DNA of 64,000 bases from Tenacibaculum mesophilum (GTDB lineage Bacteria > Bacteroidota > Bacteroidia > Flavobacteriales > Flavobacteriaceae), in contig NZ_CP032544.1 of NCBI RefSeq assembly GCF_003867075.1, positions 2,412,001 through 2,476,000 on the forward strand, read 5' to 3'. The notes below the pieces were generated by a model. The model did no database searches and was not told the origin of the DNA. It saw only the letters and a program-made list of their open reading frames with translations. Numbering within the stretch: the first letter of the stretch is position 1; the number at the start of each line of letters is the position of its first letter. The position numbers were made by a program, and so were the translations under genes. Shown here one piece after another: positions 1 through 64,000 of this stretch.

Positions 1-720
1 TTTACCTTCGTAACATTGCTGGTCAAAATCTATCGGACGAATTTTATACACAACATTTTCAAAATCGTGTGTAGGTACTACTACGTAGTTATACGAACGC
101 ATATCGCCCAACAAACGAATCATACAACGCTCGTTAAATTTAACAAACTCTTTAGCTAGTTGTGCTTTTTCAATGTCTAAACAATCATCTAAATAATCAT
201 TGATAAAAACATCACCAGGAATTCCTGATATATGCTCTTCTATCAACGTGTCTTCATATACCAAAAAGTTTAGGTTGTAAGGAGATAAAATATCCTCTAA
301 CTCTAGTCCGTAAATACGAGAAGCATCGGTTTTCTTTACGTAAAAATAGGTGTAGTTATCATTTAAAATATTTCGAATTTTTATACGAAAAGGTTTAGAG
401 TTACCAAACGTACAAAAATCGATAGCATCAACATTCAAATGCTTAATACTGGCGTCAGAACCGTTAGAGTGTAAGATATTATATACTTTTTTTAGGTATA
501 AATCAATTTCAGCCCGCTCAAACTCATTATAAAAAACGCGTATCCATAAGGTATCATTATCGTGTTTATCATACACAGCAACCGAACCTTGAAAACGCAA
601 CAAATCATCATAAAAAATAGGAATTTTTATAGTTCTGTTATGTCTTTTTAAGTAGTTTCCTAGTTTTTTGGTAACAGGAAAAGCTGGTTTTTTTTGTGAT
701 ATGAGTTTATATTCTGACAT
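1..720 (-). CDS. Conserved-looking protein of unknown function, C-terminus cut off by the window edge
   Basis: An open leftward frame begins with ATG at 718-720 (MSEYKLISQKKPAFP) and runs without a stop to base 1, giving 240 visible residues. There is no signal peptide or membrane segment. The visible part is mixed alpha/beta, rich in charged and aromatic residues, and ends near RPIDFDQQCYEGK. The RPIDFDQ stretch is faintly like an ATP-dependent kinase metal-binding motif, but I do not recognise the family. It lies only 12 bp upstream of nothing but downstream of dprA's stop in the same direction, so it is probably in an operon after dprA. Function unknown; the reading frame itself is well supported by length and codon use. 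Confidence 0.75.
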   Translation of the reverse strand, partial: MSEYKLISQKKPAFPVTKKLGNYLKRHNRTIKIPIFYDDLLRFQGSVAVYDKHDNDTLWIRVFYNEFERAEIDLYLKKVYNILHSNGSDASIKHLNVDAIDFCTFGNSKPFRIKIRNILNDNYTYFYVKKTDASRIYGLELEDILSPYNLNFLVYEDTLIEEHISGIPGDVFINDYLDDCLDIEKAQLAKEFVKFNERCMIRLLGDMRSYNYVVVPTHDFENVVYKIRPIDFDQQCYEGK

Positions 721-732
721 GCTTCAAAGGTA

Positions 733-1830
733 CTAAACTTCAAACATTTTTCCGGGTAAAGGTTTTATAACCCCTTTTAATTCCATTTGAACCAAAATAG
801 AGGATAGTTGATAAGTAGGAAGATTACAATCTAACGCAATAACATCTAACAACTGTTTACCATTTTGTTGTAAGTAATTGTGTATTTTTTGTTCGGTTTC
901 ATTCAAATCAACAAAAAGCTTGTTTTGAATAGGTGCCGAGGCTCTCGGCAGATCCCAATTAAGCATTTTTACAATATCTTCAGAAGAGGTTAATAAATGT
1001 GCTTGATTGTTTTTAATGAGGTTGTTACAACCTTTGCTATATATATCGGTTGCTCTACCCGGTAGCGCAAACACATCACGATTGTACGAATTGGCAATAT
1101 CAGCAGTAACTAACGACCCTCCTTTTTTAGCAGATTCAATAATAATGGTTGCTTTAGATAGCCCAGCTACAATACGATTTCGTTTTAAAAAATTTTCTCT
1201 CATAGGTTGCTCATGGTGCCAAAACTCGGTAATAAAACCACCATTCTCATTTACTTGATGAATATATTTTTTATGTGTTTTTGGGTATACTTCATCCAAT
1301 CCGTGTGCTAAGACAGCAATAGTTTGCAGGTTGTTTTTTATTGCAGCTTTGTGTGCGCAAATATCTACTCCATAAGCAAAACCACTTACAATTATAGGAT
1401 TGTATTCTTTTAAGTCTTTAATAAGTTGATTGCAGAAATCGCGTCCGTACGAACTCATTTTCCGAGTTCCTACAATCGAAATAATTTTATCATTGTTTAA
1501 GTTGAGGTTGCCGTCTTTAAAAAGTAAGATTGGAGCATCAATACAATGTTTTAGCTGTTGCGGATAATTGTCATCTAAAAAATAAGAAAAAGTAGTGTTG
1601 TTTTGTTGAATATAATACAGCTCCTCCTCTGCTCTTTTCAGGTTACTTTCATCAAAAAGATATTGAGTTACATGAGTTCCTATTCCGTTAATTTTATGGA
1701 GTACATTTTTCTTCTCTAAAAATACTTGTTCAACACTTCCTATAGAGGTAATTAGCCTTTTTGCCAAAATATCACCTATGTTTTTAGTTGCTTGTAAACG
1801 TAAAATAGCAAGTAATTTTTCTGTATTCAT
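733..1830 (-). CDS. dprA: DNA-processing protein DprA (Smf)
   Basis: DprA loads RecA onto incoming single-stranded DNA during natural transformation. The 365-residue product has the family Rossmann core: SIVGTRKMSSYGR near residue 118, then VSGFAYGVDICAHKAAI, LAHGLDEVYPKTH, RNRIVAGLS and IESAKKGGSLVTADIA, which form the nucleotide/ssDNA site. A helix-hairpin-helix-like N-terminus (INGIGTHV) and a C-terminal winged-helix stretch flank it. The open frame extends 10 codons further upstream from a non-conserved region, but MNTEKLLAI at 1830 is the natural start. A divergent promoter separates it from the HU/SPOR gene. Family is firm. Active competence in this strain is not shown by this gene alone, because DprA is nearly universal. 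Confidence 0.95.
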   Translation of the reverse strand: MNTEKLLAILRLQATKNIGDILAKRLITSIGSVEQVFLEKKNVLHKINGIGTHVTQYLFDESNLKRAEEELYYIQQNNTTFSYFLDDNYPQQLKHCIDAPILLFKDGNLNLNNDKIISIVGTRKMSSYGRDFCNQLIKDLKEYNPIIVSGFAYGVDICAHKAAIKNNLQTIAVLAHGLDEVYPKTHKKYIHQVNENGGFITEFWHHEQPMRENFLKRNRIVAGLSKATIIIESAKKGGSLVTADIANSYNRDVFALPGRATDIYSKGCNNLIKNNQAHLLTSSEDIVKMLNWDLPRASAPIQNKLFVDLNETEQKIHNYLQQNGKQLLDVIALDCNLPTYQLSSILVQMELKGVIKPLPGKMFEV

Positions 1831-1889
1831 GATAGCAATAATTTGAGTATCAATATACAAAAAACTGTTGATAAAAATTACAAGATTAC

Positions 1890-1920
1890 TTGAAAGTAAT
1901 TCACTAAAAAACTATATTTG
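1890..1920 (+). promoter_or_regulatory. Bacteroidota-type promoter of the HU/SPOR gene
   Basis: A TTG (-33) at 1890-1892 is followed after 20 nt by TATATTTG at 1913-1920, a perfect match to the -7 consensus TAnnTTTG. The start codon follows 5 nt later, so the transcript is close to leaderless. Confidence 0.6.
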
Positions 1921-1925
1921 TTATT

Positions 1926-2816
1926 ATGACATTAGCCAACTACATTAACGATTTATTATATAGATACGATTGCGTAATTGTTCCTAATTTTGGAGGATTT
2001 GTAACCAATAAAATTGGTGCTAGAGTAAATACAACTACTCACACTTTTTATCCGCCAAAAAAACAACTCACGTTTAATGCATATTTACAGCATAATGACG
2101 GTTTATTGGCAAATTATATAGCTTCGAGTAAAAATATTTCTTTTGAAGAAGCTACTGCTTTTATTGCAGAGGAAGTTGCACAATGGAAAGAAAAGTTAGC
2201 AACAGCAACTGTTACTGTTGCTTCTGTAGGAAGCTTGTCATTAAACGAGGCAAAACAAATTATTTTTGAACCAAATCCATCAAGTAACTTTTTAAAAGAA
2301 TCTTTTGGATTAGCTGAGGTTTCAACACCTTCTGTAGAAAGAGTAAAAGAAGTAACAATTAAGTCATTACCTACTACTAAAGAAAACAGAAAAACAATTC
2401 CGTTGTATTTAAAAAGGACTGCTGCTGCAGCTGTTTTTGTAGGAATTGCCTATGTGGGTTGGAATGGTGTTCAAAATCAACAACAAGTATTAGCAAATCA
2501 AGAAGAAGCTGTTGAGAAGAAAATTCAATCAGCAACTTTTGTAATAGAGAACCCGTTACCAACAATTAACTTAAACGTTAGTAAAGAAGATAGAAACTTT
2601 CATATCATAGCTGGAGCTTTTCAAGAAGAGCATAATGCTGAAAACAAATTAACAGAGTTAGAAGATAAGGGCTATGATGCTTCTATTGTTGGAAAGAACA
2701 GATTAGGCTTAACTCAAGTAGCTTTTGCAAGCTATGCAACTAAAGAAGAAGCTAGAAAAGCTCTAGAAATTATTAAAGAATCTGTTAGCGAAGACGCTTG
2801 GTTGTTGGTTAAATAA
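1926..2816 (+). CDS. HU-CCDC81-like and SPOR domain membrane protein
   Basis: A 296-residue protein with a three-part build. Residues 1 to about 75 (YINDLLYRYDCVIVPNFGGF) match the bacterial HU/CCDC81-like domain typical of Bacteroidetes. Residues about 163-182 form one membrane helix rich in Ala and Val. Residues about 222-296 (FHIIAGAFQEEHNAENKL to the end) form a SPOR domain, which binds glycan strands lacking stem peptides at division sites. It probably spans the inner membrane with the HU part inside and SPOR in the periplasm. The partner of the HU part is unknown. It is transcribed away from dprA. Confidence 0.88.
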   Translation: MTLANYINDLLYRYDCVIVPNFGGFVTNKIGARVNTTTHTFYPPKKQLTFNAYLQHNDGLLANYIASSKNISFEEATAFIAEEVAQWKEKLATATVTVASVGSLSLNEAKQIIFEPNPSSNFLKESFGLAEVSTPSVERVKEVTIKSLPTTKENRKTIPLYLKRTAAAAVFVGIAYVGWNGVQNQQQVLANQEEAVEKKIQSATFVIENPLPTINLNVSKEDRNFHIIAGAFQEEHNAENKLTELEDKGYDASIVGKNRLGLTQVAFASYATKEEARKALEIIKESVSEDAWLLVK

Positions 2817-2851
2817 ACTACATTTATTTTAGGTAGATTTTTTTGTTGCTG

Positions 2852-2859
2852 TATCTTTG
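2852..2859 (+). promoter_or_regulatory. Promoter -7 box of the thioesterase gene
   Basis: TATCTTTG matches TAnnTTTG exactly and lies 16 nt before the ATG at 2876. No terminator separates this gene from the upstream SPOR gene, so readthrough may add to expression. Confidence 0.5.
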
Positions 2860-2875
2860 TATCAAAATTTAATTG

Positions 2876-3388
2876 ATGAGAGCAAAATCACCAAGAGAAT
2901 CGTTAACTGTACTTACCGATTTAGTTTTACCAGGAGAAACAAATTATTTAGATAACCTTTTTGGAGGAGAGTTATTAGCTCGTATGGATAGAGCTTGTAG
3001 TATTGCTGCACGCCGTCATTCGAGAAGAATTGTAGTAACAGCCTCTGTAAATCACGTAGCCTTTACCAAATCGGTACCTGTAGGAAGTGTGGTTACCTTA
3101 GAAGCAAAGGTTTCACGTGCTTTTAAATCGTCAATGGAGATTTATGTAGATGTTTGGATTGAAGATCGTCAATCGGGTGAAAAAACGAAGGTAAATGAAG
3201 GAATTTATACGTTTGTTGCTGTTGATGAAACAGGAAAACCAGTACCAATTCCTCAAATTGAACCAGAAACCGAATTAGAGAAACAACGTTATGAAGCTGC
3301 ATTACGTAGAAAGCAATTAAGCTTAGTTTTAGCAGGTAAAATGGATCCTAAGGAGGCTTTGGAGTTGAAATCTATTTTTATGGATTAA
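2876..3388 (+). CDS. Acyl-CoA thioesterase, hotdog fold (YciA/BACH type)
   Basis: A 170-residue single-hotdog protein likely to hydrolyse fatty acyl-CoA in the cytoplasm. The N-terminal block LPGETNYLDNLFGGELLARMD matches the catalytic helix region of hotdog acyl-CoA thioesterases, in which an Asn/Asp pair and the GG turn sit at the active site. It is followed by the VTASVNHVAFTKSVPVG strand block. A TTG precedes the ATG in frame; the ATG at 2876 is preferred. Substrate chain length cannot be read from sequence. Confidence 0.9.
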   Translation: MRAKSPRESLTVLTDLVLPGETNYLDNLFGGELLARMDRACSIAARRHSRRIVVTASVNHVAFTKSVPVGSVVTLEAKVSRAFKSSMEIYVDVWIEDRQSGEKTKVNEGIYTFVAVDETGKPVPIPQIEPETELEKQRYEAALRRKQLSLVLAGKMDPKEALELKSIFMD

Positions 3389-3394
3389 AATCGT

Positions 3395-4429
3395 TTATAT
3401 GTCATCAACATTGCCATTTTCTGATAGAAAGATGGCAATGTTTTTTGTTTTTTCAAACTGAGAGAAAATAATAATCATAATTACTGTAATTGGTACCGAT
3501 AATATCATACCAGTTATTCCCCAAATTTCTCCCCAAACAGCTAAAGAAAGTATTGTTACAAGTGGGCTTAAGTTTAGCGACCTTCCAAAAACTTTTGGTT
3601 CTACAACATTACCAACAATAACTTGAACGGCTCCTACTGCTATAGCAACAATTAAAAAAGGAGCAAACTCTCCAAATTGTATTAGGCAAAAAATTGCAGG
3701 AAAAGCTGTAGCTACCAATGAACCAATAGTTGGTATATAATTTAAAAGGAAGATTAAGAAAGCCCAAAAAGGAGCGCCATCTACTCCAACCATTAATAAA
3801 ATAAAGTAGCTTAAAACACCTGTTAGTAGGCTTACATATGTTTTTAATCGTAAGTAATTAGAAATAGAGGTTTCTACTTTTTTTAAAATTGCTTGAAAAC
3901 CTTTTGAATTCTCTGAGGTATCTAAAAAAACCTTTTGTAACTTTTTTTTAAAGTTACTTTCCTCTAAAAAGATAAATAAAGCATAAATTATTATCATAAA
4001 GGTATCACCGAGCAAGCTGCTGATTCCGTTCGCGATATCACCTAAAACAGAGCCATAGTCAAAATCTCCAATAACAGATTTAAGTGATGTAACAATATCT
4101 ATATGAAAGTAAGCATTAAAACGCTTTATAATAGCATCAATATTTGGTTCATATTTTGAATATGATGTGGTTAAGTTTGAAATACTATTTGTTATAATTT
4201 CAGAAATAAAACCAAAACCAAGTATAATTAATGTAAATACAAAAACATTACTTAACCAAAATGGAATAAATCGTTTTGCAAAAGGTATTCTATATATTGT
4301 TTTTCGGATTTCACGTGTTAAAAACCAAAAAATAATAGCAAAAATAAAAGGAATTAAAATCCCTTTGCCAATGACTAATGTTGCAATAATTGCTACAGTT
4401 ACAATAATAAAGTTTGATGCGTTTTTCAC
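3395..4429 (-). CDS. AI-2E family (PerM/UPF0118) membrane permease
   Basis: A 344-residue polytopic inner-membrane protein. It has two N-terminal helices, a soluble stretch (about 60-140) and a C-terminal bundle of helices, the usual AI-2E transporter family arrangement. The family block GAPFWAFLIFLLNYIPTIGS and the later SLNLSPLVTILSLAVWGEIWG are diagnostic. Family members export diverse solutes and some are Na+/H+ antiporters, so the substrate is unknown. It converges with the thioesterase gene and its last residues overlap that gene's terminator. Confidence 0.9.
   Translation of the reverse strand: MKNASNFIIVTVAIIATLVIGKGILIPFIFAIIFWFLTREIRKTIYRIPFAKRFIPFWLSNVFVFTLIILGFGFISEIITNSISNLTTSYSKYEPNIDAIIKRFNAYFHIDIVTSLKSVIGDFDYGSVLGDIANGISSLLGDTFMIIIYALFIFLEESNFKKKLQKVFLDTSENSKGFQAILKKVETSISNYLRLKTYVSLLTGVLSYFILLMVGVDGAPFWAFLIFLLNYIPTIGSLVATAFPAIFCLIQFGEFAPFLIVAIAVGAVQVIVGNVVEPKVFGRSLNLSPLVTILSLAVWGEIWGITGMILSVPITVIMIIIFSQFEKTKNIAIFLSENGNVDDI
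3407..3447 (+). terminator. Intrinsic terminator of the thioesterase gene, inside the opposing gene's tail
   Basis: An 11-bp perfect stem AACATTGCCAT/ATGGCAATGTT with a 14-nt loop is followed by a T run. It lies within the last codons of the leftward AI-2E gene. Confidence 0.75.
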
Positions 4430-4483
4430 ACGTTTAAATTTGGTTACAATTTAAAAATAAAATTTATAACTGTTTTAATGGTG

Positions 4484-5701
4484 TTAAGAACGAATCCATT
4501 GTGCAGGGTTCAATCGGTTTCGGTCTTTATACAACATAAAACTAAGTTGTGTTTTACCTGTTACTTTGTTAGTGAATACTTTTCCTAGTTTGTCGCCAGT
4601 TTTAACAGCATCACCTTTTTTTACATAAACTTCTTTTAACTTATTGTATGCAGAAATATAGTTACCATGTTGTACTAAAACTGATTTTCTTCCATCAGGA
4701 TGTAATTGAATAACTAAAACTTTTCCGTTAAAAATACTCTTTACATCGGTATTTGCTTTGGTTGCAATGTATAACCCGTGGCTATTGATAGTAATTCCAG
4801 GAAATGTAGGGTGTGGTTGAACTCCATATTTTCGTGTAATAACACCTTTAACCGGCCAAGGTAAATTACCTCTATTTTGCTCAAAGTTAGCAAGTAAAGC
4901 TTTTTCTTCGGCATTTAGAATAAAACCAGAGCTTTTGGTTTTACCTTTTGTAGTTTTTTTGCCTTTGTTTGCTTTAGCAATAGCATCTCTAATTAACTTA
5001 TCAATTCTGGCAGCAATTCTTTTTTCTTCTCGTTGTTTCTTTTGTAAATCGCTTTTGTATTTTTTCTCTTCCTTTTTAATTTTTGAAATTAATTGCTCTT
5101 GATTTTTCTTATCGTCTTCAATTTCTTTTTTCTGACTTTTCTCGTCAGAAAGTAACGCTTCTTTTGATTTTTTTTGCGCAGTTAACGAGTCGTTTAGTTG
5201 TTCTACTTCTTTCGCTTTAACTATAATTTCTTCTCCTTGTTTTTTTCTGTAATCTTTATATTGTTGCATGTATTTTAATCTCTTATAAGCTTGATAAAAG
5301 CTTTCTGAAGACAATAAAAACATGGTTTTACTTTGTTGCGATTTACTTTTGTAAGATTTAACGACCATATCTCGATAGTCATTTTTTAATTTTTCTAGCT
5401 CGTCATTATATTTTTTTAATTGCTGCTCGTTTGTATTGATTTCTTGAGAAAGTAATTTTGTCTCTAACTCAATAGTTTCAATTAAACGTTCTCTAACACT
5501 TATTTTTTGGTTTAAGTCTTTTAAATCGTCTAAAGCACTAGTCTTTTTTTTCTTTGTTGTGAACAAAAGATTATTAACTAGCTCTATTTCATTTTTAAGT
5601 TTCTTTCGCCTATTTTCAAGCTCTTTCCTACTTTGAGCAAAAGAAGAAATTCCTACAAAAAATAGGCATAAAAAAGAGATGTAAAAAATAGGGTACTTCA
5701 T
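4484..5701 (-). CDS. EnvC-like murein hydrolase activator with degenerate LytM (M23) domain
   Basis: A 405-residue exported protein. It has a signal peptide ending near residue 22, long Lys/Glu-rich coiled coil to about 250, and a C-terminal LytM fold (about 285-400). The zinc-binding residues of active M23 enzymes seem to be missing: the usual N-x-G-I-D position reads INSHGLYI, the HxH position reads SAYNKL, and the final His-x-Phe reads LSFML. That pattern is typical of EnvC and related activators, which open amidases rather than cut peptidoglycan themselves. It starts 2 bp after the DUF4292 stop, so the two are co-transcribed and probably act together in envelope growth or division. Confidence 0.88.
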   Translation of the reverse strand: MKYPIFYISFLCLFFVGISSFAQSRKELENRRKKLKNEIELVNNLLFTTKKKKTSALDDLKDLNQKISVRERLIETIELETKLLSQEINTNEQQLKKYNDELEKLKNDYRDMVVKSYKSKSQQSKTMFLLSSESFYQAYKRLKYMQQYKDYRKKQGEEIIVKAKEVEQLNDSLTAQKKSKEALLSDEKSQKKEIEDDKKNQEQLISKIKKEEKKYKSDLQKKQREEKRIAARIDKLIRDAIAKANKGKKTTKGKTKSSGFILNAEEKALLANFEQNRGNLPWPVKGVITRKYGVQPHPTFPGITINSHGLYIATKANTDVKSIFNGKVLVIQLHPDGRKSVLVQHGNYISAYNKLKEVYVKKGDAVKTGDKLGKVFTNKVTGKTQLSFMLYKDRNRLNPAQWIRS

Positions 5702-5703
5702 AA

Positions 5704-6471
5704 TTATAATTGAATTTCTTTATAACCGTTAGGGATATTAAAACTTACATTTAACTTAGTGTTATATTCTACTGAACGAGTTGTAATATCAATAATAGTA
5801 AACTTATTTTTTTCTTTAGCTCTTATGTTAATTTTTTCAGGAAAAAAGGTAGTGTTTTTCTTATGATATTTTGGATAACTAATGTCTAAACGTTGGTCTT
5901 TTAACGAGTTTACTATTAATTGCTTGTTTAGTTTAAAGTGTTTAGGGTTTACATAAAAAAATAAGTCGAATAAAGTAGGTTGTTTTTTAGGAGACAATTG
6001 ATATGATTTTTCTTGAATTTGAACTTCTTGACGTTCAGATTTTACATCCATCAACGCCTCACCTAATAACATGCTTTGTAACTGTTTAAAATTAATATCG
6101 GTTCCTAATAGTTTTTTTAGCATCATAAAATCTCCATCAAAGTAGCTTTTTTCATATGGAGAGTAAAATTGCACTTTGGTAGGAGTGATTTTAGCTTTAA
6201 AAATAGAGATGATTTTGGTTCCTTTTAACCAAATAACTTCGTCTTTTTTAATCTTCATTCTTACTGAAAAGCCTAAACTTTCTTTATTGTTTTTGTAATT
6301 AACTTTTAAACGAGCATCTACCGTTTTTTTGTCAAAATTTGAGGCAATGTGTTTTTTAGCTACTTTGCGTGCCGATAATTCTTTAATAACGACATCACCA
6401 GTAACGTTTTTGGTAGATTTACATGAAGTTAAACCTAAAAATAATATAAGTAATAAAGTGGTGTATTTCAT
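5704..6471 (-). CDS. DUF4292 lipoprotein
   Basis: A 255-residue protein with a lipoprotein signal whose lipobox ends LTSC with Cys17, so it is anchored in the outer or inner membrane facing the periplasm. The remainder is beta-rich (VRMKIKKDEVIWLKG, DISYPKYHK), consistent with DUF4292, a family that looks like a distant relative of LolA/LolB-type lipid carriers. It lies between the TPR protein and the EnvC-like protein in a tight leftward operon, an arrangement common in Flavobacteriaceae. A role in envelope lipid or lipoprotein handling is inference from fold and neighbours. Confidence 0.8.
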   Translation of the reverse strand: MKYTTLLLILFLGLTSCKSTKNVTGDVVIKELSARKVAKKHIASNFDKKTVDARLKVNYKNNKESLGFSVRMKIKKDEVIWLKGTKIISIFKAKITPTKVQFYSPYEKSYFDGDFMMLKKLLGTDINFKQLQSMLLGEALMDVKSERQEVQIQEKSYQLSPKKQPTLFDLFFYVNPKHFKLNKQLIVNSLKDQRLDISYPKYHKKNTTFFPEKINIRAKEKNKFTIIDITTRSVEYNTKLNVSFNIPNGYKEIQL

Positions 6472-6491
6472 AAATTTTATACTAACGAAAC

Positions 6492-7490
6492 CTATTTTAA
6501 AATCTTTTCAGCTTTGTTTTTATAAGAATTGGCTTTTTTAACATCATTCAATCCTTGGTAAGCTTTAGATATTTCTAAGTAAAATTTAGCTTCTATTTCA
6601 TTATTGTCAATAACAAAATCAATGCCGTTCTGTAAGGTTTCTATTGCTTTTTTATAATCTTTATTGTTATTAAACGCTTTTCCGTTCATTAAATATACAA
6701 AAGGTTGCGCAGGAAAAAGAACTAAACCTTGTTCACTGTATTTTAATAAGTCAGTATCATTGTTTGCGGCCAACTTATCTAGTAACGTTTTTAAATTGGT
6801 ATAAGATTTTTCTTTCTCAAAAAGTGATTTTGGATCAAGGTTTTCAGTGATTTTTTTTGGTTGTGCCTCGGTTGTTTTTCGAGCATTTATTTTTCTTTCA
6901 ATAGAGCGAAGTCTGGCATTTAATAATTTAGCTTCTTTTAACTCTGTTAATACTTTTTTAGCAGAGGTAACATCTTTGTTTTGGAGATGTAAGAAAACAA
7001 GTAACTGTTTTTTCTTTGGGTTTGTTGTAGCTATTTTTTGTTGCGTAATAATAGCGTCCTCAAAATCAGCTAACTTTCTTAAAATAAACACTTTGTGTTC
7101 AAGCATCCAAACATTATTAGGTTCTGTTTCTAAAGCTAAATCAATGTAAGATAGAGCTTCAGGATTTCTACCTAATTTTTCATAGTTTTTAGAAAGTTCA
7201 AATAAAACAGCTTTATTATTTGGAAGTATTCTGTTACACTCTTCTAAATTTTGTATAGCTTTTTGGTAATTAAAAATAGCTTTGTTTGAAAGCGCTTTAA
7301 AAAAATATTGTTGAAATTCAATATTGTTTTTTTCAGCAATGTTAATTGATGCTGGAATGCTATCTTGAGCGTTTAGAAAGTATGAAAAGAAGAGAAAGAA
7401 AAAAGACAGTATTGCTTTAGAAAAAAACTTTTTTTCTCTTTTCTCTCTTCTCTTTTCTATTGAGTTTTTATGTAAGTTCTGTATAATCAC
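6492..7490 (-). CDS. Exported TPR-repeat protein
   Basis: A 332-residue protein with a signal peptide (hydrophobic LSFFFLFFSYFLNAQ, cleavage near residue 41) and several tetratricopeptide repeats, for example NYQKAIQNLEECNRILPNN, NPEALSYIDLALETEPNN and DYKKAIETLQNGI near the C-terminus. TPRs are protein-protein scaffolds. Its start overlaps the end of the nucleotidyltransferase gene by 23 bp, so translation is coupled. The long basic stretch before the hydrophobic core is unusual but there is no later Met before it. Likely periplasmic and connected with the DUF4292 and EnvC-like neighbours. Confidence 0.82.
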   Translation of the reverse strand: MIIQNLHKNSIEKRREKREKKFFSKAILSFFFLFFSYFLNAQDSIPASINIAEKNNIEFQQYFFKALSNKAIFNYQKAIQNLEECNRILPNNKAVLFELSKNYEKLGRNPEALSYIDLALETEPNNVWMLEHKVFILRKLADFEDAIITQQKIATTNPKKKQLLVFLHLQNKDVTSAKKVLTELKEAKLLNARLRSIERKINARKTTEAQPKKITENLDPKSLFEKEKSYTNLKTLLDKLAANNDTDLLKYSEQGLVLFPAQPFVYLMNGKAFNNNKDYKKAIETLQNGIDFVIDNNEIEAKFYLEISKAYQGLNDVKKANSYKNKAEKILK

Positions 7491-8484
7491 CTATACTTAC
7501 CGATGTATAATTAGCATTGTATTTTGCATGGTTACCAACCATAGCATTATCTAAATTGGCATTTGAAATATGCACGTTTGTTTGAATTAAAGAGTTAGTA
7601 ATTGTTGAGTTTTCAACAACACTGTTTTCACCAATTGAAACAAAAGGACCTATTTTGGTGTTTTTTAACACTACATTTTTTCCAACATAACAAGGTTGAA
7701 TAATTTCAGCGTTCTCTAATACAACGTCTTCAGATACTAAATTGTTGCCGTCTGCTTGTTCAAAGCCTAAAACTTGTTTGTTGGTATCTACTGTAGGGTC
7801 TTTCTTACCGCAATCCATCCAAGTATTTACTTTTCCAGGAATAAACTTGGCTCCTTTTACTTTTAAAGCTTCTAGAGCTTCTGTTAGTTGATATTCACCA
7901 GAAGGTCTGATATCATTATCAATTAAATATTTTATCTCTTCTAATAATTTATCGGCATCTTTAAAATAATAAATACCAATAATTGCTAAATCAGAGACAA
8001 ATTCTTTTGGTTTTTCAACAAAATCAGTAATAAATCCGTCTTTTAATTTTACTACACCAAAAGCACTAGGATCTTCTACTTGCTTCACCCAAATAGCCCC
8101 ATCAGCGTTAGCATCTAATGTAAAATCGGCCTTAAATAAGGTATCGGCAAAAGCCACCACACAAGAACCTCCTAATGATTCTTTAGCACAATAAATAGCG
8201 TGAGCAGTTCCTAATGCTTCTTCTTGGACGTATACAGAACCTTTTGCTCCTAAGTTTTCGGCTATTTTTATTAATTTATCTTTTGTATCTGCAGGAAACC
8301 CTTTAGAAGCAGGTCCAATTATAAAAGCAATTTCCTCTATAGGTTGATCTACAACAGAAGTGATATCTTCCACTAATCGTTGTACAATTGATTTACCAGC
8401 AATAACTGTTAACGGCTTAGGAGTTGTTAATGTATGAGGTCTTAAACGAGACCCAATTCCTGCCATTGGTACTATAATCTTCAT
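7468..8484 (-). CDS. Sugar-phosphate nucleotidyltransferase with left-handed beta-helix tail
   Basis: A 338-residue enzyme that would join a nucleotide to a sugar 1-phosphate for cell-surface glycan synthesis. The N-terminal signature MAGIGSRLRPHTLTTPKPL holds the glycine/arginine loop and Lys of this superfamily, and VVAFADTLF holds the metal-binding Asp. Residues about 245-338 show hexapeptide-like repeats (NSVVENSTITNSLIQTN), a GlmU-like beta-helix. Whether the product is dTDP-, UDP- or GDP-sugar cannot be decided. It is the first gene of the leftward envelope operon. Confidence 0.88.
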   Translation of the reverse strand: MKIIVPMAGIGSRLRPHTLTTPKPLTVIAGKSIVQRLVEDITSVVDQPIEEIAFIIGPASKGFPADTKDKLIKIAENLGAKGSVYVQEEALGTAHAIYCAKESLGGSCVVAFADTLFKADFTLDANADGAIWVKQVEDPSAFGVVKLKDGFITDFVEKPKEFVSDLAIIGIYYFKDADKLLEEIKYLIDNDIRPSGEYQLTEALEALKVKGAKFIPGKVNTWMDCGKKDPTVDTNKQVLGFEQADGNNLVSEDVVLENAEIIQPCYVGKNVVLKNTKIGPFVSIGENSVVENSTITNSLIQTNVHISNANLDNAMVGNHAKYNANYTSVSIGDYTELT

Positions 8485-8541
8485 ATTCTTTCTTTTCGTT
8501 TTTAACGGTGCAATATACCATTAATAACGCAGTGAAAAAAG

Positions 8542-10203
8542 TTACAGCCCTTTTGGGATGGCTTCTATTAAAGTTTGGGTGTATTTTGTCTTTGGATGTT
8601 GGTAAATTTCGTCAGCATCAGCTATTTCTTCAATTCTACCCTTGTTCATTACAACTAATTGATCTGCCATGTATTTTACCACAGATAAATCATGAGAAAT
8701 AAATATATAAGTAAAATTAAATTCTGTTTTTAATTGATTCAATAAGTTTAATACTTGTGCTTGCACTGATACATCGAGTGCAGAAACCGATTCGTCACAA
8801 ATAATTAGTTTTGGTTGTAGAGCTATAGCACGAGCAATTCCTATACGTTGGCGCTGTCCGCCAGAAAATTCATGTGGGTAACGATTAAAGTGAGTTGCTT
8901 CTAAACCTACTTTTTCTAATAAGTTGCAGACATATTCTTTTCGCTCTTTATTAGAATTTAAAATGTTATGAACTTTCATCGGTTCTAAAATAGCATCACC
9001 AACAGTAATTCTTGGATTCAATGAAGAAAACGGATCTTGAAATATAATCTGAATTTCTTTCCGAAGTTTTTTAAAGTCTTTTCTCGAGAGTTTAGTAATA
9101 TCTTTTCCGTTATATAGAATACTTCCCGAAGTGGCTTTTTCTAGTTGTAAAATAGTCCTACTTAAAGTGGTTTTTCCACAACCACTTTCTCCTACTAGTC
9201 CTAAAGTTTCACCTTTATAAATCTTAAAAGAAACGTCATTGACGGCTTTTACAACAGTTGGTTTTGAAAACCATGAAGCATTGCTGATAAAATCTTTATG
9301 CAAATCAATAATTTCTAACAACGGAGGTTTATTATATATTGTTTGATGAAAAGCAGTGCGCTCCTCATTTGTATACACTGTAGAGTTTATAGTTTCATTA
9401 ATAAAATCGTTAACTGTAGGTAAAGTTTTTAATCGTTTTTCTGTATTTGGTTTTGAGTTGATTAAAGCTTTTGTATAACTTTCTTTTGGGTGTAAAAAAA
9501 CATGATTAGCACTTCCCTTTTCTACTATTTTTCCTTTATGCATTACCACAACAGAATCTGCAATTTCAGAAACCAATGCTAAATCGTGTGAAATAAAAAT
9601 AATTCCCATTTCAAACTCTTGTTGTAGTTCTTTCAAAAGTAAAATAATTTCTTTTTGTACGGTTACATCCAATGCTGTTGTAGGCTCATCAGCAATAAGT
9701 AATTGTGGCTTGCAGGCAATTGCCATAGCAATCATCACACGTTGCTTTTGCCCGCCACTTATTTGATGAGGATACGAATCGTAAATAGTTTCAGGTCTGG
9801 GAAGTTTTACCTTTGAGAATAAGGAAATAACTTCCTCCTTAATTTCTTGATTAGATAATTGTGTATGCTGTTGTAGCATTTCAGCAACTTGAACACCACA
9901 AGTTAATGTAGGGTTCAGAGAACTCATAGGTTCTTGAAAAATCATGGCTATTTGGTTACCACGTATTTTTTGAAAATCTTGCTCATTAAAACTCAACAAA
10001 GATTGTTTGTTAAAAAGTATCTCCCCTCTTATGGAAGCAGTTTTAGGAAGTAATCCTAAAATAGCTAAAGAACTTATTGATTTTCCACTACCGCTTTCAC
10101 CAACAATTCCTAGTATTTTGTTTTTTTGAAGGCTAAAAGAAACTTGTTGAACTATGGGTAGAGAGTTTTTAAAGGATATTTCTAAATCTTTAACTTGAAG
10201 CAT
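8542..10203 (-). CDS. ABC transporter protein with two ATPase domains, peptide/nickel (DppDF/YejF) type
   Basis: A 553-residue cytoplasmic ATPase made of two fused oligopeptide-type ABC domains. Domain 1 has Walker A GESGSGKS near residue 35 and signature SGGQKQR. Domain 2 has GESGCGKT near 335 and SGGQRQR. Both have D-loop/H-loop context (LFIADEPTTALDV-like and ISHDL). Fused DppD-DppF proteins such as YejF energise import of di- and oligopeptides or metal chelates. The permease and binding-protein genes are not adjacent, so substrate is open. Confidence 0.92.
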   Translation of the reverse strand: MLQVKDLEISFKNSLPIVQQVSFSLQKNKILGIVGESGSGKSISSLAILGLLPKTASIRGEILFNKQSLLSFNEQDFQKIRGNQIAMIFQEPMSSLNPTLTCGVQVAEMLQQHTQLSNQEIKEEVISLFSKVKLPRPETIYDSYPHQISGGQKQRVMIAMAIACKPQLLIADEPTTALDVTVQKEIILLLKELQQEFEMGIIFISHDLALVSEIADSVVVMHKGKIVEKGSANHVFLHPKESYTKALINSKPNTEKRLKTLPTVNDFINETINSTVYTNEERTAFHQTIYNKPPLLEIIDLHKDFISNASWFSKPTVVKAVNDVSFKIYKGETLGLVGESGCGKTTLSRTILQLEKATSGSILYNGKDITKLSRKDFKKLRKEIQIIFQDPFSSLNPRITVGDAILEPMKVHNILNSNKERKEYVCNLLEKVGLEATHFNRYPHEFSGGQRQRIGIARAIALQPKLIICDESVSALDVSVQAQVLNLLNQLKTEFNFTYIFISHDLSVVKYMADQLVVMNKGRIEEIADADEIYQHPKTKYTQTLIEAIPKGL

Positions 10204-10508
10204 TAATTATAAATTTTAATAAAAATACGATTAATATTTCCATTTTCTTTCCTTGAAAGAAGATTTTGCTATAACTGTTTGATAGTGAGTAATAATAAAA
10301 AAATTTCTCTATATCCTATAAAACCTAGTGTTTAATTGGTGTAAAACAATGTTTTTGTTTTGTAAAGTGAATATAAACAGTTAATTAACTATTTTAAATT
10401 TATATTTTTTTATCTTTTTTTATATATTTGTCAATGTTTTAACAAATAATTAAGAGTCGAAATAAAAAAGCTCTTAAATTTTATTAACTCAATTAAAAAC
10501 CCTTCAAA
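10204..10508 (+). promoter_or_regulatory. 305-nt intergenic region with promoter and leader of the M43 protease gene
   Basis: This AT-rich divergent region holds no ORF that I can support. TATATTTG at 10423-10430 matches the -7 consensus and would give a leader of about 70 nt. Within the leader, TTAAGAG (10450-10456) and CTCTTAA (10471-10477) could form a weak hairpin. The segment just before the ATG (ACCCTTCAAA) recurs before the next protease gene at 13273. Confidence 0.5.
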
Positions 10509-13205
10509 ATGAAAAACAAAATTACTCTAGCACTTATGTGCTTATTTTTTGTTGGTGCTTTGTATGCCCAAGAAAAAAGAAACTGCCACTCAATGGAAAA
10601 CCTTGAGTACAGACAATCCCTCAATCCTTCTTTAAAAAGTAAAATGCAAGAAATAGAATCCTTTACCCAGAGGAGACTAGCTGAAAAGAAGAATCAACAA
10701 GGAAAAATAGTAGGAAATATAATTCAAATTCCTGTAGTTGTCCATGTAATTTATAACAATTCTCAAGAGAATATTAGTGTGGCACAAATTCAATCACAAA
10801 TGGATGTTTTAAATGAAGACTTCAGAAGAACTAATTCAGATAAAACAAACAAATGGTCACAAGCAGCAGATACAGAAATAGAGTTTTATTTAGCTCAAGT
10901 TGATCCTAATGGTAATCCAACAAATGGAATAACAAGAAAGTCTTCTACTAGAACTTCATGGGGAACTAATGATGCAATGAAAAAATCTTCACAAGGAGGA
11001 GTAGATCCATGGGATACTTCTGAGTATCTTAATATGTGGGTATGTAATATTGGTGGTGGAATTTTAGGATATGCACAGTTTCCAGGAGGTAGTGCATCTA
11101 CCGATGGAGTTGTAATGAGTCCACAATATTTTGGTAGTTCAGATAAAGGATCAGGTTTTTACTTATCAGCTCCTTTTGACAAAGGAAGAACAACTACGCA
11201 TGAAGTAGGTCACTTTTTAAACCTAAGACATATTTGGGGTGATGGAGGCTGTGGTGTTGATGATTTTGTTTCTGATACTCCAGAGTCTGACGCTGCAAAT
11301 TATGGATGCTCAACAGGACACACATCTTGTGGTTCAGAGGATATGGTTGAAAATTATATGGATTACTCAGATGACTCTTGTATGAATTTATATACACTTG
11401 GACAAAAAAACAGGATGCGTGCTGTTTTAGAATCTGGTGGCGTACGTAGGAGCTTAGCATTATCTGATAAAACAGGAGGTTCTACTTCATGTACAGCAAC
11501 TGTACCAACAGGAGTAACAGTATCTGGTGTAACTTCATCTGAAGCATCAGTTTCTTGGACAGTAGTTTCAGGAGCTACTTATGATGTAAGATACCGCCAA
11601 ACAGGAACATCATCTTGGACAACTAATGCAGTTTCAGGAACATCAACATCTTTAAGCGGATTATCAGCTTTAACTCAATATGAAGTACAGGTGCGTAGTA
11701 AGTGTTCTGATGGATCAAACTCAGCGTATAGTGCATCTTCAACTTTTACTACTCCTGAAGTTACACTTTCTTATTGCTCCTCAAAAGGAAACAGTGTTTC
11801 TGATGAGTATATTGGAAGAGTACAATTAGGAACTATTGATAATAGCACAGGAGGAGGAAATGGATATTCAGATCATACAGCCATTTCAACAAATTTAGCA
11901 AAAGGAACTTCTCATACAATTACTATTACACCAATTTGGACAGGAACAGTGTACAATGAAGGATATGGTATTTGGATAGATTATAACCAAGATGGTGATT
12001 TTGCTGATGCCGGAGAAACAGTTTGGACAAAGGCACCATCAAAAGACACACCAGTTAGTACATCTTTTACAGTGCCAGCTACAGCTACAGATGGAGCAAC
12101 AAGAATGCGTATAGTTTTAAAATATAATGCAACTCCAACGGCATGTGAAGCTTCATTTTCTTACGGTGAAGTAGAAGATTATACAGTAGTAATAGGAGCA
12201 GGAACAGCAGATACAACAGCACCAACTGTACCAACAAACTTAGCAGCTTCTAGTGTAACACAAACATCATTAACACTAAATTGGTCTGCTTCAACAGATA
12301 ACGTTGGGGTAACAGGTTATGATGTTTATCAAGGAACAACAAACATAGGATCTGTAACAGCAACTACAATGAATGTAACAGGATTATCAGCTGCTACTGC
12401 CTATACTTTCTCAGTAAGAGCAAAAGATGCAGCAGGAAATGCTTCTGCTTCTAGTAGTGCAATAAACGTAACAACTTTATCAAACTCCGTTTCATACTGT
12501 GACTCAAAAGGAAATAATTCTTCGTATGAGTGGATTGATAACGTTGAGTTAGGAGGAATGACGAATGCAACTGGAAATAATGGAGGGTATGCAGACTTTA
12601 CCTCTAAAACAGCAACATTGGCAGTTGGAAGTTCAAACCAAATGACTGTTAGCGCAGGATTTAATAGCTCTTCATATACAGAACATTGGGCTGTTTGGAT
12701 TGATTTTAATCAAAACGGAACATTTGAGAACAGTGAAAAAGTCGTAACAGGATCTTCATCAAGTGCTAATAACTTAACATCTACGGTTGATGTTCCTGCA
12801 GGAGCCGCTTTAGGAACAACAAGAATGCGTGTTTCTATGAAGTATAACTCTGCTCAAACAGCGTGTGAAACATTTACTTATGGAGAAGTTGAAGACTACA
12901 CTGTAAATATTGTTTCTAGTACAAGACAAAACCATTCAGCTAGTGTGAGTGGAGAAAGATTGGGTAATGAAAACAATTTAGACTTCATGGCATACCCTAA
13001 TCCAGCAGTAGATTTTATACAAGTAAAATTAGCTTCTAGGGCTGATAATATGACTTATAAAATTGTAAATACAATTGGTAGAGTAATGAAATCAGGTCGT
13101 TTAAATTCATCAAATATCGACGTTTCTAAACTAAATACAGGTATGTATATCTTAGAAGTTAATGATGGTCAAAAACTACTAACTACTAAGGTATTTAAAA
13201 AATAA
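10509..13205 (+). CDS. Secreted M43 (pappalysin-like) zinc metalloprotease with FN3, GEVED and T9SS sorting domains
   Basis: An 898-residue extracellular protease. It has signal peptide 1-20 and an M43 catalytic domain at about 60-320, with the extended zinc motif HEVGHFLNLRH (His231, Glu232, His235, His241) and the Met-turn NYMDYSDDS. Then come FN3 (about 327-418), a GEVED domain (about 420-560, ending YGEVEDYTV), FN3 (about 567-655), a second GEVED domain (about 661-800), and a T9SS type A sorting domain (YPNPAVDF to KVFKK, about 822-898). The protein should be exported by the type IX system and cleaved at its C-terminal domain. The related M4 protease gene follows after a terminator. Confidence 0.93.
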   Translation: MKNKITLALMCLFFVGALYAQEKRNCHSMENLEYRQSLNPSLKSKMQEIESFTQRRLAEKKNQQGKIVGNIIQIPVVVHVIYNNSQENISVAQIQSQMDVLNEDFRRTNSDKTNKWSQAADTEIEFYLAQVDPNGNPTNGITRKSSTRTSWGTNDAMKKSSQGGVDPWDTSEYLNMWVCNIGGGILGYAQFPGGSASTDGVVMSPQYFGSSDKGSGFYLSAPFDKGRTTTHEVGHFLNLRHIWGDGGCGVDDFVSDTPESDAANYGCSTGHTSCGSEDMVENYMDYSDDSCMNLYTLGQKNRMRAVLESGGVRRSLALSDKTGGSTSCTATVPTGVTVSGVTSSEASVSWTVVSGATYDVRYRQTGTSSWTTNAVSGTSTSLSGLSALTQYEVQVRSKCSDGSNSAYSASSTFTTPEVTLSYCSSKGNSVSDEYIGRVQLGTIDNSTGGGNGYSDHTAISTNLAKGTSHTITITPIWTGTVYNEGYGIWIDYNQDGDFADAGETVWTKAPSKDTPVSTSFTVPATATDGATRMRIVLKYNATPTACEASFSYGEVEDYTVVIGAGTADTTAPTVPTNLAASSVTQTSLTLNWSASTDNVGVTGYDVYQGTTNIGSVTATTMNVTGLSAATAYTFSVRAKDAAGNASASSSAINVTTLSNSVSYCDSKGNNSSYEWIDNVELGGMTNATGNNGGYADFTSKTATLAVGSSNQMTVSAGFNSSSYTEHWAVWIDFNQNGTFENSEKVVTGSSSSANNLTSTVDVPAGAALGTTRMRVSMKYNSAQTACETFTYGEVEDYTVNIVSSTRQNHSASVSGERLGNENNLDFMAYPNPAVDFIQVKLASRADNMTYKIVNTIGRVMKSGRLNSSNIDVSKLNTGMYILEVNDGQKLLTTKVFKK

Positions 13206-13212
13206 ATCTTAC

Positions 13213-13241
13213 AAAAGCCTGAGAAATAACTCAGGCTTTTT
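13213..13241 (+). terminator. Intrinsic terminator after the M43 protease gene
   Basis: The stem AAAAGCCTGAG/CTCAGGCTTTT with a 6-nt loop starts 8 nt after the stop codon. A very similar stem follows the next gene at 16783. Confidence 0.8.
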
Positions 13242-13272
13242 AATTAAAATCAATTAACTAAACCCTTCAAAA

Positions 13273-16200
13273 ATGAAACACAATTATGCAAGAACTGTGT
13301 TTTTATCTGCTTTTCTATTCGCAGGAGTTTATACAATAAATGCCCAAGAAAATAGAGAGTTAAAACACCTTAAGTTCAACAAATCTTCAAAACTGTCTTT
13401 ACAAAAGGCACCAGATTTAATTAGAAAAAAATTAAAGCTATTTAAAAATGATGGCTTACAAAAAATCCAATCAAATAGAGATGATTTAGGTTTTACACAC
13501 GAGAAATTTCAACAAAAATTTAAAGGAATAAAAGTAGAATTTGCCACTTATACAGCCCACGCAAAAAATGGTGCTTTAATGAGCATGAATGGTGAGTTTT
13601 ACGATGTTGGAAAGGTTAATATAAGCCCAAAATTATCCAAAGATCAAGCATTTCGAAAAGCTTTATCGCATACAGGTGCAGAGAATTATTTATGGGAATA
13701 TCCTGAAGCAGCTAAAGAAATGGATAATTATGAGAAACCTAAAGGAGAGTTATTAATTCTTCCAAGAGAAGTTATAGGGAAAAAAGAAGCAAGGCTAGCT
13801 TATAAATTCGACATTTTTGCTACAAAACCGCTAAGCAGAGGGTATTTATACATAGATGCTCATACAGGAGAAACGTTATTTTATAACGCTATAATTAAGC
13901 ATGCAGATAAATTTGGTCATGTAGGAGAGCTTACTAAGCATGCCAAAAAAAGTAAAAAAGTAGCAGAAGCTATTACTACCACATTAGCATCAGGTACTGC
14001 ACAAACTCGTTACAGTGGAACTAGAACAATAGAAACATCACTAAGTGGAGGGAATTACATTTTGAGTGACTCCGGAAGGAAAATCCATACAAGAGATGCA
14101 AAAAACCAAGCTCCAGGTTCTACTTATCCCTATGTTACAAATTATGACCAGTTTACTGATAATGATAATAATTGGACTACAGCTGAACATAGTGCAAATA
14201 AAGATGATGCAGCCTTAGATGCTCATTGGGGAGCTATAATGACATATGAGTACTTTTTACAAAAACACAATAGAAATAGCTATGACAACAGTGGAGCTCA
14301 AATTAGAAGTTATGTACATGTTGATACTAACTATGATAATGCCTTTTGGAATGGTTCTGTAATGTCTTATGGAGACGGTTCTTCTAACGGACAAGAAGGA
14401 AATGGAAACTTTGATGCGTTAACTTCTATTGATGTAGCTGCTCATGAAATAGGCCACGCAGTTTGTACCCATACAGCAAACTTAGCCTACCAAAGAGAAT
14501 CAGGAGCTTTAAATGAAGCTTTTTCAGATATTTGGGGAGCAGCAGTAGAACATTTTGCTAAAGGGAATGGAAATGATTCAAACCCAGACCTTTCTGTATG
14601 GTTAATTGGAGACGAAATAGACAGGCGTAGTGGTTCTGCTGCTTTACGTTCTATGAACGATCCAAAATCACAAGGGCAACCAGATACTTACGGAGGAACT
14701 TATTGGAAGAACCCAAACTGTGGAACACCTACAAGATTTAATGACTACTGTGGAGTTCATACAAACTCAGGAGTTTTAAATAAATGGTTTTATTTATTAA
14801 CTGTTGGAGGATCAGGAACAAATGATGCGTCTGATACATACAATGTTATTGGAATTGGTATGGCAAAAGCTGCAAAAATAGCGTATCGTACCGAAGCTAA
14901 TTACTTATCAGCCAATTCAACATATGCTGACGCAAGAACAGCAGCAATTCAAGCAGCTACCGATTTATACGGAGCAAACTCTCAAGAAGTAATTTCAACA
15001 ACAAATGCTTTTTATGCAGTAAATGTAGGAGAAGAATTTGTACAAACTTGTGCTTTAGCAGCACCAACAAACTTAAATTCATCAAATATTGGTGATAATG
15101 GATTTACAGTAACTTGGACGGCAGTTTCAGGAGCAGCTTCTTACGATGTAACCATTGGAGGAAATACAACAAATGTAGCAGGAACAACATTTAATGCTAC
15201 AGGGTTATTAAGCGGAACAGAATATATTGTATCTGTAGCTGCTAAATGTACAGCAGGTGGAACAGGAACACCAGCAACATTAAATGTAACGACAACAGGT
15301 ACACCACCACTTAATTATTGTTCTTCAAAAGGAAATAGTGTTGCTGATGAATATATAGAAAGAGTTCAATTAGGAAGCATAGATAACACTTCTGACGGTG
15401 GTGGTGGGTACTCTGATTTCACTACAATTTCAACAGATTTATCTATTGGTGAATCTAATACAATAACTATCACTCCAAAATGGACAGGTACTGTTTACAG
15501 TGAAGGTTATGGAGTATGGATTGATTATAATCAAGATGGAGATTTTTCTGATGCTGGAGAAACTGTTTGGACAAAAGCAGCATCGAAAGATACTCCTGTA
15601 AGTACATCATTTACAGTGCCAGCTTCAGCAACTCAAGGAACTACTAGAATGAGAATTGTATTAAAATACAATGCTACACCAACAGCTTGTGAAGCAACAT
15701 TCTCTTATGGTGAAGTAGAAGATTATACAGTTAATATTACAAATGCTACACCAGATACAGAAGCACCCACAGCACCTTCTTCAGTAACAGCATCTAATAT
15801 TGAAGAAACAACAGCAACATTAAGTTGGACAGCATCAACAGATAATGTAGGAGTAGCTAGTTACGAAGTATTTAATGGAACTACAAGTGCAGGAACTGTT
15901 AGTGGTACATCAATGAATTTAACTGGGTTAACTGCAAATACTACATATAACTTTACAGTAAAAGCTAAAGATGCTGCAGGAAATGTTTCAGCAGCAAGTA
16001 ATACAGCCACTTTTACAACCAAAGATGTATCTGTAGTAGAATATTGTACTTCTCAAGGAAACAATTCTTCTTACGAATGGATTGACAGAGTTTCTATGGG
16101 AGGAGTTGATAACACTACAGGAAATGATGGTGGTTATAAAGATTATACAAACTTAACTATGAATGTAGCCCAAGGAGCTAATCGATTATATGTGAGTGCT

Positions 16201-16758
16201 GGATTTAATAGCTCTTCTTATACCGAGTACTGGAAAGCATGGATTGACTACGATAAAGATGGTATTTTTGAAGATACAGAAGTTGTGTTAAGTGGTTCTT
16301 CATCAAGTGCAGGAGATATTTATGAAGACTTTACAATACCATCGAATGTTTCAGGAACTACAAGACTCAGAGTTTCTATGAAGTACAATAGTGCTCAAAC
16401 GGCATGTGAAACATTTACTTACGGTGAGGTAGAAGATTATACTGTTAACATTTCTTCTGGCTCTTCAGTAACTACAATAGCTGGTTTTGCAGCAAATATT
16501 AATGGAGAAGCAATAGGAAATGAAGAAAGTTTAGACTTACTAACATATCCTAATCCAGCAGCAGATTTTGTACAAGTAAAACTAGCTTCAAAAGCAGAAA
16601 AAATACATTATAAACTTATAAATACTGTGGGTAAAGTAATAAAAGAAGGTCGTTTAAAATCTTCTAATCTAGACGTTTCAAAATTAAATACTGGAATGTA
16701 CATTTTAGAAATAAATGACGGACAAAAACTACTCACAACAAAACTGTTTAAAAAGTAA
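13273..16758 (+). CDS. Secreted M4 (thermolysin-like) metalloprotease with FN3, GEVED and T9SS sorting domains
   Basis: A 1161-residue exported protease. After a signal peptide (about 1-24) comes an FTP-type inhibitory propeptide (about 40-220, including TYTAHAKNGALMSMNGEF). The M4 domain carries HEIGHAVCTH with His391, Glu392 and His395, the third ligand Glu415 in NEAFSDIWG exactly 20 residues on as in thermolysin, and the transition-state His in VHTNSGVLNKWF. FN3, GEVED, FN3 and GEVED modules follow (about 593-1062), then a T9SS type A sorting domain (about 1085-1161). It probably degrades extracellular protein. The modules are close copies of those in both neighbours. Confidence 0.95.
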   Translation: MKHNYARTVFLSAFLFAGVYTINAQENRELKHLKFNKSSKLSLQKAPDLIRKKLKLFKNDGLQKIQSNRDDLGFTHEKFQQKFKGIKVEFATYTAHAKNGALMSMNGEFYDVGKVNISPKLSKDQAFRKALSHTGAENYLWEYPEAAKEMDNYEKPKGELLILPREVIGKKEARLAYKFDIFATKPLSRGYLYIDAHTGETLFYNAIIKHADKFGHVGELTKHAKKSKKVAEAITTTLASGTAQTRYSGTRTIETSLSGGNYILSDSGRKIHTRDAKNQAPGSTYPYVTNYDQFTDNDNNWTTAEHSANKDDAALDAHWGAIMTYEYFLQKHNRNSYDNSGAQIRSYVHVDTNYDNAFWNGSVMSYGDGSSNGQEGNGNFDALTSIDVAAHEIGHAVCTHTANLAYQRESGALNEAFSDIWGAAVEHFAKGNGNDSNPDLSVWLIGDEIDRRSGSAALRSMNDPKSQGQPDTYGGTYWKNPNCGTPTRFNDYCGVHTNSGVLNKWFYLLTVGGSGTNDASDTYNVIGIGMAKAAKIAYRTEANYLSANSTYADARTAAIQAATDLYGANSQEVISTTNAFYAVNVGEEFVQTCALAAPTNLNSSNIGDNGFTVTWTAVSGAASYDVTIGGNTTNVAGTTFNATGLLSGTEYIVSVAAKCTAGGTGTPATLNVTTTGTPPLNYCSSKGNSVADEYIERVQLGSIDNTSDGGGGYSDFTTISTDLSIGESNTITITPKWTGTVYSEGYGVWIDYNQDGDFSDAGETVWTKAASKDTPVSTSFTVPASATQGTTRMRIVLKYNATPTACEATFSYGEVEDYTVNITNATPDTEAPTAPSSVTASNIEETTATLSWTASTDNVGVASYEVFNGTTSAGTVSGTSMNLTGLTANTTYNFTVKAKDAAGNVSAASNTATFTTKDVSVVEYCTSQGNNSSYEWIDRVSMGGVDNTTGNDGGYKDYTNLTMNVAQGANRLYVSAGFNSSSYTEYWKAWIDYDKDGIFEDTEVVLSGSSSSAGDIYEDFTIPSNVSGTTRLRVSMKYNSAQTACETFTYGEVEDYTVNISSGSSVTTIAGFAANINGEAIGNEESLDLLTYPNPAADFVQVKLASKAEKIHYKLINTVGKVIKEGRLKSSNLDVSKLNTGMYILEINDGQKLLTTKLFKK

Positions 16759-16782
16759 GTTTTAAAAACATTAAAGAAAAAC

Positions 16783-16811
16783 AAAAGTCTGAGTTTTTAC
16801 TCAGGCTTTTG
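16783..16811 (+). terminator. Intrinsic terminator after the M4 protease gene
   Basis: The stem AAAAGTCTGAG/CTCAGGCTTTT (one T-G wobble) has a 6-nt loop. It is nearly the same as the hairpin at 13213, consistent with duplication of the gene and its tail. Confidence 0.78.
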
Positions 16812-16998
16812 CTTGTTTTAAATTGTAAATACCATTGAGAATAAAATCTTTGACTTAGCTAGGGGTGGCTGAACTATTAAAGTTGGTTTATAAAGGGTTA
16901 AAAAATGAGTCTATTCAAAAAGGTAAGAGACGAAGAAAAGGTAGTATTATAAAAGAGCTAGGAAATAAAAACTTAATTATTTAATTAAATTAATTCAA
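16812..16998 (+). other. Gene-poor gap with a 41-codon orphan open stretch
   Basis: Between the terminator and the propeller gene there is no convincing promoter. One frame is open from about 16858 to the TAA at 16981 and reads LLKLVYKGLKNE and then the basic run KGKRRRKG. It lacks a plausible start codon and I recognise no family. It may be a remnant of a lost gene or chance. Confidence 0.25.
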
Positions 16999-19900
16999 AT
17001 GAACAAAAAGTTTAAATTTCTGGTTGGAGGGCTGTCTGTTGCAGCAGTTTCAATTATTGGTTCAGATTATCTTAAAAAGCAAGATGTTGCTGATAAACTG
17101 GCCGAACAACGTAAAGTACACTGTACTTTTTTAAAGGAAAGCCCTTTAAATGAATCGTTAAAATGGGGGAAAAAAGAAAGAAAACTTAGAGGGTTACCAC
17201 CTAATAGGTATTTTGATCAAATGCAATTACTTACCATGAATCCAGCTACAGGAAAAATGGAAGATGGAAGTCTAGCAGGATTGAGAGAAGATCTGTTAAA
17301 AAAGAGAGCACAACAAAAAAATCCTGGAGACAATGGAAATTCTTGGACAGAAAGAGGTCCTAACAATGTAGGAGGACGTACAAGAGTTGTTTTATTTGAT
17401 CCAAACGATGCTACAAACAATACCGTATATGCAGGTGGAGTAAGTGGAGGTTTATGGAAAAATACAGACATAAGTAATGCGAACTCACAATGGACAAGAG
17501 TACAAAATGTACCAGGAAATTTATCTGTAACCTCTATCACAGTAGATCCAAGAAACTCTAACAGATGGTATGTAGGTACAGGAGAACAATATACAGCAGG
17601 AGACGTAGTAGGAAATGGCGTTTATGTAACTACCGATGGAGGTACAACATGGAATGCAGTTAATATACCAGCAGCTGGAGAAGCAATTATTAATCATAAT
17701 GCAAGTAATGTTTTCTTATCAGGAATTCATTATGTTAACGATGTATTAGCATGGGATAATGGAGCTTCAACAGAATTATTTGTTGCAGTAGGAGCACATG
17801 TGTATGGAGATTCTTCTAGTCCTAGAAATTGGTTAGGTTTACAGTCTGCAGGATTGTACCGATCTACAGATAATGGGGCTACATGGAACAGAATAGAATC
17901 TGCTAACATGAAGTATACCTTCGGTGGAAAAGATTACTATTACATAGCTAATGATTTAGAAGTAAGTGCAAATAATACACTATGGATGGGAACTATCGGT
18001 TCTGCTTTAGGTCAAGGCGGAGGTAGAGTGTTTAGCTCTACAAATGGAGGTACTTGGACAGAAGCAGCTGCATCTCCATTAACTGAATCTAATAGAGTAG
18101 AAATTGAACCTTCTGCTACCGATGCAAATAAAATTTACGCATTAACACAAGGTACAACAAGTACAGCGCCTGTTCATATTTATAAAACAACCAATGCTTT
18201 TTCAACAGCAAGTGCAACATCATTACCAAATGATGCTGATACTGGAATTGCAGCGAACGATTTTTGTCGTGGACAAGCATTTTATGATTTAGTAATTGAA
18301 GCAGATCCAACAAATGACAACATAGTATATGTTGGAGGTATTGATTTATTTAAAACGACAAACGGAGGTTCTTCTTGGTCTCAGTTATCACACTGGTATG
18401 GAGGTTTTGGTCACCAAAATGTTCACGCAGATCAACATTCAATGGCTTTTGGAAATAATGACTCTTCTAAAATATTATTCGGAAATGATGGAGGAATCTA
18501 TTATTCAGGAAATGCAGGAAGTACAATTAGTGTAAGAAACAAAGGCTATAATGTAACTCAGTTTGTAAAAGCAGGAATTGGTCCTGATGGCGCAGGAGAT
18601 GTTAATGGAATTTTTAGTGCGGGTGCTCAAGACAATGGAACACAAGCATTCAGAAATGCAGTAGCAGGAATTAATAGTTCAACTGAATTAAGTGATGGTG
18701 ATGGATTCTATACTTTCGTTGATAAAGATGGAGACTATATGATTGCTACATATGTAAACAACGTAATATATAGGTTTAACTTACCTTGGAACGGATTAGG
18801 TAGACGACAAGGAGGAGCAACAACATTATCAAGCGATCAAAATACGGGAGACTTTGTAAACCCAATGGGGTATGATAATGATGCAAACCGTCTATTATCA
18901 AATGCATCAACAAGTTCTGCTAACTCAATTTTGAGTATTAATGTAGCATCAAATTCAAAAGGAAATATTACAAATGCATTATTAGATGCAAGTCCAACAG
19001 CTTTTCAAGCATCTCCTTTTACAAATAACGCATGGTTTGTGGGATTAGCGAATGGTAAACTATTAAAGTTAACAAATGTTACTAATTCTAATGCTACATG
19101 GTCAAATATCAATACACCTTTTGTTGGTTCGGTATCTTCAGTAAGATTCGGAGCCACTGAAGATGATATTTTCGTAACAATGCATAACTACGGGGTAACA
19201 AGTGTTTGGGCTACTTCTGATGGAGGTGCAAATTGGGTAAGCAAAGAAGGAAACCTACCAAATATTCCTGTAAGAGATATTTTACAGAACCCATTAGATA
19301 GAACAGAAGCTATTTTAGCAACACAATTAGGAGTTTGGTCTACATTAAACTTTAATGATGCAAACCCTAATTGGAATCAAGCGTATAATGGAATGAGTGA
19401 TGTTAGTGTTACTTCATTTGATTATTGGAACGTAAGTGGAGATCATGTCACCAATAAAGTAATTGCATCTACCTACGGTAGAGGAGTGTTTACAGGTTCA
19501 TTTACAAGTAATGCAGCTGCCGATACAGAAGCACCTTCTGCTCCAACTAATTTAGCTGCGAGTTCTATAACAGCAACAAGTTTAACATTAAATTGGACAG
19601 CATCAACAGATAACGTAGGTGTTACAGGGTATGATGTGTACCAAGGAGCAACTAAAATAGGAAGCTCAACAACAACTTCATATAATGTAACAGGTTTAAC
19701 AGCAAGTACAGCATATACATTTACTGTAAAAGCAAAAGATGCTGCAGGAAATATTTCAGTAGTGAGTAATACAGCAAATGCTACTACTACAGCAGCAACA
19801 ATTACGTATTGTACCTCTAAAGGAAATAGCGTTTCAGATGAGTATATTGGAAGAGTTCAGTTAGGAAGTATTGATAATTCTTCAGGAGGAGGAAATGGAT

Positions 19901-21246
19901 ACTCTGACCATACTGGAATTTCTACCGATTTAGAAAAAGGAAAATCAAACACCATTACGATCACACCAACCTGGACAGGAACAAAATACGACGAAGGGTA
20001 TGGAGTTTGGATTGATTACAACCAAGATGGAGATTTTTCTGATGCCGGAGAAACGGTTTGGACAAAAGCTAAATCGAAAGATACTCCTGTAAGTACATCA
20101 TTTACAGTGCCTAGTTCAGCGATGGATGGAACTACAAGAATGAGAATCGTTATGAAGTATAATGCAACACCAACAGCTTGTGAGGCATCATTCTCTTATG
20201 GTGAAGTAGAAGATTATACAGTAAATATTACAGCTGCTGTAGCAGATACTCAAGCACCAACCGCACCTAGTAGTTTAGCTTCATCAAGTGTAGCACAAAC
20301 TACATTAACCTTATCATGGACAGCATCAACAGATAATGTAGGGGTAACAGGATATGATGTATATCAAGGAACAACTAAGTTAACAACTGTTACAACAACA
20401 TCTTACAATGTAACAGGATTAACCGCTAATACAGCTTATACATTCTCTGTAAAAGCAACAGATGCAGCAGGGAATATTTCTGCAGCAAGCAATACAGTAA
20501 ATGTTACTACATTAGATAATGTTGTTACTTATTGTGCTTCAAAAGGAAATAGAGTTACTTATGAATGGATAGATTATGTTTCTTTTGGAGGAATGACTAA
20601 TATTACTGCTGCAAATGGAGGATATGGTGACTTTACTAGTAAAACAGCAACAGTTACTCAAGGAACAACCAATCAAATTATTGTAAGTGCAGGATTTAGT
20701 GGTTCTTCATATACTGAGTATTTTACCGTTTGGATTGACTACAACCGTAATGGAACTTTTGAGGCTAGTGAACAAACTTCTTTAGGTTCGTCTAGTACAG
20801 CAGCAAACAGGTCAGCTAATATCTCTATTCCAGCAGACGCGTTATTAGGACAAACAAGAATGCGTGTTTCTATGAAATATAACGGAGCATCAACAGCTTG
20901 TGAAACTTTTGCAGATGGAGAGGTAGAAGATTATACAGTGAATATTGTTAATTCATCGTCTTCAGTAGCAGTTTCAAGTACAAGTGATGAGTTTGCTGAG
21001 CCATTAGACAAGGAAGCAAAATCAAGCTTAATAGCATATCCAAACCCAGCTGTAAGTAATGTTACTGTAAAATTTGGAAGTAATGAAAATGTAAGTTATA
21101 AAATAACAAATACCATTGGTAGAGTTGTGTTAACTGGAAAAACAGTTAATGGTACTGTAAATGTTTCTAACTTAAAAACAGGAATATATTTATTAGAAGC
21201 AAATGATGGTAAAAAATCAGAAACCATTAAATTAATGAAGAAATAA
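16999..21246 (+). CDS. Secreted Asp-box beta-propeller protein (sortilin/BNR-like) with FN3, GEVED and T9SS sorting domains
   Basis: A 1415-residue exported protein with an N-terminal hydrophobic segment. A large beta-propeller (about 110-830) carries repeated Asp-box motifs: TTDGGTTW near residue 212, then STDNGATW, SSTNGGTW, KTTNGGSSW and TSDGGANW. These are typical of BNR/sialidase-like and VPS10-like folds. FN3 (about 837-930), GEVED (934-1077), FN3 (1080-1170) and GEVED (1174-1318) modules follow, then a T9SS type A sorting domain ending in KLMKK. No catalytic residues can be assigned with confidence. Binding or degradation of an extracellular polymer is inference. Confidence 0.88.
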   Translation: MNKKFKFLVGGLSVAAVSIIGSDYLKKQDVADKLAEQRKVHCTFLKESPLNESLKWGKKERKLRGLPPNRYFDQMQLLTMNPATGKMEDGSLAGLREDLLKKRAQQKNPGDNGNSWTERGPNNVGGRTRVVLFDPNDATNNTVYAGGVSGGLWKNTDISNANSQWTRVQNVPGNLSVTSITVDPRNSNRWYVGTGEQYTAGDVVGNGVYVTTDGGTTWNAVNIPAAGEAIINHNASNVFLSGIHYVNDVLAWDNGASTELFVAVGAHVYGDSSSPRNWLGLQSAGLYRSTDNGATWNRIESANMKYTFGGKDYYYIANDLEVSANNTLWMGTIGSALGQGGGRVFSSTNGGTWTEAAASPLTESNRVEIEPSATDANKIYALTQGTTSTAPVHIYKTTNAFSTASATSLPNDADTGIAANDFCRGQAFYDLVIEADPTNDNIVYVGGIDLFKTTNGGSSWSQLSHWYGGFGHQNVHADQHSMAFGNNDSSKILFGNDGGIYYSGNAGSTISVRNKGYNVTQFVKAGIGPDGAGDVNGIFSAGAQDNGTQAFRNAVAGINSSTELSDGDGFYTFVDKDGDYMIATYVNNVIYRFNLPWNGLGRRQGGATTLSSDQNTGDFVNPMGYDNDANRLLSNASTSSANSILSINVASNSKGNITNALLDASPTAFQASPFTNNAWFVGLANGKLLKLTNVTNSNATWSNINTPFVGSVSSVRFGATEDDIFVTMHNYGVTSVWATSDGGANWVSKEGNLPNIPVRDILQNPLDRTEAILATQLGVWSTLNFNDANPNWNQAYNGMSDVSVTSFDYWNVSGDHVTNKVIASTYGRGVFTGSFTSNAAADTEAPSAPTNLAASSITATSLTLNWTASTDNVGVTGYDVYQGATKIGSSTTTSYNVTGLTASTAYTFTVKAKDAAGNISVVSNTANATTTAATITYCTSKGNSVSDEYIGRVQLGSIDNSSGGGNGYSDHTGISTDLEKGKSNTITITPTWTGTKYDEGYGVWIDYNQDGDFSDAGETVWTKAKSKDTPVSTSFTVPSSAMDGTTRMRIVMKYNATPTACEASFSYGEVEDYTVNITAAVADTQAPTAPSSLASSSVAQTTLTLSWTASTDNVGVTGYDVYQGTTKLTTVTTTSYNVTGLTANTAYTFSVKATDAAGNISAASNTVNVTTLDNVVTYCASKGNRVTYEWIDYVSFGGMTNITAANGGYGDFTSKTATVTQGTTNQIIVSAGFSGSSYTEYFTVWIDYNRNGTFEASEQTSLGSSSTAANRSANISIPADALLGQTRMRVSMKYNGASTACETFADGEVEDYTVNIVNSSSSVAVSSTSDEFAEPLDKEAKSSLIAYPNPAVSNVTVKFGSNENVSYKITNTIGRVVLTGKTVNGTVNVSNLKTGIYLLEANDGKKSETIKLMKK

Positions 21247-21268
21247 AAGCATTTCTTTTAATTATAAT

Positions 21269-21296
21269 AAAACCCGAGCAATTGCTCGGGTTTTTT
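21269..21296 (+). terminator. Intrinsic terminator after the propeller gene
   Basis: The stem AAAACCCGAGCA/TGCTCGGGTTTT is perfect over 12 bp and is followed by a T run. It closes the T9SS gene cluster 22 nt after the stop codon. Confidence 0.88.
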
Positions 21297-21321
21297 GTTT
21301 CTTTGCATAAAATTATAGAGA

Positions 21322-23184
21322 ATGAATTACCTATCAGTAGAAAACATAGCAAAATCGTATGGTGAAAAGGTCTTATTTGAAGATATTTCTTTCGGAATTA
21401 ATAAAGATCAAAAAATAGCCTTTGTTGCTAAAAATGGTAGCGGAAAAACCTCTATTTTAAATATTATTGCTGGAAAGGATACACCAGATGAAGGACAAGT
21501 TATAAGTAGGAAAGGAATTAATATTGCTTATTTGGCGCAAGATGATGACTTGAATCTAGATTTAACCATTGAAGAAACGATTTTTTCTACAGAAAACACT
21601 ATTCTTCCAATTATTCAGCAATACGAAAAAGCATTGCAAAATCCTGATGATGCAGAAGCATATCAAAAGGCATTTGAATTGATGGAGCAACACAATGCAT
21701 GGGATTTCGAAACACAATACAAACAAATTTTATTCAAGTTAAAACTTGATGATTTATCACAAAAAGTAGGAAATCTTTCTGGAGGACAAAAGAAGCGATT
21801 GTCGTTAGCTATTATTCTAATTAATAAACCAGATTTATTAATACTAGATGAGCCAACTAACCATTTAGATTTAGAAATGATTGAATGGTTAGAAGCCTTT
21901 TTTGCGAAAGAAAAAATTACGTTGTTTATGGTTACGCACGACCGTTATTTTTTAGAGCGTGTGTGTAATGAGATTATTGAATTAGACAACGGAAAACTAT
22001 ATAAATACAAAGGAAACTATTCCTACTATCTTCAAAATAAAGAAGAACGAATGGCTTTAGAAGCCACAAATTTAAGTAAAGCTAAAAGCTTATTTAAAAA
22101 AGAGTTGGATTGGATGCGTCGTCAACCAAAAGCCCGTACAACCAAATCTAAATCACGTATTGACGACTTTTTTGAAATAAAAAAGAAAGCACATCAACGT
22201 AGAAAAGAACACGAAGTTCAGTTAGAAATTAACATGGAGCGTTTAGGAAGCAAAATTGTAGAGCTTCATAAATTAAAAAAGAACTTTGGAGATAAAGTTA
22301 TTTTAGATGGATTTGATTACGTTTTTAAAAGAGGAGAACGTATAGGAATTATTGGGAAAAACGGAACAGGAAAATCTTCTTTCTTAAATATGTTAACAGG
22401 TAAAATTCCTGTTGATGGTGGAAAAGTAATTGTAGGTGAAACGGTAAAGTTTGGGTACTACACTCAAAAAGGAATCCAAATAAAAGAAGGGCAAAAAGTA
22501 ATAGAAGTCATCAAAGAATTTGGAGAAGAAATTCCGTTAACTAAAGGAAGAAGAATTTCTGCAGCTCAATTATTAGAACGTTTTTTATTCGACCGAAAAA
22601 AACAACACGATTTTGTTGAAAAGTTAAGTGGAGGAGAGCAAAAGCGTTTGTATTTATGTGCGGTGTTAATTCAAAACCCTAACTTTTTAATTCTTGATGA
22701 GCCTACCAACGATTTAGATGTAGTAACGTTAAATGTGTTAGAAAGCTTCTTATTGGATTATCCCGGAAACTTAATGGTAGTATCGCACGACCGTTATTTT
22801 ATGGATAAGATAGTTGACGGTTTATTTGTTTTTAAAGGAAATGGAGAAGTAGAGAATTTTCCAGGAAATTACTCAGATTACAGAGCATATGAAAGCTCTT
22901 TACCATCAGAACCTAAAGAAGAAAAGAAAGTAGCTGAAAAGCAAGAAAAAACACCACAGAAAGGGAAGTTAAGTTATAACGAAAAACGAGAGTTTGGTCA
23001 ATTAGAAGTAGATATTGAAAAGTTGCAAAAAAAGAAAGCAAAATTAGAATCGCAATTTACCAACGGAGAAATAGCGATGGACGATATCAATGAAAAATCA
23101 CTCGAATTACAAGAAGTTATAGATAGTTTAGAGGAAAAAGAAGAACGTTGGTTTGAGCTTTCCATGAAACTGGAAGGAGAATAG
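21322..23184 (+). CDS. ABC-F family ATPase (Uup-like)
   Basis: A 620-residue soluble protein with two ABC domains and no membrane segments. Domain 1 has AKNGSGKT near residue 37 and LSGGQKKR. Domain 2 has GKNGTGKS near 350 and LSGGEQKR. The ABC-F linker between them is basic (WMRRQPKARTTKSKSRIDDF), and a C-terminal coiled coil rich in Lys/Glu (about 535-620) resembles the DNA-binding tail of Uup. ABC-F proteins act on the ribosome E-site; Uup has also been linked to DNA repair and ribosome quality. Resistance-type function is possible but not favoured, since the tail matches Uup. Confidence 0.9.
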   Translation: MNYLSVENIAKSYGEKVLFEDISFGINKDQKIAFVAKNGSGKTSILNIIAGKDTPDEGQVISRKGINIAYLAQDDDLNLDLTIEETIFSTENTILPIIQQYEKALQNPDDAEAYQKAFELMEQHNAWDFETQYKQILFKLKLDDLSQKVGNLSGGQKKRLSLAIILINKPDLLILDEPTNHLDLEMIEWLEAFFAKEKITLFMVTHDRYFLERVCNEIIELDNGKLYKYKGNYSYYLQNKEERMALEATNLSKAKSLFKKELDWMRRQPKARTTKSKSRIDDFFEIKKKAHQRRKEHEVQLEINMERLGSKIVELHKLKKNFGDKVILDGFDYVFKRGERIGIIGKNGTGKSSFLNMLTGKIPVDGGKVIVGETVKFGYYTQKGIQIKEGQKVIEVIKEFGEEIPLTKGRRISAAQLLERFLFDRKKQHDFVEKLSGGEQKRLYLCAVLIQNPNFLILDEPTNDLDVVTLNVLESFLLDYPGNLMVVSHDRYFMDKIVDGLFVFKGNGEVENFPGNYSDYRAYESSLPSEPKEEKKVAEKQEKTPQKGKLSYNEKREFGQLEVDIEKLQKKKAKLESQFTNGEIAMDDINEKSLELQEVIDSLEEKEERWFELSMKLEGE

Positions 23185-23191
23185 GTTGAAA

Positions 23192-23908
23192 TTACACTTT
23201 TATAATATCAATTTCCTCCACCAAAGGCTTATTTAAAAACCGCAATAAAAGTTGAGCTACCGCTACGGTATCTCGTTCACAATACTCAACAATACGCGAT
23301 AGGTTTTTTTCTTGGTAATATACATTAGCAACTTCACTTCCATCGATATCTTGCTTGGGTGATGGAATTCCTAAAATAGCAGTCAGTAATTTTAAAGAAG
23401 TGTAGTGCTTATAATCGCCAAATTTCCATAAATCCATCGTATCTAAATGCGGAACCTCCCAGGGTTTTTTACCAAATAAATTGAGTTTATTAGGCAATTC
23501 AATTTGATTGATAATCATACGTCGTGCGATATACGGAAAGTCAAATTCTTTACCGTTGTGTGCACATAAAAGGTGGTTTGGGTGATTAAAGTGTGTGTCT
23601 AACAAATTTTTAAAATCAACCAAAATTTTGTGTTCATTATCACCATAAAAAGAGGTAACTCGAAGTTGGTTTTCACCTTTACGTTCTACAAAATACCCGA
23701 CTGAAATACAGATTATTTTCCCAAACTCAGCCCAAATACCAGCTCGATGGTAAAACTCTTCAGGAGTAAATTCATCTTTACGTTGATATTGTGTTTTTAA
23801 AGCATACAACTCTTTCATTTCAGGAGATAAATCAGCAAACAATTCTACTTCAGGAACGGTTTCAATATCTAAAAACAAGATGTTTTGTAAGTTGATTTTA
23901 TTCAGCAT
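23192..23908 (-). CDS. 3'-5' exonuclease, DnaQ-like/PolB-related
   Basis: A 238-residue RNase H-fold nuclease. Motif I FLDIETVPE supplies the DxE metal pair near residues 13-17. Motif II CAHNGKEFDFPYIARR gives the conserved Asp near residue 122, and motif III YCERDTVAVAQL gives the final Asp. The length and the YHRAGIWAEFGKIICIS block match the predicted PolB-like exonucleases of Bacteroidetes. Its start overlaps the end of the DUF4153 gene by 11 bp, so the two are translationally coupled. Substrate is unknown. Confidence 0.88.
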   Translation of the reverse strand: MLNKINLQNILFLDIETVPEVELFADLSPEMKELYALKTQYQRKDEFTPEEFYHRAGIWAEFGKIICISVGYFVERKGENQLRVTSFYGDNEHKILVDFKNLLDTHFNHPNHLLCAHNGKEFDFPYIARRMIINQIELPNKLNLFGKKPWEVPHLDTMDLWKFGDYKHYTSLKLLTAILGIPSPKQDIDGSEVANVYYQEKNLSRIVEYCERDTVAVAQLLLRFLNKPLVEEIDIIKV

Positions 23909-25655
23909 TTTTTTCTTTGATTAAGGCGTAAATATCAGCGTTAGATAAATAATTTTCGGTAGCACCATCATCTATTTTTGACAAGCTAATACTTTTGAAA
24001 ATAAACTTTACACTTAGTGTTTTAAAATGCTGTTCAATAGTCATTAAATTAGGTGATATATTATGGTTTTTTTGTTGAGCCTTAAGTTTTTTTATCATTT
24101 CAGAACAATTAACTTTCCCTATTAAGATCTCATTTTTAGTTATTTCAACAATATTTGATTCTTTACTTAAAGAAAAATGATATCCATTTATAGAATTTTG
24201 TTTTTTATATCTGTTGATATAAAGTTTCTTTAAAATATCGTAGTTTTTAATGTTAATAGCATTATTTTCATCAATACTATAGTAATGATTTGTATAGGGA
24301 TGAGTTACATTATCAGTTACTTTTATATCTAAACTATCCATTAATCTATTTTGTAATTGCCAACGACTATCAGTTTTAAAAGTTGTTTTTGGGTTATAAC
24401 CTAAGATGTTCTTTACTTTATGCAATTCATGTTTATTGTTTAAGTATCTAATAATAGAACGAAGTTGATTTTTCTTTTCAAACGTGGTAGAAAAGTTATC
24501 TTTTTTAATATCAGTATATACCTTTTCAAATCGAAGAAGTTGACTTTTAGTTGATACCGAAAAAACGCCCCAAAACCCAAAAGAAACTAGAAAAGTAATA
24601 AGAGCCAAACTAAAAGGAAATATCTTAATTTTTTTACGTTTACTAAAAAGTATGTAGAGGCACATGGCTAAAATCCAACAAGCTAAAACAAATACGAAAT
24701 AACGGTTTTCGGTGATACCATATTCATTAATACGTCTAAAAATAGCAACAAAAAGTAAAACAATTAACGGTAATAATAAATAATAAAACCATGGATAAAA
24801 CTTTTTAATTGTACGAGAATTTATAGTTTTTTGAATAGGATTGATAAGTATTTGAACAATAAATCCTAAGAAAGAAAGAGCAATAACTAAATAAGAAACC
24901 CATCCTTTAGGCAAGTTCCAGTTGATTACTATTTTTAAACTATAGGCGTATAAAATGATGAGGTATAAAATTACTAGCGGAATTAAGATGTACTTAACCA
25001 ATACCTCTAAAGCTTTGGTGTAGTTAATAGCAAGTTGATTATGAACATCTTTTGGAAAATCAGAAAGATAAATCCAGGTATTTATAATTCCTATACAAAA
25101 CACAAAAACCTGAAAAAAACGTTCTCCTTTAAAATCAATAGCAAACAAATGTTTAATAGCCAGAAGTGCTAATACAATTCCTAAATATAAAACCAGAGAG
25201 AAAAAAAGACTTCTAACTAAGGCTATAAAAAGGGATTTTAAATAATTAAAATACGCAGATTTATTCCAACTGAATATGAAAGGAGTTACCATTACAAGTA
25301 AATGCCCAGTTATGAAGTAAAGAACAAAACGAATGATTGAGTTTTGATGAATTTCAAAACCATCAACCTCAATACTAATATAGAACAGGCTTAGAAAACC
25401 TAAAGTTAGTAAGAATATCCAAGTTTTATCTTTTTTAAATTGTTCTTCAAAAAAACGAGTTGCAATCAACCAACTAACTCCTAAGATAAAAATTAAAATA
25501 ACCTTGCCGTAAAAAACACTATCAAAAGTATTAGTTTCAATTGTAAATAACGTAAATAAGGTACCTACAATTGCCCAGAACAATGTTATAGGGAATCGCT
25601 TAAAGGTATTTTTAGCTCTGGAAGTAATTTCCCCAAGAGAAGAAATGATTTTCAT
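23898..25655 (-). CDS. DUF4153 polytopic membrane protein
   Basis: A 585-residue inner-membrane protein with about a dozen hydrophobic helices in the first 360 residues (for example LFWAIVGTLFTLFTIE and YFITGHLLVMVTPFIFSW), then a soluble C-terminal domain of about 200 residues. This layout and the block IKHLFAIDFKGERFFQVFVF match DUF4153. The frame extends 3 codons upstream to a TTG, but the ATG at 25655 (MKIISSLGE) is the better start. Function is unknown. The overlapping exonuclease gene suggests co-expression but not necessarily a shared task. Confidence 0.82.
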   Translation of the reverse strand: MKIISSLGEITSRAKNTFKRFPITLFWAIVGTLFTLFTIETNTFDSVFYGKVILIFILGVSWLIATRFFEEQFKKDKTWIFLLTLGFLSLFYISIEVDGFEIHQNSIIRFVLYFITGHLLVMVTPFIFSWNKSAYFNYLKSLFIALVRSLFFSLVLYLGIVLALLAIKHLFAIDFKGERFFQVFVFCIGIINTWIYLSDFPKDVHNQLAINYTKALEVLVKYILIPLVILYLIILYAYSLKIVINWNLPKGWVSYLVIALSFLGFIVQILINPIQKTINSRTIKKFYPWFYYLLLPLIVLLFVAIFRRINEYGITENRYFVFVLACWILAMCLYILFSKRKKIKIFPFSLALITFLVSFGFWGVFSVSTKSQLLRFEKVYTDIKKDNFSTTFEKKNQLRSIIRYLNNKHELHKVKNILGYNPKTTFKTDSRWQLQNRLMDSLDIKVTDNVTHPYTNHYYSIDENNAINIKNYDILKKLYINRYKKQNSINGYHFSLSKESNIVEITKNEILIGKVNCSEMIKKLKAQQKNHNISPNLMTIEQHFKTLSVKFIFKSISLSKIDDGATENYLSNADIYALIKEKNAE

Positions 25656-25797
25656 AGTAAACAATTTGTATAAAGATACAAAAACGACAAAAAATGAAAA
25701 ACAAAAGATTTCTTGTATTTCTTTTAAGCAAAAGTTTAGTAAATATTAAATGAACGTTAAGTTAAGCATGCATATAAAGGGTTTATTTTTTTATGAT

Positions 25798-25805
25798 TAC
25801 TTTTG
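25798..25805 (+). promoter_or_regulatory. Promoter -7 box of the PhoB-like regulator gene
   Basis: TACTTTTG matches TAnnTTTG exactly and lies 22 nt before the start codon at 25828. No clear Pho-box direct repeats are seen upstream. Confidence 0.5.
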
Positions 25806-25827
25806 AGTAACACAATAAAAATGAATA

Positions 25828-26526
25828 ATGAACACTAGCGACATTAAAATTTTACTAGTTGATGATGAACCAGATATCTTAGAAATTGTAGGATACAATT
25901 TAAAATCAGAAGGATATCAGGTTTTTACTGCAAATAATGGTGCAGAAGCTGTTAAAACAGCAAAAAAAGTAACTCCACATTTAATTTTATTAGATATTAT
26001 GATGCCTGAGATGGATGGTATCGAAGCGTGTGAAAAAATTAGAAACGTAAAATCTCTCGAAGACGTTATAATTTCTTTTTTAACCGCTAGAGGAGAAGAC
26101 TACTCGCAAGTAGCAGGTTTTGACGCTGGAGCAGACGACTACATAACTAAACCAGTAAAGCCAAAAGTACTTATAAGTAAGGTTAAATCGTTATTACGTC
26201 GTTTAAAGACAGAAGAAAAAGCAGATACTACTACAAAAATTGGAGATATAGTCATCAATAGAGATGAATATGTAGTTTTTAAAGGAGAAGAAAAAATATC
26301 TTTACCAAGAAAAGAATTTGAATTATTCTCTTTATTAACTTCAAAACCAGGAAAAGTATTTAAAAGAGAAGTTATTTTAGACAGTGTTTGGGGAAATGAA
26401 GTAGTTGTAGGGGGGAGAACTATAGATGTACACATACGTAAACTCCGAGAGAAAATAGGAGATCACTATTTTAAAACAGTAAAAGGAGTTGGATACAAGT
26501 TTGTGCTAGACGAAACAGACAAATAA
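25828..26526 (+). CDS. OmpR/PhoB-type response regulator
   Basis: A 232-residue transcription factor. The receiver domain (1-120) starts KILLVDDEPDILEI, has the phospho-acceptor Asp in LLDIMMPEMDG near residue 55, and the switch Thr and Lys in FLTARGED and YITKP. The C-terminal winged helix (about 135-230) has the typical LPRKEFELFSLLTSKPGKVF and RTIDVHIRKLREKIG blocks. The kinase gene follows 145 bp downstream. The pair resembles PhoB-PhoR by sequence; no phosphate transport genes are adjacent, so the phosphate role is inferred. Confidence 0.92.
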   Translation: MNTSDIKILLVDDEPDILEIVGYNLKSEGYQVFTANNGAEAVKTAKKVTPHLILLDIMMPEMDGIEACEKIRNVKSLEDVIISFLTARGEDYSQVAGFDAGADDYITKPVKPKVLISKVKSLLRRLKTEEKADTTTKIGDIVINRDEYVVFKGEEKISLPRKEFELFSLLTSKPGKVFKREVILDSVWGNEVVVGGRTIDVHIRKLREKIGDHYFKTVKGVGYKFVLDETDK

Positions 26527-26550
26527 TTTTTAAACTCAAAAATTAATAAG

Positions 26551-26579
26551 TAGATTGCTAGCTAGCAATCTATTTTTTT
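26551..26579 (+). terminator. Intrinsic terminator between response regulator and kinase
   Basis: TAGATTGCTAG/CTAGCAATCTA is an 11-bp perfect palindrome with a following T run. It should lower kinase transcription relative to the regulator, or the kinase has its own promoter in the 90 nt that follow. Confidence 0.75.
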
Positions 26580-26671
26580 ATCATGAAATGAGCTATAATA
26601 ATTCTTGATATTATGCAAGATAACTATTAGCGAATTACATCTGATATTTAAAAACAATAGAAAATAAACAG

Positions 26672-27718
26672 ATGAAAAAAATAAAAAAAACATATAACTA
26701 CGCACTTTGGTCGGCTTTATACTCAACATTATTATCTATAATTATAGCAGTATTATCGTATTTATTTTTATTAAATAGCTTAGGAGTAATAACCATTGTA
26801 ATTTTTGGTATTGCAATGTTTATCATCTCTTTTTTCGTAATTCAATATAGAGCAGAACACTTTATTTATCAACGAGTAAAAAAGATGTATGAAGATATCT
26901 CTATTTTAGATGTGAATGACTTAAAAAGAAATAAAGTAACTACAGATATAGAAGCGTTAACCAAAAGTGTACAAGAATATGTAGAAGGTAAGAGTGAAGA
27001 AATTGCTAGTTTAACACAACGAGATTCATTTCGTCGAGACTTCTTAGGTAATGTTGCTCATGAGTTAAAAACGCCACTTTTTACCGTACAAGGCTATATT
27101 TTAACCCTTATTGAAGGAGCTGCTGAAGACAAAGAAATTCTTGAAAAATATTTAGAAAGAGCTAATAAAGGAGTGGAAAGATTAACCTCAATTGTGAAAG
27201 ATTTAGATATGATTGCTAAGTTAGAAACAGAGGGAATGAAAATGAATATGCAAACTTTTAACATTATTGAGCTAATTCAAAACGTATTTGACTTGTTTGA
27301 AATGAAAGCAAAAAAGAGAAATATTACATTGCGTTTTGACCGTGTGTATGACTTTCCGCATTTGGTAAAAGGTGATGTTGAGCGAATAGAACAAGTGTTA
27401 ATTAACCTTGTTGTAAATTCTATTAAATATGGTAGAGTGGGAGGAATTACTACTGTAAGTGTTGAACCCTATAATCAGCATAAGCTTATCATTAAAATAA
27501 ATGATAATGGTGAAGGAATAAAGCAAGAACACCTTTCACGTTTATTTGAGCGTTTTTATCGTGTAGATCAAAGCAGGTCTCGTGAACAAGGAGGGTCTGG
27601 ATTAGGACTTTCTATTGTTAAGCATATTATTGAAGCACATAATGAAACAATTCTTTTAAAGAGTGTACATGGTCAAGGTTCTGAATTCTCGTTTACGCTA
27701 GAAAAAGCAATGAAATAA
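26672..27718 (+). CDS. PhoR-like sensor histidine kinase
   Basis: A 348-residue kinase with two adjacent N-terminal membrane helices (about 11-60) and almost no periplasmic loop, then a short linker, HisKA with the phospho-accepting His in NVAHELKTPLFTVQGY, and HATPase_c with N-box NLVVNSIKYG, G1 DNGEGI, F-box RFYRVDQ and G2 GGSGLGLSIVKHI. The lack of an external sensor domain suggests input through membrane or protein partners, as for PhoR. It pairs with the preceding regulator. Confidence 0.92.
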   Translation: MKKIKKTYNYALWSALYSTLLSIIIAVLSYLFLLNSLGVITIVIFGIAMFIISFFVIQYRAEHFIYQRVKKMYEDISILDVNDLKRNKVTTDIEALTKSVQEYVEGKSEEIASLTQRDSFRRDFLGNVAHELKTPLFTVQGYILTLIEGAAEDKEILEKYLERANKGVERLTSIVKDLDMIAKLETEGMKMNMQTFNIIELIQNVFDLFEMKAKKRNITLRFDRVYDFPHLVKGDVERIEQVLINLVVNSIKYGRVGGITTVSVEPYNQHKLIIKINDNGEGIKQEHLSRLFERFYRVDQSRSREQGGSGLGLSIVKHIIEAHNETILLKSVHGQGSEFSFTLEKAMK

Positions 27719-27720
27719 AA

Positions 27721-27745
27721 AAAGGAGTTGACTATCAACTCCTTT
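27721..27745. terminator. Bidirectional terminator between the kinase gene and purD
   Basis: AAAGGAGTTGA/TCAACTCCTTT is an 11-bp stem with a 3-nt loop, flanked by A and T runs on both sides, between convergent genes. Confidence 0.85.
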
Positions 27746-27757
27746 TTTTATTGTTAT

Positions 27758-29032
27758 TTATTTTAAATCGAACCCAATATCTTTTCGATAATTCATTTTA
27801 TCAAAAGTTATTTTATCAATGTTTTTGTATGATTTTTCTAAGGCTTCTTCCATAGAATCTCCAAAAGAAGTAATTGCCATAACACGTCCACCACTAGTAA
27901 CTACTTTACCATCTTTTAAAGTAGTTCCTGCATGAAAAACAATAGAATCTTCCACAGTATTAAAACCTGTAATTTCTTTTCCTTTTTCGTAAGCTTCAGG
28001 ATATCCACCAGAAACTAACATAACGGTAGTTGCTGTTTGTGGAGTAACCTCATATGATTTTTCTCCTAAAGTTTGTGTTGCAACTCCTTCAAATAAATCG
28101 ACTAAATCTGATTGTATACGAGGTAATACTACTTCTGTTTCAGGATCTCCCATACGAACGTTGTATTCAACAACAGATGGATTTCCATTATCATTCATCA
28201 ATCCGATAAAAATAAATCCTCTATAATCAATTCCGTCTTTTTGCAAACCGTCTATCGTTGGTTTAACGATTAATTCTTCCACTTTCGTTAAAAAATCACC
28301 CGTTGCAAAAGGAACAGGAGAAATAGCGCCCATACCACCTGTATTTAGACCTGTATCACCTTCTCCAATACGTTTGTAATCTTTAGCAGAAGGTAAAATT
28401 TTATAATTTTTTCCATCAGTTAAAACGAAAACAGATAATTCAATTCCCTTTAAAAATTCTTCAATTACTACAGTTGATGAAGCGCTTCCAAATTTTTGAT
28501 TAGAAAGCATTTCTTCTAATTCAGCTTTGGCTTCGTCTAAATTATTTAAGATTAAAACTCCTTTTCCAGCAGCTAATCCATCCGCTTTTAATACATAAGG
28601 AGCGCCTAAGCTTTCTAAGAATTTTTTTCCTTCAGCTAAGGTTTCAGTAGTAAAAGATTGGTAACGAGCTGTTGGAATGTTGTGTTTTTCCATAAATTGC
28701 TTTGAAAAATCTTTACTTCCCTCTAATAAAGCACCATCTTTTTTAGGTCCGATTACAGGAATGTTTTTCAACTCTTCATCTGCTAAGAAAAAGTCGTGAA
28801 CTCCTTCAACTAAAGGTGCTTCAGGACCTACAACTACCATGTTGATGTCGTGTTGTAAAACGGTTTCTTTTACCTGTGCAAAATCAGTTGGATTAATGGC
28901 TACATTTTTAGCAATTGCATCAGTTCCTGCATTACCAGGAGCTACAAAAAGGTTGTTGATTTTCGTGCTTTCTGAAAGTTTTTTAGCAAAGGCGTGTTCT
29001 CTACCGCCCGATCCTAAAATTAGAATATTCAT
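27758..29032 (-). CDS. purD: Phosphoribosylamine-glycine ligase (GARS)
   Basis: The 424-residue enzyme joins glycine to 5-phosphoribosylamine with ATP, the second step of purine synthesis. It starts NILILGSGGREHAFAKKL (N domain), has the ATP-grasp core VLKADGLAAGKGV near residue 145, the family signature RMGDPETEVVLP near 295, and a normal C-terminal lid domain. Length is standard. It is monocistronic, between a shared terminator and its own promoter. Confidence 0.97.
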   Translation of the reverse strand: MNILILGSGGREHAFAKKLSESTKINNLFVAPGNAGTDAIAKNVAINPTDFAQVKETVLQHDINMVVVGPEAPLVEGVHDFFLADEELKNIPVIGPKKDGALLEGSKDFSKQFMEKHNIPTARYQSFTTETLAEGKKFLESLGAPYVLKADGLAAGKGVLILNNLDEAKAELEEMLSNQKFGSASSTVVIEEFLKGIELSVFVLTDGKNYKILPSAKDYKRIGEGDTGLNTGGMGAISPVPFATGDFLTKVEELIVKPTIDGLQKDGIDYRGFIFIGLMNDNGNPSVVEYNVRMGDPETEVVLPRIQSDLVDLFEGVATQTLGEKSYEVTPQTATTVMLVSGGYPEAYEKGKEITGFNTVEDSIVFHAGTTLKDGKVVTSGGRVMAITSFGDSMEEALEKSYKNIDKITFDKMNYRKDIGFDLK

Positions 29033-29057
29033 TGTGTGTGTTGTTGTATTGTAGGTG

Positions 29058-29065
29058 CAAATATA
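29058..29065 (-). promoter_or_regulatory. Promoter -7 box of purD
   Basis: On the minus strand TATATTTG matches TAnnTTTG exactly, 25 nt before the ATG of purD. Confidence 0.55.
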
Positions 29066-29111
29066 AAATAAGAAAAAAGGCTATGAACAAAACCAGTCTT
29101 TAAAATTGCAT

Positions 29112-29147
29112 AAAAAAGCATCATTTCATTTGAAATGATGCTTTTTT
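29112..29147 (-). terminator. Intrinsic terminator after the DUF6909-like gene
   Basis: AAAAAAGCATCATTTCA pairs with TGAAATGATGCTTTTTT in a near-perfect 17-bp stem flanked by A and T runs. It lies 36 nt past the stop codon at 29183. Confidence 0.85.
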
Positions 29148-29182
29148 GTAGTATAACTAAGTTTTTGATAGTCGTTCTATGA

Positions 29183-30862
29183 CTAAAATATTTGTTCTAG
29201 TATCTTTTGTGTAATAGCGTAAGTTGGTGTTACTCCACTCATTCCAAGACCTCCAGAAGCAAGTGTAGCACCAGTTTCTAGCGGGTTGTCAGAAGCATAA
29301 TACGCATAACGTACTTTCACATTTTCTGAAATATTTCCTCTAATTTTCGAGGCAGATTGAATGGCTTTTTGGTAGTGTGCACCTTCCATTTCTAATCCAA
29401 TTACATCCCAAGTTGAATCGTGGAAGAATCGTAGTAAATCTTTATTTTGTAATGAAGTTCCTAACACAGTAATCATTGCACCATCAAAAACGTGAACACC
29501 AAAACCTTCTAAATCTTCTTTTGATAATTCGTTTTTAAATGGATAGTTATCAGCAGTTCCCTCAAAAATATGTGAAGAAGGAATCATAATATCTCCTTTG
29601 CCACCTTCTAAAATACCTGCTTTTCCCATGATAGAAACAGATTGAACATCTAAATGAATTTTTTCTCCTTTTGTTTTATAAGGCTTTAACAATTCATCCA
29701 TAGTTTCAAAAGCCTGTTCACCAAAGGCATAGTCCATCACAATAATTACAGGGTCTTTTCCAATAGAATTAACTTTGTTAAAAGAGTTCGTTTCAAAATT
29801 AATTTTTTGGGTATCAATTACCTGAACATTAATGTTAGTCCCAGATGTATCTTTGATATATATCAGTCCGTTTTCGGAAGCATAATTTTTAACGGCAGAC
29901 TGTAAAGTACTGCTATTAGCATTACTCAATACTTCAAAAAGTTGAAAATCTTTATGTTTTTTAGCTTCTTTTGGTAAAGCATTTTGAGCGTAAATACTAT
30001 TCATTACACTGTGCATGTTTGCACTAATGATATGGATAGGACGTTCTATTAACTCGTTGTCTAACAATACTTTTTTAATATTGTTAGCCCACATTTCTCC
30101 ATAATAATGGTGTCCTATTTCTTGAGTTAGAACAGAACTGAATTTAATAGAACGTTTTTGGTCATACAATGTTTCATTAATAGCTAATTTACCTAACCAG
30201 TAAATTAGATGGAAAAACCTGTTAGGGTTCTCTTTTGTTGAAAATGTGTTATAAGCATCATATACCTCATCGTAAGTTCTTCCTAAAATATTACCAAGAT
30301 GTACAACAATTACATCTTTTTCTTCATCCGTAAGTGTTTTATTGTGTATTACAATATCTTCTAATAATAGCCATTCACGAATAAAGCTTTCTCCATTATT
30401 AAAAACTACACGGTCTTTAATTTTGTGAGATTCAATAAATAAAAAAGTTAAGTGTGTAAGAATATCGTAAATTTCTGAGCGTCCTCTAGTAATTTCAATA
30501 TTCATTTGATCTTTATCAATGCGATAGCAATTTCTCCTTCTTTTAGGAGGAACGATAGCCTTAAATTTTGAGTTACGATATCCCTCATCTGCGGTTAAAT
30601 ATATAAACTGACATTCTTCAATTCCTTCAGGTAAGCGTTCAATAACGTATACCAGTCCGTTTAACTCAGTTTTGTTTTCTGCAATAGAACCATAAATTTC
30701 TGGACGTAAAGATAATAGTGATTTTCGTAAGGTTTCACCAGAAACACCCATTGGTTTGTAAAAACCGCGACTAAATAAGTGTCGCATTGAAATGTATAAA
30801 CGCTCAATAGCATTTGTAGATTCTTGGGCTCTTGTACGTTCTTTTAGGATAGGTTTTGACAT
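29183..30862 (-). CDS. DUF6909-like protein with nucleoside phosphorylase-like C-terminal half
   Basis: A 559-residue soluble protein that I match, from memory and with moderate confidence, to the Bacteroidetes family DUF6909. The N-terminal 330 residues are helical with no known motif. From about 365 the sequence resembles the PNP/UDP phosphorylase and AMP nucleosidase fold: SIMGKAGILEGGKGDIMIP (like the G-x-A-G-x-L...GDIVIP strand-turn), TSLQNKDLLRF, then GLEMEGAHYQKAI matching the EMEGA substrate motif, and YYASDNPLE matching the late SD element. A nucleotide- or nucleoside-cleaving role is inference. It is monocistronic. Confidence 0.7.
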   Translation of the reverse strand: MSKPILKERTRAQESTNAIERLYISMRHLFSRGFYKPMGVSGETLRKSLLSLRPEIYGSIAENKTELNGLVYVIERLPEGIEECQFIYLTADEGYRNSKFKAIVPPKRRRNCYRIDKDQMNIEITRGRSEIYDILTHLTFLFIESHKIKDRVVFNNGESFIREWLLLEDIVIHNKTLTDEEKDVIVVHLGNILGRTYDEVYDAYNTFSTKENPNRFFHLIYWLGKLAINETLYDQKRSIKFSSVLTQEIGHHYYGEMWANNIKKVLLDNELIERPIHIISANMHSVMNSIYAQNALPKEAKKHKDFQLFEVLSNANSSTLQSAVKNYASENGLIYIKDTSGTNINVQVIDTQKINFETNSFNKVNSIGKDPVIIVMDYAFGEQAFETMDELLKPYKTKGEKIHLDVQSVSIMGKAGILEGGKGDIMIPSSHIFEGTADNYPFKNELSKEDLEGFGVHVFDGAMITVLGTSLQNKDLLRFFHDSTWDVIGLEMEGAHYQKAIQSASKIRGNISENVKVRYAYYASDNPLETGATLASGGLGMSGVTPTYAITQKILEQIF

Positions 30863-30902
30863 ATGTTTTTAAAGTACAAATATACAAATTATGTTAAAGA
30901 AG

Positions 30903-32528
30903 CTATTTTTTTAAAATACTGCTATATTTTTTAGGATTATTTAGCAAGTTAACAGCATTTTTTATAGTTATATCATTTTTAAATAAATGCTTATACATTC
31001 CTTCTTTGTACGCATAACGCTCAATAATTTCATTTTCAATTTCTTTTGATAAAAGATCTTCATTTACCAAAACTTTAGCAACTTTAGCTGCTTTTAATTG
31101 TTGGATAATCGCGTTATATTCAGAAGTGATTTTTTTGTTGTTTTCTACTGATTCATATGCTTCTTGGAAAAGCTTTTCTTCTTTAGATACAAAAGCAGTG
31201 TCTTTACGAAGTAAATATTCTTTAAAGTTATTGAAATCAGAAGAAGAAAAAGTATAGTTTTCAGTAGATAAATTAGGATTTTGATATGTGAAATCTGTTA
31301 CAAAATTGAATATTGCTCTTGATTTTAGTAAATCATCTGTTTCTTCTGTTTTTTTAGAAAACTCACTTGTTATATCTGGAGTTACCCCTCCACCATCATA
31401 TACTTTTCGTCCGTTTTGAGTTGTGAACTCATTAAGAGTAGTATCAGAAAACTTAGGTACTTCACCTGTTTTAGGATCTCTATTGGCATAATCTAATTCT
31501 TGAATACAACGTCCGCTTGGGGTGTAATATTTAGAAATTGTTATTTTCATTTGTGTTCCGTAACTCAAATCAAAGTAACGTTGCACCAGTCCTTTTCCAA
31601 AAGAACGCTCCCCCATAATTACAGCTCGGTCATAGTCTTGCAAAGCACCTGAAACAATCTCTGAAGCAGAAGCCGATCGACCATTAATTAAAACTACAAT
31701 AGGAATTTCAGCATCTAAAGGAGCTTTATTTGTTTTATAGGTTCTACTGTTTTTTTGAGTTTTTCCACGAGTATCTACAACTTTCAAGCCTTTAGGAATA
31801 AATAAATTGGTAATATTTACTGCATCAAATAAAGAGCCACCAGGATTGTACCTTAAGTCAAAAACCAATTTTTTCATCCCTCTTTTTTTAAGATCACTAA
31901 ACGCGTTGACAACGCTTTCGGTAGCTTTTTGACTGATAAATCGTGTTAAAACAATATACCCCGTTTCGTTATCAATCATATCGTAAAAAGGGACAGGGTC
32001 TAAAATAACTTTGTCAAGTTTAACTGACACACTTTTTGTTTGACCGTTTCTTTCTACCTTTAAAGAAAGCTCTTTTCCTGGTACACCTTTTAGCATTTGT
32101 GAAAATTGACTTCTTTCCAAGGAAGCTAATTCTTGTCCGTTTACATTGGTAATAATATCACCTGCTTTTAAGCCAGCTTTATCTGCCGAAAAACCTTTAT
32201 AAATTTCAGAAACCACAATTCCTCTTTTGGCGTAAAATGTAGAAATACCAATACCTCCATATTCACCTTCACGACGAATACGTGCATCTTCAACATCTTG
32301 TTCGTTGTAAAAATTAGTATATGGATCTAAATTTTTAAGGGTGTTTTTTATCGCTTTGTCAGTTAAATCACCAGGGTTGATTTCATCAATATAATTAATG
32401 TTCAACTCTTTAAAAAGGTTGTTATAGATTTCTATTTGTTTAGCAATCTCAAAAAAACGAGATTGAAAAGAAAAGAAAAGGGAGATGACTATAAGTGAAC
32501 CAAAAAAAAGGAGTTTTTTATTTTTCAT
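30903..32528 (-). CDS. S41 C-terminal processing protease (CtpA/Prc family)
   Basis: A 541-residue exported protease with an N-terminal signal/anchor (LLFFGSLIVISLFFSF), a PDZ domain (about 85-165, GGIGISTFYAKRGIVVSEI then LKAGDIITNVNG) and an S41 core. The Ser-Lys dyad is in GRSASASEIVSGALQDY and ERSFGKGLVQ. It acts in the periplasm on protein C-termini. A long C-terminal helical extension (about 400-541) is common in Bacteroidetes homologues. It overlaps the rnpA end by 11 bp, a conserved gene order in the family. Confidence 0.93.
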   Translation of the reverse strand: MKNKKLLFFGSLIVISLFFSFQSRFFEIAKQIEIYNNLFKELNINYIDEINPGDLTDKAIKNTLKNLDPYTNFYNEQDVEDARIRREGEYGGIGISTFYAKRGIVVSEIYKGFSADKAGLKAGDIITNVNGQELASLERSQFSQMLKGVPGKELSLKVERNGQTKSVSVKLDKVILDPVPFYDMIDNETGYIVLTRFISQKATESVVNAFSDLKKRGMKKLVFDLRYNPGGSLFDAVNITNLFIPKGLKVVDTRGKTQKNSRTYKTNKAPLDAEIPIVVLINGRSASASEIVSGALQDYDRAVIMGERSFGKGLVQRYFDLSYGTQMKITISKYYTPSGRCIQELDYANRDPKTGEVPKFSDTTLNEFTTQNGRKVYDGGGVTPDITSEFSKKTEETDDLLKSRAIFNFVTDFTYQNPNLSTENYTFSSSDFNNFKEYLLRKDTAFVSKEEKLFQEAYESVENNKKITSEYNAIIQQLKAAKVAKVLVNEDLLSKEIENEIIERYAYKEGMYKHLFKNDITIKNAVNLLNNPKKYSSILKK

Positions 32529-32901
32529 CTTGAGTAACTTCTGTAATAAATTGTGTTAATAATTTCTTCATTTTATGCTCAATATCGGCATATTTCCATT
32601 CATCTCTTGCAAGATAAGAAATCATAAACACATACGGTTTATCTACAGTCTCATAAATAGTATGCTTTTCTTTACGGTAAGTTTCACGAAGTAATCGTTT
32701 AATACGATTTCTATCCACCGCTTTTTTAAAATTACGTTTAGGTACAGAAACTCCAACTTGTGCAGGAAACTTAGAGGTATGTTCGGTTTGTACATATACC
32801 ATTCTTAGTGGAAAAACTTTTATCACTTTTCCCTCTTCATATAGTCTTTCTATGAGCTTTTTGCTTTTTAAGCGCTCCTCTTTTCCTAAAGTAAATCTCA
32901 T
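32518..32901 (-). CDS. rnpA: Ribonuclease P protein component
   Basis: RnpA helps the RNase P RNA cut the 5' leader from pre-tRNA. The 127-residue product has the RNR-type signature RNFKKAVDRNRIKRLLRETYR and the N-terminal block RFTLGKEERLKSKKLIERLY. The open frame extends 12 codons upstream (to 32937), but MRFTLGKEER at 32901 fits the family start. Overlap with the S41 protease gene implies coupled translation. rpmH is not adjacent. Confidence 0.95.
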   Translation of the reverse strand: MRFTLGKEERLKSKKLIERLYEEGKVIKVFPLRMVYVQTEHTSKFPAQVGVSVPKRNFKKAVDRNRIKRLLRETYRKEKHTIYETVDKPYVFMISYLARDEWKYADIEHKMKKLLTQFITEVTQDEK

Positions 32902-33048
32902 TAGTACAAACATACGCAAACCTGCACGAATAACCATTTTTTTAAGTATTTTTGAAACAATTCTTTTAAGAAATCACATAAAATCAAACCGCGATTAATT
33001 TTACACTTCTCTTATACAATTAGTAAAAATTAATTTTAAAACATATTT

Positions 33049-34227
33049 ATGAAGTCTGATTTATTTCAAGCGCCAGATTATTATCAAGTAGACGATTTAT
33101 TAACTGATGAACATAAACTTATTCGTGATACAGCTCGTGAATGGGTTAAGAAAAACTTGTCTCCAATTATAGAAGAATATGCACAACGTGCTGAGTTTCC
33201 AAAGGAATTAATTAACGGATTGGCAGAAGTGGGAGCTTTTGGATCTTATATCCCTGAAGAGTACGGAGGTGCTGGGTTAGACCAAATTTCTTACGGGTTA
33301 ATTATGCAAGAGCTAGAAAGAGGTGATAGTGGAATTCGATCTACTGCTTCAGTACAGTCTTCTCTTGTTATGGGGCCTATTTATAACTACGGAACGGAAG
33401 CTCAACGACAAAAATATTTACCAAAATTAGCTTCTGGTGAATGGATGGGGAGTTTTGGGTTAACAGAACCTAATCATGGTAGTAACCCTGGAGGAATGGA
33501 GACTAAGTTTAAAGACATGGGAGACCATTACTTGTTAAATGGAGCAAAGATGTGGATTTCAAATGCACCAATTTGTGATGTAGCAGTTGTATGGGCAAAA
33601 AATGAAGAAGGACGTATTCATGGTTTGATAGTAGAACGTGGTATGGAAGGTTTTTCTACACCAGAAACTCACAACAAGTGGTCGTTAAGAGCCTCCATTA
33701 CTGGGGAGTTAATTTTTGATAATGTAAAAGTTCCAAAAGAAAACTTATTACCTAATAAATCTGGGTTAGGAGCACCATTGTTGTGTCTTGATTCTGCACG
33801 TTATGGTATTGCTTGGGGTGCTATTGGTGCTGCAATGGATTGTTACGATACAGCGTTACGCTATGCGAAAGAACGTACACAATTTGGAAAACCAATAGGA
33901 CAGTTTCAGTTACAACAAAAAAAGCTAGCGGAAATGATTACCGAAATTACCAAAGCACAGTTGTTAACATGGCGATTGGGAGTATTAAAAAATGAGGGTC
34001 GTGCAACATCTGCTCAAATATCTATGGCGAAACGAAACAATGTGGACATGGCATTAAAAATAGCACGTGAAGCAAGACAAGTGTTAGGTGCAATGGGTAT
34101 TTCTGGAGAATACTCAATTATGAGGCATGCAATGAATTTAGAAAGTGTAATAACCTACGAAGGAACGCACGATGTACATTTATTAATCACAGGATTGGAT
34201 ATCACAGGATTAAACGCATTCAAATAA
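33049..34227 (+). CDS. Acyl-CoA dehydrogenase, glutaryl-CoA dehydrogenase-like
   Basis: A 392-residue FAD enzyme of the acyl-CoA dehydrogenase family. It has the substrate/FAD loop GSFGLTEPNHGSNPGGMET, WISNAPICDVAVVWAK, RERTQFGKPIGQFQL-like block (AKERTQFGKPIGQF) and the catalytic Glu in VITYEGTHDVHLLI near the C-terminus. The YEGTHDVH context and overall length fit glutaryl-CoA dehydrogenase, which oxidises and decarboxylates glutaryl-CoA in lysine and tryptophan breakdown. Other short-chain substrates are possible. It has its own transcription unit opposite rnpA. Confidence 0.9.
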   Translation: MKSDLFQAPDYYQVDDLLTDEHKLIRDTAREWVKKNLSPIIEEYAQRAEFPKELINGLAEVGAFGSYIPEEYGGAGLDQISYGLIMQELERGDSGIRSTASVQSSLVMGPIYNYGTEAQRQKYLPKLASGEWMGSFGLTEPNHGSNPGGMETKFKDMGDHYLLNGAKMWISNAPICDVAVVWAKNEEGRIHGLIVERGMEGFSTPETHNKWSLRASITGELIFDNVKVPKENLLPNKSGLGAPLLCLDSARYGIAWGAIGAAMDCYDTALRYAKERTQFGKPIGQFQLQQKKLAEMITEITKAQLLTWRLGVLKNEGRATSAQISMAKRNNVDMALKIAREARQVLGAMGISGEYSIMRHAMNLESVITYEGTHDVHLLITGLDITGLNAFK

Positions 34228-34233
34228 AAAGAA

Positions 34234-34286
34234 GAAGAAGCACTCAAACGTTAAACCACTAACACATTATTAAAGAGTGCTTCTTC
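34234..34286. terminator. Long-loop hairpin between convergent genes
   Basis: GAAGAAGCACTC (34234-34245) pairs perfectly with GAGTGCTTCTTC (34275-34286) across a 29-nt loop. It starts 6 nt after the stop codon of the dehydrogenase and may stop transcription from both sides; the loop is long for a classic terminator. Confidence 0.5.
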
Positions 34287-34311
34287 AATCAACTATTAAA
34301 ACTAAATTTAC

Positions 34312-34446
34312 CTACTCTTTCTTCTTGCCACCATTAACAAGAATTAAAAGAGCGGTTATTAAACCTATACAAACCAAACCGAAAATAACCATCATAATGG
34401 TTCCGTTTGTCCAAGATACCATTGGGATGTTCATTAATTGTACCAT
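34312..34446 (-). CDS. Small single-pass membrane protein, 44 residues
   Basis: An ATG at 34444-34446 opens a 44-codon frame to TAG at 34312. The product begins MVQLMNIPMVSWTNGT, has one strongly hydrophobic helix (about residues 17-38, IMMVIFGLVCIGLITALLIL) and ends in the charged tail NGGKKKE. The purine-rich AAGAAGAA lies just before the ATG. Outside-in topology with a cytoplasmic lysine tail is expected. I recognise no family; the clean TM-plus-basic-tail design and ribosome-site context make it a credible gene. Confidence 0.68.
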   Translation of the reverse strand: MVQLMNIPMVSWTNGTIMMVIFGLVCIGLITALLILVNGGKKKE

Positions 34447-34546
34447 TTCTTCTTATACTTTACTGTCTCAAAAGTACAAGCATAGTTTAAGTAAAAACAT
34501 GATTTTTATCAGGATTTTGAAAAAAGAAGATATTTTTTTAAATAAT

Positions 34547-35101
34547 TTAAGAAGATGTTTCTTCTTTTAATAAAGAATCAAAGCCATCGATACTAGTTTG
34601 GTTTCTGTCATTCCAATATTGTTTAATTCCTTCTTCACCTTTTTCAATAGCCCAATCATTTAATTGATTTCGTTCTCCTTGGTATTCATAAAAAGGAATA
34701 GACATTCCACAAGAGGTTTGTACACTTTCAACAGACACAATAAATATTTGACGAGTACCTGGAAAATTAGGAAACAACTTGACATAATTCTCCCATTTAT
34801 TATAAGTTGGAAGAATTTCTTCTGCCCTTCCGTATAGTCTTAGTATGTTTGGAGCTCCTTCAAAAGCACAAAACATAATTGTTATTCGGTTATCAGCTAA
34901 CAAATGTGCAGAGGTTTCGTTACCGCTTCCTGTAACACTTAACCAAGCTACTGTATTTTCGTTAAGTATCCTAAAGGTATCCATTCCTTTAGGAGAAAGA
35001 TTAATTCGTCCTTCTTTTGCTGCTGTAGCAACAAAAAAGAGCTTTTGTGCTTCAATAAACTGTTGAATTCTAGTTGTTATTTTATCGTAAAACTTTGCCA
35101 T
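34547..35101 (-). CDS. Pyridoxamine 5'-phosphate oxidase-like (split-barrel flavin) protein
   Basis: A 184-residue FMN split-barrel protein. The N-terminal block FVATAAKEGRINLSPKGMDTFR and NRITIMFCAFEGAPNILRLYGRAE match the PNPOx-like family of general flavin or F420-type reductases. SVQTSCGMSIPFYEY is the typical C-terminal segment. It is not true PdxH, which needs a longer substrate-binding C-terminus. The actual substrate is unknown. It lies 11 bp downstream of glpK in the same direction. Confidence 0.87.
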   Translation of the reverse strand: MAKFYDKITTRIQQFIEAQKLFFVATAAKEGRINLSPKGMDTFRILNENTVAWLSVTGSGNETSAHLLADNRITIMFCAFEGAPNILRLYGRAEEILPTYNKWENYVKLFPNFPGTRQIFIVSVESVQTSCGMSIPFYEYQGERNQLNDWAIEKGEEGIKQYWNDRNQTSIDGFDSLLKEETSS

Positions 35102-35112
35102 GATTTTTATTT

Positions 35113-36597
35113 TTAATCAATCCAATCTTTAGTACGTTCAACAGCTTTTTGCCAAGTACGGTATAATTTTTCTCTTTTTTGTTTAGAGAAAGAAGGAGTA
35201 AATGTTTTATCTATTTTTCTTTTGTTAACAATATCGTTTTGTTGCCAAAAACCAACACAGAAACCGGCCAAATAAGCAGCTCCCATTACGGTGGTCTCAA
35301 TTTCTTCAGGACGCTCTACAGCTACATTTAAGATATCTGCCTGAAATTGCATCAGTAAATTATTAGCACATGCTCCGCCATCTACTTTTAAAGAAGAGAG
35401 TTGAAGCATGCTATCTTTTTGCATAACATCTAAAATATCTTTGGTTTGATAAGCTAATGATTGTAATGTGGCTTTAATTAAGTGATTTTTTCCTGTATCA
35501 CGAGTCAAACCAAAAACAGCACCTCTAGCGTACATATCCCAATACGGAGCGCCCAAGCCAGCAAAAGCAGGAACTACGTAAACAGGGTTTTCTTCGGTAA
35601 CTTCTTCAGCAAAAAGTTCACTTTCCTCTGCATTATTGATAATTTGTAGTCCATCTCGTAACCATTGAATTGCTGAACCAGCAACAAAAACACTTCCTTC
35701 AAGAGCGTAATACACTTTGTTGTTAATTCCCCAAGCAATTGTAGAAATTAAACCGTTTTCAGAGTATTCTAAGTTTTCACCTGTGTTCATTAACATAAAA
35801 CACCCTGTTCCGTAGGTGTTTTTTGCTTCTCCTTTTTTAAAACATGCTTGTCCAAATAAAGCAGATTGCTGATCTCCTGCTATTCCAGCAATTGGAATTT
35901 GAACTCCCTCTAATTCGTAGTTTCCAAAATGAAAAGATGAGGGTTTTACTTCAGGTAACATTGAAATTGGAATATTTAGTTCTTTTATTAAAGTTTCATC
36001 CCAACACAAGTTTTTTATGTCGTATAGCATGGTACGTGAGGCATTACTATAGTCTGTTGCATGAACTTTTTTATTGGTTAAGTTCCATAAAAGCCAAGAA
36101 TCAATAGTTCCAAATAACAAATTTCCTTTTTCAGCTTCTTTTTGAGCTCCCTTTACATGATTTAAGATCCAATGAATTTTAGTTGCAGAAAAATAACTGT
36201 CAATTACCAGTCCAGTAGTTTTACGCACATAGTTTTCGAGTCCAGTTTCTTTGAGTAACTCACAAGTATCAGCTGTTCTTTTATCTTGCCAAACAATAGC
36301 ATTGTATATTGGTTTACCTGTGTTTTTATTCCAAACTACAGTTGTTTCACGCTGATTAGTAATACCTATTCCTGCTATTTGTGAAGGTGATATTTGAGCC
36401 TGCTCAATAGCTTGTTGTAAGGTTTTTAACTGAGTTTGTAAAATTTCATTAGCATCATGTTCTACCCAACCAGGTTGTGGAAATATTTGTTGAAACTCTT
36501 GTTGAGTTTTTGCTATAATCTTTTCCTCTTTATTAAGAATTACGGTACGACAACTAGTTGTTCCTTGGTCTAGAGCAATAATATATTTTTGAGTCAT
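35113..36597 (-). CDS. glpK: Glycerol kinase
   Basis: The 494-residue FGGY kinase phosphorylates glycerol to glycerol 3-phosphate. It has [14 protein letters not shown] at the N-terminus (phosphate 1 loop), [19 protein letters not shown], the FGGY signature region [26 protein letters not shown], and the C-terminal [19 protein letters not shown] adenosine motif. Length is standard. No glpF or glpD is adjacent. It probably forms a two-gene unit with the PNPOx-like gene. Confidence 0.96.
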
Positions 36598-36653
36598 TTA
36601 GGCATAAAATGATTGAACGCCTAATTTACAATTTTAGTAATGGTAATAAAAAA

Positions 36654-36678
36654 AACCTTCTAGAATTTCTAGAAGGTT
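36654..36678 (-). terminator. Terminator of short unit A (33-residue peptide gene)
   Basis: A 12-1-12 palindrome AACCTTCTAGAA-T-TTCTAGAAGGTT is followed on the minus strand by a long U run. Exactly the same 25 bp occurs at 36946-36970, closing unit B. Confidence 0.85.
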
Positions 36679-36706
36679 TACACGTTTAAGTTTGGTTAAT
36701 TAACTT

Positions 36707-36808
36707 TTAGTGTCTTAGAGCATATCCAGCACCTTTACCGAATTCGGCTAGAACTGAAAGTAAAGTGTTAAAACCTCTGCTCATTTTACGTAATAGTAGT
36801 TTCCCCAT
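36707..36808 (-). CDS. 33-residue cationic amphipathic peptide (unit A)
   Basis: ATG at 36806-36808 opens a 33-codon frame ending TAA at 36707. The peptide begins MGKLLLRKMSRG, continues FNTLLSVLAEF and ends GKGAGYALRH. It has five Lys/Arg plus a His against one Glu, and could form an amphipathic helix. There is no signal sequence or Gly-Gly leader. It has a dedicated promoter (36867-36932) carrying paired CGGAA repeats and a dedicated terminator (36654-36678), which is strong support for a real gene. I recognise no family. It could be a signal, a bacteriocin-like or membrane-acting peptide, or a small regulatory protein controlled by the adjacent two-component system. Confidence 0.65.
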   Translation of the reverse strand: MGKLLLRKMSRGFNTLLSVLAEFGKGAGYALRH

Positions 36809-36866
36809 TTTTAAAATGATTTAATTAATTCCCCTTTAATTAATTGTCATTAAATAATGAACATGT

Positions 36867-36932
36867 CAAATATATGCTGATAATCAGGGGTATAAAAAGG
36901 GATTTCCGAAGTTAAAAGTGCAATTTTCCGAA
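36867..36932 (-). promoter_or_regulatory. Activator-type promoter A with CGG direct repeats, 22 bp apart
   Basis: On the minus strand TTTCGGAAAA and CTTCGGAAAT place CGG at 36930-36928 and 36908-36906, exactly 22 bp apart. ATCCCTTTTTA follows the second repeat. The -7 box TATATTTG (36874-36867) starts exactly 34 bp after the second CGG. There is no TTG at -33, which suggests that an activator is needed. Confidence 0.75.
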
Positions 36933-36939
36933 ATAGCAT

Positions 36940-37016
36940 AAAAAAAACCTTCTAGAATTTCTAGAAGGTTCATTATTCCCCTTAAATGTCTTTTTCCAAT
37001 TAATCTTGAAAAGAAG
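36940..37016 (-). ncRNA. Predicted short ORF-less RNA B, about 75 nt
   Basis: The segment runs from the expected start point of promoter B to its terminator. It contains UUUAAGGGGAAU, like the leader of unit A (UUAAAGGGGAAU), and then goes straight into the shared hairpin, as if the peptide ORF of unit A had been deleted. The only ATG reads into the hairpin, so coding is unlikely. Nucleotides 37002-37014 are perfectly complementary to 13 nt of RNA C. Existence of the transcript is inferred from promoter and terminator only. Confidence 0.5.
36946..36970 (-). terminator. Terminator of short unit B
   Basis: The palindrome is identical in all 25 bp to that at 36654-36678, with a U run on the minus strand. 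Confidence 0.82.
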
Positions 37017-37022
37017 ATGCCA

Positions 37023-37088
37023 CAAATGTAAAGAGAGATTAAAGGTTAAAAAAGGGTATTTCCGCAAAAAAACGTGTGGTTTTCCGCA
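37023..37088 (-). promoter_or_regulatory. Activator-type promoter B with CGG direct repeats, 22 bp apart
   Basis: TTGCGGAAAA and TTGCGGAAAT on the minus strand place CGG at 37086-37084 and 37064-37062. ACCCTTTTTTA follows. The -7 box TACATTTG (37030-37023) starts exactly 34 bp after the second CGG, the same geometry as promoters A and C. No -33 TTG. Confidence 0.75.
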
Positions 37089-37144
37089 AGAGAAAAAATA
37101 AGTCAATTTTACAATAGCATATTTTAGGGCGAGATAGGTAGCAT

Positions 37145-37176
37145 AAAAAAGCCTTTAAATATTTAAAGGCTTTTTT
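37145..37176 (-). terminator. Terminator of short unit C
   Basis: AAAAAAGCCTTTAAAT pairs with ATTTAAAGGCTTTTTT in a perfect inverted repeat with U run on the minus strand. Confidence 0.82.
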
Positions 37177-37222
37177 TACATTCTCTCTCTTTTCAAGATT
37201 CTTCCCAACAATGGTTTGAATT
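37145..37222 (-). ncRNA. Predicted short RNA C, about 75 nt
   Basis: The segment lies between promoter C and its terminator. It has no ORF longer than a few codons after the predicted start point; it ends its single-stranded part with AGAGAGAGAAUGUAA, a start codon directly followed by a stop. The segment complementary to plus 37188-37200 (AATCTTGAAAAGA on the RNA) could pair with RNA B. Transcript inferred from flanking signals only. Confidence 0.45.
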
Positions 37223-37228
37223 CCATTG

Positions 37229-37294
37229 CGAAATTACTGTTTAGTTGTAATTTGTAAAATGGGATAACCGCAAAAATAAATGTGTATTTCCGCA
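37229..37294 (-). promoter_or_regulatory. Activator-type promoter C with CGG direct repeats, 22 bp apart
   Basis: TTGCGGAAAT and TTGCGGTTAT on the minus strand place CGG at 37292-37290 and 37270-37268. ATCCCATTTTA follows. The box TAATTTCG (37236-37229, one mismatch to TAnnTTTG) starts exactly 34 bp after the second CGG. The site begins 15 bp after the response regulator's stop codon. Confidence 0.68.
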
Positions 37295-37308
37295 AAAAGA
37301 GGTTAAGC

Positions 37309-37986
37309 TTAATCTATAATTCCTAATTCTTTTGCTTTTAATACCAGGTCTGTATTATTATTGGCTTGTAAGTCTGTTCTTAGTTTAGATAGTTTGCTTT
37401 CTATGGATCTGACTTTTATTAATGATCCATCGTCCTTTTTAATTAAGCCTTCTAAGTTAGAAATTTTAGAATGTTTAGGTAGCTCTTTTAAAATTTGGAT
37501 GGCAATATCATCCATTTGTATTTCAACTAAAGCCCTTTTTAAGAGTTTTTGGTGAATTTCATGCGTATAGTATATTTCACCTTTTAACATTTTTTGAATA
37601 GCAAAGGTTAGTTCATCTGTGCTACACTTTCCCTTTAAAATATAGGCAGAAGGGCTTAAATTATGTATAACATTAAAAATTCTGTTTGTTTCAGAGTGTC
37701 CTGTAATTACACCTACTTTAATAGGAATTGCTTCTTTAAGTATAGATTTTATAAAAGCTTCTCCTCCATCTAAAATAACATTTTTGTTTTGGTTGTCAAA
37801 ACTCAAGTCGGTAAAAACGATATGAAATGGATTTTCGCTTAAACTTGATTTTATTTTAGAAAAAGCTTCATCGCATGAATTAGCTGTTTCAATTTCTAAG
37901 TTATCTATATCTTTTAGATATGAAAGAATTCCTTCCAAAATCAATTGATGATCATCAACTAAAAGTATTTTTGTTTGTCCAGCCAT
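37309..37986 (-). CDS. Response regulator with receiver and divergent LuxR-like DNA-binding domain
   Basis: A 225-residue regulator. The receiver starts KILLVDDHQLILEG with acidic pair Asp11/Asp12, phospho-acceptor Asp60 in IVFTDLSF, Thr in VGVITGHSETN and Lys in YILKGK. The C-terminal 70 residues (DDIAIQILKEL, KVRSIESKLSKLRTDL, TDLVLKAKELGIID) follow the LuxR/NarL plan but lack the usual SxxTVxxH recognition-helix signature, so the DNA target should differ from common NarL sites. Its start overlaps the kinase gene by 32 bp. The three CGG-repeat promoters immediately downstream are the natural candidate targets, which is inference. Confidence 0.85.
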   Translation of the reverse strand: MAGQTKILLVDDHQLILEGILSYLKDIDNLEIETANSCDEAFSKIKSSLSENPFHIVFTDLSFDNQNKNVILDGGEAFIKSILKEAIPIKVGVITGHSETNRIFNVIHNLSPSAYILKGKCSTDELTFAIQKMLKGEIYYTHEIHQKLLKRALVEIQMDDIAIQILKELPKHSKISNLEGLIKKDDGSLIKVRSIESKLSKLRTDLQANNNTDLVLKAKELGIID

Positions 37987-39814
37987 TTAAGGGTATTTGA
38001 ATACTGGTTTGGGTTCCTTTACCTACTTCACTATTAATAGTTAATTTACCATTTAACTCTTCAATGCGTTCTTGTAGGTTTTGTAAACCAATTCCTTTTT
38101 TATTAACGGTGGTATTAAAGCCAATACCATTATCAATAATACCCAAATGTACGTATTTTTTACGTACAGAAAAATTGATAGTTATTTTACTCGCTTTTGC
38201 GTGTTTTTTACAGTTCTGTATACTTTCGCGAATACTTAAGTAAAGTAAACGTTTAATAGAATTATTAATTGTCGTCCAATCGTAGTTTTGCAATCCATTC
38301 ACTTTTATTTTAAAATCAGGTTCAAAATAATCACTCACTAAATTGATAATTTGATTTTTAAAGGAAACTTTATCAAAACTAACACTACTTAGTTGATGTG
38401 ATAAATTACGCACATTTTCTTTTACTGCATCTAATTTTTGAGCTTCCTCTAATAAGTTAGATTTCTCTAATTTACGATGTAGTAAACGTAAATCACCAGC
38501 AACTTCATCATGTAAAGATTTAGCTATTTGTTTACGTTCATGTTCTCTTGCCTGAATTCTTTCTAACTGGGCTTGATAGAGTAGTTTTCTTTTTCTGTTA
38601 AAATAAAACAGTACTCCTACTCCAAATAACAATAAACTAAGAACGAACAATAACCAACCTATAGTTTTTTGTTGTTTGTGTTGAAGTATTTCTGCCTGTT
38701 TTTTCTCGTTTTCAGTTTTTAAAACAGAGTTTTCTTTTTCTTTTTTATCCGTTTCATATCTAATTTTAGCAAATTGATTTTTTAACCTGCGTTCATTTTG
38801 GAATAGACTATCATTTAAGGTAATATACTCTTCTAAATATTGTTTTGATTGTTCTCCGCTAGTTAAATCTGAAAGGTTTTTTAAAGCTTCTAACCATTTT
38901 TTATTGTTGTGGGTTTGTTCGGCATATTTTAAAGCTTCGCTAGAATGGTGTTGAGCTTTTTTTAGTTGATTAAGATTTTTGTAATAATCTGCCAAGTTTA
39001 TATGTGTTGTGCTTAATTCTGCAAAATCATTTTCTTCTTTCCTTATGCTGAGAACTTCATTATATTGTTTTAGCACATTTTCTTTTTTACCCAATAAAAA
39101 ATTACTAGCAGCTAAATTTTCTAATAACAAAGCATATTGTATTGGATACTTTTCTTTAATACTATCTTTTGATAATCCTTTTTTAAAAAGAGAAATAGCT
39201 TTTTTATACTGTCCTTTACTTTGATAAAAAAAACCTAAATTATTAATAATGTATAAATAACCAGTGTTTTTTTTGTTTATTTTATTATAAGTTAATGCTT
39301 TGTTGTAGTATGATAAAGCTTCGTTTTGTTGTTTCAATTCTTCCGAAACAATTCCTAAATTATTATAAACACTTTCCAAATAAATAACAGAATTGATAGG
39401 TTCTAAGTATTGTAAAGCTTCAATTAAACTTATTTCACTACCTAAAAAATCTTTAGCTTCTTTTTGTAAAATAGCTAAACTTAATAAACGCCTTCCGACA
39501 GCTAAAGAATCATTGATTTTTTTAGAGATATCTTTTGAAAGATGATAATAGTAAAAAGCACTATCGTTAGTATAAGTAAGTTTATTTTGTAGGGCTTTAA
39601 AGTGAAAGTATTTGGCAAGTAGAATAGAGTCATTAGTTCTTTTGTATAAAGAATCAACCTGTAAGGTGACTGTATTTAATAATGCAAGGTTTTTATCAAA
39701 AAATGCCTGCCTTCCTGATTCTATTAATGTATCTCTTTTAGAAAAATAATCCTTATTTTCCTGAGAAAATACAAAGGAAGAACAAAATAGAATAATGTAA
39801 AGGAAGTTTTTCAT
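37955..39814 (-). CDS. Sensor histidine kinase with periplasmic TPR domain (HisKA_3 type)
   Basis: A 619-residue kinase. The chosen start MKNFLYIILFCSSFVFSQ (39814) gives a clear signal peptide; the frame upstream of it is out-of-frame overlap with the 38-residue peptide gene and a terminator. Residues about 25-330 are TPR repeats (SEELKQQNEALSYYNKAL, SKGQYKKAISLFKKGL), followed by coiled coil, a membrane helix near 385-407, a HisKA_3 segment with His435 in SLHDEVAGDL, and HATPase with NxxKHA-type N-box NCKKHAKAS, DNGIGF and GIGLQNL. TPR domains commonly bind peptides, so a peptide ligand is a reasonable guess. It pairs with the overlapping regulator. Confidence 0.9.
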   Translation of the reverse strand: MKNFLYIILFCSSFVFSQENKDYFSKRDTLIESGRQAFFDKNLALLNTVTLQVDSLYKRTNDSILLAKYFHFKALQNKLTYTNDSAFYYYHLSKDISKKINDSLAVGRRLLSLAILQKEAKDFLGSEISLIEALQYLEPINSVIYLESVYNNLGIVSEELKQQNEALSYYNKALTYNKINKKNTGYLYIINNLGFFYQSKGQYKKAISLFKKGLSKDSIKEKYPIQYALLLENLAASNFLLGKKENVLKQYNEVLSIRKEENDFAELSTTHINLADYYKNLNQLKKAQHHSSEALKYAEQTHNNKKWLEALKNLSDLTSGEQSKQYLEEYITLNDSLFQNERRLKNQFAKIRYETDKKEKENSVLKTENEKKQAEILQHKQQKTIGWLLFVLSLLLFGVGVLFYFNRKRKLLYQAQLERIQAREHERKQIAKSLHDEVAGDLRLLHRKLEKSNLLEEAQKLDAVKENVRNLSHQLSSVSFDKVSFKNQIINLVSDYFEPDFKIKVNGLQNYDWTTINNSIKRLLYLSIRESIQNCKKHAKASKITINFSVRKKYVHLGIIDNGIGFNTTVNKKGIGLQNLQERIEELNGKLTINSEVGKGTQTSIQIPLNGWTNKNTFS

Positions 39815-39830
39815 AGAGTAGTTATAAAAT

Positions 39831-39862
39831 AAAACCATTACTTTTCCAAAAGTAATGGTTTT
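39831..39862 (-). terminator. Terminator or attenuator between the 38-residue peptide gene and the kinase gene
   Basis: AAAACCATTACTTTT and AAAAGTAATGGTTTT form a perfect 15-bp stem with a 2-nt CC loop, A and T runs at both ends. It lies 38 nt after the peptide's stop and 17 nt before the kinase start. No separate kinase promoter fits between, so kinase transcription probably depends on readthrough. Confidence 0.8.
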
Positions 39863-39899
39863 TAAACTTATGTTGTGTGCCAAATGTAATTTTTTGGCT

Positions 39900-40016
39900 C
39901 TAATCACCTCCGTCACTTCCTGTTGCTCCACCAGTATCACTACCTCCTTCAGTAATTTCAGTATCTCCACCAGGGCTTAAACTCATTGCTGTTTCTTTTA
40001 AGTACTTGTTTTCCAT
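39900..40016 (-). CDS. 38-residue Gly/Asp/Thr-rich peptide upstream of the kinase
   Basis: ATG at 40014-40016 opens 38 codons to TAG at 39900. The peptide has a short charged head MENKYLKETAMSLSP and a tail GGDTEITEGGSD followed by TGGATGSDGGD, with nine Gly and four Asp among residues 16-38 and no hydrophobic signal. The head-plus-small-residue-tail form recalls leader/core RiPP precursors, but no modifying enzyme is nearby. TTATTTTG at 40045-40038 is a one-mismatch -7 box. It is followed by a perfect terminator and then the TPR kinase. A signalling or scaffold role is inference. Confidence 0.62.
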   Translation of the reverse strand: MENKYLKETAMSLSPGGDTEITEGGSDTGGATGSDGGD

Positions 40017-40135
40017 ATTAAATAGGGTTTTTAATTACAAAATAACTCTTGGGGGATGGGGTAATCAAGTGCCTAATATAGTAGGTTTTTAGGATAAATT
40101 CAAAAATTTAACACTCTACTTTAAAAGAATGATAT

Positions 40136-40192
40136 TGTCATTACGAATCTTTCGACTGTCGCTAAAGACAGGCTAAAGTGAAGCAATCTTTG
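40136..40192. repeat. Degenerate interspersed repeat of the 'GTCATT...GAAGCAATCT' type
   Basis: The sequence reads GTCATTACGAATCTTTCG, then GACTGTCGCTAAAGACAGGC with an internal inverted repeat CTGTC/GACAG, and ends GTGAAGCAATCTTT. The ends resemble GTCATTGCGA...GAAGCAATCT elements scattered in Bacteroidetes intergenic DNA. A shorter relic is at 50589. The rest of the gap from 40017 to 40248 holds only the peptide gene's upstream region. Confidence 0.5.
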
Positions 40193-40248
40193 AATTATGA
40201 ACTCTAAATAAGTAAATTACTTAGTTATTATTGTTGCTAATAATGATG

Positions 40249-40779
40249 TTACTTTTTCATTTTAGTAAACAAATCCCATAAAACCACACCACAACTCACA
40301 GAAATATTTAATGAGTGTTTGGTTCCTAATTGCGGAATTTCAATACAAACATCAGAAGCAGAAACAACCTTTTGTTGTACACCTTTTACTTCATTTCCAA
40401 ACACTACTGCGTATTTTTGGTCAATTTCAGGAGTAAAAGTATCTAACATTGTACTATTTTCTGCTTGTTCTATAGATAAGATCTTTACGTTTTCTGCTTG
40501 TAATTTTTCAACCAAGTCTATAGTATTTTCAACATATTCCCAATCTACAGATTCAGTGGCACCTAAAGCAGTTTTATGAATTTCTTTGTTAGGGGGCGTA
40601 GCAGTGATACCACACAAGTAAATTTTTTCAATCAAAAAAGCATCCGAAGTTCTAAAAACAGAACCTACGTTATTCAAACTACGAATATTATCCAATACTA
40701 CAATGATGGGAGTTTTGTTAGTTTGCTTAAACTCTTCAACTGTTTTCCTGCCTAGTTCGCTGTTTTTTAATTTTCTCAT
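40249..40779 (-). CDS. SpoU/TrmH-family RNA 2'-O-methyltransferase
   Basis: A 176-residue SPOUT enzyme. Motif 1 is IVVLDNIRSLNNVGSVFRTSDAF, motif 2 VVFGNEVKGV, and motif 3 IEIPQLGTKHSLNISVSCGVVLWDL with the SAM-binding knot. This short form lacks the N-terminal RNA-binding extension of RlmB and resembles TrmH-like enzymes acting on tRNA or rRNA ribose. The exact nucleotide is unknown. It diverges from mutS. Confidence 0.92.
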   Translation of the reverse strand: MRKLKNSELGRKTVEEFKQTNKTPIIVVLDNIRSLNNVGSVFRTSDAFLIEKIYLCGITATPPNKEIHKTALGATESVDWEYVENTIDLVEKLQAENVKILSIEQAENSTMLDTFTPEIDQKYAVVFGNEVKGVQQKVVSASDVCIEIPQLGTKHSLNISVSCGVVLWDLFTKMKK

Positions 40780-40883
40780 AAAGTGGTTTTCAGGTTCAAA
40801 AGTTTAAAGTTGTGGATAACTTGAAACAAAAGAAACTCTAAACTTTTCTATCTTCGCAAAACTAACCCAAAAAATCTAGAAAC

Positions 40884-43493
40884 TTGGCAAAAACAAAGGC
40901 AAAAAAGGTAACTCCATTAATGCAGCAGTATAACGGAATCAAGGCAAAATATCCGGATGCGATGTTATTATTTAGAGTAGGCGATTTTTATGAAACCTTT
41001 GGAGAAGATGCTGTAAAAGCGTCAGAAGTTTTAGGTATTATTTTAACCAAAAGAGGAAGTGGCAGCGAAAGTGAAACAGCATTGGCAGGGTTTCCGCACC
41101 ATTCTTTAAACACGTATTTGCCTAAATTAGTAAAATCTGGATTGCGTGTTGCTATTTGTGATCAGTTAGAAGATCCAAAAATGACTAAGAAGATTGTGAA
41201 ACGGGGAGTGACGGAATTGGTAACTCCTGGAGTTGCGTTGAACGATGAGGTATTACAATCGAAGTCGAATAACTTTTTAGCAGCCGTTCATTTTGGGAAA
41301 AAGCTATTAGGAGTTTCGTTTTTAGATGTGTCAACTGGAGAATTCCTCATTGCACAAGGAAATGAAGAGTACATCGATAAGCTTTTACAAAACTTTGCGC
41401 CAAGTGAAGTTTTGGTAGAAAAAAAATACAAGCAACGATTTTTAGAAGCTTTTACCAATCGTTTTCATGCTTTTTATTTGGATGATTGGGTGTTTCAAAA
41501 AGAATATGGTGATGAATTACTTCGAAATCATTTTAAGGTAAAAACGTTAAAAGGATTTGGAGTTGAAGAGTTAGAATATGGAATTGTGGCTGGAGGTGTA
41601 GCAATGTACTATTTATCGGAAACACAACACAACAAAATAGAGCACATACAATCTATTAGCAGAATTGCGGAAGATAATTATGTGTGGATGGATCGCTTTA
41701 CCGTAAAAAACTTAGAGTTATACGGAGGTAATTCTGTGAATTCGGTTTCGTTATTAGATGTAATCGATAAAACGATTTCTCCAATGGGAGGGAGATTGTT
41801 AAAACGTTGGTTAGCGCTTCCGTTAAAAGATTTAGACCAAATTCAGCAGCGACACGAATTAGTGAAATTTTTAATTGATAACGATACTTTTTCTGAAACT
41901 GTAACCTACCAATTAAAACAAATTTCTGATATCGAACGATTGATATCGAAAGTTGCGACAGGAAAAGTATCTCCAAGAGAGGTCATCTTGTTGAAAAATT
42001 CGTTAAAAGCGATTCTTCCTATAAAAGAATCCGCAGAAAGCAGCGAAAACGCTGCCGTTAGGTTATTAGGAGAAAAAATTAATACTTGTGATGAATTAAT
42101 TGATAAAATTACCGAGACTGTTTTAGAAGAAGCCCCTGTAAATATAAATAAAGGAAATGCGATTGCAAACGGAGTTTCAGAAGAGTTAGATGAATTGCGT
42201 AACATTTCAAACTCTGGAAAAGAGTATTTAGATACGATGCTAGCTCGTGAAACAGAACGTACAGGGATTCCGAGTTTAAAAATTGCGTTTAATAATGTTT
42301 TTGGATACTATATTGAAGTTAGAAATACGCATAAAGATAAAGTTCCTGAAGAGTGGATTCGTAAGCAAACTCTAGTGAATGCAGAGCGTTACATTACTGA
42401 AGAATTAAAAGAATACGAAGCAAAAATTTTAGGAGCAGAAGAGAAAATTCAGCAATTAGAAACGGAGATTTTTGCCAAGTTAGTACAGTACATTATAGGC
42501 TTTGTACAACCAGTACAACAAAATGCACAAAATGTAGCTAAGATTGATGTGTTGCAATCTTTCGCAACCTTAGCTACCGAGAATAATTATGTGCGCCCTT
42601 TAATGGACGATAGTACCGATATTGAAATCAAAAATGGTCGCCACCCGGTTATTGAAAAACAATTACCAATAGGCGAAGAATACATAGCGAACGATGTGGT
42701 GCTGAACCGTAATCAGCAACAAATTATCATGATCACAGGTCCTAACATGTCTGGTAAATCAGCAATTTTACGTCAAACAGCTTTGATTGTATTATTGGCA
42801 CAAATGGGAAGTTACGTTCCTGCTCAAAATGCTCGAATAGGTATGGTGGATAAGATTTTTACAAGAGTAGGTGCGAGTGATAATATTTCGATGGGAGAGT
42901 CGACATTCATGGTTGAAATGAATGAAACCGCATCGATCTTAAATAACATTTCTGATCGTAGTTTGGTGTTGTTAGATGAAATTGGACGTGGAACATCTAC
43001 CTATGACGGAATTTCTATTGCTTGGGCAATTTCGGAATACTTACACGAACACCCATCGAAAGCAAAAACACTATTTGCAACGCATTATCACGAGTTAAAC
43101 GAAATGACTTCCACGTTTGAACGTATTAAGAACTTTAATGTATCGGTAAAAGAGCTAGATAATAGTATTATTTTCTTACGTAAGTTAGTAGCTGGAGGAA
43201 GTAATCATAGTTTTGGAATTCACGTGGCGAAATTAGCAGGAATGCCAAGTATGGTAATTCATAGAGCAAACAAAATTCTAAAAGAGTTAGAAAACTCACA
43301 TTCACACAAGGAGGTAAAAGAAACCTTGAAAGAAGCACAGCATGAAGATATGCAAATGAGCTTTTTTCAGTTAGATGATCCGTTGTTAGAAGATATTCGA
43401 GAAGAAATTTTAACTACAAACATCGATACACTAACACCTATTGAAGCTTTAATGAAGCTGAATGAAATAAAACGAATGTTAACGAAGAAGTAA
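40884..43493 (+). CDS. mutS: DNA mismatch repair protein MutS
   Basis: The 869-residue protein recognises mismatches and recruits MutL. The mismatch-binding FYE motif is present ([12 protein letters not shown], near residue 38), followed by connector, lever and clamp domains and the ATPase with [15 protein letters not shown] and [14 protein letters not shown], ending in a short dimerisation helix. No ATG fits the start: TTG at 40884 gives [17 protein letters not shown], matching the family N-terminus, whereas the first internal ATG would remove it. TATCTTCG at 40849-40856 is a near-consensus -7 box. Confidence 0.96.
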
Positions 43494-43501
43494 TAGGTTA
43501 A

Positions 43502-44161
43502 TTATTCTCTATTTTCAAACTCACAAATTTTAAAAAACTCATTACGAACAGCTAAATCATTAAAACTTCCTCCGTACTCAATAGTTGTTGTGTAACTATT
43601 CTTGTCTTTAATTCCGCGAGAAGAAACACATAGGTGCTTTGCATTCACCAGTACAATTACATCTTCCGTTTCCAAAGTTTCTTGTAAATCTGTTAAGATT
43701 TGTAAACATAATCGCTCTTGTACCTGTGGTCTGTGTGAATAATAATCTACTAAACGATTAATTTTCGAAAGCTCGATAACCCTATTTTTTGGAATATAAC
43801 CAATATGTGCATAGCCACTAATAGGAAGAAAATGGTGTTCACATGAAGAATCGATAGTAATGTTTTGTTCCACTAACATTTTACTATAACCGTATTTATT
43901 ATCAAAAGTAGAAACTTTGGGTTTATTAGCTGGGTTCAATCCATAAAACAACTCTTTAACATACATTTTAGCAAAACGATAAGGTGTCCCAGACAAACTA
44001 TCATCTGTTAAATCCAAACCAAGCTCCTCCATTATTTTTGCAAAATGACCTTGAATATTTACAATCTTTTCTTCGTCTGATTTATCAAAAGCGTTTGGTG
44101 TTAAAGGTGTTTTAATATTTGTTAAAATGTGATTATCACCTATGTAATCATGCTTGTTCAT
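43502..44161 (-). CDS. folE: GTP cyclohydrolase I
   Basis: The 219-residue enzyme turns GTP into dihydroneopterin triphosphate, the first step of folate (and queuosine) synthesis. The zinc ligands are in SSCEHHFLPISGYAHIGY (Cys and His) and AKHLCVSSRGIKD (Cys). The catalytic block NRLVDYYSHRPQVQERL is intact. Length is normal. It converges on mutS with an 8-bp gap and is followed upstream by merC. Confidence 0.96.
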   Translation of the reverse strand: MNKHDYIGDNHILTNIKTPLTPNAFDKSDEEKIVNIQGHFAKIMEELGLDLTDDSLSGTPYRFAKMYVKELFYGLNPANKPKVSTFDNKYGYSKMLVEQNITIDSSCEHHFLPISGYAHIGYIPKNRVIELSKINRLVDYYSHRPQVQERLCLQILTDLQETLETEDVIVLVNAKHLCVSSRGIKDKNSYTTTIEYGGSFNDLAVRNEFFKICEFENRE

Positions 44162-44173
44162 TACTTAAACTAT

Positions 44174-44575
44174 TTAATTATTAGCGCAACAAGTGTTGTT
44201 TGCACATTGACAATACTTTCTATTATATATATGTAGAAACACTAAACCTAATGATGGTACATAAATACTTTTTTCAGGTAATTTCATGGCTTGTGTATAT
44301 TCGTTTAAAATGATTATAAACAAAATCAAAAACGTAATCCAAAGAGCATACTGCATCCATTTTTTTGAAGTAGTTTGAACGGATTTTTGAATAGCAAAAA
44401 ATGAAATGACTAGAAATAAAACGTCTATACTTTTCCACCAAAAAGGAACTGCTTCATGACTACAACAAGCAGCATGAGATTGTATAACAAACAGAAAAGG
44501 TGTAAATAGGCAATGTACCAAACATAGACCGCTCGACAAAGCTCCTAATGTATCTGATTTTTGTTTGAGTACCAT
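44174..44575 (-). CDS. MerC-domain membrane protein
   Basis: A 133-residue protein with four hydrophobic helices and the MerC family cysteines: GLCLVHCLFTPF in helix 1, CC in AACCSHEA, and a Cys-rich tail KYCQCANNTCCANN that could bind metal. MerC was described as a mercuric-ion uptake protein, but in Flavobacteriaceae stand-alone copies are common and their metal is unknown. It is divergent from a Fur-family gene and its promoter contains a Fur-type palindrome, so metal-responsive control, most likely zinc, is inferred. Confidence 0.87.
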   Translation of the reverse strand: MVLKQKSDTLGALSSGLCLVHCLFTPFLFVIQSHAACCSHEAVPFWWKSIDVLFLVISFFAIQKSVQTTSKKWMQYALWITFLILFIIILNEYTQAMKLPEKSIYVPSLGLVFLHIYNRKYCQCANNTCCANN

Positions 44576-44604
44576 TGATTTTCTTAAATTAGTATTTTGA
44601 AAAG

Positions 44605-44642
44605 CAAAAGTACGTTATTTTTTTAATTGCAACAATGTTGCA
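44605..44642 (-). promoter_or_regulatory. merC promoter overlapped by a 7-1-7 Fur/Zur-type palindrome
   Basis: On the minus strand a TTG (44634-area) is followed by 17 nt and TACTTTTG (44612-44605), a consensus Bacteroidota promoter for merC. The palindrome TGCAACA-A-TGTTGCA at 44628-44642 is a perfect 7-1-7 inverted repeat, the classic geometry for Fur-family repressors, and covers the -33 region. It also lies 12 nt before the Fur-family start codon, so both genes could be repressed by it. Confidence 0.72.
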
Positions 44643-44654
44643 TTAATTAGTTTT

Positions 44655-45032
44655 ATGGGAGTTATTAGGAAAACAAAAGCAGTAAAAAAATTATTAAGCT
44701 TATTTGAGTCTGGAGTCTCAGCAATTGCTGCTGTTGATTTAGTAAGTAAATTAAATGACGAAATGAATAAAACTACGGTTTATAGAGTTTTGGATCGTCT
44801 GGAAAACGATGGCGTTATACATTCTTTTATGGGGAAAGAAGGTGTAAAATGGTATGCTAAATGTGCTAGTTGTTCTTCGCATCATCATAATGATATACAT
44901 CCTCATTTTCAATGTACTGACTGCAAAAAAGTAACATGTTTATCAGTTGATATTTCAATTCCTCAGGTTGAAAATCATATCATAGAGAGTGCTACTGTTT
45001 TTTTAACAGGTAAATGTGAGATTTGCTCTTAA
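44655..45032 (+). CDS. Fur-family metal regulator (Zur-like)
   Basis: A 125-residue repressor. The winged helix has KTTVYRVLDRLENDGVIHSF, the standard recognition helix of the family. The dimerisation part has a His-rich sensing site (CSSHHHNDIHPHFQC) and two CxxC pairs (CTDC, and CEIC at the end) forming the structural zinc site. The lack of the long Fur C-terminal His cluster and the divergent merC suggest a zinc sensor, but iron or peroxide sensing is not excluded. Probably autoregulated through the palindrome at 44628-44642. Confidence 0.9.
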   Translation: MGVIRKTKAVKKLLSLFESGVSAIAAVDLVSKLNDEMNKTTVYRVLDRLENDGVIHSFMGKEGVKWYAKCASCSSHHHNDIHPHFQCTDCKKVTCLSVDISIPQVENHIIESATVFLTGKCEICS

Positions 45033-45103
45033 ATAACATTAATAAAACAATACACTGCAATTTCATTTTCCAACTTCAATAATAGTTATTTTTGTTAACT
45101 ATT

Positions 45104-46438
45104 ATGCAACACAACATTAGTTTTAAACACATAAATAAATTAGCAATGCCTGCATTAATTGCAGGTGTTGCTGAACCGTTACTTTCTACCACAGATTTAG
45201 CCATCGTAGGTAACATTGAGCACAATGCTACCGAAAGTATTGCTGCGATTGGTATTGTAGGGGCTTTTTTATCCATGTTAATTTGGGTATTTGGGCAAAC
45301 ACGTAGCGGAATTTCTTCTATCGTTTCTCAATATTTAGGAGCTGATAAACTTGACGAAATAAAAAACCTACCAGCACAAGCTATTGTTATTGTGTTAGGG
45401 GTAAGTGCGCTTATTTTAGGAATTAGTTACCCTTTTGCAAAAGAAATTTTTGAGTTGTATAATGCTTCAGGAACCATTTTAGACTATTCTGTTTCGTATT
45501 ACAAAATTCGTGTTTTCGGATTCCCGTTTACGCTTTTTACGATTGCTGTTTTTGGTACGTTTAGAGGGTTGCAAAACACGTATTATCCGATGGTAATAGC
45601 ACTCATAGGTACGTTTATTAATATAGGGTTGGATGTTGTATTGGTATATGGAATAGAAGGCTTGATTCCTGCAATGCATATTCAAGGTGCAGCCTATGCA
45701 AGTGTTGTAGCACAAGCTACTATGGCAATAATTTCGGCGGTATTATTGTTAAAGAAGACAGATATTCCATTAAGGTTCAGCCTGCCTCTTAATGCTGAAA
45801 TACCAAAGTTTATAAACATGGTTTTAAATTTATTTGTGCGAACTATAGCGTTAAATGTTGCTTTATATTTTGGTACTTCCTATGCTACTGATTATGGCGA
45901 CGCTTATATCGCAGCTTATACGATTGGTTTCAATTTATGGCTTATGGGCGCTTTTATGATTGACGGCTACTCTTCTGCAGGAAATATATTATCAGGAAAA
46001 TTATTAGGAGCAAAAGCATATAAAACCTTAGTCATGTTAGGAAATCGATTAATTACATACGGATTCCTTTTCGGACTCTTACTCACAGTTGTAGGTTTTG
46101 TTTTATATCAATTTATAGGAAAAATATTCACGAAAGAACCTGAGGTTTTAAAACAATTTTACAATACTTTTTGGATTATTTTACTCATGCAACCTGTATG
46201 TTCTATCGCTTTTATTTATGACGGAATGTTTAAAGGTATGGGAGAAATGAAGTACTTACGAAACGTTTTATTATTAGCAACAGGATTCGTATTTGTCCCA
46301 ACCTTATTATTTTTTGATTCACTAGATTATAAACTGTATGCTATTTGGATTGCTTTTTTCCTGTGGATGATTGCTAGAGGAACTCCATTAATTATAAAGT
46401 TTAGAAGAAAGTTTTTACCACTTGCTCAAAAAACGTAA
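45104..46438 (+). CDS. MATE-family multidrug/metabolite efflux protein
   Basis: A 444-residue inner-membrane antiporter with 12 hydrophobic helices. Typical MATE blocks are present: KLAMPALIAGVAEPLLSTTD in helix 1, WVFGQTRSGISSIVSQYLGA in helix 2, and FGTFRGLQNTYYPM. The frame extends four codons upstream to TTG, but ATG at 45104 (MQHNISFKHINK) is preferred. It uses Na+ or H+ gradients to export cations or drugs; substrates are unknown. The enoyl-CoA hydratase gene follows 24 bp downstream. Confidence 0.93.
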   Translation: MQHNISFKHINKLAMPALIAGVAEPLLSTTDLAIVGNIEHNATESIAAIGIVGAFLSMLIWVFGQTRSGISSIVSQYLGADKLDEIKNLPAQAIVIVLGVSALILGISYPFAKEIFELYNASGTILDYSVSYYKIRVFGFPFTLFTIAVFGTFRGLQNTYYPMVIALIGTFINIGLDVVLVYGIEGLIPAMHIQGAAYASVVAQATMAIISAVLLLKKTDIPLRFSLPLNAEIPKFINMVLNLFVRTIALNVALYFGTSYATDYGDAYIAAYTIGFNLWLMGAFMIDGYSSAGNILSGKLLGAKAYKTLVMLGNRLITYGFLFGLLLTVVGFVLYQFIGKIFTKEPEVLKQFYNTFWIILLMQPVCSIAFIYDGMFKGMGEMKYLRNVLLLATGFVFVPTLLFFDSLDYKLYAIWIAFFLWMIARGTPLIIKFRRKFLPLAQKT

Positions 46439-46462
46439 TTTTGAGCAAACAACAATAAACAA

Positions 46463-47230
46463 ATGACTACAACTAGAGAAAACGGAAGTTTATATACACA
46501 TATTGAAAATAAGATTGCTACGATTGAATTTGGGCATCCAGCAAGTAACTCCTTTCCAAGTGTGTTATTAGAACGTTTAGCAAATGAATTTGATAAGCTT
46601 TCAATTAATAATGAAGTTTCAGTAATTGTACTAAAATCAGAAGGAGAACGAGCTTTTTGTGCTGGAGCTTCTTTTGATGAATTGGTAGCAATTGATAATT
46701 TAGAAGATGGGAAAGCTTTTTTCTCAGGGTTTGCCAATGTAATTAATGCGATGCGTCGTTGTTCGAAGCTAGTTGTTGGTAGAGTACAAGGAAAAACTGT
46801 GGGCGGTGGAGTTGGATTAGCAGCTGCTTGTGATTATGTATTAGCTACAGAGCACGCTTCTATTAAACTTTCTGAGTTTACGATAGGTATTGGTCCGTTT
46901 GTAATTGCACCTGCCGTAGAACGCAAAATAAGCGTAAGCGGATTGGCAGAGTTAACCTTAGATGCAACGAGCTGGAAAAATGCGTATTGGGCGAAAGAAA
47001 AAGGGTTGTATGCGCGTGTTTTTGAAACACAAAGTGAATTAGATAAAGAGGTTGAAATATTATCAGAAAAATTAGCTTCGTATAACCCAGAAGCATTGGT
47101 TGAAATGAAAAGAGCGTTGTGGATTGGAACCGAGCACTGGGAAGAACTGTTAATAGAACGTGCAGAGACTTCTGGAAAGCTTGTTTTATCTGAGTTTACC
47201 AAAAAAGCCTTAGAAAAATTTAAGAAGTAA
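46463..47230 (+). CDS. Enoyl-CoA hydratase/isomerase (crotonase) family protein
   Basis: A 255-residue crotonase-fold enzyme. The first oxyanion-hole block is SEGERAFCAGASFDEL and the second is VQGKTVGGGVGLAAACDYVLA. The late segment SEFTIGIGPFVIAPAVERK holds a Gly where FadB-type hydratases carry the catalytic Glu, so reaction type is uncertain; PaaG/MenB-like isomerase or methylglutaconyl-CoA hydratase activities are alternatives. It likely follows the MATE gene on one transcript. Confidence 0.88.
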   Translation: MTTTRENGSLYTHIENKIATIEFGHPASNSFPSVLLERLANEFDKLSINNEVSVIVLKSEGERAFCAGASFDELVAIDNLEDGKAFFSGFANVINAMRRCSKLVVGRVQGKTVGGGVGLAAACDYVLATEHASIKLSEFTIGIGPFVIAPAVERKISVSGLAELTLDATSWKNAYWAKEKGLYARVFETQSELDKEVEILSEKLASYNPEALVEMKRALWIGTEHWEELLIERAETSGKLVLSEFTKKALEKFKK

Positions 47231-47236
47231 AAAAGT

Positions 47237-47274
47237 ACGGTATTAGGTATAAACTTTAAACTAACTAATACCGT
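47237..47274. terminator. Possible terminator between convergent genes
   Basis: ACGGTATTAG (47237-47246) pairs with CTAATACCGT (47265-47274) across an 18-nt loop, without a strong T run. It lies 7 nt past the stop codon of the crotonase gene. Confidence 0.4.
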
Positions 47275-47303
47275 TCCAAATATATAGTAAGCTTAAGCTG
47301 AAC

Positions 47304-48173
47304 TTATTTACTTTTAAAATAATCAGGCTTCCAAATTAGGTTTCCAAAAATTATTTTTAGCTTATGTTTTAGTGTTTTGCACCTTTTTACTTCTTTGTAA
47401 ATATTAATATATTCTATAAAATTAATTTTAATAGGGTTGTTAGTTTTTATATTCTTTGTAAGCCCATAAACTACTTTTTCTTGTTCTCTTTGAAATGTTC
47501 CAAAAAGTTTATCCCATATAATAAAAACACCTCCGTAATTTTTATCTAAATATTTTCGGTTAGATCCATGATGTACTCTATGATTGGATGGTGTGTTGAA
47601 TATTTCATCTAACCACCCTAACTTACCAATTCGCTCCGTATGAATCCATGTTTGAAATTGTGCGACTAATATTAATCCTACAATAGCCTGAAATGGTGAA
47701 AAACCTATTAGTACCATCGGTATTAAAAAAGCCCATTCAAACAATCCTTCTACAATACTTAATCGCATAGAAATAGTTAAGTTATAATCTTCTGAAGAAT
47801 GGTGAACACTATGGCTAGCCCATAATATTCGATGTTCATGCTCTAAACGATGCATCCAATAATACGTTACATCTGCTATAATAAAAGCCAGGATCCATGT
47901 ATATACATTACTAGGAATCGTTATTGGTGTTATCCAATGAAAAGGCATTAAACAAATTACACCAATCGATCCTATAATTGTTTTTTCTATAAGTTGATTC
48001 ATAAAAAAAATAGATATATTGGCTAAGGTATCTTTCCATTTTCTCTTTTTTCTAAACAGCACATCAATAATTATTTCCAATACTATTAAACTTGTATTAA
48101 ATAAAAAAAAGTAACCGATATACAACATGATTGTAGACTCTTCAAAAAGTGATATTAATTTAGCAAAACTCAT
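47304..48173 (-). CDS. Sterol desaturase/fatty acid hydroxylase family membrane enzyme
   Basis: A 289-residue membrane di-iron enzyme with four to five helices. The eight-His metal site is visible: HRLEHEHRILW (HxxxH), SHSVHHSSEDYN (HxxHH) and SNHRVHHGSN (HxxHH). The family adds hydroxyl groups or double bonds to lipids. The open frame extends to 48251, but MSFAKLISLFEE at 48173 is preferred because the promoter box at 48339-48346 leaves room and the extra stretch is not family-like. The AraC-type operator at 48366-48384 lies upstream. The substrate is unknown. Confidence 0.88.
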   Translation of the reverse strand: MSFAKLISLFEESTIMLYIGYFFLFNTSLIVLEIIIDVLFRKKRKWKDTLANISIFFMNQLIEKTIIGSIGVICLMPFHWITPITIPSNVYTWILAFIIADVTYYWMHRLEHEHRILWASHSVHHSSEDYNLTISMRLSIVEGLFEWAFLIPMVLIGFSPFQAIVGLILVAQFQTWIHTERIGKLGWLDEIFNTPSNHRVHHGSNRKYLDKNYGGVFIIWDKLFGTFQREQEKVVYGLTKNIKTNNPIKINFIEYINIYKEVKRCKTLKHKLKIIFGNLIWKPDYFKSK

Positions 48174-48338
48174 TTCGTAACTTTTTTTAATTATGTATTT
48201 AGGAATAGGACAAGAAAACCAAAATAGAATTGTTTCCTTGAGAAAAGCCAATTATACAATCCCAGAAGAAGGTAAGAATCTATGTGCCAATACTTTTGTA
48301 ATTTGTAACTTTTCATGTGTTTTATTTGTTTAATAACA

Positions 48339-48384
48339 CAAAAGTAGGCTGGAAAATGTAGGTGTGTTTGTTTATTTAGGACAA
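48339..48384 (-). promoter_or_regulatory. Operator S1 and promoter of the sterol desaturase gene
   Basis: On the minus strand TTGTCCTAAATAAACAAAC (48384-48366) precedes TACTTTTG (48346-48339), a perfect -7 box, by 19 nt. The 19-mer recurs with two or three changes at 49356-49374 and 49393-49411, flanking the regulator gene in between. Confidence 0.7.
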
Positions 48385-48439
48385 AGAGGAAGTATAAATT
48401 TCAAAGAAAAAATATTAATTTTTATTTGTTGGTTTTGCG

Positions 48440-49309
48440 TTAAACAATAGGAATGTAAATTTCTGTTATTAATTCTTCTTGAGGAGTATTTTTATCGTCA
48501 TTTAAATAAAACTCTAAAATTGGTGCGTCCGCAAACTCTAATTTGACATCATACATCCAATGTGCATAAATTGTATTGTATGTTTCAAAACAGCTTTCAT
48601 GACTTCCTTTATGAATAAACTTGGCATATTTTTGAGAGATAACTTCTTTAACTTTAAACATTCCTTTAACTTCAATTTTTTGTGCTTCTGTAAGTATAAT
48701 CCCTGCATTATACCTACAATTAACAAACTCTGTTATTTCATCATCATCCAAAATTTCACCAACAATAATAGTTTTATCAGTTAATAAATCATGCTTATCA
48801 GCATACTTTAAAAGCTGTTTCCATGTTCTTTCAATCCCTTTTATATCTTCATAAGTTCCTTGATATTGTAAATACAACATTTGAAATGATGGTATAATTT
48901 CAATTTCAAACTGTAATAAAGGATCATTTTTTTTATTAGGTTCTTCTAAAATTTGATTCGTAATTTTTTGTTGAAATGTATAAGAGCTTTTAAAGCTAGA
49001 AGGTGTACAGCGAAAATGTTTTTTAAAAGCTTTACTAAAAGCTGCCACATCACTATACCCAACTTCTAGGGCAATATCTGAAATTTCAATATCTGAAAAT
49101 TTTAAATACTGTGCAGCTTTTTCTAGTTTTCTTCTTTTAAGAAATTGACCAATAGTTTCATGTTGTAACGCTAAAAATATTCTATTGATATTTCGATAAG
49201 AGTAAAAGGAAACATCTTCTATTTCATGTGTGTGAATTGATGTTTTAAAACGCTTTTCTAAAAAATCTAACAACTTATTATATCGCTCTATTTGTGTTGA
49301 GTTTTTCAT
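48440..49309 (-). CDS. AraC-family transcriptional regulator with GyrI-like effector domain
   Basis: A 289-residue regulator. The N-terminal double helix-turn-helix (about 1-105) has FLKRRKLEKAAQYLKFSDIEISDIALEVGY in its first half and FSKAFKKHFRCTPSSFKSSY in its second, the AraC signature. Residues about 125-289 form a GyrI-like/SRPBCC small-molecule-binding domain (IIPSFQMLYLQYQGTYEDIKGI), as in Rob and BmrR-type sensors. The frame opens earlier (49330) but the -7 box TAATTTTG overlaps that point, so MKNSTQIERYNK at 49309 is taken. Three copies of a 19-bp motif at its own and both flanking promoters suggest a local regulon. Confidence 0.9.
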   Translation of the reverse strand: MKNSTQIERYNKLLDFLEKRFKTSIHTHEIEDVSFYSYRNINRIFLALQHETIGQFLKRRKLEKAAQYLKFSDIEISDIALEVGYSDVAAFSKAFKKHFRCTPSSFKSSYTFQQKITNQILEEPNKKNDPLLQFEIEIIPSFQMLYLQYQGTYEDIKGIERTWKQLLKYADKHDLLTDKTIIVGEILDDDEITEFVNCRYNAGIILTEAQKIEVKGMFKVKEVISQKYAKFIHKGSHESCFETYNTIYAHWMYDVKLEFADAPILEFYLNDDKNTPQEELITEIYIPIV

Positions 49310-49327
49310 TTGTGATGCTTTATCCAT

Positions 49328-49374
49328 CAAAATTACAATAGGTTCTTACTTTATAGTTTGTCTATTTACGACAA
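49328..49374 (-). promoter_or_regulatory. Operator S2 and promoter of the AraC-family gene
   Basis: TTGTCGTAAATAGACAAAC on the minus strand (49374-49356) is followed after 20 nt by TAATTTTG (49335-49328), a -7 match. This copy is also an inverted repeat TTGTC/GACAA, so autoregulation is likely. Confidence 0.68.
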
Positions 49375-49392
49375 AAGGTAATAAAATAATCA

Positions 49393-49438
49393 TTGTCTTA
49401 AATAAACAAACTCACATTTTACTTGCCTTATACTTTTA
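49393..49438 (+). promoter_or_regulatory. Operator S3 and promoter of the secreted-protein pair
   Basis: TTGTCTTAAATAAACAAAC on the plus strand (49393-49411) is followed after 19 nt by TACTTTTA (49431-49438), one mismatch from TAnnTTTG. Geometry matches S1 exactly. Confidence 0.68.
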
Positions 49439-49464
49439 CCTGAAATTTAATAACCACTTGTAAT

Positions 49465-49839
49465 ATGTATCGAATTGTTTTACTTGTCATCTTGTTTTTA
49501 ATATCTCTATCTCTTTTTTCTCAAAAAAGTCTAAAATCTAAATTAATTGGAAAATGGCGCATTCAAAACTATGAGGTATTTGGTGAAGTGCATCAACCTT
49601 CTTTAAAAGAGAGTAATGATTATATCTTATTTAAAACTAACATGTTTTTTGAAGCCTTCTCTGAAGGATATCATGATAAAGGAACTTGGAGACTAAACGG
49701 GGAGACTAAAATATCTCTGATAGTAGACAATAATGAAATTTTAGATGCTACTGTATTACAAATTACCTCAGATTTTTTAACTATAAAGTACAACACTAAA
49801 GAATTAAACTACATTATTTTTCACTATAAAAAACAATAA
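49465..49839 (+). CDS. Small secreted lipocalin-like protein
   Basis: A 124-residue protein with signal peptide MYRIVLLVILFLISLSLFS (cleaved after SLFSQ) and a mature part that opens KLIGKWRIQNYEVFG, the pattern of lipocalin-like domain families of Bacteroidetes, then alternating strands to the end. Such domains bind small hydrophobic ligands; the ligand is unknown. It is the first gene after operator S3, and the next gene follows after 3 bp, so they form an operon under the AraC-type regulator. Confidence 0.65.
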   Translation: MYRIVLLVILFLISLSLFSQKSLKSKLIGKWRIQNYEVFGEVHQPSLKESNDYILFKTNMFFEAFSEGYHDKGTWRLNGETKISLIVDNNEILDATVLQITSDFLTIKYNTKELNYIIFHYKKQ

Positions 49840-49842
49840 AAT

Positions 49843-50388
49843 ATGCGCTGCTTATTTTGGTTAATTTTTTTTGTTAGCTTCGTTCATGCTCAAAACCCTA
49901 GCATAAGTAATAAAAAAGCCCCAAGAACCATTCATATACTTTCTTACAATACTGTTTTTAGTAAACACTATAAAGGATTTAAAATAAAATACTCTGAGTT
50001 TTCAGATACAGAGGAGGATTTTATAATTCCAACTGTATTTTCATTCAATAACTATCAATTAAAACCCAACCTTTTAAAGAGTAAGGGGTATAAAAGTTTT
50101 AATCAGTTTTTATTAGGAGCTGGTTTAGATGGGTTTATTAAATTTTACAAAGGTATTTATGTAGGTGTTGGTATAAATGTTCCTTTTGGATATGAAACAA
50201 CTAGGGGGCTGAATAACGAAAAAAAATCCAAACTCTTAATTGGGCTTGAATCTAAACAAGGAATAAGGTTAATTCCTTGGGAAGAGCTAGGTATAGTTTT
50301 AGGTATAAATTACAAACAGCATTTTATCAATTCTAACGTATTAAATAAAGAATTTAACCTTGAATTGGAGTTAGGTGTTAATTTTTAA
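49843..50388 (+). CDS. Exported beta-rich protein of unknown function
   Basis: A 181-residue protein with signal peptide (LFWLIFFVSFVHAQ, cleavage near residue 17). The mature part alternates polar and hydrophobic residues in the manner of a small outer-membrane barrel or porin-like family (GLDGFIKFYKGIYVGVGINV, GIRLIPWEELGIVLGINYKQHF) and ends LELELGVNF, with a terminal Phe as in outer-membrane beta-barrel proteins recognised by BamA. I do not recognise the family. Co-transcribed with the lipocalin-like gene, so it may share a lipid or small-molecule task. Confidence 0.6.
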   Translation: MRCLFWLIFFVSFVHAQNPSISNKKAPRTIHILSYNTVFSKHYKGFKIKYSEFSDTEEDFIIPTVFSFNNYQLKPNLLKSKGYKSFNQFLLGAGLDGFIKFYKGIYVGVGINVPFGYETTRGLNNEKKSKLLIGLESKQGIRLIPWEELGIVLGINYKQHFINSNVLNKEFNLELELGVNF

Positions 50389-50468
50389 AGATTTTATTCT
50401 CTAGAGAGTGAAAAAATAATAGCATTTAAAATCAAATTCGTACTTTCGGCAAATAAAAGTAAAATATT

Positions 50469-50567
50469 ATGGGTGGAGATTATTTATTTGCCATTTTAGC
50501 GGCGGGTGTAGCTGTAGTTTATTTCTTTAATAAATACAGAGCAAACAAAAAGTTTAAAAGAAAATAA
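50469..50567 (+). CDS. Small single-pass membrane protein, 32 residues
   Basis: ATG at 50469-50471 opens 32 codons to TAA at 50565. The product begins MGGDYLFAI, has one hydrophobic helix (about 5-20, ending AVVYFF) and a very basic tail (NKYRANKKFKRK). TACTTTCG about 20 nt upstream is close to a -7 box. The clean helix plus basic tail supports a real gene. No family recognised. Confidence 0.6.
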   Translation: MGGDYLFAILAAGVAVVYFFNKYRANKKFKRK

Positions 50568-50588
50568 GAGTCAATACACATCTTTAGT

Positions 50589-50625
50589 CGTCATTTAAGG
50601 CAGGTTAAAAGAGAAGTAATTTTTT
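50589..50625. repeat. Relic of the GTCATT-type interspersed repeat
   Basis: GTCATTTAAGGCAGGTTAAA followed by AGAGAAGTAATTTTTT resembles the outer parts of the element at 40136-40192 with the centre lost. Similarity is partial. Confidence 0.35.
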
Positions 50626-50655
50626 AAGTTTATTTCACTTTAGAGATAGATATTT

Positions 50656-51105
50656 ATGAGTAAGATTCGAATTACCAAGCAGTTTACTTTTGAAACTGGA
50701 CATGCGTTGTATGGTTATGATGGAAAATGTAAAAATGTTCATGGGCATAGTTACAAGCTTTCGGTTACAGTGATAGGCTCTCCAATTACTGATACATCCA
50801 ATGTGAAGTACGGAATGGTAATTGATTTTGGAGATTTAAAGAAGATTGTAAAAGAAGAGATTGTAGATGTATTTGACCATGCTACGGTATTCAATAAGAA
50901 TACTCCCCATGTAGAGTTAGCTAAAGAGTTAAAAGACCGTGGACATCATGTTATTTTAGTAGACTATCAACCAACAAGCGAAATGATGGTGATTGATTTT
51001 GCTAAGAAAATTCAAAAAAGGCTTCCAGAAAACATAAAATTACACGGCATTAAGCTACAAGAAACAGATACTAGTTTTGCTGAGTGGTATGCTTCTGATA
51101 ATTAG
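50656..51105 (+). CDS. queD: 6-carboxytetrahydropterin synthase (QueD/PTPS family)
   Basis: The 149-residue enzyme acts in queuosine synthesis, converting dihydroneopterin triphosphate (made by FolE) to 6-carboxytetrahydropterin. The zinc ligands are in FETGHALYGYDGKCKNVHGHSY (split here: His in FETGHAL, and the pair in VHGHSYKL), with the catalytic Cys in the same loop (GKCKNVHG). KLQETDTSFAEW (C-terminal) is the conserved Glu segment. PTPS homologues for biopterin look similar, but length and Cys placement favour QueD. Confidence 0.92.
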   Translation: MSKIRITKQFTFETGHALYGYDGKCKNVHGHSYKLSVTVIGSPITDTSNVKYGMVIDFGDLKKIVKEEIVDVFDHATVFNKNTPHVELAKELKDRGHHVILVDYQPTSEMMVIDFAKKIQKRLPENIKLHGIKLQETDTSFAEWYASDN

Positions 51106-51136
51106 TTTTTGAATAAGTTAACGGCGTAAAACGTAA

Positions 51137-51778
51137 TTATTTTCCGTTAAACTCATTCATGGTATTAGCTAAACCAGCTGTAATAAAAGAAGTAACCGCT
51201 TTTACAGAAAAAGGAATACGCTCAATCATTGCGCTTTCCTCATCAGGATTCCATTTGCCTAAAACGTAATCTACTTGACGACCTTTACTATATTCAGCTC
51301 CTACACCGAAGCGAAAACGAGGATAAGCACCTGTATTAAACTTATCTTGGATGTCTTTTAGACCGTTATGTCCGCCAGAACTTCCTTTTCCTTTGATACG
51401 AATTTTTCCAAAATCAATATTTAGGTCATCAGTAATAATTAACAAGTTTTCAACTTGAATGTTTTCTTTTTGCATCCAGTATTTAACCGCTTTACCACTT
51501 AAATTCATATAAGTATTAGGTTTTAAAACAAGTACTGTTTTACCCTTAATTTTAAGTTTAGCTATATCTCCTAACTTTTCGGTTTCAAAAGAGCCTTCAT
51601 GCTCTTTAACAAAAGCATCTGCGATTTTAAAACCTATATTGTGACGTGTATTGTCATATTTTTCGCCAATATTACCTAAGCCTACAATTAAAAATTTATT
51701 CATAGAATCGTCTTCTTTATCTGTTAATTGTTTTGTAGAAAAACCAAATAATTGTTTAAAAAAAGGTGTAATAATCAT
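51137..51778 (-). CDS. pth: Peptidyl-tRNA hydrolase
   Basis: The enzyme frees tRNA from stalled peptidyl-tRNA. Catalytic residues are in VGLGNIGEKYDNTRHNIGF (Asn and His), with KPNTYMNLSGKAV and DDLNIDFGKIRIKGKGSSGGHNGLKDI further on. The frame begins 25 residues before the canonical MNKFLIVGLGN (51703). The extension MIITPFFKQLFGFSTKQ resembles short N-terminal extensions in other flavobacterial Pth proteins; either start is possible. It follows rplY and prs in the same direction. Confidence 0.95.
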   Translation of the reverse strand: MIITPFFKQLFGFSTKQLTDKEDDSMNKFLIVGLGNIGEKYDNTRHNIGFKIADAFVKEHEGSFETEKLGDIAKLKIKGKTVLVLKPNTYMNLSGKAVKYWMQKENIQVENLLIITDDLNIDFGKIRIKGKGSSGGHNGLKDIQDKFNTGAYPRFRFGVGAEYSKGRQVDYVLGKWNPDEESAMIERIPFSVKAVTSFITAGLANTMNEFNGK

Positions 51779-51792
51779 ACATCAAAAATAAA

Positions 51793-51819
51793 AAAAGCGC
51801 TACACATGGTAACGCTTTT
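51793..51819 (-). terminator. Intrinsic terminator after rplY
   Basis: AAAAGCG pairs with CGCTTTT across a 13-nt loop, with a U run on the minus strand. It lies just after the rplY stop and before pth. Confidence 0.6.
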
Positions 51820-51840
51820 GTATGATTATTGTTTTGCAGT

Positions 51841-52416
51841 CTATGCTTCAGCCTCAGCTGCTGCTTTAGCGGCGTTACGAGACATACGAACTTGAGCAAC
51901 CACTGTGTTATCTGGGTGTAATAACGTATAGTTGTCATTCTTTAACTCAGTAACATATAATTTATTACCAATTTCTAACTCAGTAATATTAGCTTCAATA
52001 AAATCTGGTAAGTTAGCTGGTAATGCTTTTACTTTTAATTTACGTAAGTTGTGACGTAAAGCACCACCTACCATAACACCTTTAGAAGATCCTACTAAAC
52101 GTACAGGAATATCCATAGTCACAGCCTTGTCTTCAAATAATTGGTAAAAGTCTACGTGTAAAATGCTATCATTTACTGGGTGAAACTGTATGTCTTGTAA
52201 TACAGCGCTATATGTTACACCATCTAATTCAATCGTAGCAGTAAATACGTCTGGAGTATATACTAATGGCTTGAACGATTTTTCTTCAGCTGAAAAGTGA
52301 ACAGGCTTGTCTCCTCCGTATAATACGCAAGGAACCTTTCCAGCATTACGTAAGGCTTTTGTTGCTTTTTTACCTACGCTTTCTCTTTGAGATCCTTTGA
52401 TTGTAATTGATTTCAT
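51841..52416 (-). CDS. rplY: 50S ribosomal protein L25 / general stress protein Ctc
   Basis: A 191-residue long-form L25 that binds 5S rRNA. The N-terminal [34 protein letters not shown] is the L25 beta-barrel signature (read in parts), and the C-terminal CTC/TL5 domain (from about 95) is complete, ending in an Ala-rich [10 protein letters not shown] tail. It lies 21 bp after prs in the same direction, a conserved pair in Bacteroidetes. Confidence 0.95.
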
Positions 52417-52437
52417 TACTTTGTTTATTAAATTTAT

Positions 52438-53379
52438 TTACATTAAAAACTTATCGCTAATAGATGTATTGTCTTGAACTTTATGCATCACATCAGCAAA
52501 TAAAGCGGCGCAAGATACAACTTTTATTTTAGAAATACTCTTTTTTAAAGGAATTGTATCTGAAACGATTAGCTCTGTCAACTGTGAATTTTGAATTCTT
52601 TCGTAGGCATTTCCTGAAAGAATTGGGTGTGTACAAATAGCACGTACACTTTTTGCACCACGTTCCATCATTAAATCGGCTGCCTTTGTAAGTGTTCCTC
52701 CTGTATCAATCATGTCATCAACAAGAATTACATTTTTACCTTCTACTTCACCAATGAGTTCCATATGAGCAATTACATTGGCTTTTTGACGCTGCTTGTA
52801 GCAAATAACAACATCACTTTCCAAGTATTTGGAATAAGCATAAGCTCTTTTTGAACCTCCCATATCAGGAGAAGCAATCGTTAAATTATCAAGCTTTAAA
52901 CTTTTAACATATGGTAAAAAAATTGTAGAAGCATATAAATGATCTACTGGCTTTTCAAAGAAACCTTGAATTTGATCAGCATGTAAATCCATGGTCATAA
53001 TTCTAGTTGCTCCTGCAGTTTCTAATAATTTAGCCACTAATTTAGCGCCAATTGCTACACGAGGCTTGTCTTTTCTGTCTTGACGAGCCCAACCAAAATA
53101 AGGCATTACAGCGGTAATATGTCTTGCCGATGCACGTTTTGCAGCATCACACATTAATAACATTTCCATTAAGTTATCAGTAGAAGGAAAGGTTGATCCA
53201 ACGATGAAAACTCTTCTTCCTCTGATTGATTCTTCAAAAGCTGGTTGGAATTCACCATCACTAAAATGTGTGGTAATTACATTTCCTAGTTTGGTTCCGT
53301 AGGCACTGGCAATTTCCTCTGCTAGTTCAATACTTTGTGAACACGCAAAGATTTTTGGGCTTAATTGATTTGTAGCCAT
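52438..53379 (-). CDS. prs: Ribose-phosphate pyrophosphokinase (PRPP synthetase)
   Basis: The 313-residue enzyme makes PRPP from ribose 5-phosphate and ATP for nucleotide, His and Trp synthesis. It has the Mg-ATP block MTMDLHADQIQGFF and the PRPP-binding loop VILVDDMIDTGGTLTKAADL, plus the flexible KRQKANV-like KQRQKANVI loop. Length is normal for class I enzymes. Operon with rplY. Confidence 0.97.
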   Translation of the reverse strand: MATNQLSPKIFACSQSIELAEEIASAYGTKLGNVITTHFSDGEFQPAFEESIRGRRVFIVGSTFPSTDNLMEMLLMCDAAKRASARHITAVMPYFGWARQDRKDKPRVAIGAKLVAKLLETAGATRIMTMDLHADQIQGFFEKPVDHLYASTIFLPYVKSLKLDNLTIASPDMGGSKRAYAYSKYLESDVVICYKQRQKANVIAHMELIGEVEGKNVILVDDMIDTGGTLTKAADLMMERGAKSVRAICTHPILSGNAYERIQNSQLTELIVSDTIPLKKSISKIKVVSCAALFADVMHKVQDNTSISDKFLM

Positions 53380-53470
53380 TTACAAAAAAATATTTTTAGT
53401 TAGTGTTGTTGTTGGGGCAAAAATAAAACTATTTTAAGAGTTTAAAAGATATTTTAAATGAAATATTTTA

Positions 53471-53478
53471 TAGATTTG
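53471..53478 (+). promoter_or_regulatory. Promoter -7 box of the tRNA-Leu gene
   Basis: TAGATTTG matches TAnnTTTG exactly, 12 nt before the first base of the tRNA. A run-on ORF crosses the tRNA but is not real. Confidence 0.6.
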
Positions 53479-53490
53479 CACTCACCAAAA

Positions 53491-53574
53491 GCCAAAGTGG
53501 TGGAATTGGTAGACACGTCGGATTCAAAATCCGATGCTCGCAAGGGCGTGTGGGTTCGAGTCCCACCTTTGGTA
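53491..53574 (+). tRNA. tRNA-Leu, anticodon CAA
   Basis: An 84-nt class II tRNA. The acceptor stem GCCAAAG pairs with CTTTGGT (one G-T pair at the first position). The anticodon stem TCGGA/TCCGA closes loop TTCAAAA, giving anticodon CAA that reads UUG. A long variable arm (GCTCGCAAGGGCGTG region) and T-arm GTGGGTTCGAGTCCCAC are intact. The 3' CCA is not encoded. Confidence 0.95.
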
Positions 53575-53575
53575 C

Positions 53576-53614
53576 AAAAGCACACTGTTTTTTTAAAAAT
53601 AGTGTGCTTTTTTT
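53576..53614 (+). terminator. Intrinsic terminator after tRNA-Leu
   Basis: AAAAGCACACT pairs with AGTGTGCTTTT across a 14-nt AT-rich loop and is followed by a T run. Confidence 0.85.
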
Positions 53615-53724
53615 ATGCGCCTAATTTAAAAGTAGAGAATTATCACTTGCTCAAAAATAAATCTAAACTACATTAATATAAATTATTTCTATTTAAAATC
53701 TAAAAAACATAATTATTTCAAATA

Positions 53725-53732
53725 TAGATTTG
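53725..53732 (+). promoter_or_regulatory. Promoter -7 box of katG
   Basis: TAGATTTG matches TAnnTTTG exactly, 24 nt before the katG start. No convincing PerR or OxyR palindrome was seen around it. Confidence 0.55.
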
Positions 53733-53750
53733 CTGAAAATCAATTAATAA

Positions 53751-56039
<2,289 letters not shown>

Positions 56040-56075
56040 ATAATACAGTACAAGAAGGAAATATTATAAATATAT

Positions 56076-56110
56076 AAACCTATACCAAGATGTTTCTGGT
56101 ATAGGTTTTC
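56076..56110. terminator. Intrinsic terminator between katG and the mobA-like gene
   Basis: AAACCTATACCA pairs perfectly with TGGTATAGGTTT over 12 bp with a 9-nt loop between convergent genes. Confidence 0.82.
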
Positions 56111-56138
56111 TTATTAAATCTAATTTTGTTTGTAGCTT

Positions 56139-57257
56139 TTAAGAGTTAACCTCTTTTATAGCTTCTTTATAATCTTCTGGAGTGTTGATGTTTCTAATTA
56201 AATTATCATCAACCTCAATAATTTCAACATCAGAATTAATTAACATTTTACGAGGACACGAATAACCTTGTGCTAAATAGGCTAATAATTTTCCGTAAGC
56301 TTTTGGTTCGTATATTGTGATTAAAGGTTCAGGAAATTCTTTGTTTTTTCCTTTAACTGTAGTTGCAATTTTAGATGGATTTCTTTTTTGTAATAATAAT
56401 TGAATAAGCTCATTATTTACAAATGGAATATCTGTAGCCATTACCAACCATGCTGAGTTTGGATCTTTTTGAAAAGCAGAACAAATACCTCCAAAAGGTC
56501 CTAGATTTAAATAGGTATCTGGAATTTCATTTGTCGTTTCTGGAGAGGTAGATAAATCTCTTACAGAGTAAAAAGTTTCTAAATTGTTGTTTTCTAGTAA
56601 CTCTTTTACATGTTCTTTTTGAGGCTTTTTATAGTACAATAATTCCGATTTGTCACGACCCATTCGAGTACTTTTCCCGCCTATTAAAACCAACCCTTTT
56701 ACAGGAGCAATATTTTCTTTAATGAGATTATGTATATGATTAGATATTTTATCAATCTCATTAATCGTATAAGAGGTGCTATTTTTGATGTTTGGAAAAC
56801 GTTCTAACAAACAATCAAAATATCTTGAGTTTTTATTCAACTTAACTATAAACTGAATGTTTGTTAATTGATCTAACCTTTTTTTTACAGAAGCTTCTTT
56901 CTCATCATCTAAAATCAAAATTTGTTTCGCCCCTTCGTAATGATTTCCATTAATAAAGACAAAATCGTGATTGTAAAACTGTAAACGTTGTTCGTACTTG
57001 TTTACAGGTGAAGAAGTGTTTATTTGTAAATTTCCTTCATGATGAAAGGTATATTCAGCTAACGTATTTTGTTCGACATCTTTAGCATGTGAAGCGTCGA
57101 AATATCCTAAATTGTATTGTGATAATTTTTTTGAGACTTCATGAACTAAATCAGCAATAATTCTACATTTGGTTCCTAAGATAGCTACTTCATTAGGCGC
57201 AAAATTATCATTATACTTCTTAACTAGATTTGTATGTTTAGTATGTTTTTTATCCAT
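56139..57257 (-). CDS. Molybdenum cofactor guanylyltransferase with degenerate MobB-like N-terminal domain
   Basis: A 372-residue fusion. Residues about 1-180 look like MobB (GTP-binding adaptor) but the P-loop position reads ILGTKCRIIAD rather than GxxGxGKT, so it should not bind nucleotide normally. From about 185 the MobA part starts GLVLIGGKSTRMGRDKSEL, the LxxGxxxRxGxxK signature of nucleotidyltransferases that attach GMP to molybdopterin, followed by NLGPFGGICSAFQ and ATDIPFVN (metal Asp). Start MDKKHTKHTN at 57257 overlaps the moaC stop by 8 bp. An extra upstream in-frame stretch exists and was not used. Confidence 0.85.
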   Translation of the reverse strand: MDKKHTKHTNLVKKYNDNFAPNEVAILGTKCRIIADLVHEVSKKLSQYNLGYFDASHAKDVEQNTLAEYTFHHEGNLQINTSSPVNKYEQRLQFYNHDFVFINGNHYEGAKQILILDDEKEASVKKRLDQLTNIQFIVKLNKNSRYFDCLLERFPNIKNSTSYTINEIDKISNHIHNLIKENIAPVKGLVLIGGKSTRMGRDKSELLYYKKPQKEHVKELLENNNLETFYSVRDLSTSPETTNEIPDTYLNLGPFGGICSAFQKDPNSAWLVMATDIPFVNNELIQLLLQKRNPSKIATTVKGKNKEFPEPLITIYEPKAYGKLLAYLAQGYSCPRKMLINSDVEIIEVDDNLIRNINTPEDYKEAIKEVNS

Positions 57258-57726
57258 TTTTAATATCCGATTTACCACCAGTTTTCTCTACCAATTTCAC
57301 TTCTTGAATCACCATTTTTTGACTAATAGCTTTACACATATCGTAAATGGTTAAACAAGTTGCAGAAGCTCCTGTAAGCGCTTCCATTTCTACTCCTGTT
57401 TTTCCTTCAATGGTCACTTTACAAAAAACCTCTACATACTCATCGTCTACAATATTGATGTCGATATCCACTCCATTGATTAACAAAGGATGACACATTG
57501 GAATAATATCAGAGGTTTTTTTCACTGCTTGAATTCCAGCAATGATAGCGGTTTGAAAAACAGGTCCTTTTTTAGTGATGAGTTCATTATTGGTAAAATG
57601 ACTCACAATTTCTGAACCTAAAAACATAGTAGCTTTAGCAATGGCTGTACGTTTCGTGATTTTTTTATCAGAAACATTTACCATTTTAGGTTGATTTTGT
57701 TCGTTTATATGGGAAAAGTTGCTCAC
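57250..57726 (-). CDS. moaC: Cyclic pyranopterin monophosphate synthase MoaC
   Basis: The 158-residue enzyme turns the MoaA product into cPMP, the first stable intermediate of molybdenum cofactor synthesis. It has KMVNVSDKKITKRTAIA, the active-site HPLLINGVDIDI (after IPMCHPLL), VEMEALTGASATCLTIYDMCK and the C-terminal catalytic Lys segment KTGGKSD. It begins with GTG at 57726, matching the family N-terminus. Overlaps the mobA-like gene. Confidence 0.96.
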   Translation of the reverse strand: MSNFSHINEQNQPKMVNVSDKKITKRTAIAKATMFLGSEIVSHFTNNELITKKGPVFQTAIIAGIQAVKKTSDIIPMCHPLLINGVDIDINIVDDEYVEVFCKVTIEGKTGVEMEALTGASATCLTIYDMCKAISQKMVIQEVKLVEKTGGKSDIKNG

Positions 57727-57753
57727 TCTGTATAAATTTTAAATGTTGAGTTT

Positions 57754-58109
57754 TTAATTTTTAGTTAAACTCTGTTGTGATGTTTTTACAATTGCTGTTA
57801 ATAGCCTAATTAGCTCGTGAATGTCCGAAAGTATATCTGTAATATCAATATTTGTTAAGTCACTTTCTTTTAATAAACGTAACCAATATTAGTTTCTCTA
57901 GCTTCTTTTGAAGAAATAGACATTTTAGAAATAAAGTCTCTCTTACTTTGACCAGCTAAAGCCTCTTCTATATTTGCTCCTATTGAAGTTCCACTTCTTA
58001 AAAGCTGTTTTGAAATTATAAACTCTTTTTCTTGTTGTAGTTTTTTGTACAGAGAAATTATTTTTAAAGAGAATTGAAAACTCTTGCCTTGAACAATACT
58101 TTCCTTCAT
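57754..58109 (-). pseudogene. Four-helix-bundle (23S rRNA intervening-sequence type) protein gene, broken by a one-base frameshift
   Basis: The frame from 58109 reads 79 residues (KIISLYKKLQQEKEF, RSGTSIGANIEEALAGQSKRDFISKM, SISSKEARET) and then stops soon after ARETN. In the family the next residues are YWLRLL. Restoring one T in AATATTGG recovers YWLRLLKESDLTNIDI and a further 35 residues to TAA at 57754, giving about 116 residues, the usual length. So it looks like a single-base deletion, or a sequencing error. These small proteins occur within intervening sequences and as free genes; function unknown. It interrupts the moeA-moaC run. Confidence 0.8.
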
Positions 58110-58143
58110 TTTAAATTTTTAACTCAAAACTAAACATTAATAA

Positions 58144-59340
58144 TTAAAAACCCCGATACGTTAGTATCGGAAAAACACTTCCTTTTTTAAATTCTATCTC
58201 TTCAGTTTTTGGGAGTTCAATAAAACTATCAGCTTCAACCAAACTAGCTAAATCACCAGAACCATTTCCTTGTATTGGAGTTGCATATACTTGTCCGTTT
58301 TCCGAGGTTAATTTTACTTGTAAAAAACAGCTTAGATTAGGTTTAAAAGTAATGTTTTTTGCTAAAGTTGCTGTTTGTTTTTCTTGTTGTACACCTATAG
58401 ATTTATAATACCAAGGATAAAAATAGACCAAACAATTTACAAAGGTTGAAACTGGATTTCCAGGAAAAGCAAACACTTTGCAGTTATCGGTAACACCAGC
58501 CCAAAAAGGTTTTCCTGGTCTTTGTGAAACTCTATGGAATAATTTTTTAACACCCAATTCATCTAAAACTTCGGGTAAAAAATCAAACTTACCTTTACTA
58601 ACAGCACCACTAAATAAAAGCACGTCATATTCTTGTAGAAAAGACGCTATATTTTCTTTTAAAATTTGTTTTTCATCAGTAATATTAGCTGTATCTGCTG
58701 GGATTTTTAAATCGTTCAATAAGGAAACTAATGTGTATACATTGCTTCTACGAATTTGGTGGTCTAACGGATATTCATTTACATCAACCAATTCATCACC
58801 TGTAGAAACAATCATTACTTTAGGTTGTTTGGCAACTTTAACAGTGGCTTTACCTACAGTAGCTAAAACCCCTATTTCAGCAGCAGAAATTATAGTGTTC
58901 TTTTTTATTAGAATTGTACCTTCACTTTTATCAGAACCCTGTATGTGTATGTTTTGTCCTTCTTTAATTTCATCAATAGTAATAGTAGCTACTAGCGTAT
59001 TAATATCAACATCTTCATAGCGAATTACCGTATCAGTATTGTTAGGTAATACAGCTCCTGTCATTACCTCATAACAGTTGGCGGCATTATCTAGTGTTTG
59101 TTGTGGACTTCCAGCAGCTTGGATTCCTTCAATTTTAAAATCGCGAACACCGTGCTCAAAAAAACGATGATTGATAGCAATACCATCCATTGCCACTCGG
59201 TTGAATGGAGGAAAATCTCTATCAGCAACAATATCTTCCTTTAAAACTCTTCCGACAGCTTCTAAAAAAGGAATTTCTTCAATTCCGAAATCTTGTGTGT
59301 TTTCTAAAACTATATGTTTGGCTTCTTCTACTGTTATCAT
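58144..59340 (-). CDS. moeA: Molybdopterin molybdotransferase
   Basis: The 398-residue enzyme inserts molybdate into molybdopterin. It has the signature NRVAMDGIAIN (the family's DG-x-A loop), NTDTVIRYEDV, STGDELVD and SGAVSKGKFDFLPEVL (the family's SGGvSxG region), and FPGNPVSTFV near the end. Length is normal. It lies between moaA and the broken four-helix gene, all leftward. Confidence 0.96.
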   Translation of the reverse strand: MITVEEAKHIVLENTQDFGIEEIPFLEAVGRVLKEDIVADRDFPPFNRVAMDGIAINHRFFEHGVRDFKIEGIQAAGSPQQTLDNAANCYEVMTGAVLPNNTDTVIRYEDVDINTLVATITIDEIKEGQNIHIQGSDKSEGTILIKKNTIISAAEIGVLATVGKATVKVAKQPKVMIVSTGDELVDVNEYPLDHQIRRSNVYTLVSLLNDLKIPADTANITDEKQILKENIASFLQEYDVLLFSGAVSKGKFDFLPEVLDELGVKKLFHRVSQRPGKPFWAGVTDNCKVFAFPGNPVSTFVNCLVYFYPWYYKSIGVQQEKQTATLAKNITFKPNLSCFLQVKLTSENGQVYATPIQGNGSGDLASLVEADSFIELPKTEEIEFKKGSVFPILTYRGF

Positions 59341-59408
59341 ATGTTAAAGTGTAACTGTTAAAAAGTTTAATTGTTACATTTTCAAATTATCTAATTGATA
59401 CATTGAAA

Positions 59409-60398
59409 TTACCCCCCAATGGTACTCATACTTTCGGTTACGTTTCCTTTTCTATTTGCTTCAGCCACAAAACCATTTTCAGGCTTTTCTTTTATCAATG
59501 ATAAAAACAAGGCTTTTAAATCTTCATTGCTTGCACCATTTCTAATAAAGTCACGTAGGTTGAAAACGCCATCATCAAACAGGCAATTTTTAAAAGTTCC
59601 TGTTGAGGTAATCCTAATTCGGTTGCAATCATTACAAATAGTACGAGTGAATGCAGGGATTATCCCTATAGTTCCCTTATGATTCTCTATTGAAAAATTT
59701 CTAGAAGTAGATGATTTTTTTGAGGGGAGCTTAGTTACAGTGAACTGAGACTGGATTTCATCTAAGATTTTGTTGTAGTTCCAAACCTCTTCTGCATTTC
59801 GTTGTCCTCTACCATTAAAAGGCATTTCTTCAATAAAACGAACTGCAATATCCTTGTCTTTAGTAAGCTGCACAAAATTGTTAATTTCATCAGTGTTAAA
59901 TCCAGACTGAACAACTACATTCAGTTTTAAATTCAACGAACTTTTTTCTAATAACTCAAAGGTTTTATATACTTCTGGGAAAACATCTCTACGGGTAATT
60001 TTAGCAAACTTTTCAGGGTGTAAACTATCAATGCTTAAATTGATATTCTTTACCTTTTTAAGGTTTTCTATCGTTTTGATGTGTTTGGAAATAAGCGCTC
60101 CGTTGGTCGTGATATTAATATCCTCTAACAAATCATTATACGATAACATTTCTAAAAAAGAAACAAAATCTTTTCTAACAAAAGGTTCTCCACCTGTTAA
60201 ACGAACTTTGTTAACACCCAACTCAGTAAGTACTCGAATTATTCGGTACATTTCTTTGTAGGTAAGTAGCTCTTTTCTTGGAACAATATCAATTCCTTGA
60301 GCAGGCATACAATATTGACAACGTAAGTTACAGCGGTCGGTTACTGCTAAACGAACGTAGCTAATTTGTCTTCCAAAATTATCTATGAGTTTGCTCAT
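59409..60398 (-). CDS. moaA: GTP 3',8-cyclase MoaA
   Basis: The 329-residue radical SAM enzyme starts molybdenum cofactor synthesis from GTP. The N-terminal cluster motif is CNLRCQYC (CxxxCxxC family form) after RLAVTDR, with GGEPFVRKD next. The C-terminal cluster is CNDCNRIRITSTGTFKNC. The protein ends in the conserved double glycine (STIGG), which enters the active site. It is the first gene of the cofactor cluster and diverges from uvrC. moaD, moaE and moeB are not in this window. Confidence 0.97.
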   Translation of the reverse strand: MSKLIDNFGRQISYVRLAVTDRCNLRCQYCMPAQGIDIVPRKELLTYKEMYRIIRVLTELGVNKVRLTGGEPFVRKDFVSFLEMLSYNDLLEDINITTNGALISKHIKTIENLKKVKNINLSIDSLHPEKFAKITRRDVFPEVYKTFELLEKSSLNLKLNVVVQSGFNTDEINNFVQLTKDKDIAVRFIEEMPFNGRGQRNAEEVWNYNKILDEIQSQFTVTKLPSKKSSTSRNFSIENHKGTIGIIPAFTRTICNDCNRIRITSTGTFKNCLFDDGVFNLRDFIRNGASNEDLKALFLSLIKEKPENGFVAEANRKGNVTESMSTIGG

Positions 60399-60464
60399 AT
60401 TGTAAAGGTAGTAAAACTAAAAATCATACCCTTTTAAAAGGGTAAAAAATCGTATTTTCGTAGT

Positions 60465-62261
60465 ATGCCAACATCACTCGAACTTCAAGTACAAACACTA
60501 CCGAACTCACCAGGAGTTTATCAATATTTTGATAAAGATGATACAATTATTTATGTTGGAAAAGCGAAGAATTTAAAGAAACGAGTTTCATCGTACTTTA
60601 CTAAAAATCATGAGAATGGTAAAACACGAGTTCTAGTAAAAAAAATTGTTAGAATAGAGCATGTGGTGGTTGATACTGAAACAGATGCGCTACTTCTTGA
60701 AAATAATCTTATAAAGAAGTATAAACCTAGATACAATGTTTTGTTAAAAGATGATAAAACATATCCGTGGATTTGTATAAAGAAAGAGCGATTTCCTCGT
60801 ATATTTTCTACAAGAAGAGTTGTTAAAGATGGATCGGAGTATTTTGGACCTTATACTAATGTACGAACTGTATATGCATTGTTAGACTTGATTAAAGAAC
60901 TATATCCGCTACGCACTTGTAATTATGATTTAAGTCAAGAAAAGATTGATGCTGATAAGTATAAAGTTTGTTTAGAATATCATTTAGGTAATTGTAAAGG
61001 CCCTTGTGAAGCATACCAAAGTGAAGAGGATTATTTAGAGGACATTAGAGCAATTCGAAATATCATAAAAGGAAATTTTAAAGAAAGTTTACAGCAGTTT
61101 GAAAAAATAATGTTTGATTTAGCTGCAGATATGCGATTTGAAGAAGCACAAAAAATCAAAGAAAAGTTAGCTTCTTTACAAAACTATCAAGCTAAATCAA
61201 CTATAGTAAATCCATCAATTAATAATGTAGATGTGTTTTCTATTATTTCTGACGAGTCGCATGGATATGCAAACTTTTTCAAGATAATGAACGGTTCAAT
61301 TGTACAATCCTATACCACAGAAATTAAGAAAAAACTAGAAGAGACAGATAAAGATCTTTTAGAGTTGTTTATTATTGAAACTCGTCAACGATTTAACTCG
61401 TTATCAAGAGAAATTTTTGTTCCTTTTAAAGTAAATGTTGGTAAAGATATTAAAGTAACCATACCTAAATTAGGAGACAAAAAGCGTATTGTTGAATTGT
61501 CTGAACGTAATGCAAAGTTTTATCGTCAAGAACAGTTTAAGCAAATAAAGATTGTAGACCCTGATCGTCATGTAAAAAGAATCATGGCACAAATGCAAAA
61601 AGATTTAAGACTAAGAAAAGAACCACGTCATATTGAATGTTTTGATAACTCAAACATACAAGGAACAAACCCTGTTGCTGCGTGTGTGGTTTTTAAAGAT
61701 GGAAAACCGAGTAAAAAAGACTATCGTCATTTTAATATTAAAACAGTTGAAGGCCCTGATGATTTTGCTTCTATGGAAGAAGTCGTATATCGAAGATATA
61801 AACGATTATTAGATGAAAATCAACCACTACCACAGTTAATAGTGATTGATGGAGGTAAAGGACAGTTATCTTCAGCCTTAAAGAGTTTAGATGCTTTAGG
61901 TTTAAGGGGTAAAATAGCTATAATTGGTATTGCAAAAAGATTAGAAGAAATTTTTTACCCTGGAGACCCTATTCCGCTATATCTAGATAAAAAATCAGAA
62001 ACACTTAAAATAATTCAGTACCTACGTAACGAAGCTCACCGTTTTGGAATTACTTTCCATAGAAACAAAAGAAGTAAAAGTGCTATACAATCAGAATTAG
62101 AGCAAATTCCAGATGTAGGAAAGCAAACTATTACAAACTTACTACGTAAGTTTAAATCAGCTAAAAGAGTAAAATCAGCTACTTTTGAAGAATTAAAAGA
62201 AGTGGTTGGGAATGCTAGGGCTCAAAAAATATACAAACACTATCATAAAAAAGGGAAATGA
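60465..62261 (+). CDS. uvrC: Excinuclease ABC subunit C
   Basis: The 598-residue nuclease makes both cuts in nucleotide excision repair. It has the GIY-YIG domain near the N-terminus (SPGVYQYFDKDDTIIYVGKAKNLKKR), the UVR motif (DMRFEEAQKIKEKLASL, near 220), the RNase H-like C-terminal nuclease with IECFDNSNIQG and VIDGGKGQLSSAL, and tandem helix-hairpin-helix at the end (IPDVGKQTITNLLRKF). TATTTTCG at 60452-60459 is a near-consensus -7 box. Its stop overlaps the patatin start (ATGA). Confidence 0.97.
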   Translation: MPTSLELQVQTLPNSPGVYQYFDKDDTIIYVGKAKNLKKRVSSYFTKNHENGKTRVLVKKIVRIEHVVVDTETDALLLENNLIKKYKPRYNVLLKDDKTYPWICIKKERFPRIFSTRRVVKDGSEYFGPYTNVRTVYALLDLIKELYPLRTCNYDLSQEKIDADKYKVCLEYHLGNCKGPCEAYQSEEDYLEDIRAIRNIIKGNFKESLQQFEKIMFDLAADMRFEEAQKIKEKLASLQNYQAKSTIVNPSINNVDVFSIISDESHGYANFFKIMNGSIVQSYTTEIKKKLEETDKDLLELFIIETRQRFNSLSREIFVPFKVNVGKDIKVTIPKLGDKKRIVELSERNAKFYRQEQFKQIKIVDPDRHVKRIMAQMQKDLRLRKEPRHIECFDNSNIQGTNPVAACVVFKDGKPSKKDYRHFNIKTVEGPDDFASMEEVVYRRYKRLLDENQPLPQLIVIDGGKGQLSSALKSLDALGLRGKIAIIGIAKRLEEIFYPGDPIPLYLDKKSETLKIIQYLRNEAHRFGITFHRNKRSKSAIQSELEQIPDVGKQTITNLLRKFKSAKRVKSATFEELKEVVGNARAQKIYKHYHKKGK

Positions 62262-64000
62262 AAAAGTTATTAATTTTATTACTGCTGCCAACATTTATGT
62301 TGGCGCAAAACCAACCTAAAGTAGGACTGGTATTAAGTGGTGGAGGTGCAAAAGGGATTGCGCACATAGGGATTTTAAAAGAGCTTGAAAAAGCAGGTGT
62401 ACAAATAGATTATATAGGTGGTACAAGTATGGGGTCTATAGTAGGAGGCTTATATGCTTCTGGTTATACAGCCAAACAAATAGAAGAGGCTGTCTTAGAA
62501 ACTAATTTTATAGATTTATTACAAGATAAAGTTTCTAGAAGACAAAAGCCTTTTTTTAATAAAGAACATGGAGAAAAATATGCTGTTTCGTTACCTATAA
62601 AAAAAGGAAGTTTAGGCTTGCCTTTGGGTTTGTCAAAAGGGCAAAACGTGTTGAATTTTTTAACAGAGTTATTAGCGCCAGTTGATGATATTACAGATTT
62701 TTCTAAACTACCAATACCTTTTTATTGTATAGGAACAAATATAGAAACAGGTGAAGAAGAAGTGTTAGAGAATGGCTCATTACCGTTGGCTTTAAGAGCA
62801 AGTGCTGCTTTTCCTTCGTTGTTAAATCCAGTAGATATAGACAATAAATTATTGGTTGATGGCGGTGTAGTTAATAACTTTCCTGTTGATGTAATGAAAA
62901 AGAAAGGTGTTGATATAATTATTGGAGTTAGTGTACAAGGAGAATTATTGAAAAGAGAAGAATTAACTTCTGTGGCCTCTCTGTTAATGCAAATAATTAA
63001 TTTTCAAATGTATCAGAAATCAGACCAACAGGTTAAATTGTTAGATGTTTACATAAAACCAAATGTAATTGACTACAGTGTTATTTCGTTTGATGCTAAG
63101 AAAGAAATTTTAGAAGAAGGAGAAAAAACAGCTAAAATGTATAGAGTGGTTTTTGATAGTATTGCTAAGATGCAAACCAAAAAGAATAGAAGACTAAAAA
63201 TATCACCAAAAAGAAAAAGGTTTTTAGTTGATAGAATTATTATAAAGGGTAATAAAAACTATACTAATAATTATATTTTAGGAAAGCTACAGCTACGTGA
63301 AGGAGATAGTGTGTCTTACAAAGAAATTTCTAAAAAAATAAACACATTAACAGCTTCAAAAAACTTTAAAAGAATAGATTATCATTTTGAAAAATCTTTT
63401 CAAGGAAAAAAATTAGAGATAACTGTAAAGGAAGAAAAAATACAATCTTTTTTAAGACTAGGTTTACATTATGATTTACTATACAAATCAGCAGTACTAC
63501 TTAATTATAATCATAAAAAGCTGCTTTTCCAGAATGATGAACTTTCATTAGATGTAGGAGTTGGTGATAAAATAAGGTATAATTTAGAGTATTTCATTGA
63601 TAATGGGTTATCTCCAAGTTATGGAATAAGAACAAGGTATAATACTTTTAATAGTGATTTTTTATATAATAAAGGGATTATAAATGGAAAGTATAGAGAT
63701 TTTTCAACCTCTTTATATTTGCAAACAACATTTGATAAAAAGTTTGCAATAGGTGTAGGAACAGAACATAAAAACATTAATGCAAGAACAAAAAACATTT
63801 CTACTGAAGGAAAAGAAGATTTTTTTGATAAAAGCAATTATATAAACACTTTCGCTTTTTTAAAATTAGACACCTATAACAAAGAGATGTTTCCAACAAA
63901 AGGGTTTTATGCAGATATAGGTTTTAAGTGGTTTATATGGTCTGATAGAGATAATAGACTGGATGAATTAATACAAGGTAGTGAACCTTTCCATCAGTTT
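62258..64000 (+). CDS. Patatin-like phospholipase with POTRA and outer-membrane barrel (PlpD type), right end missing
   Basis: An open frame of 581 codons starting at the ATG that overlaps the uvrC stop and running off the window. Signal peptide MKKLLILLLLPTFMLAQ is followed by a patatin domain (about 21-200) with oxyanion loop SGGGAKG, nucleophile Ser in GGTSMGS and catalytic Asp in LLVDGGVV, then a POTRA-like domain (about 325-395, VDRIIIKGNKNYTNNYI) and a BamA/TpsB-type barrel (from about 400). This matches type Vd/PlpD-like proteins, in which the barrel helps surface display of the lipase. Co-transcribed with uvrC by position. Confidence 0.9.
   Translation, partial: MKKLLILLLLPTFMLAQNQPKVGLVLSGGGAKGIAHIGILKELEKAGVQIDYIGGTSMGSIVGGLYASGYTAKQIEEAVLETNFIDLLQDKVSRRQKPFFNKEHGEKYAVSLPIKKGSLGLPLGLSKGQNVLNFLTELLAPVDDITDFSKLPIPFYCIGTNIETGEEEVLENGSLPLALRASAAFPSLLNPVDIDNKLLVDGGVVNNFPVDVMKKKGVDIIIGVSVQGELLKREELTSVASLLMQIINFQMYQKSDQQVKLLDVYIKPNVIDYSVISFDAKKEILEEGEKTAKMYRVVFDSIAKMQTKKNRRLKISPKRKRFLVDRIIIKGNKNYTNNYILGKLQLREGDSVSYKEISKKINTLTASKNFKRIDYHFEKSFQGKKLEITVKEEKIQSFLRLGLHYDLLYKSAVLLNYNHKKLLFQNDELSLDVGVGDKIRYNLEYFIDNGLSPSYGIRTRYNTFNSDFLYNKGIINGKYRDFSTSLYLQTTFDKKFAIGVGTEHKNINARTKNISTEGKEDFFDKSNYINTFAFLKLDTYNKEMFPTKGFYADIGFKWFIWSDRDNRLDELIQGSEPFHQF

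Follow-up and report, generated by a model that had tools for sequence, protein, structure and literature searches.

In marine Tenacibaculum, a kinase–regulator pair is flanked by a small, fast-changing peptide gene and by a row of tiny RNA genes. Such a locus raises the question of what its kinase senses and what its regulator controls. In the window (the whole 64,000-nucleotide stretch of Tenacibaculum mesophilum DNA that was analyzed), all parts lie on the minus strand, in the order Gly/Asp-rich peptide gene, hairpin, TPR kinase, overlapping NarL-like regulator and three short units. The initial annotation had listed these elements, with a promoter and a terminator for each unit and a 33-aa ORF, and all of them are present in the sequence. 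The anatomy of the cassette is real, and the arrangement is conserved across relatives: of 57 sequences, 40 carry the Gly/Asp peptide gene immediately upstream of the kinase (4 of the remaining 17 were not judgeable), and 53 have units, 142 altogether and 1–8 per sequence (a count that leaves out L060, on a cut contig). We consider it rather probable that the locus is a self-contained signalling cassette, in which a peptide would act on the TPR kinase, the kinase on the NarL-like regulator, and the regulator on an array of small RNAs (sRNAs) and a 33-aa peptide.

The Gly/Asp-rich peptide gene (38 aa; 39900..40016), whose product is the candidate kinase ligand, encodes a leader of about 18 aa with PGG and then a Gly/Asp-rich core; its homologues occupy the same position in relatives, and the peptide has no match in Pfam or NCBIfam. 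Upstream lies a promoter-like TTG-N20-TATATTAG without regulator boxes (40073..40103), by its consensus the putative promoter of this gene. In the gap between peptide gene and kinase is a hairpin (39831..39862) with 15-bp arms, a CC loop and a T-rich stretch behind it on the minus strand; many relatives have a similar one at the same place. It had been described as a perfect hairpin ahead of the kinase; perfect it is, but it reads as the terminator of the peptide gene. The histidine kinase (37955..39814; 619 aa from the Met at 39814) consists of a signal peptide, a TPR sensor predicted to be periplasmic, a transmembrane helix and HATPase_c, with TPR and HATPase_c above the Pfam cut-off and HisKA_3 below it. 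The response regulator (37309..37986; 225 aa), whose ORF overlaps that of the kinase by 32 nt, has a receiver domain with D60 (Response_reg above cut-off) and a divergent NarL/VraR-like C-terminal domain. Its residues D12, D60, T95 and K118 are invariant in 24 sequences. The earlier reading of this tail as DNA-binding would fit a profile alignment of residues 4–218 to VraR, but there is no Pfam HTH match, and the structural model of the C-terminal domain is of low confidence (pLDDT 45–67), too uncertain for a fold search. The kinase, with its periplasmic TPR domain, would phosphorylate the regulator.

Among possible inputs of the kinase, the Gly/Asp-rich peptide encoded beside it is the likeliest, judging from gene position and co-variation. 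The sensor is far more variable than the kinase part and the regulator: sensor windows (residues 31–330) are 0.28–0.70 identical, the kinase part 0.65–0.83 and the regulator 0.80. Among 31 loci, the peptide core varied with the sensor when the regulator was held constant (partial Mantel r = 0.298, p = 0.006), and not with the kinase part (r = 0.006, p = 0.48); the signal peaked at kinase residues 30–89 (r = 0.323, p = 0.004). These tests leave out loci without the peptide and all Polaribacter-type loci, and a partial Mantel test is too permissive for rows of common descent. Other results speak against the link. The locus with the most similar core was also the one with the most similar sensor block in 12 of 31 cases (7 of 31 for the kinase), and raw correlations of the whole peptide were higher with the regulator (0.71) and the kinase (0.66) than with the sensor (0.55). 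In 18 locus pairs with nearly equal regulators, core similarity showed no correlation with sensor similarity (N-terminal block, rho −0.05; sensor, rho 0.00). The earlier proposal of the peptide as kinase input thus finds support in the partial Mantel tests and none in the close-pair comparison.

It is quite possible, if not our preferred reading, that the Gly/Asp peptide is not a signal at all, that the kinase senses envelope or osmotic state, and that the peptide is a secreted or accessory (e.g., modified) product travelling with the cassette. Besides the negative close-pair result, this would fit the loci that lack a detected peptide and keep the kinase, the regulator and mostly the units. 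The initial annotation had named kinase–regulator pairs without peptides and repeats as the case that would speak against it, and this case occurs in part: in T. dicentrarchi, T. piscium and T. finnmarkense, four loci have neither the Gly/Asp peptide nor the 33-aa gene but retain one or two units. The peptide was not detected in these four Tenacibaculum loci, nor in 9 of the 18 judgeable Polaribacter-type loci, and is therefore not obligatory. A Gly/Asp-rich composition is also unusual for a pheromone, and no modification or export gene was recognized among the ORFs adjoining the peptide gene; reading the ORFs of 33000–44000, most of them without a family search, revealed no export or processing gene, and three C39-peptidase matches lie elsewhere in the genome. 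Against this reading stand the core–sensor co-variation and the fact that 31 of 35 Tenacibaculum-type sequences retain the peptide gene immediately before the kinase. Moreover, in the peptide-less T. dicentrarchi–piscium–finnmarkense clade, the sensor has diverged while the kinase part and regulator stay similar: compared with L016, much of the sensor (residues 121–300) is 0.23–0.49 identical, whereas most kinase windows are 0.71–0.89 (one 0.58) and the regulator 0.80.

On the output side, the activator-type promoters reported earlier are indeed common to the units. Each unit promoter has two CGG boxes 22 bp apart and a TAnnTTTG-like box at a fixed distance, so that a shared operator (predicted) is present, with paired boxes, a fixed 22-bp spacing and a fixed distance to the −10 box. 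Over all positions and both strands, a held-out model ranked the three window sites top, namely the promoters of unit 2 (37021..37088; 61.8 bits), unit 3 (36865..36932; 44.9 bits) and unit 1 (37227..37294; 42.1 bits), with the fourth site at −14.6. This model was trained on 57 units from 17 other loci, all with regulators of no more than 78% identity, the training units having been located with the full model. It recovered 81 of 82 held-out units, and the full model scored none of 829,464 control positions above 10 bits. The paired CGGAA repeat with 22-bp spacing, as first described, keeps its spacing from CGG to CGG in all three units; unit 1 has CGGTTA as its second box, and the repeat is therefore not strictly CGGAA. 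A simple CGGAA-N15-19-CGGAA pair was dropped as a genome-wide signal, with 14 matches against 14 in the control (not significant). The regulator would bind a pair of CGGAAATCC-like half-sites, spaced by 22 bp (two helical turns) and immediately preceding the −10 box, and would thereby switch on the tandem short units beside its own gene and one distal unit.

The outputs had been likened to those of peptide quorum sensing, which did not hold for most units: most are probably short RNAs and not peptide genes, and no conserved ORF occurs in unit 1 or unit 2. With starts assumed from the −10 box, unit 1 (37145..37225) is a predicted type A sRNA with the TTGGGAAG motif and a terminator; unit 2 (36940..37019) is a predicted type B sRNA consisting of a 5′ hairpin, ATTTAAGGGGAA and a terminator; and unit 3 (36648..36863), of type P, has a leader with AAAGGGGAATT, the mRNA of the 33-aa peptide and a terminator. 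All three units (37294–36648, minus strand) have terminator-like hairpins. Most units would yield sRNAs of about 75–130 nt, which form a single family of paralogues sharing a (G)GGGA core and a terminator. A terminator-like end was found for 134 of the 142 units, and GGGA occurs in all 134 of these predicted transcripts (shuffles: mean 23.8, maximum 35). The eight units without a found terminator are left out of the transcript counts; five hold GGGA, two (L041_1 and L055_1) have none in the stretch inspected, and one is masked. An ATG ORF of at least 15 codons is present in 1 of 81 type A and B units. The type B 5′ hairpin is more than 1 sd better than shuffles in 23 of 24 sequences taken one by one, and was not found by RNAalifold on a MAFFT alignment; in the terminator stem, 6 of 11 pairs show changes on both sides. 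The motif of type A is not more unpaired than other Gs (0.59 vs 0.55), in a comparison of the best GGG site per RNA with the mean of other Gs that favours the motif. Within the window, the sole Rfam match at gathering score is a tRNA.

The sRNAs may act by base pairing. The complement of the type B core was dropped as a target signature, being not enriched in the own genome (35 matches vs 38 in the control). Extra complement sites were inspected, one each in G000, G022, G027, G028 and G055 (G028 has two further exact sites), and they reveal no single conserved target: the G028 site is just ahead of an ORF with a signal-peptide-like start, those of G022 and G027 are early in one shared reading frame, and that of G000 is within an ORF on the opposite strand. 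The lack of enrichment, together with the many copies of one short G-rich motif, would suit sRNAs that titrate an RNA-binding protein through repeated (G)GGGA, as Rsm/Csr RNAs do, instead of pairing. We regard this as unlikely, and for CsrA itself it is rejected, as a search of 20 genomes for PF02599 gave no match, against 3 positives among 14 control genomes.

A candidate pairing site lies in the locus itself. The predicted leader of the Gly/Asp peptide mRNA contains the C-runs CCCC and CCCCC (40051..40061), to which GGGG might pair by prediction. Of 31 peptide-bearing Tenacibaculum-type sequences, 18 have CCCC in the 60 nt before the peptide start; all 18 have the 33-aa gene, and 12 of the 13 without CCCC lack it. 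A strict association of CCCC with the 33-aa gene was rejected: the gene occurs without CCCC in L032, L112 and L113, and a tree-aware pair test gave p = 0.5. The predicted duplex with the peptide leader had a mean z of −1.69 in 18 loci with CCCC and 0.35 in 22 without, with unequal lengths (75 nt of 33-aa mRNA against shorter sRNA bodies) that favour the 33-aa mRNA. In a bolder and rather unlikely extension, the locus would be a Gram-negative pheromone system with pherotypes: a secreted Gly/Asp peptide would be read by the periplasmic TPR kinase, the sensor block being swapped between strains together with the peptide; the whole output would be an expandable array of (G)GGGA sRNAs and small peptides; and the array RNAs, chiefly the leader of the 33-aa mRNA, would base-pair with C-runs close to the pheromone mRNA's 5′ end, closing a feedback loop at the RNA level.

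One unit type would produce a conserved 33-aa cationic peptide (MGKLLLRK...EFGKGAGYALRH; 36707..36808). It was aligned with 19 relatives and is under coding constraint, with a median dN/dS of 0.24 (77 pairs, 13 genes). Some genomes hold several 33-aa genes, including one cluster of five, each behind its own unit promoter, and it could be argued that the array mainly produces peptides (bacteriocin-like or membrane-active) and that the other units are decayed copies of peptide units. This is improbable: the 99 delimited units of types A–C keep GGGA and a terminator, many of them in loci without any 33-aa gene found, and only 1 of the 99 has an ATG ORF of at least 15 codons.

The unit promoter is nearly restricted to the array in the own genome, where a strict pattern built on the sites in the window matches the three array sites and one distal site (control 0), the latter also preceding an sRNA of this family. 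Among 35 same-genus genomes, 8 have matches, 46 altogether (control 1), of which arrays account for 40 and the distal sRNA for 5, the last one preceding a 122-aa ORF. From these matches and the GGGA RNAs, the apparent regulon is therefore the paralogous sRNA family and the 33-aa peptide. In many same-genus genomes with the regulator the strict pattern matches nothing, and it therefore does not cover the family. Covariance model R1, of which unit 2 is a member and which thus matches it by construction, gave outside the arrays two weak matches that were inspected (46.8 and 44.2 bits), both without a unit promoter. That the units belong to another regulator or are always on, and came to lie beside the two-component genes by chance or hitch-hiking, is very improbable. 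In its favour, the promoter match of the distal sRNA is weak in G002 and absent in G003. Against it, the strict pattern in the own genome keeps to the array and one distal sRNA, the first unit begins within 29 bp of the regulator stop codon in 52 of 53 sequences, and a direct repeat of 22 bp would suit a NarL-type dimer.

Systems of the Com/Agr kind are recognized by a linked peptide gene, matched polymorphism of peptide and sensor, an export or processing gene, and a regulator that activates the pheromone gene. The present locus resembles them in the small peptide gene linked to kinase and regulator (in those same 40 of 57 sequences), but the Gly/Asp gene has no unit-type promoter upstream, either in the window or in the relatives' control stretches covering that place; the regulator may act on it indirectly.

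By analogy, the cassette would work like CiaRH–csRNA or LisRK–LhrC, which it resembles in having paralogous short RNAs (predicted transcripts) with a common core and their own promoters and terminators. In Streptococcus pneumoniae, the single two-component system CiaRH controls five highly similar csRNAs, which target comC, the precursor of a peptide pheromone (PMC4507080). One two-component system would likewise preside over several similar sRNAs here; unlike that system as reported, the Tenacibaculum array is directly behind the regulator gene, has up to 15 predicted units and includes a peptide mRNA, the kinase has a TPR sensor, and the host belongs to Bacteroidota. All five copies of Listeria LhrC1–5 depend on LisRK, and a short repeated UCCC motif pairs with the target (PMC4132741). 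The multicopy sRNA with a short repeated motif is common to both, whereas the motif here is (G)GGGA and the copies adjoin their presumed regulator. Within Bacteroidota, the FopS/GibS sRNAs of Bacteroides thetaiotaomicron (14 FopS members) are also a paralogous family with a shared seed, but this seed sits in a 5′ single strand, unlike in the Tenacibaculum units, and the cited text states no two-component control for the family (PMC11697453). Rfp18 of Flavobacterium psychrophilum, compared here by description and not by sequence, is a conserved flavobacterial sRNA with strong predicted structure, whose pairing with protease mRNAs is predicted through its third stem-loop (PMC9723704).

The window kinase also shares its build, a Bacteroidota kinase with a predicted periplasmic TPR sensor, with FimS of Porphyromonas gingivalis, which with FimR controls FimA fimbriae (PMC11053733); it is nevertheless far below the NCBIfam FimS cut-off (57.5 of 600 bits). 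If the proposed cassette is real in function, it would provide a candidate ligand for a TPR kinase, and FimS, the studied kinase of that build, has a signal that its authors call unknown and possibly a polypeptide (PMC11053733). It would also be a Bacteroidota two-component system dedicated to sRNA output, with a unit number that differs between species from 1 to 15 and may act as a dose setting. One locus thereby makes two questions testable, that is, what Bacteroidota TPR kinases sense and how sRNA gene copy number tunes a response. The largest arrays, of 15 and 14 units, were found in two further genomes.

We consider it highly probable that this locus is a small-RNA array controlled by its own two-component system, a reading well supported by comparative evidence. 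On the minus strand, a Gly/Asp-rich ORF of 38 aa (40016-39900) is followed by a perfect hairpin (39862-39831), a kinase of 619 aa (39814-37955), a response regulator of 225 aa (37986-37309) and three short units (37294-36648), each comprising a predicted promoter, a predicted short transcript and a terminator-like hairpin. The gene beyond the units is presumably glycerol-kinase-like. In Pfam searches, the kinase matched TPR repeats and HATPase_c, the regulator matched a receiver domain, and neither small peptide (the 38-aa Gly/Asp-rich one or a 33-aa one encoded in the array) gave a match. Because the kinase, by reading, has a signal-peptide-like N-terminus and a hydrophobic stretch that parts the TPRs from the kinase part, the TPRs should be periplasmic.

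The units were modelled with a 68-bp weight matrix, TGCGGAAATCCACA...TTGCGGAAATCCCCTTTT...TACATTTG, which found 142 units, spread over 53 of 57 sequences (the window and 56 regulator loci from relatives), with 1-8 per locus; none were found by it in L039, L056, L057 and L062, and L060 was left out of the scan. None of 829,464 control positions exceeded 10 bits. A held-out model, trained on 57 units from 17 loci with regulators sharing no more than 78% identity with that of the window, ranked the three window sites at the top (61.8, 44.9 and 42.1 bits; the fourth position scored -14.6) and recovered 81 of 82 held-out units. CGG boxes are spaced 22 bp from CGG to CGG and stand at a fixed distance from the -10 box. 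The consensus lacks a TTG at the usual -33 position, which box 2 abuts; compared with the usual promoter consensus, this build looks like that of an activator-dependent promoter. In 52 of 53 loci, the first unit starts at most 29 bp from the regulator stop codon. Two further stretches from relatives, L112 and L113, carry 15 and 14 predicted units at a threshold of 14 bits, some with low scores, and their arrays contain higher-order repeats of about 500 bp, a sign of recent tandem duplication. A dispersed repeat, GTCATTACGA...GAAGCAATCT, lies at about 40130-40192 in the window, between a TrmH-like gene and the Gly/Asp peptide gene; by eye, similar stretches occur inside the arrays of L013, L014, L023 and L061.

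The predicted transcripts end in a terminator-like hairpin in 134 of the 142 units. The 33-aa peptide is encoded by 19 units (type P), and an ATG ORF of at least 15 codons is found in only 1 of 99 units of types A-C and in 2 of 16 Polaribacter-type units, which come from non-Tenacibaculum-type loci. GGGA occurs ahead of the last 30 nt in all 134 terminator-bearing units (200 shuffled sets: mean 23.8, maximum 35); among the eight units with no terminator found, two of the readable ones lack it. This motif is predicted to be unpaired at 0.74-0.79 in types B, C and P, compared with 0.25-0.39 for other Gs, and at 0.67 compared with 0.48 in the Polaribacter type; type A shows no real contrast (0.59 and 0.55). 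Type B has a 5' hairpin with z < -1 in 23 of 24 cases, a near-invariant core, ATTTAAGGGG, in 17 aligned sequences, and a terminator stem in which 6 of 11 pairs show changes on both sides. From the scarcity of ORFs, the common GGGA, the terminators and the type B structure, we infer that most of the predicted output would be one paralogous sRNA family.

The known systems nearest to this array in logic, judged from excerpts of the respective papers, are CiaRH with five csRNAs, which act on a pheromone precursor (PMC4507080), and LisRK with LhrC1-5 (PMC4132741). The nearest studied sensor build to this kinase is, on the same kind of excerpt, that of FimS, whose signal is given as unknown (PMC11053733). 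In searches of the open-access literature on sRNAs or peptide signalling in Tenacibaculum, Polaribacter, flavobacteria or Bacteroidetes, the titles and abstract openings of the papers listed contain no description of the locus, nor do the excerpts of PMC9153119 and PMC9723704. At the gathering score, the sole Rfam match in the window is a tRNA.

The apparent regulon was searched in 57 genomes with a strict pattern from the window's sites, allowing at most one mismatch. In the T. mesophilum genome itself, it matched the three units and one distal place (control, 0). Matches occurred in 8 of 35 same-genus genomes; of the 46 matches there, 40 fell within arrays, 5 shared a single distal place and 1 preceded a 122-aa ORF (same-genus control, 1); the 22 other genomes gave 7 matches, compared with 11 in the control. 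At the distal place lies another sRNA of array-unit make, flanked by the same two ORFs in five stretches (L106-L110). A type B covariance model run on 95 genomes found a distal RNA of this kind in G002, G003, G049 and G055 too; its unit promoter scores high in G049 (69.4) and low in G002 (15.9), and none is recognised in G003. Since many same-genus genomes that possess the regulator have no strict-pattern match, the regulon may be wider than, or shifted relative to, this pattern.

The nearest regulators from named organisms belong to Tenacibaculum discolor, T. larymnensis, T. sp. 1_MG-2023 and T. gallaicum (95-96% identity). In a profile search of the Protein Data Bank, residues 4-218 of the window's regulator align with VraR, a NarL-type regulator, C-terminal domain included (E 1e-6). 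Pfam helix-turn-helix families give no match to the window's regulator. Most of the receiver is well predicted structurally and the tail poorly (pLDDT block means 45-67, residues 151-225); in an alignment of 24 sequences, Asp12, Asp60, Thr95 and Lys118 of the receiver do not vary. Elsewhere in the genome (G000:C1:1560588-1564212), a regulator paralogue with 27% identity adjoins two frames with C39-peptidase matches, possibly a second peptide-linked system.

The 33-aa peptide is under protein-level constraint: seven columns are invariant in 20 sequences, variability is greatest at third codon positions, and median dN/dS is 0.24 (77 pairs, 13 genes). Homologues occur in 11 of 95 genomes. In G035 (L121 2926-4466), about 5.6 kb past the regulator, six stand in tandem, and each of five is preceded by a unit promoter of its own. 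By homology, a related gene without a unit promoter was located at a second chromosomal place in the T. mesophilum genome (G000:C1:2125705-2125794, minus strand; locus L120 2300-2404) and in L122-L125 and L127, where it adjoins a helicase-like gene (by reading) and a 120-aa ORF.

Whether the Gly/Asp peptide is the kinase input, the initial annotation having supposed a peptide in this role, seems to us evenly balanced. In 31 of 35 Tenacibaculum-type sequences and 9 of 22 others, its ORF immediately precedes the kinase; four of the others (L052, L057, L058 and L062) were not judgeable. Of 40 such peptides, 17 have PGG within the first 23 residues, and Gly and Asp make up 54% of the peptide behind residue 18. 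In 30-residue windows of the kinase, mean pairwise identity is 0.28-0.70 as far as residue 330 and 0.65-0.83 from residue 421, compared with 0.80 for the regulator; between the sister loci L019 and L020, identity is 99% in the regulator and 96% in the kinase part, but 25% over sensor residues 30-110. With the regulator controlled for, the peptide core correlates with the sensor (r 0.298, p 0.006), and no correlation with the kinase part is seen (r 0.006, p 0.48), across 31 loci; the leader shows the reverse (kinase part 0.325, p 0.0005; sensor 0.08, p 0.22). Against a ligand link, the whole peptide in raw terms correlates most strongly with the regulator (0.71), ahead of the kinase (0.66) and the sensor (0.55), and core and sensor are uncorrelated in 18 close pairs (rho -0.05). 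We place on the same side a count over the 22 loci whose closest neighbour differs between sensor block and kinase: the core is closer to that of the sensor neighbour in 14 and to that of the kinase neighbour in 8. In T. dicentrarchi, T. piscium and T. finnmarkense, the loci lack both the Gly/Asp peptide and the 33-aa gene but keep one or two units. Compared with L016, the peptide-less Tenacibaculum clade is 0.23-0.49 identical over sensor residues 121-300, 0.80 in the regulator and 0.71-0.89 in most of the kinase part (one window 0.58). Three C39-peptidase matches elsewhere in the T. mesophilum genome could be candidates for peptide export.

It is speculated that array RNAs may pair with the Gly/Asp peptide mRNA. 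The leader of this mRNA has C-runs, which mirror the GGGG core, in 18 of 31 Tenacibaculum-type sequences, and predicted duplexes between the leader and the units of its own locus beat shuffles that preserve C content where C-runs are present (mean z -1.69) and do not do so elsewhere (0.35, 22 loci). The association between CCCC and the 33-aa gene, tested with the tree taken into account, was not significant. TCCCCTTTTATTTT precedes the kinase start codon in three (L026, L031 and L034) of the four Tenacibaculum loci that lack the peptide, and it could pair with a GGGGA core.
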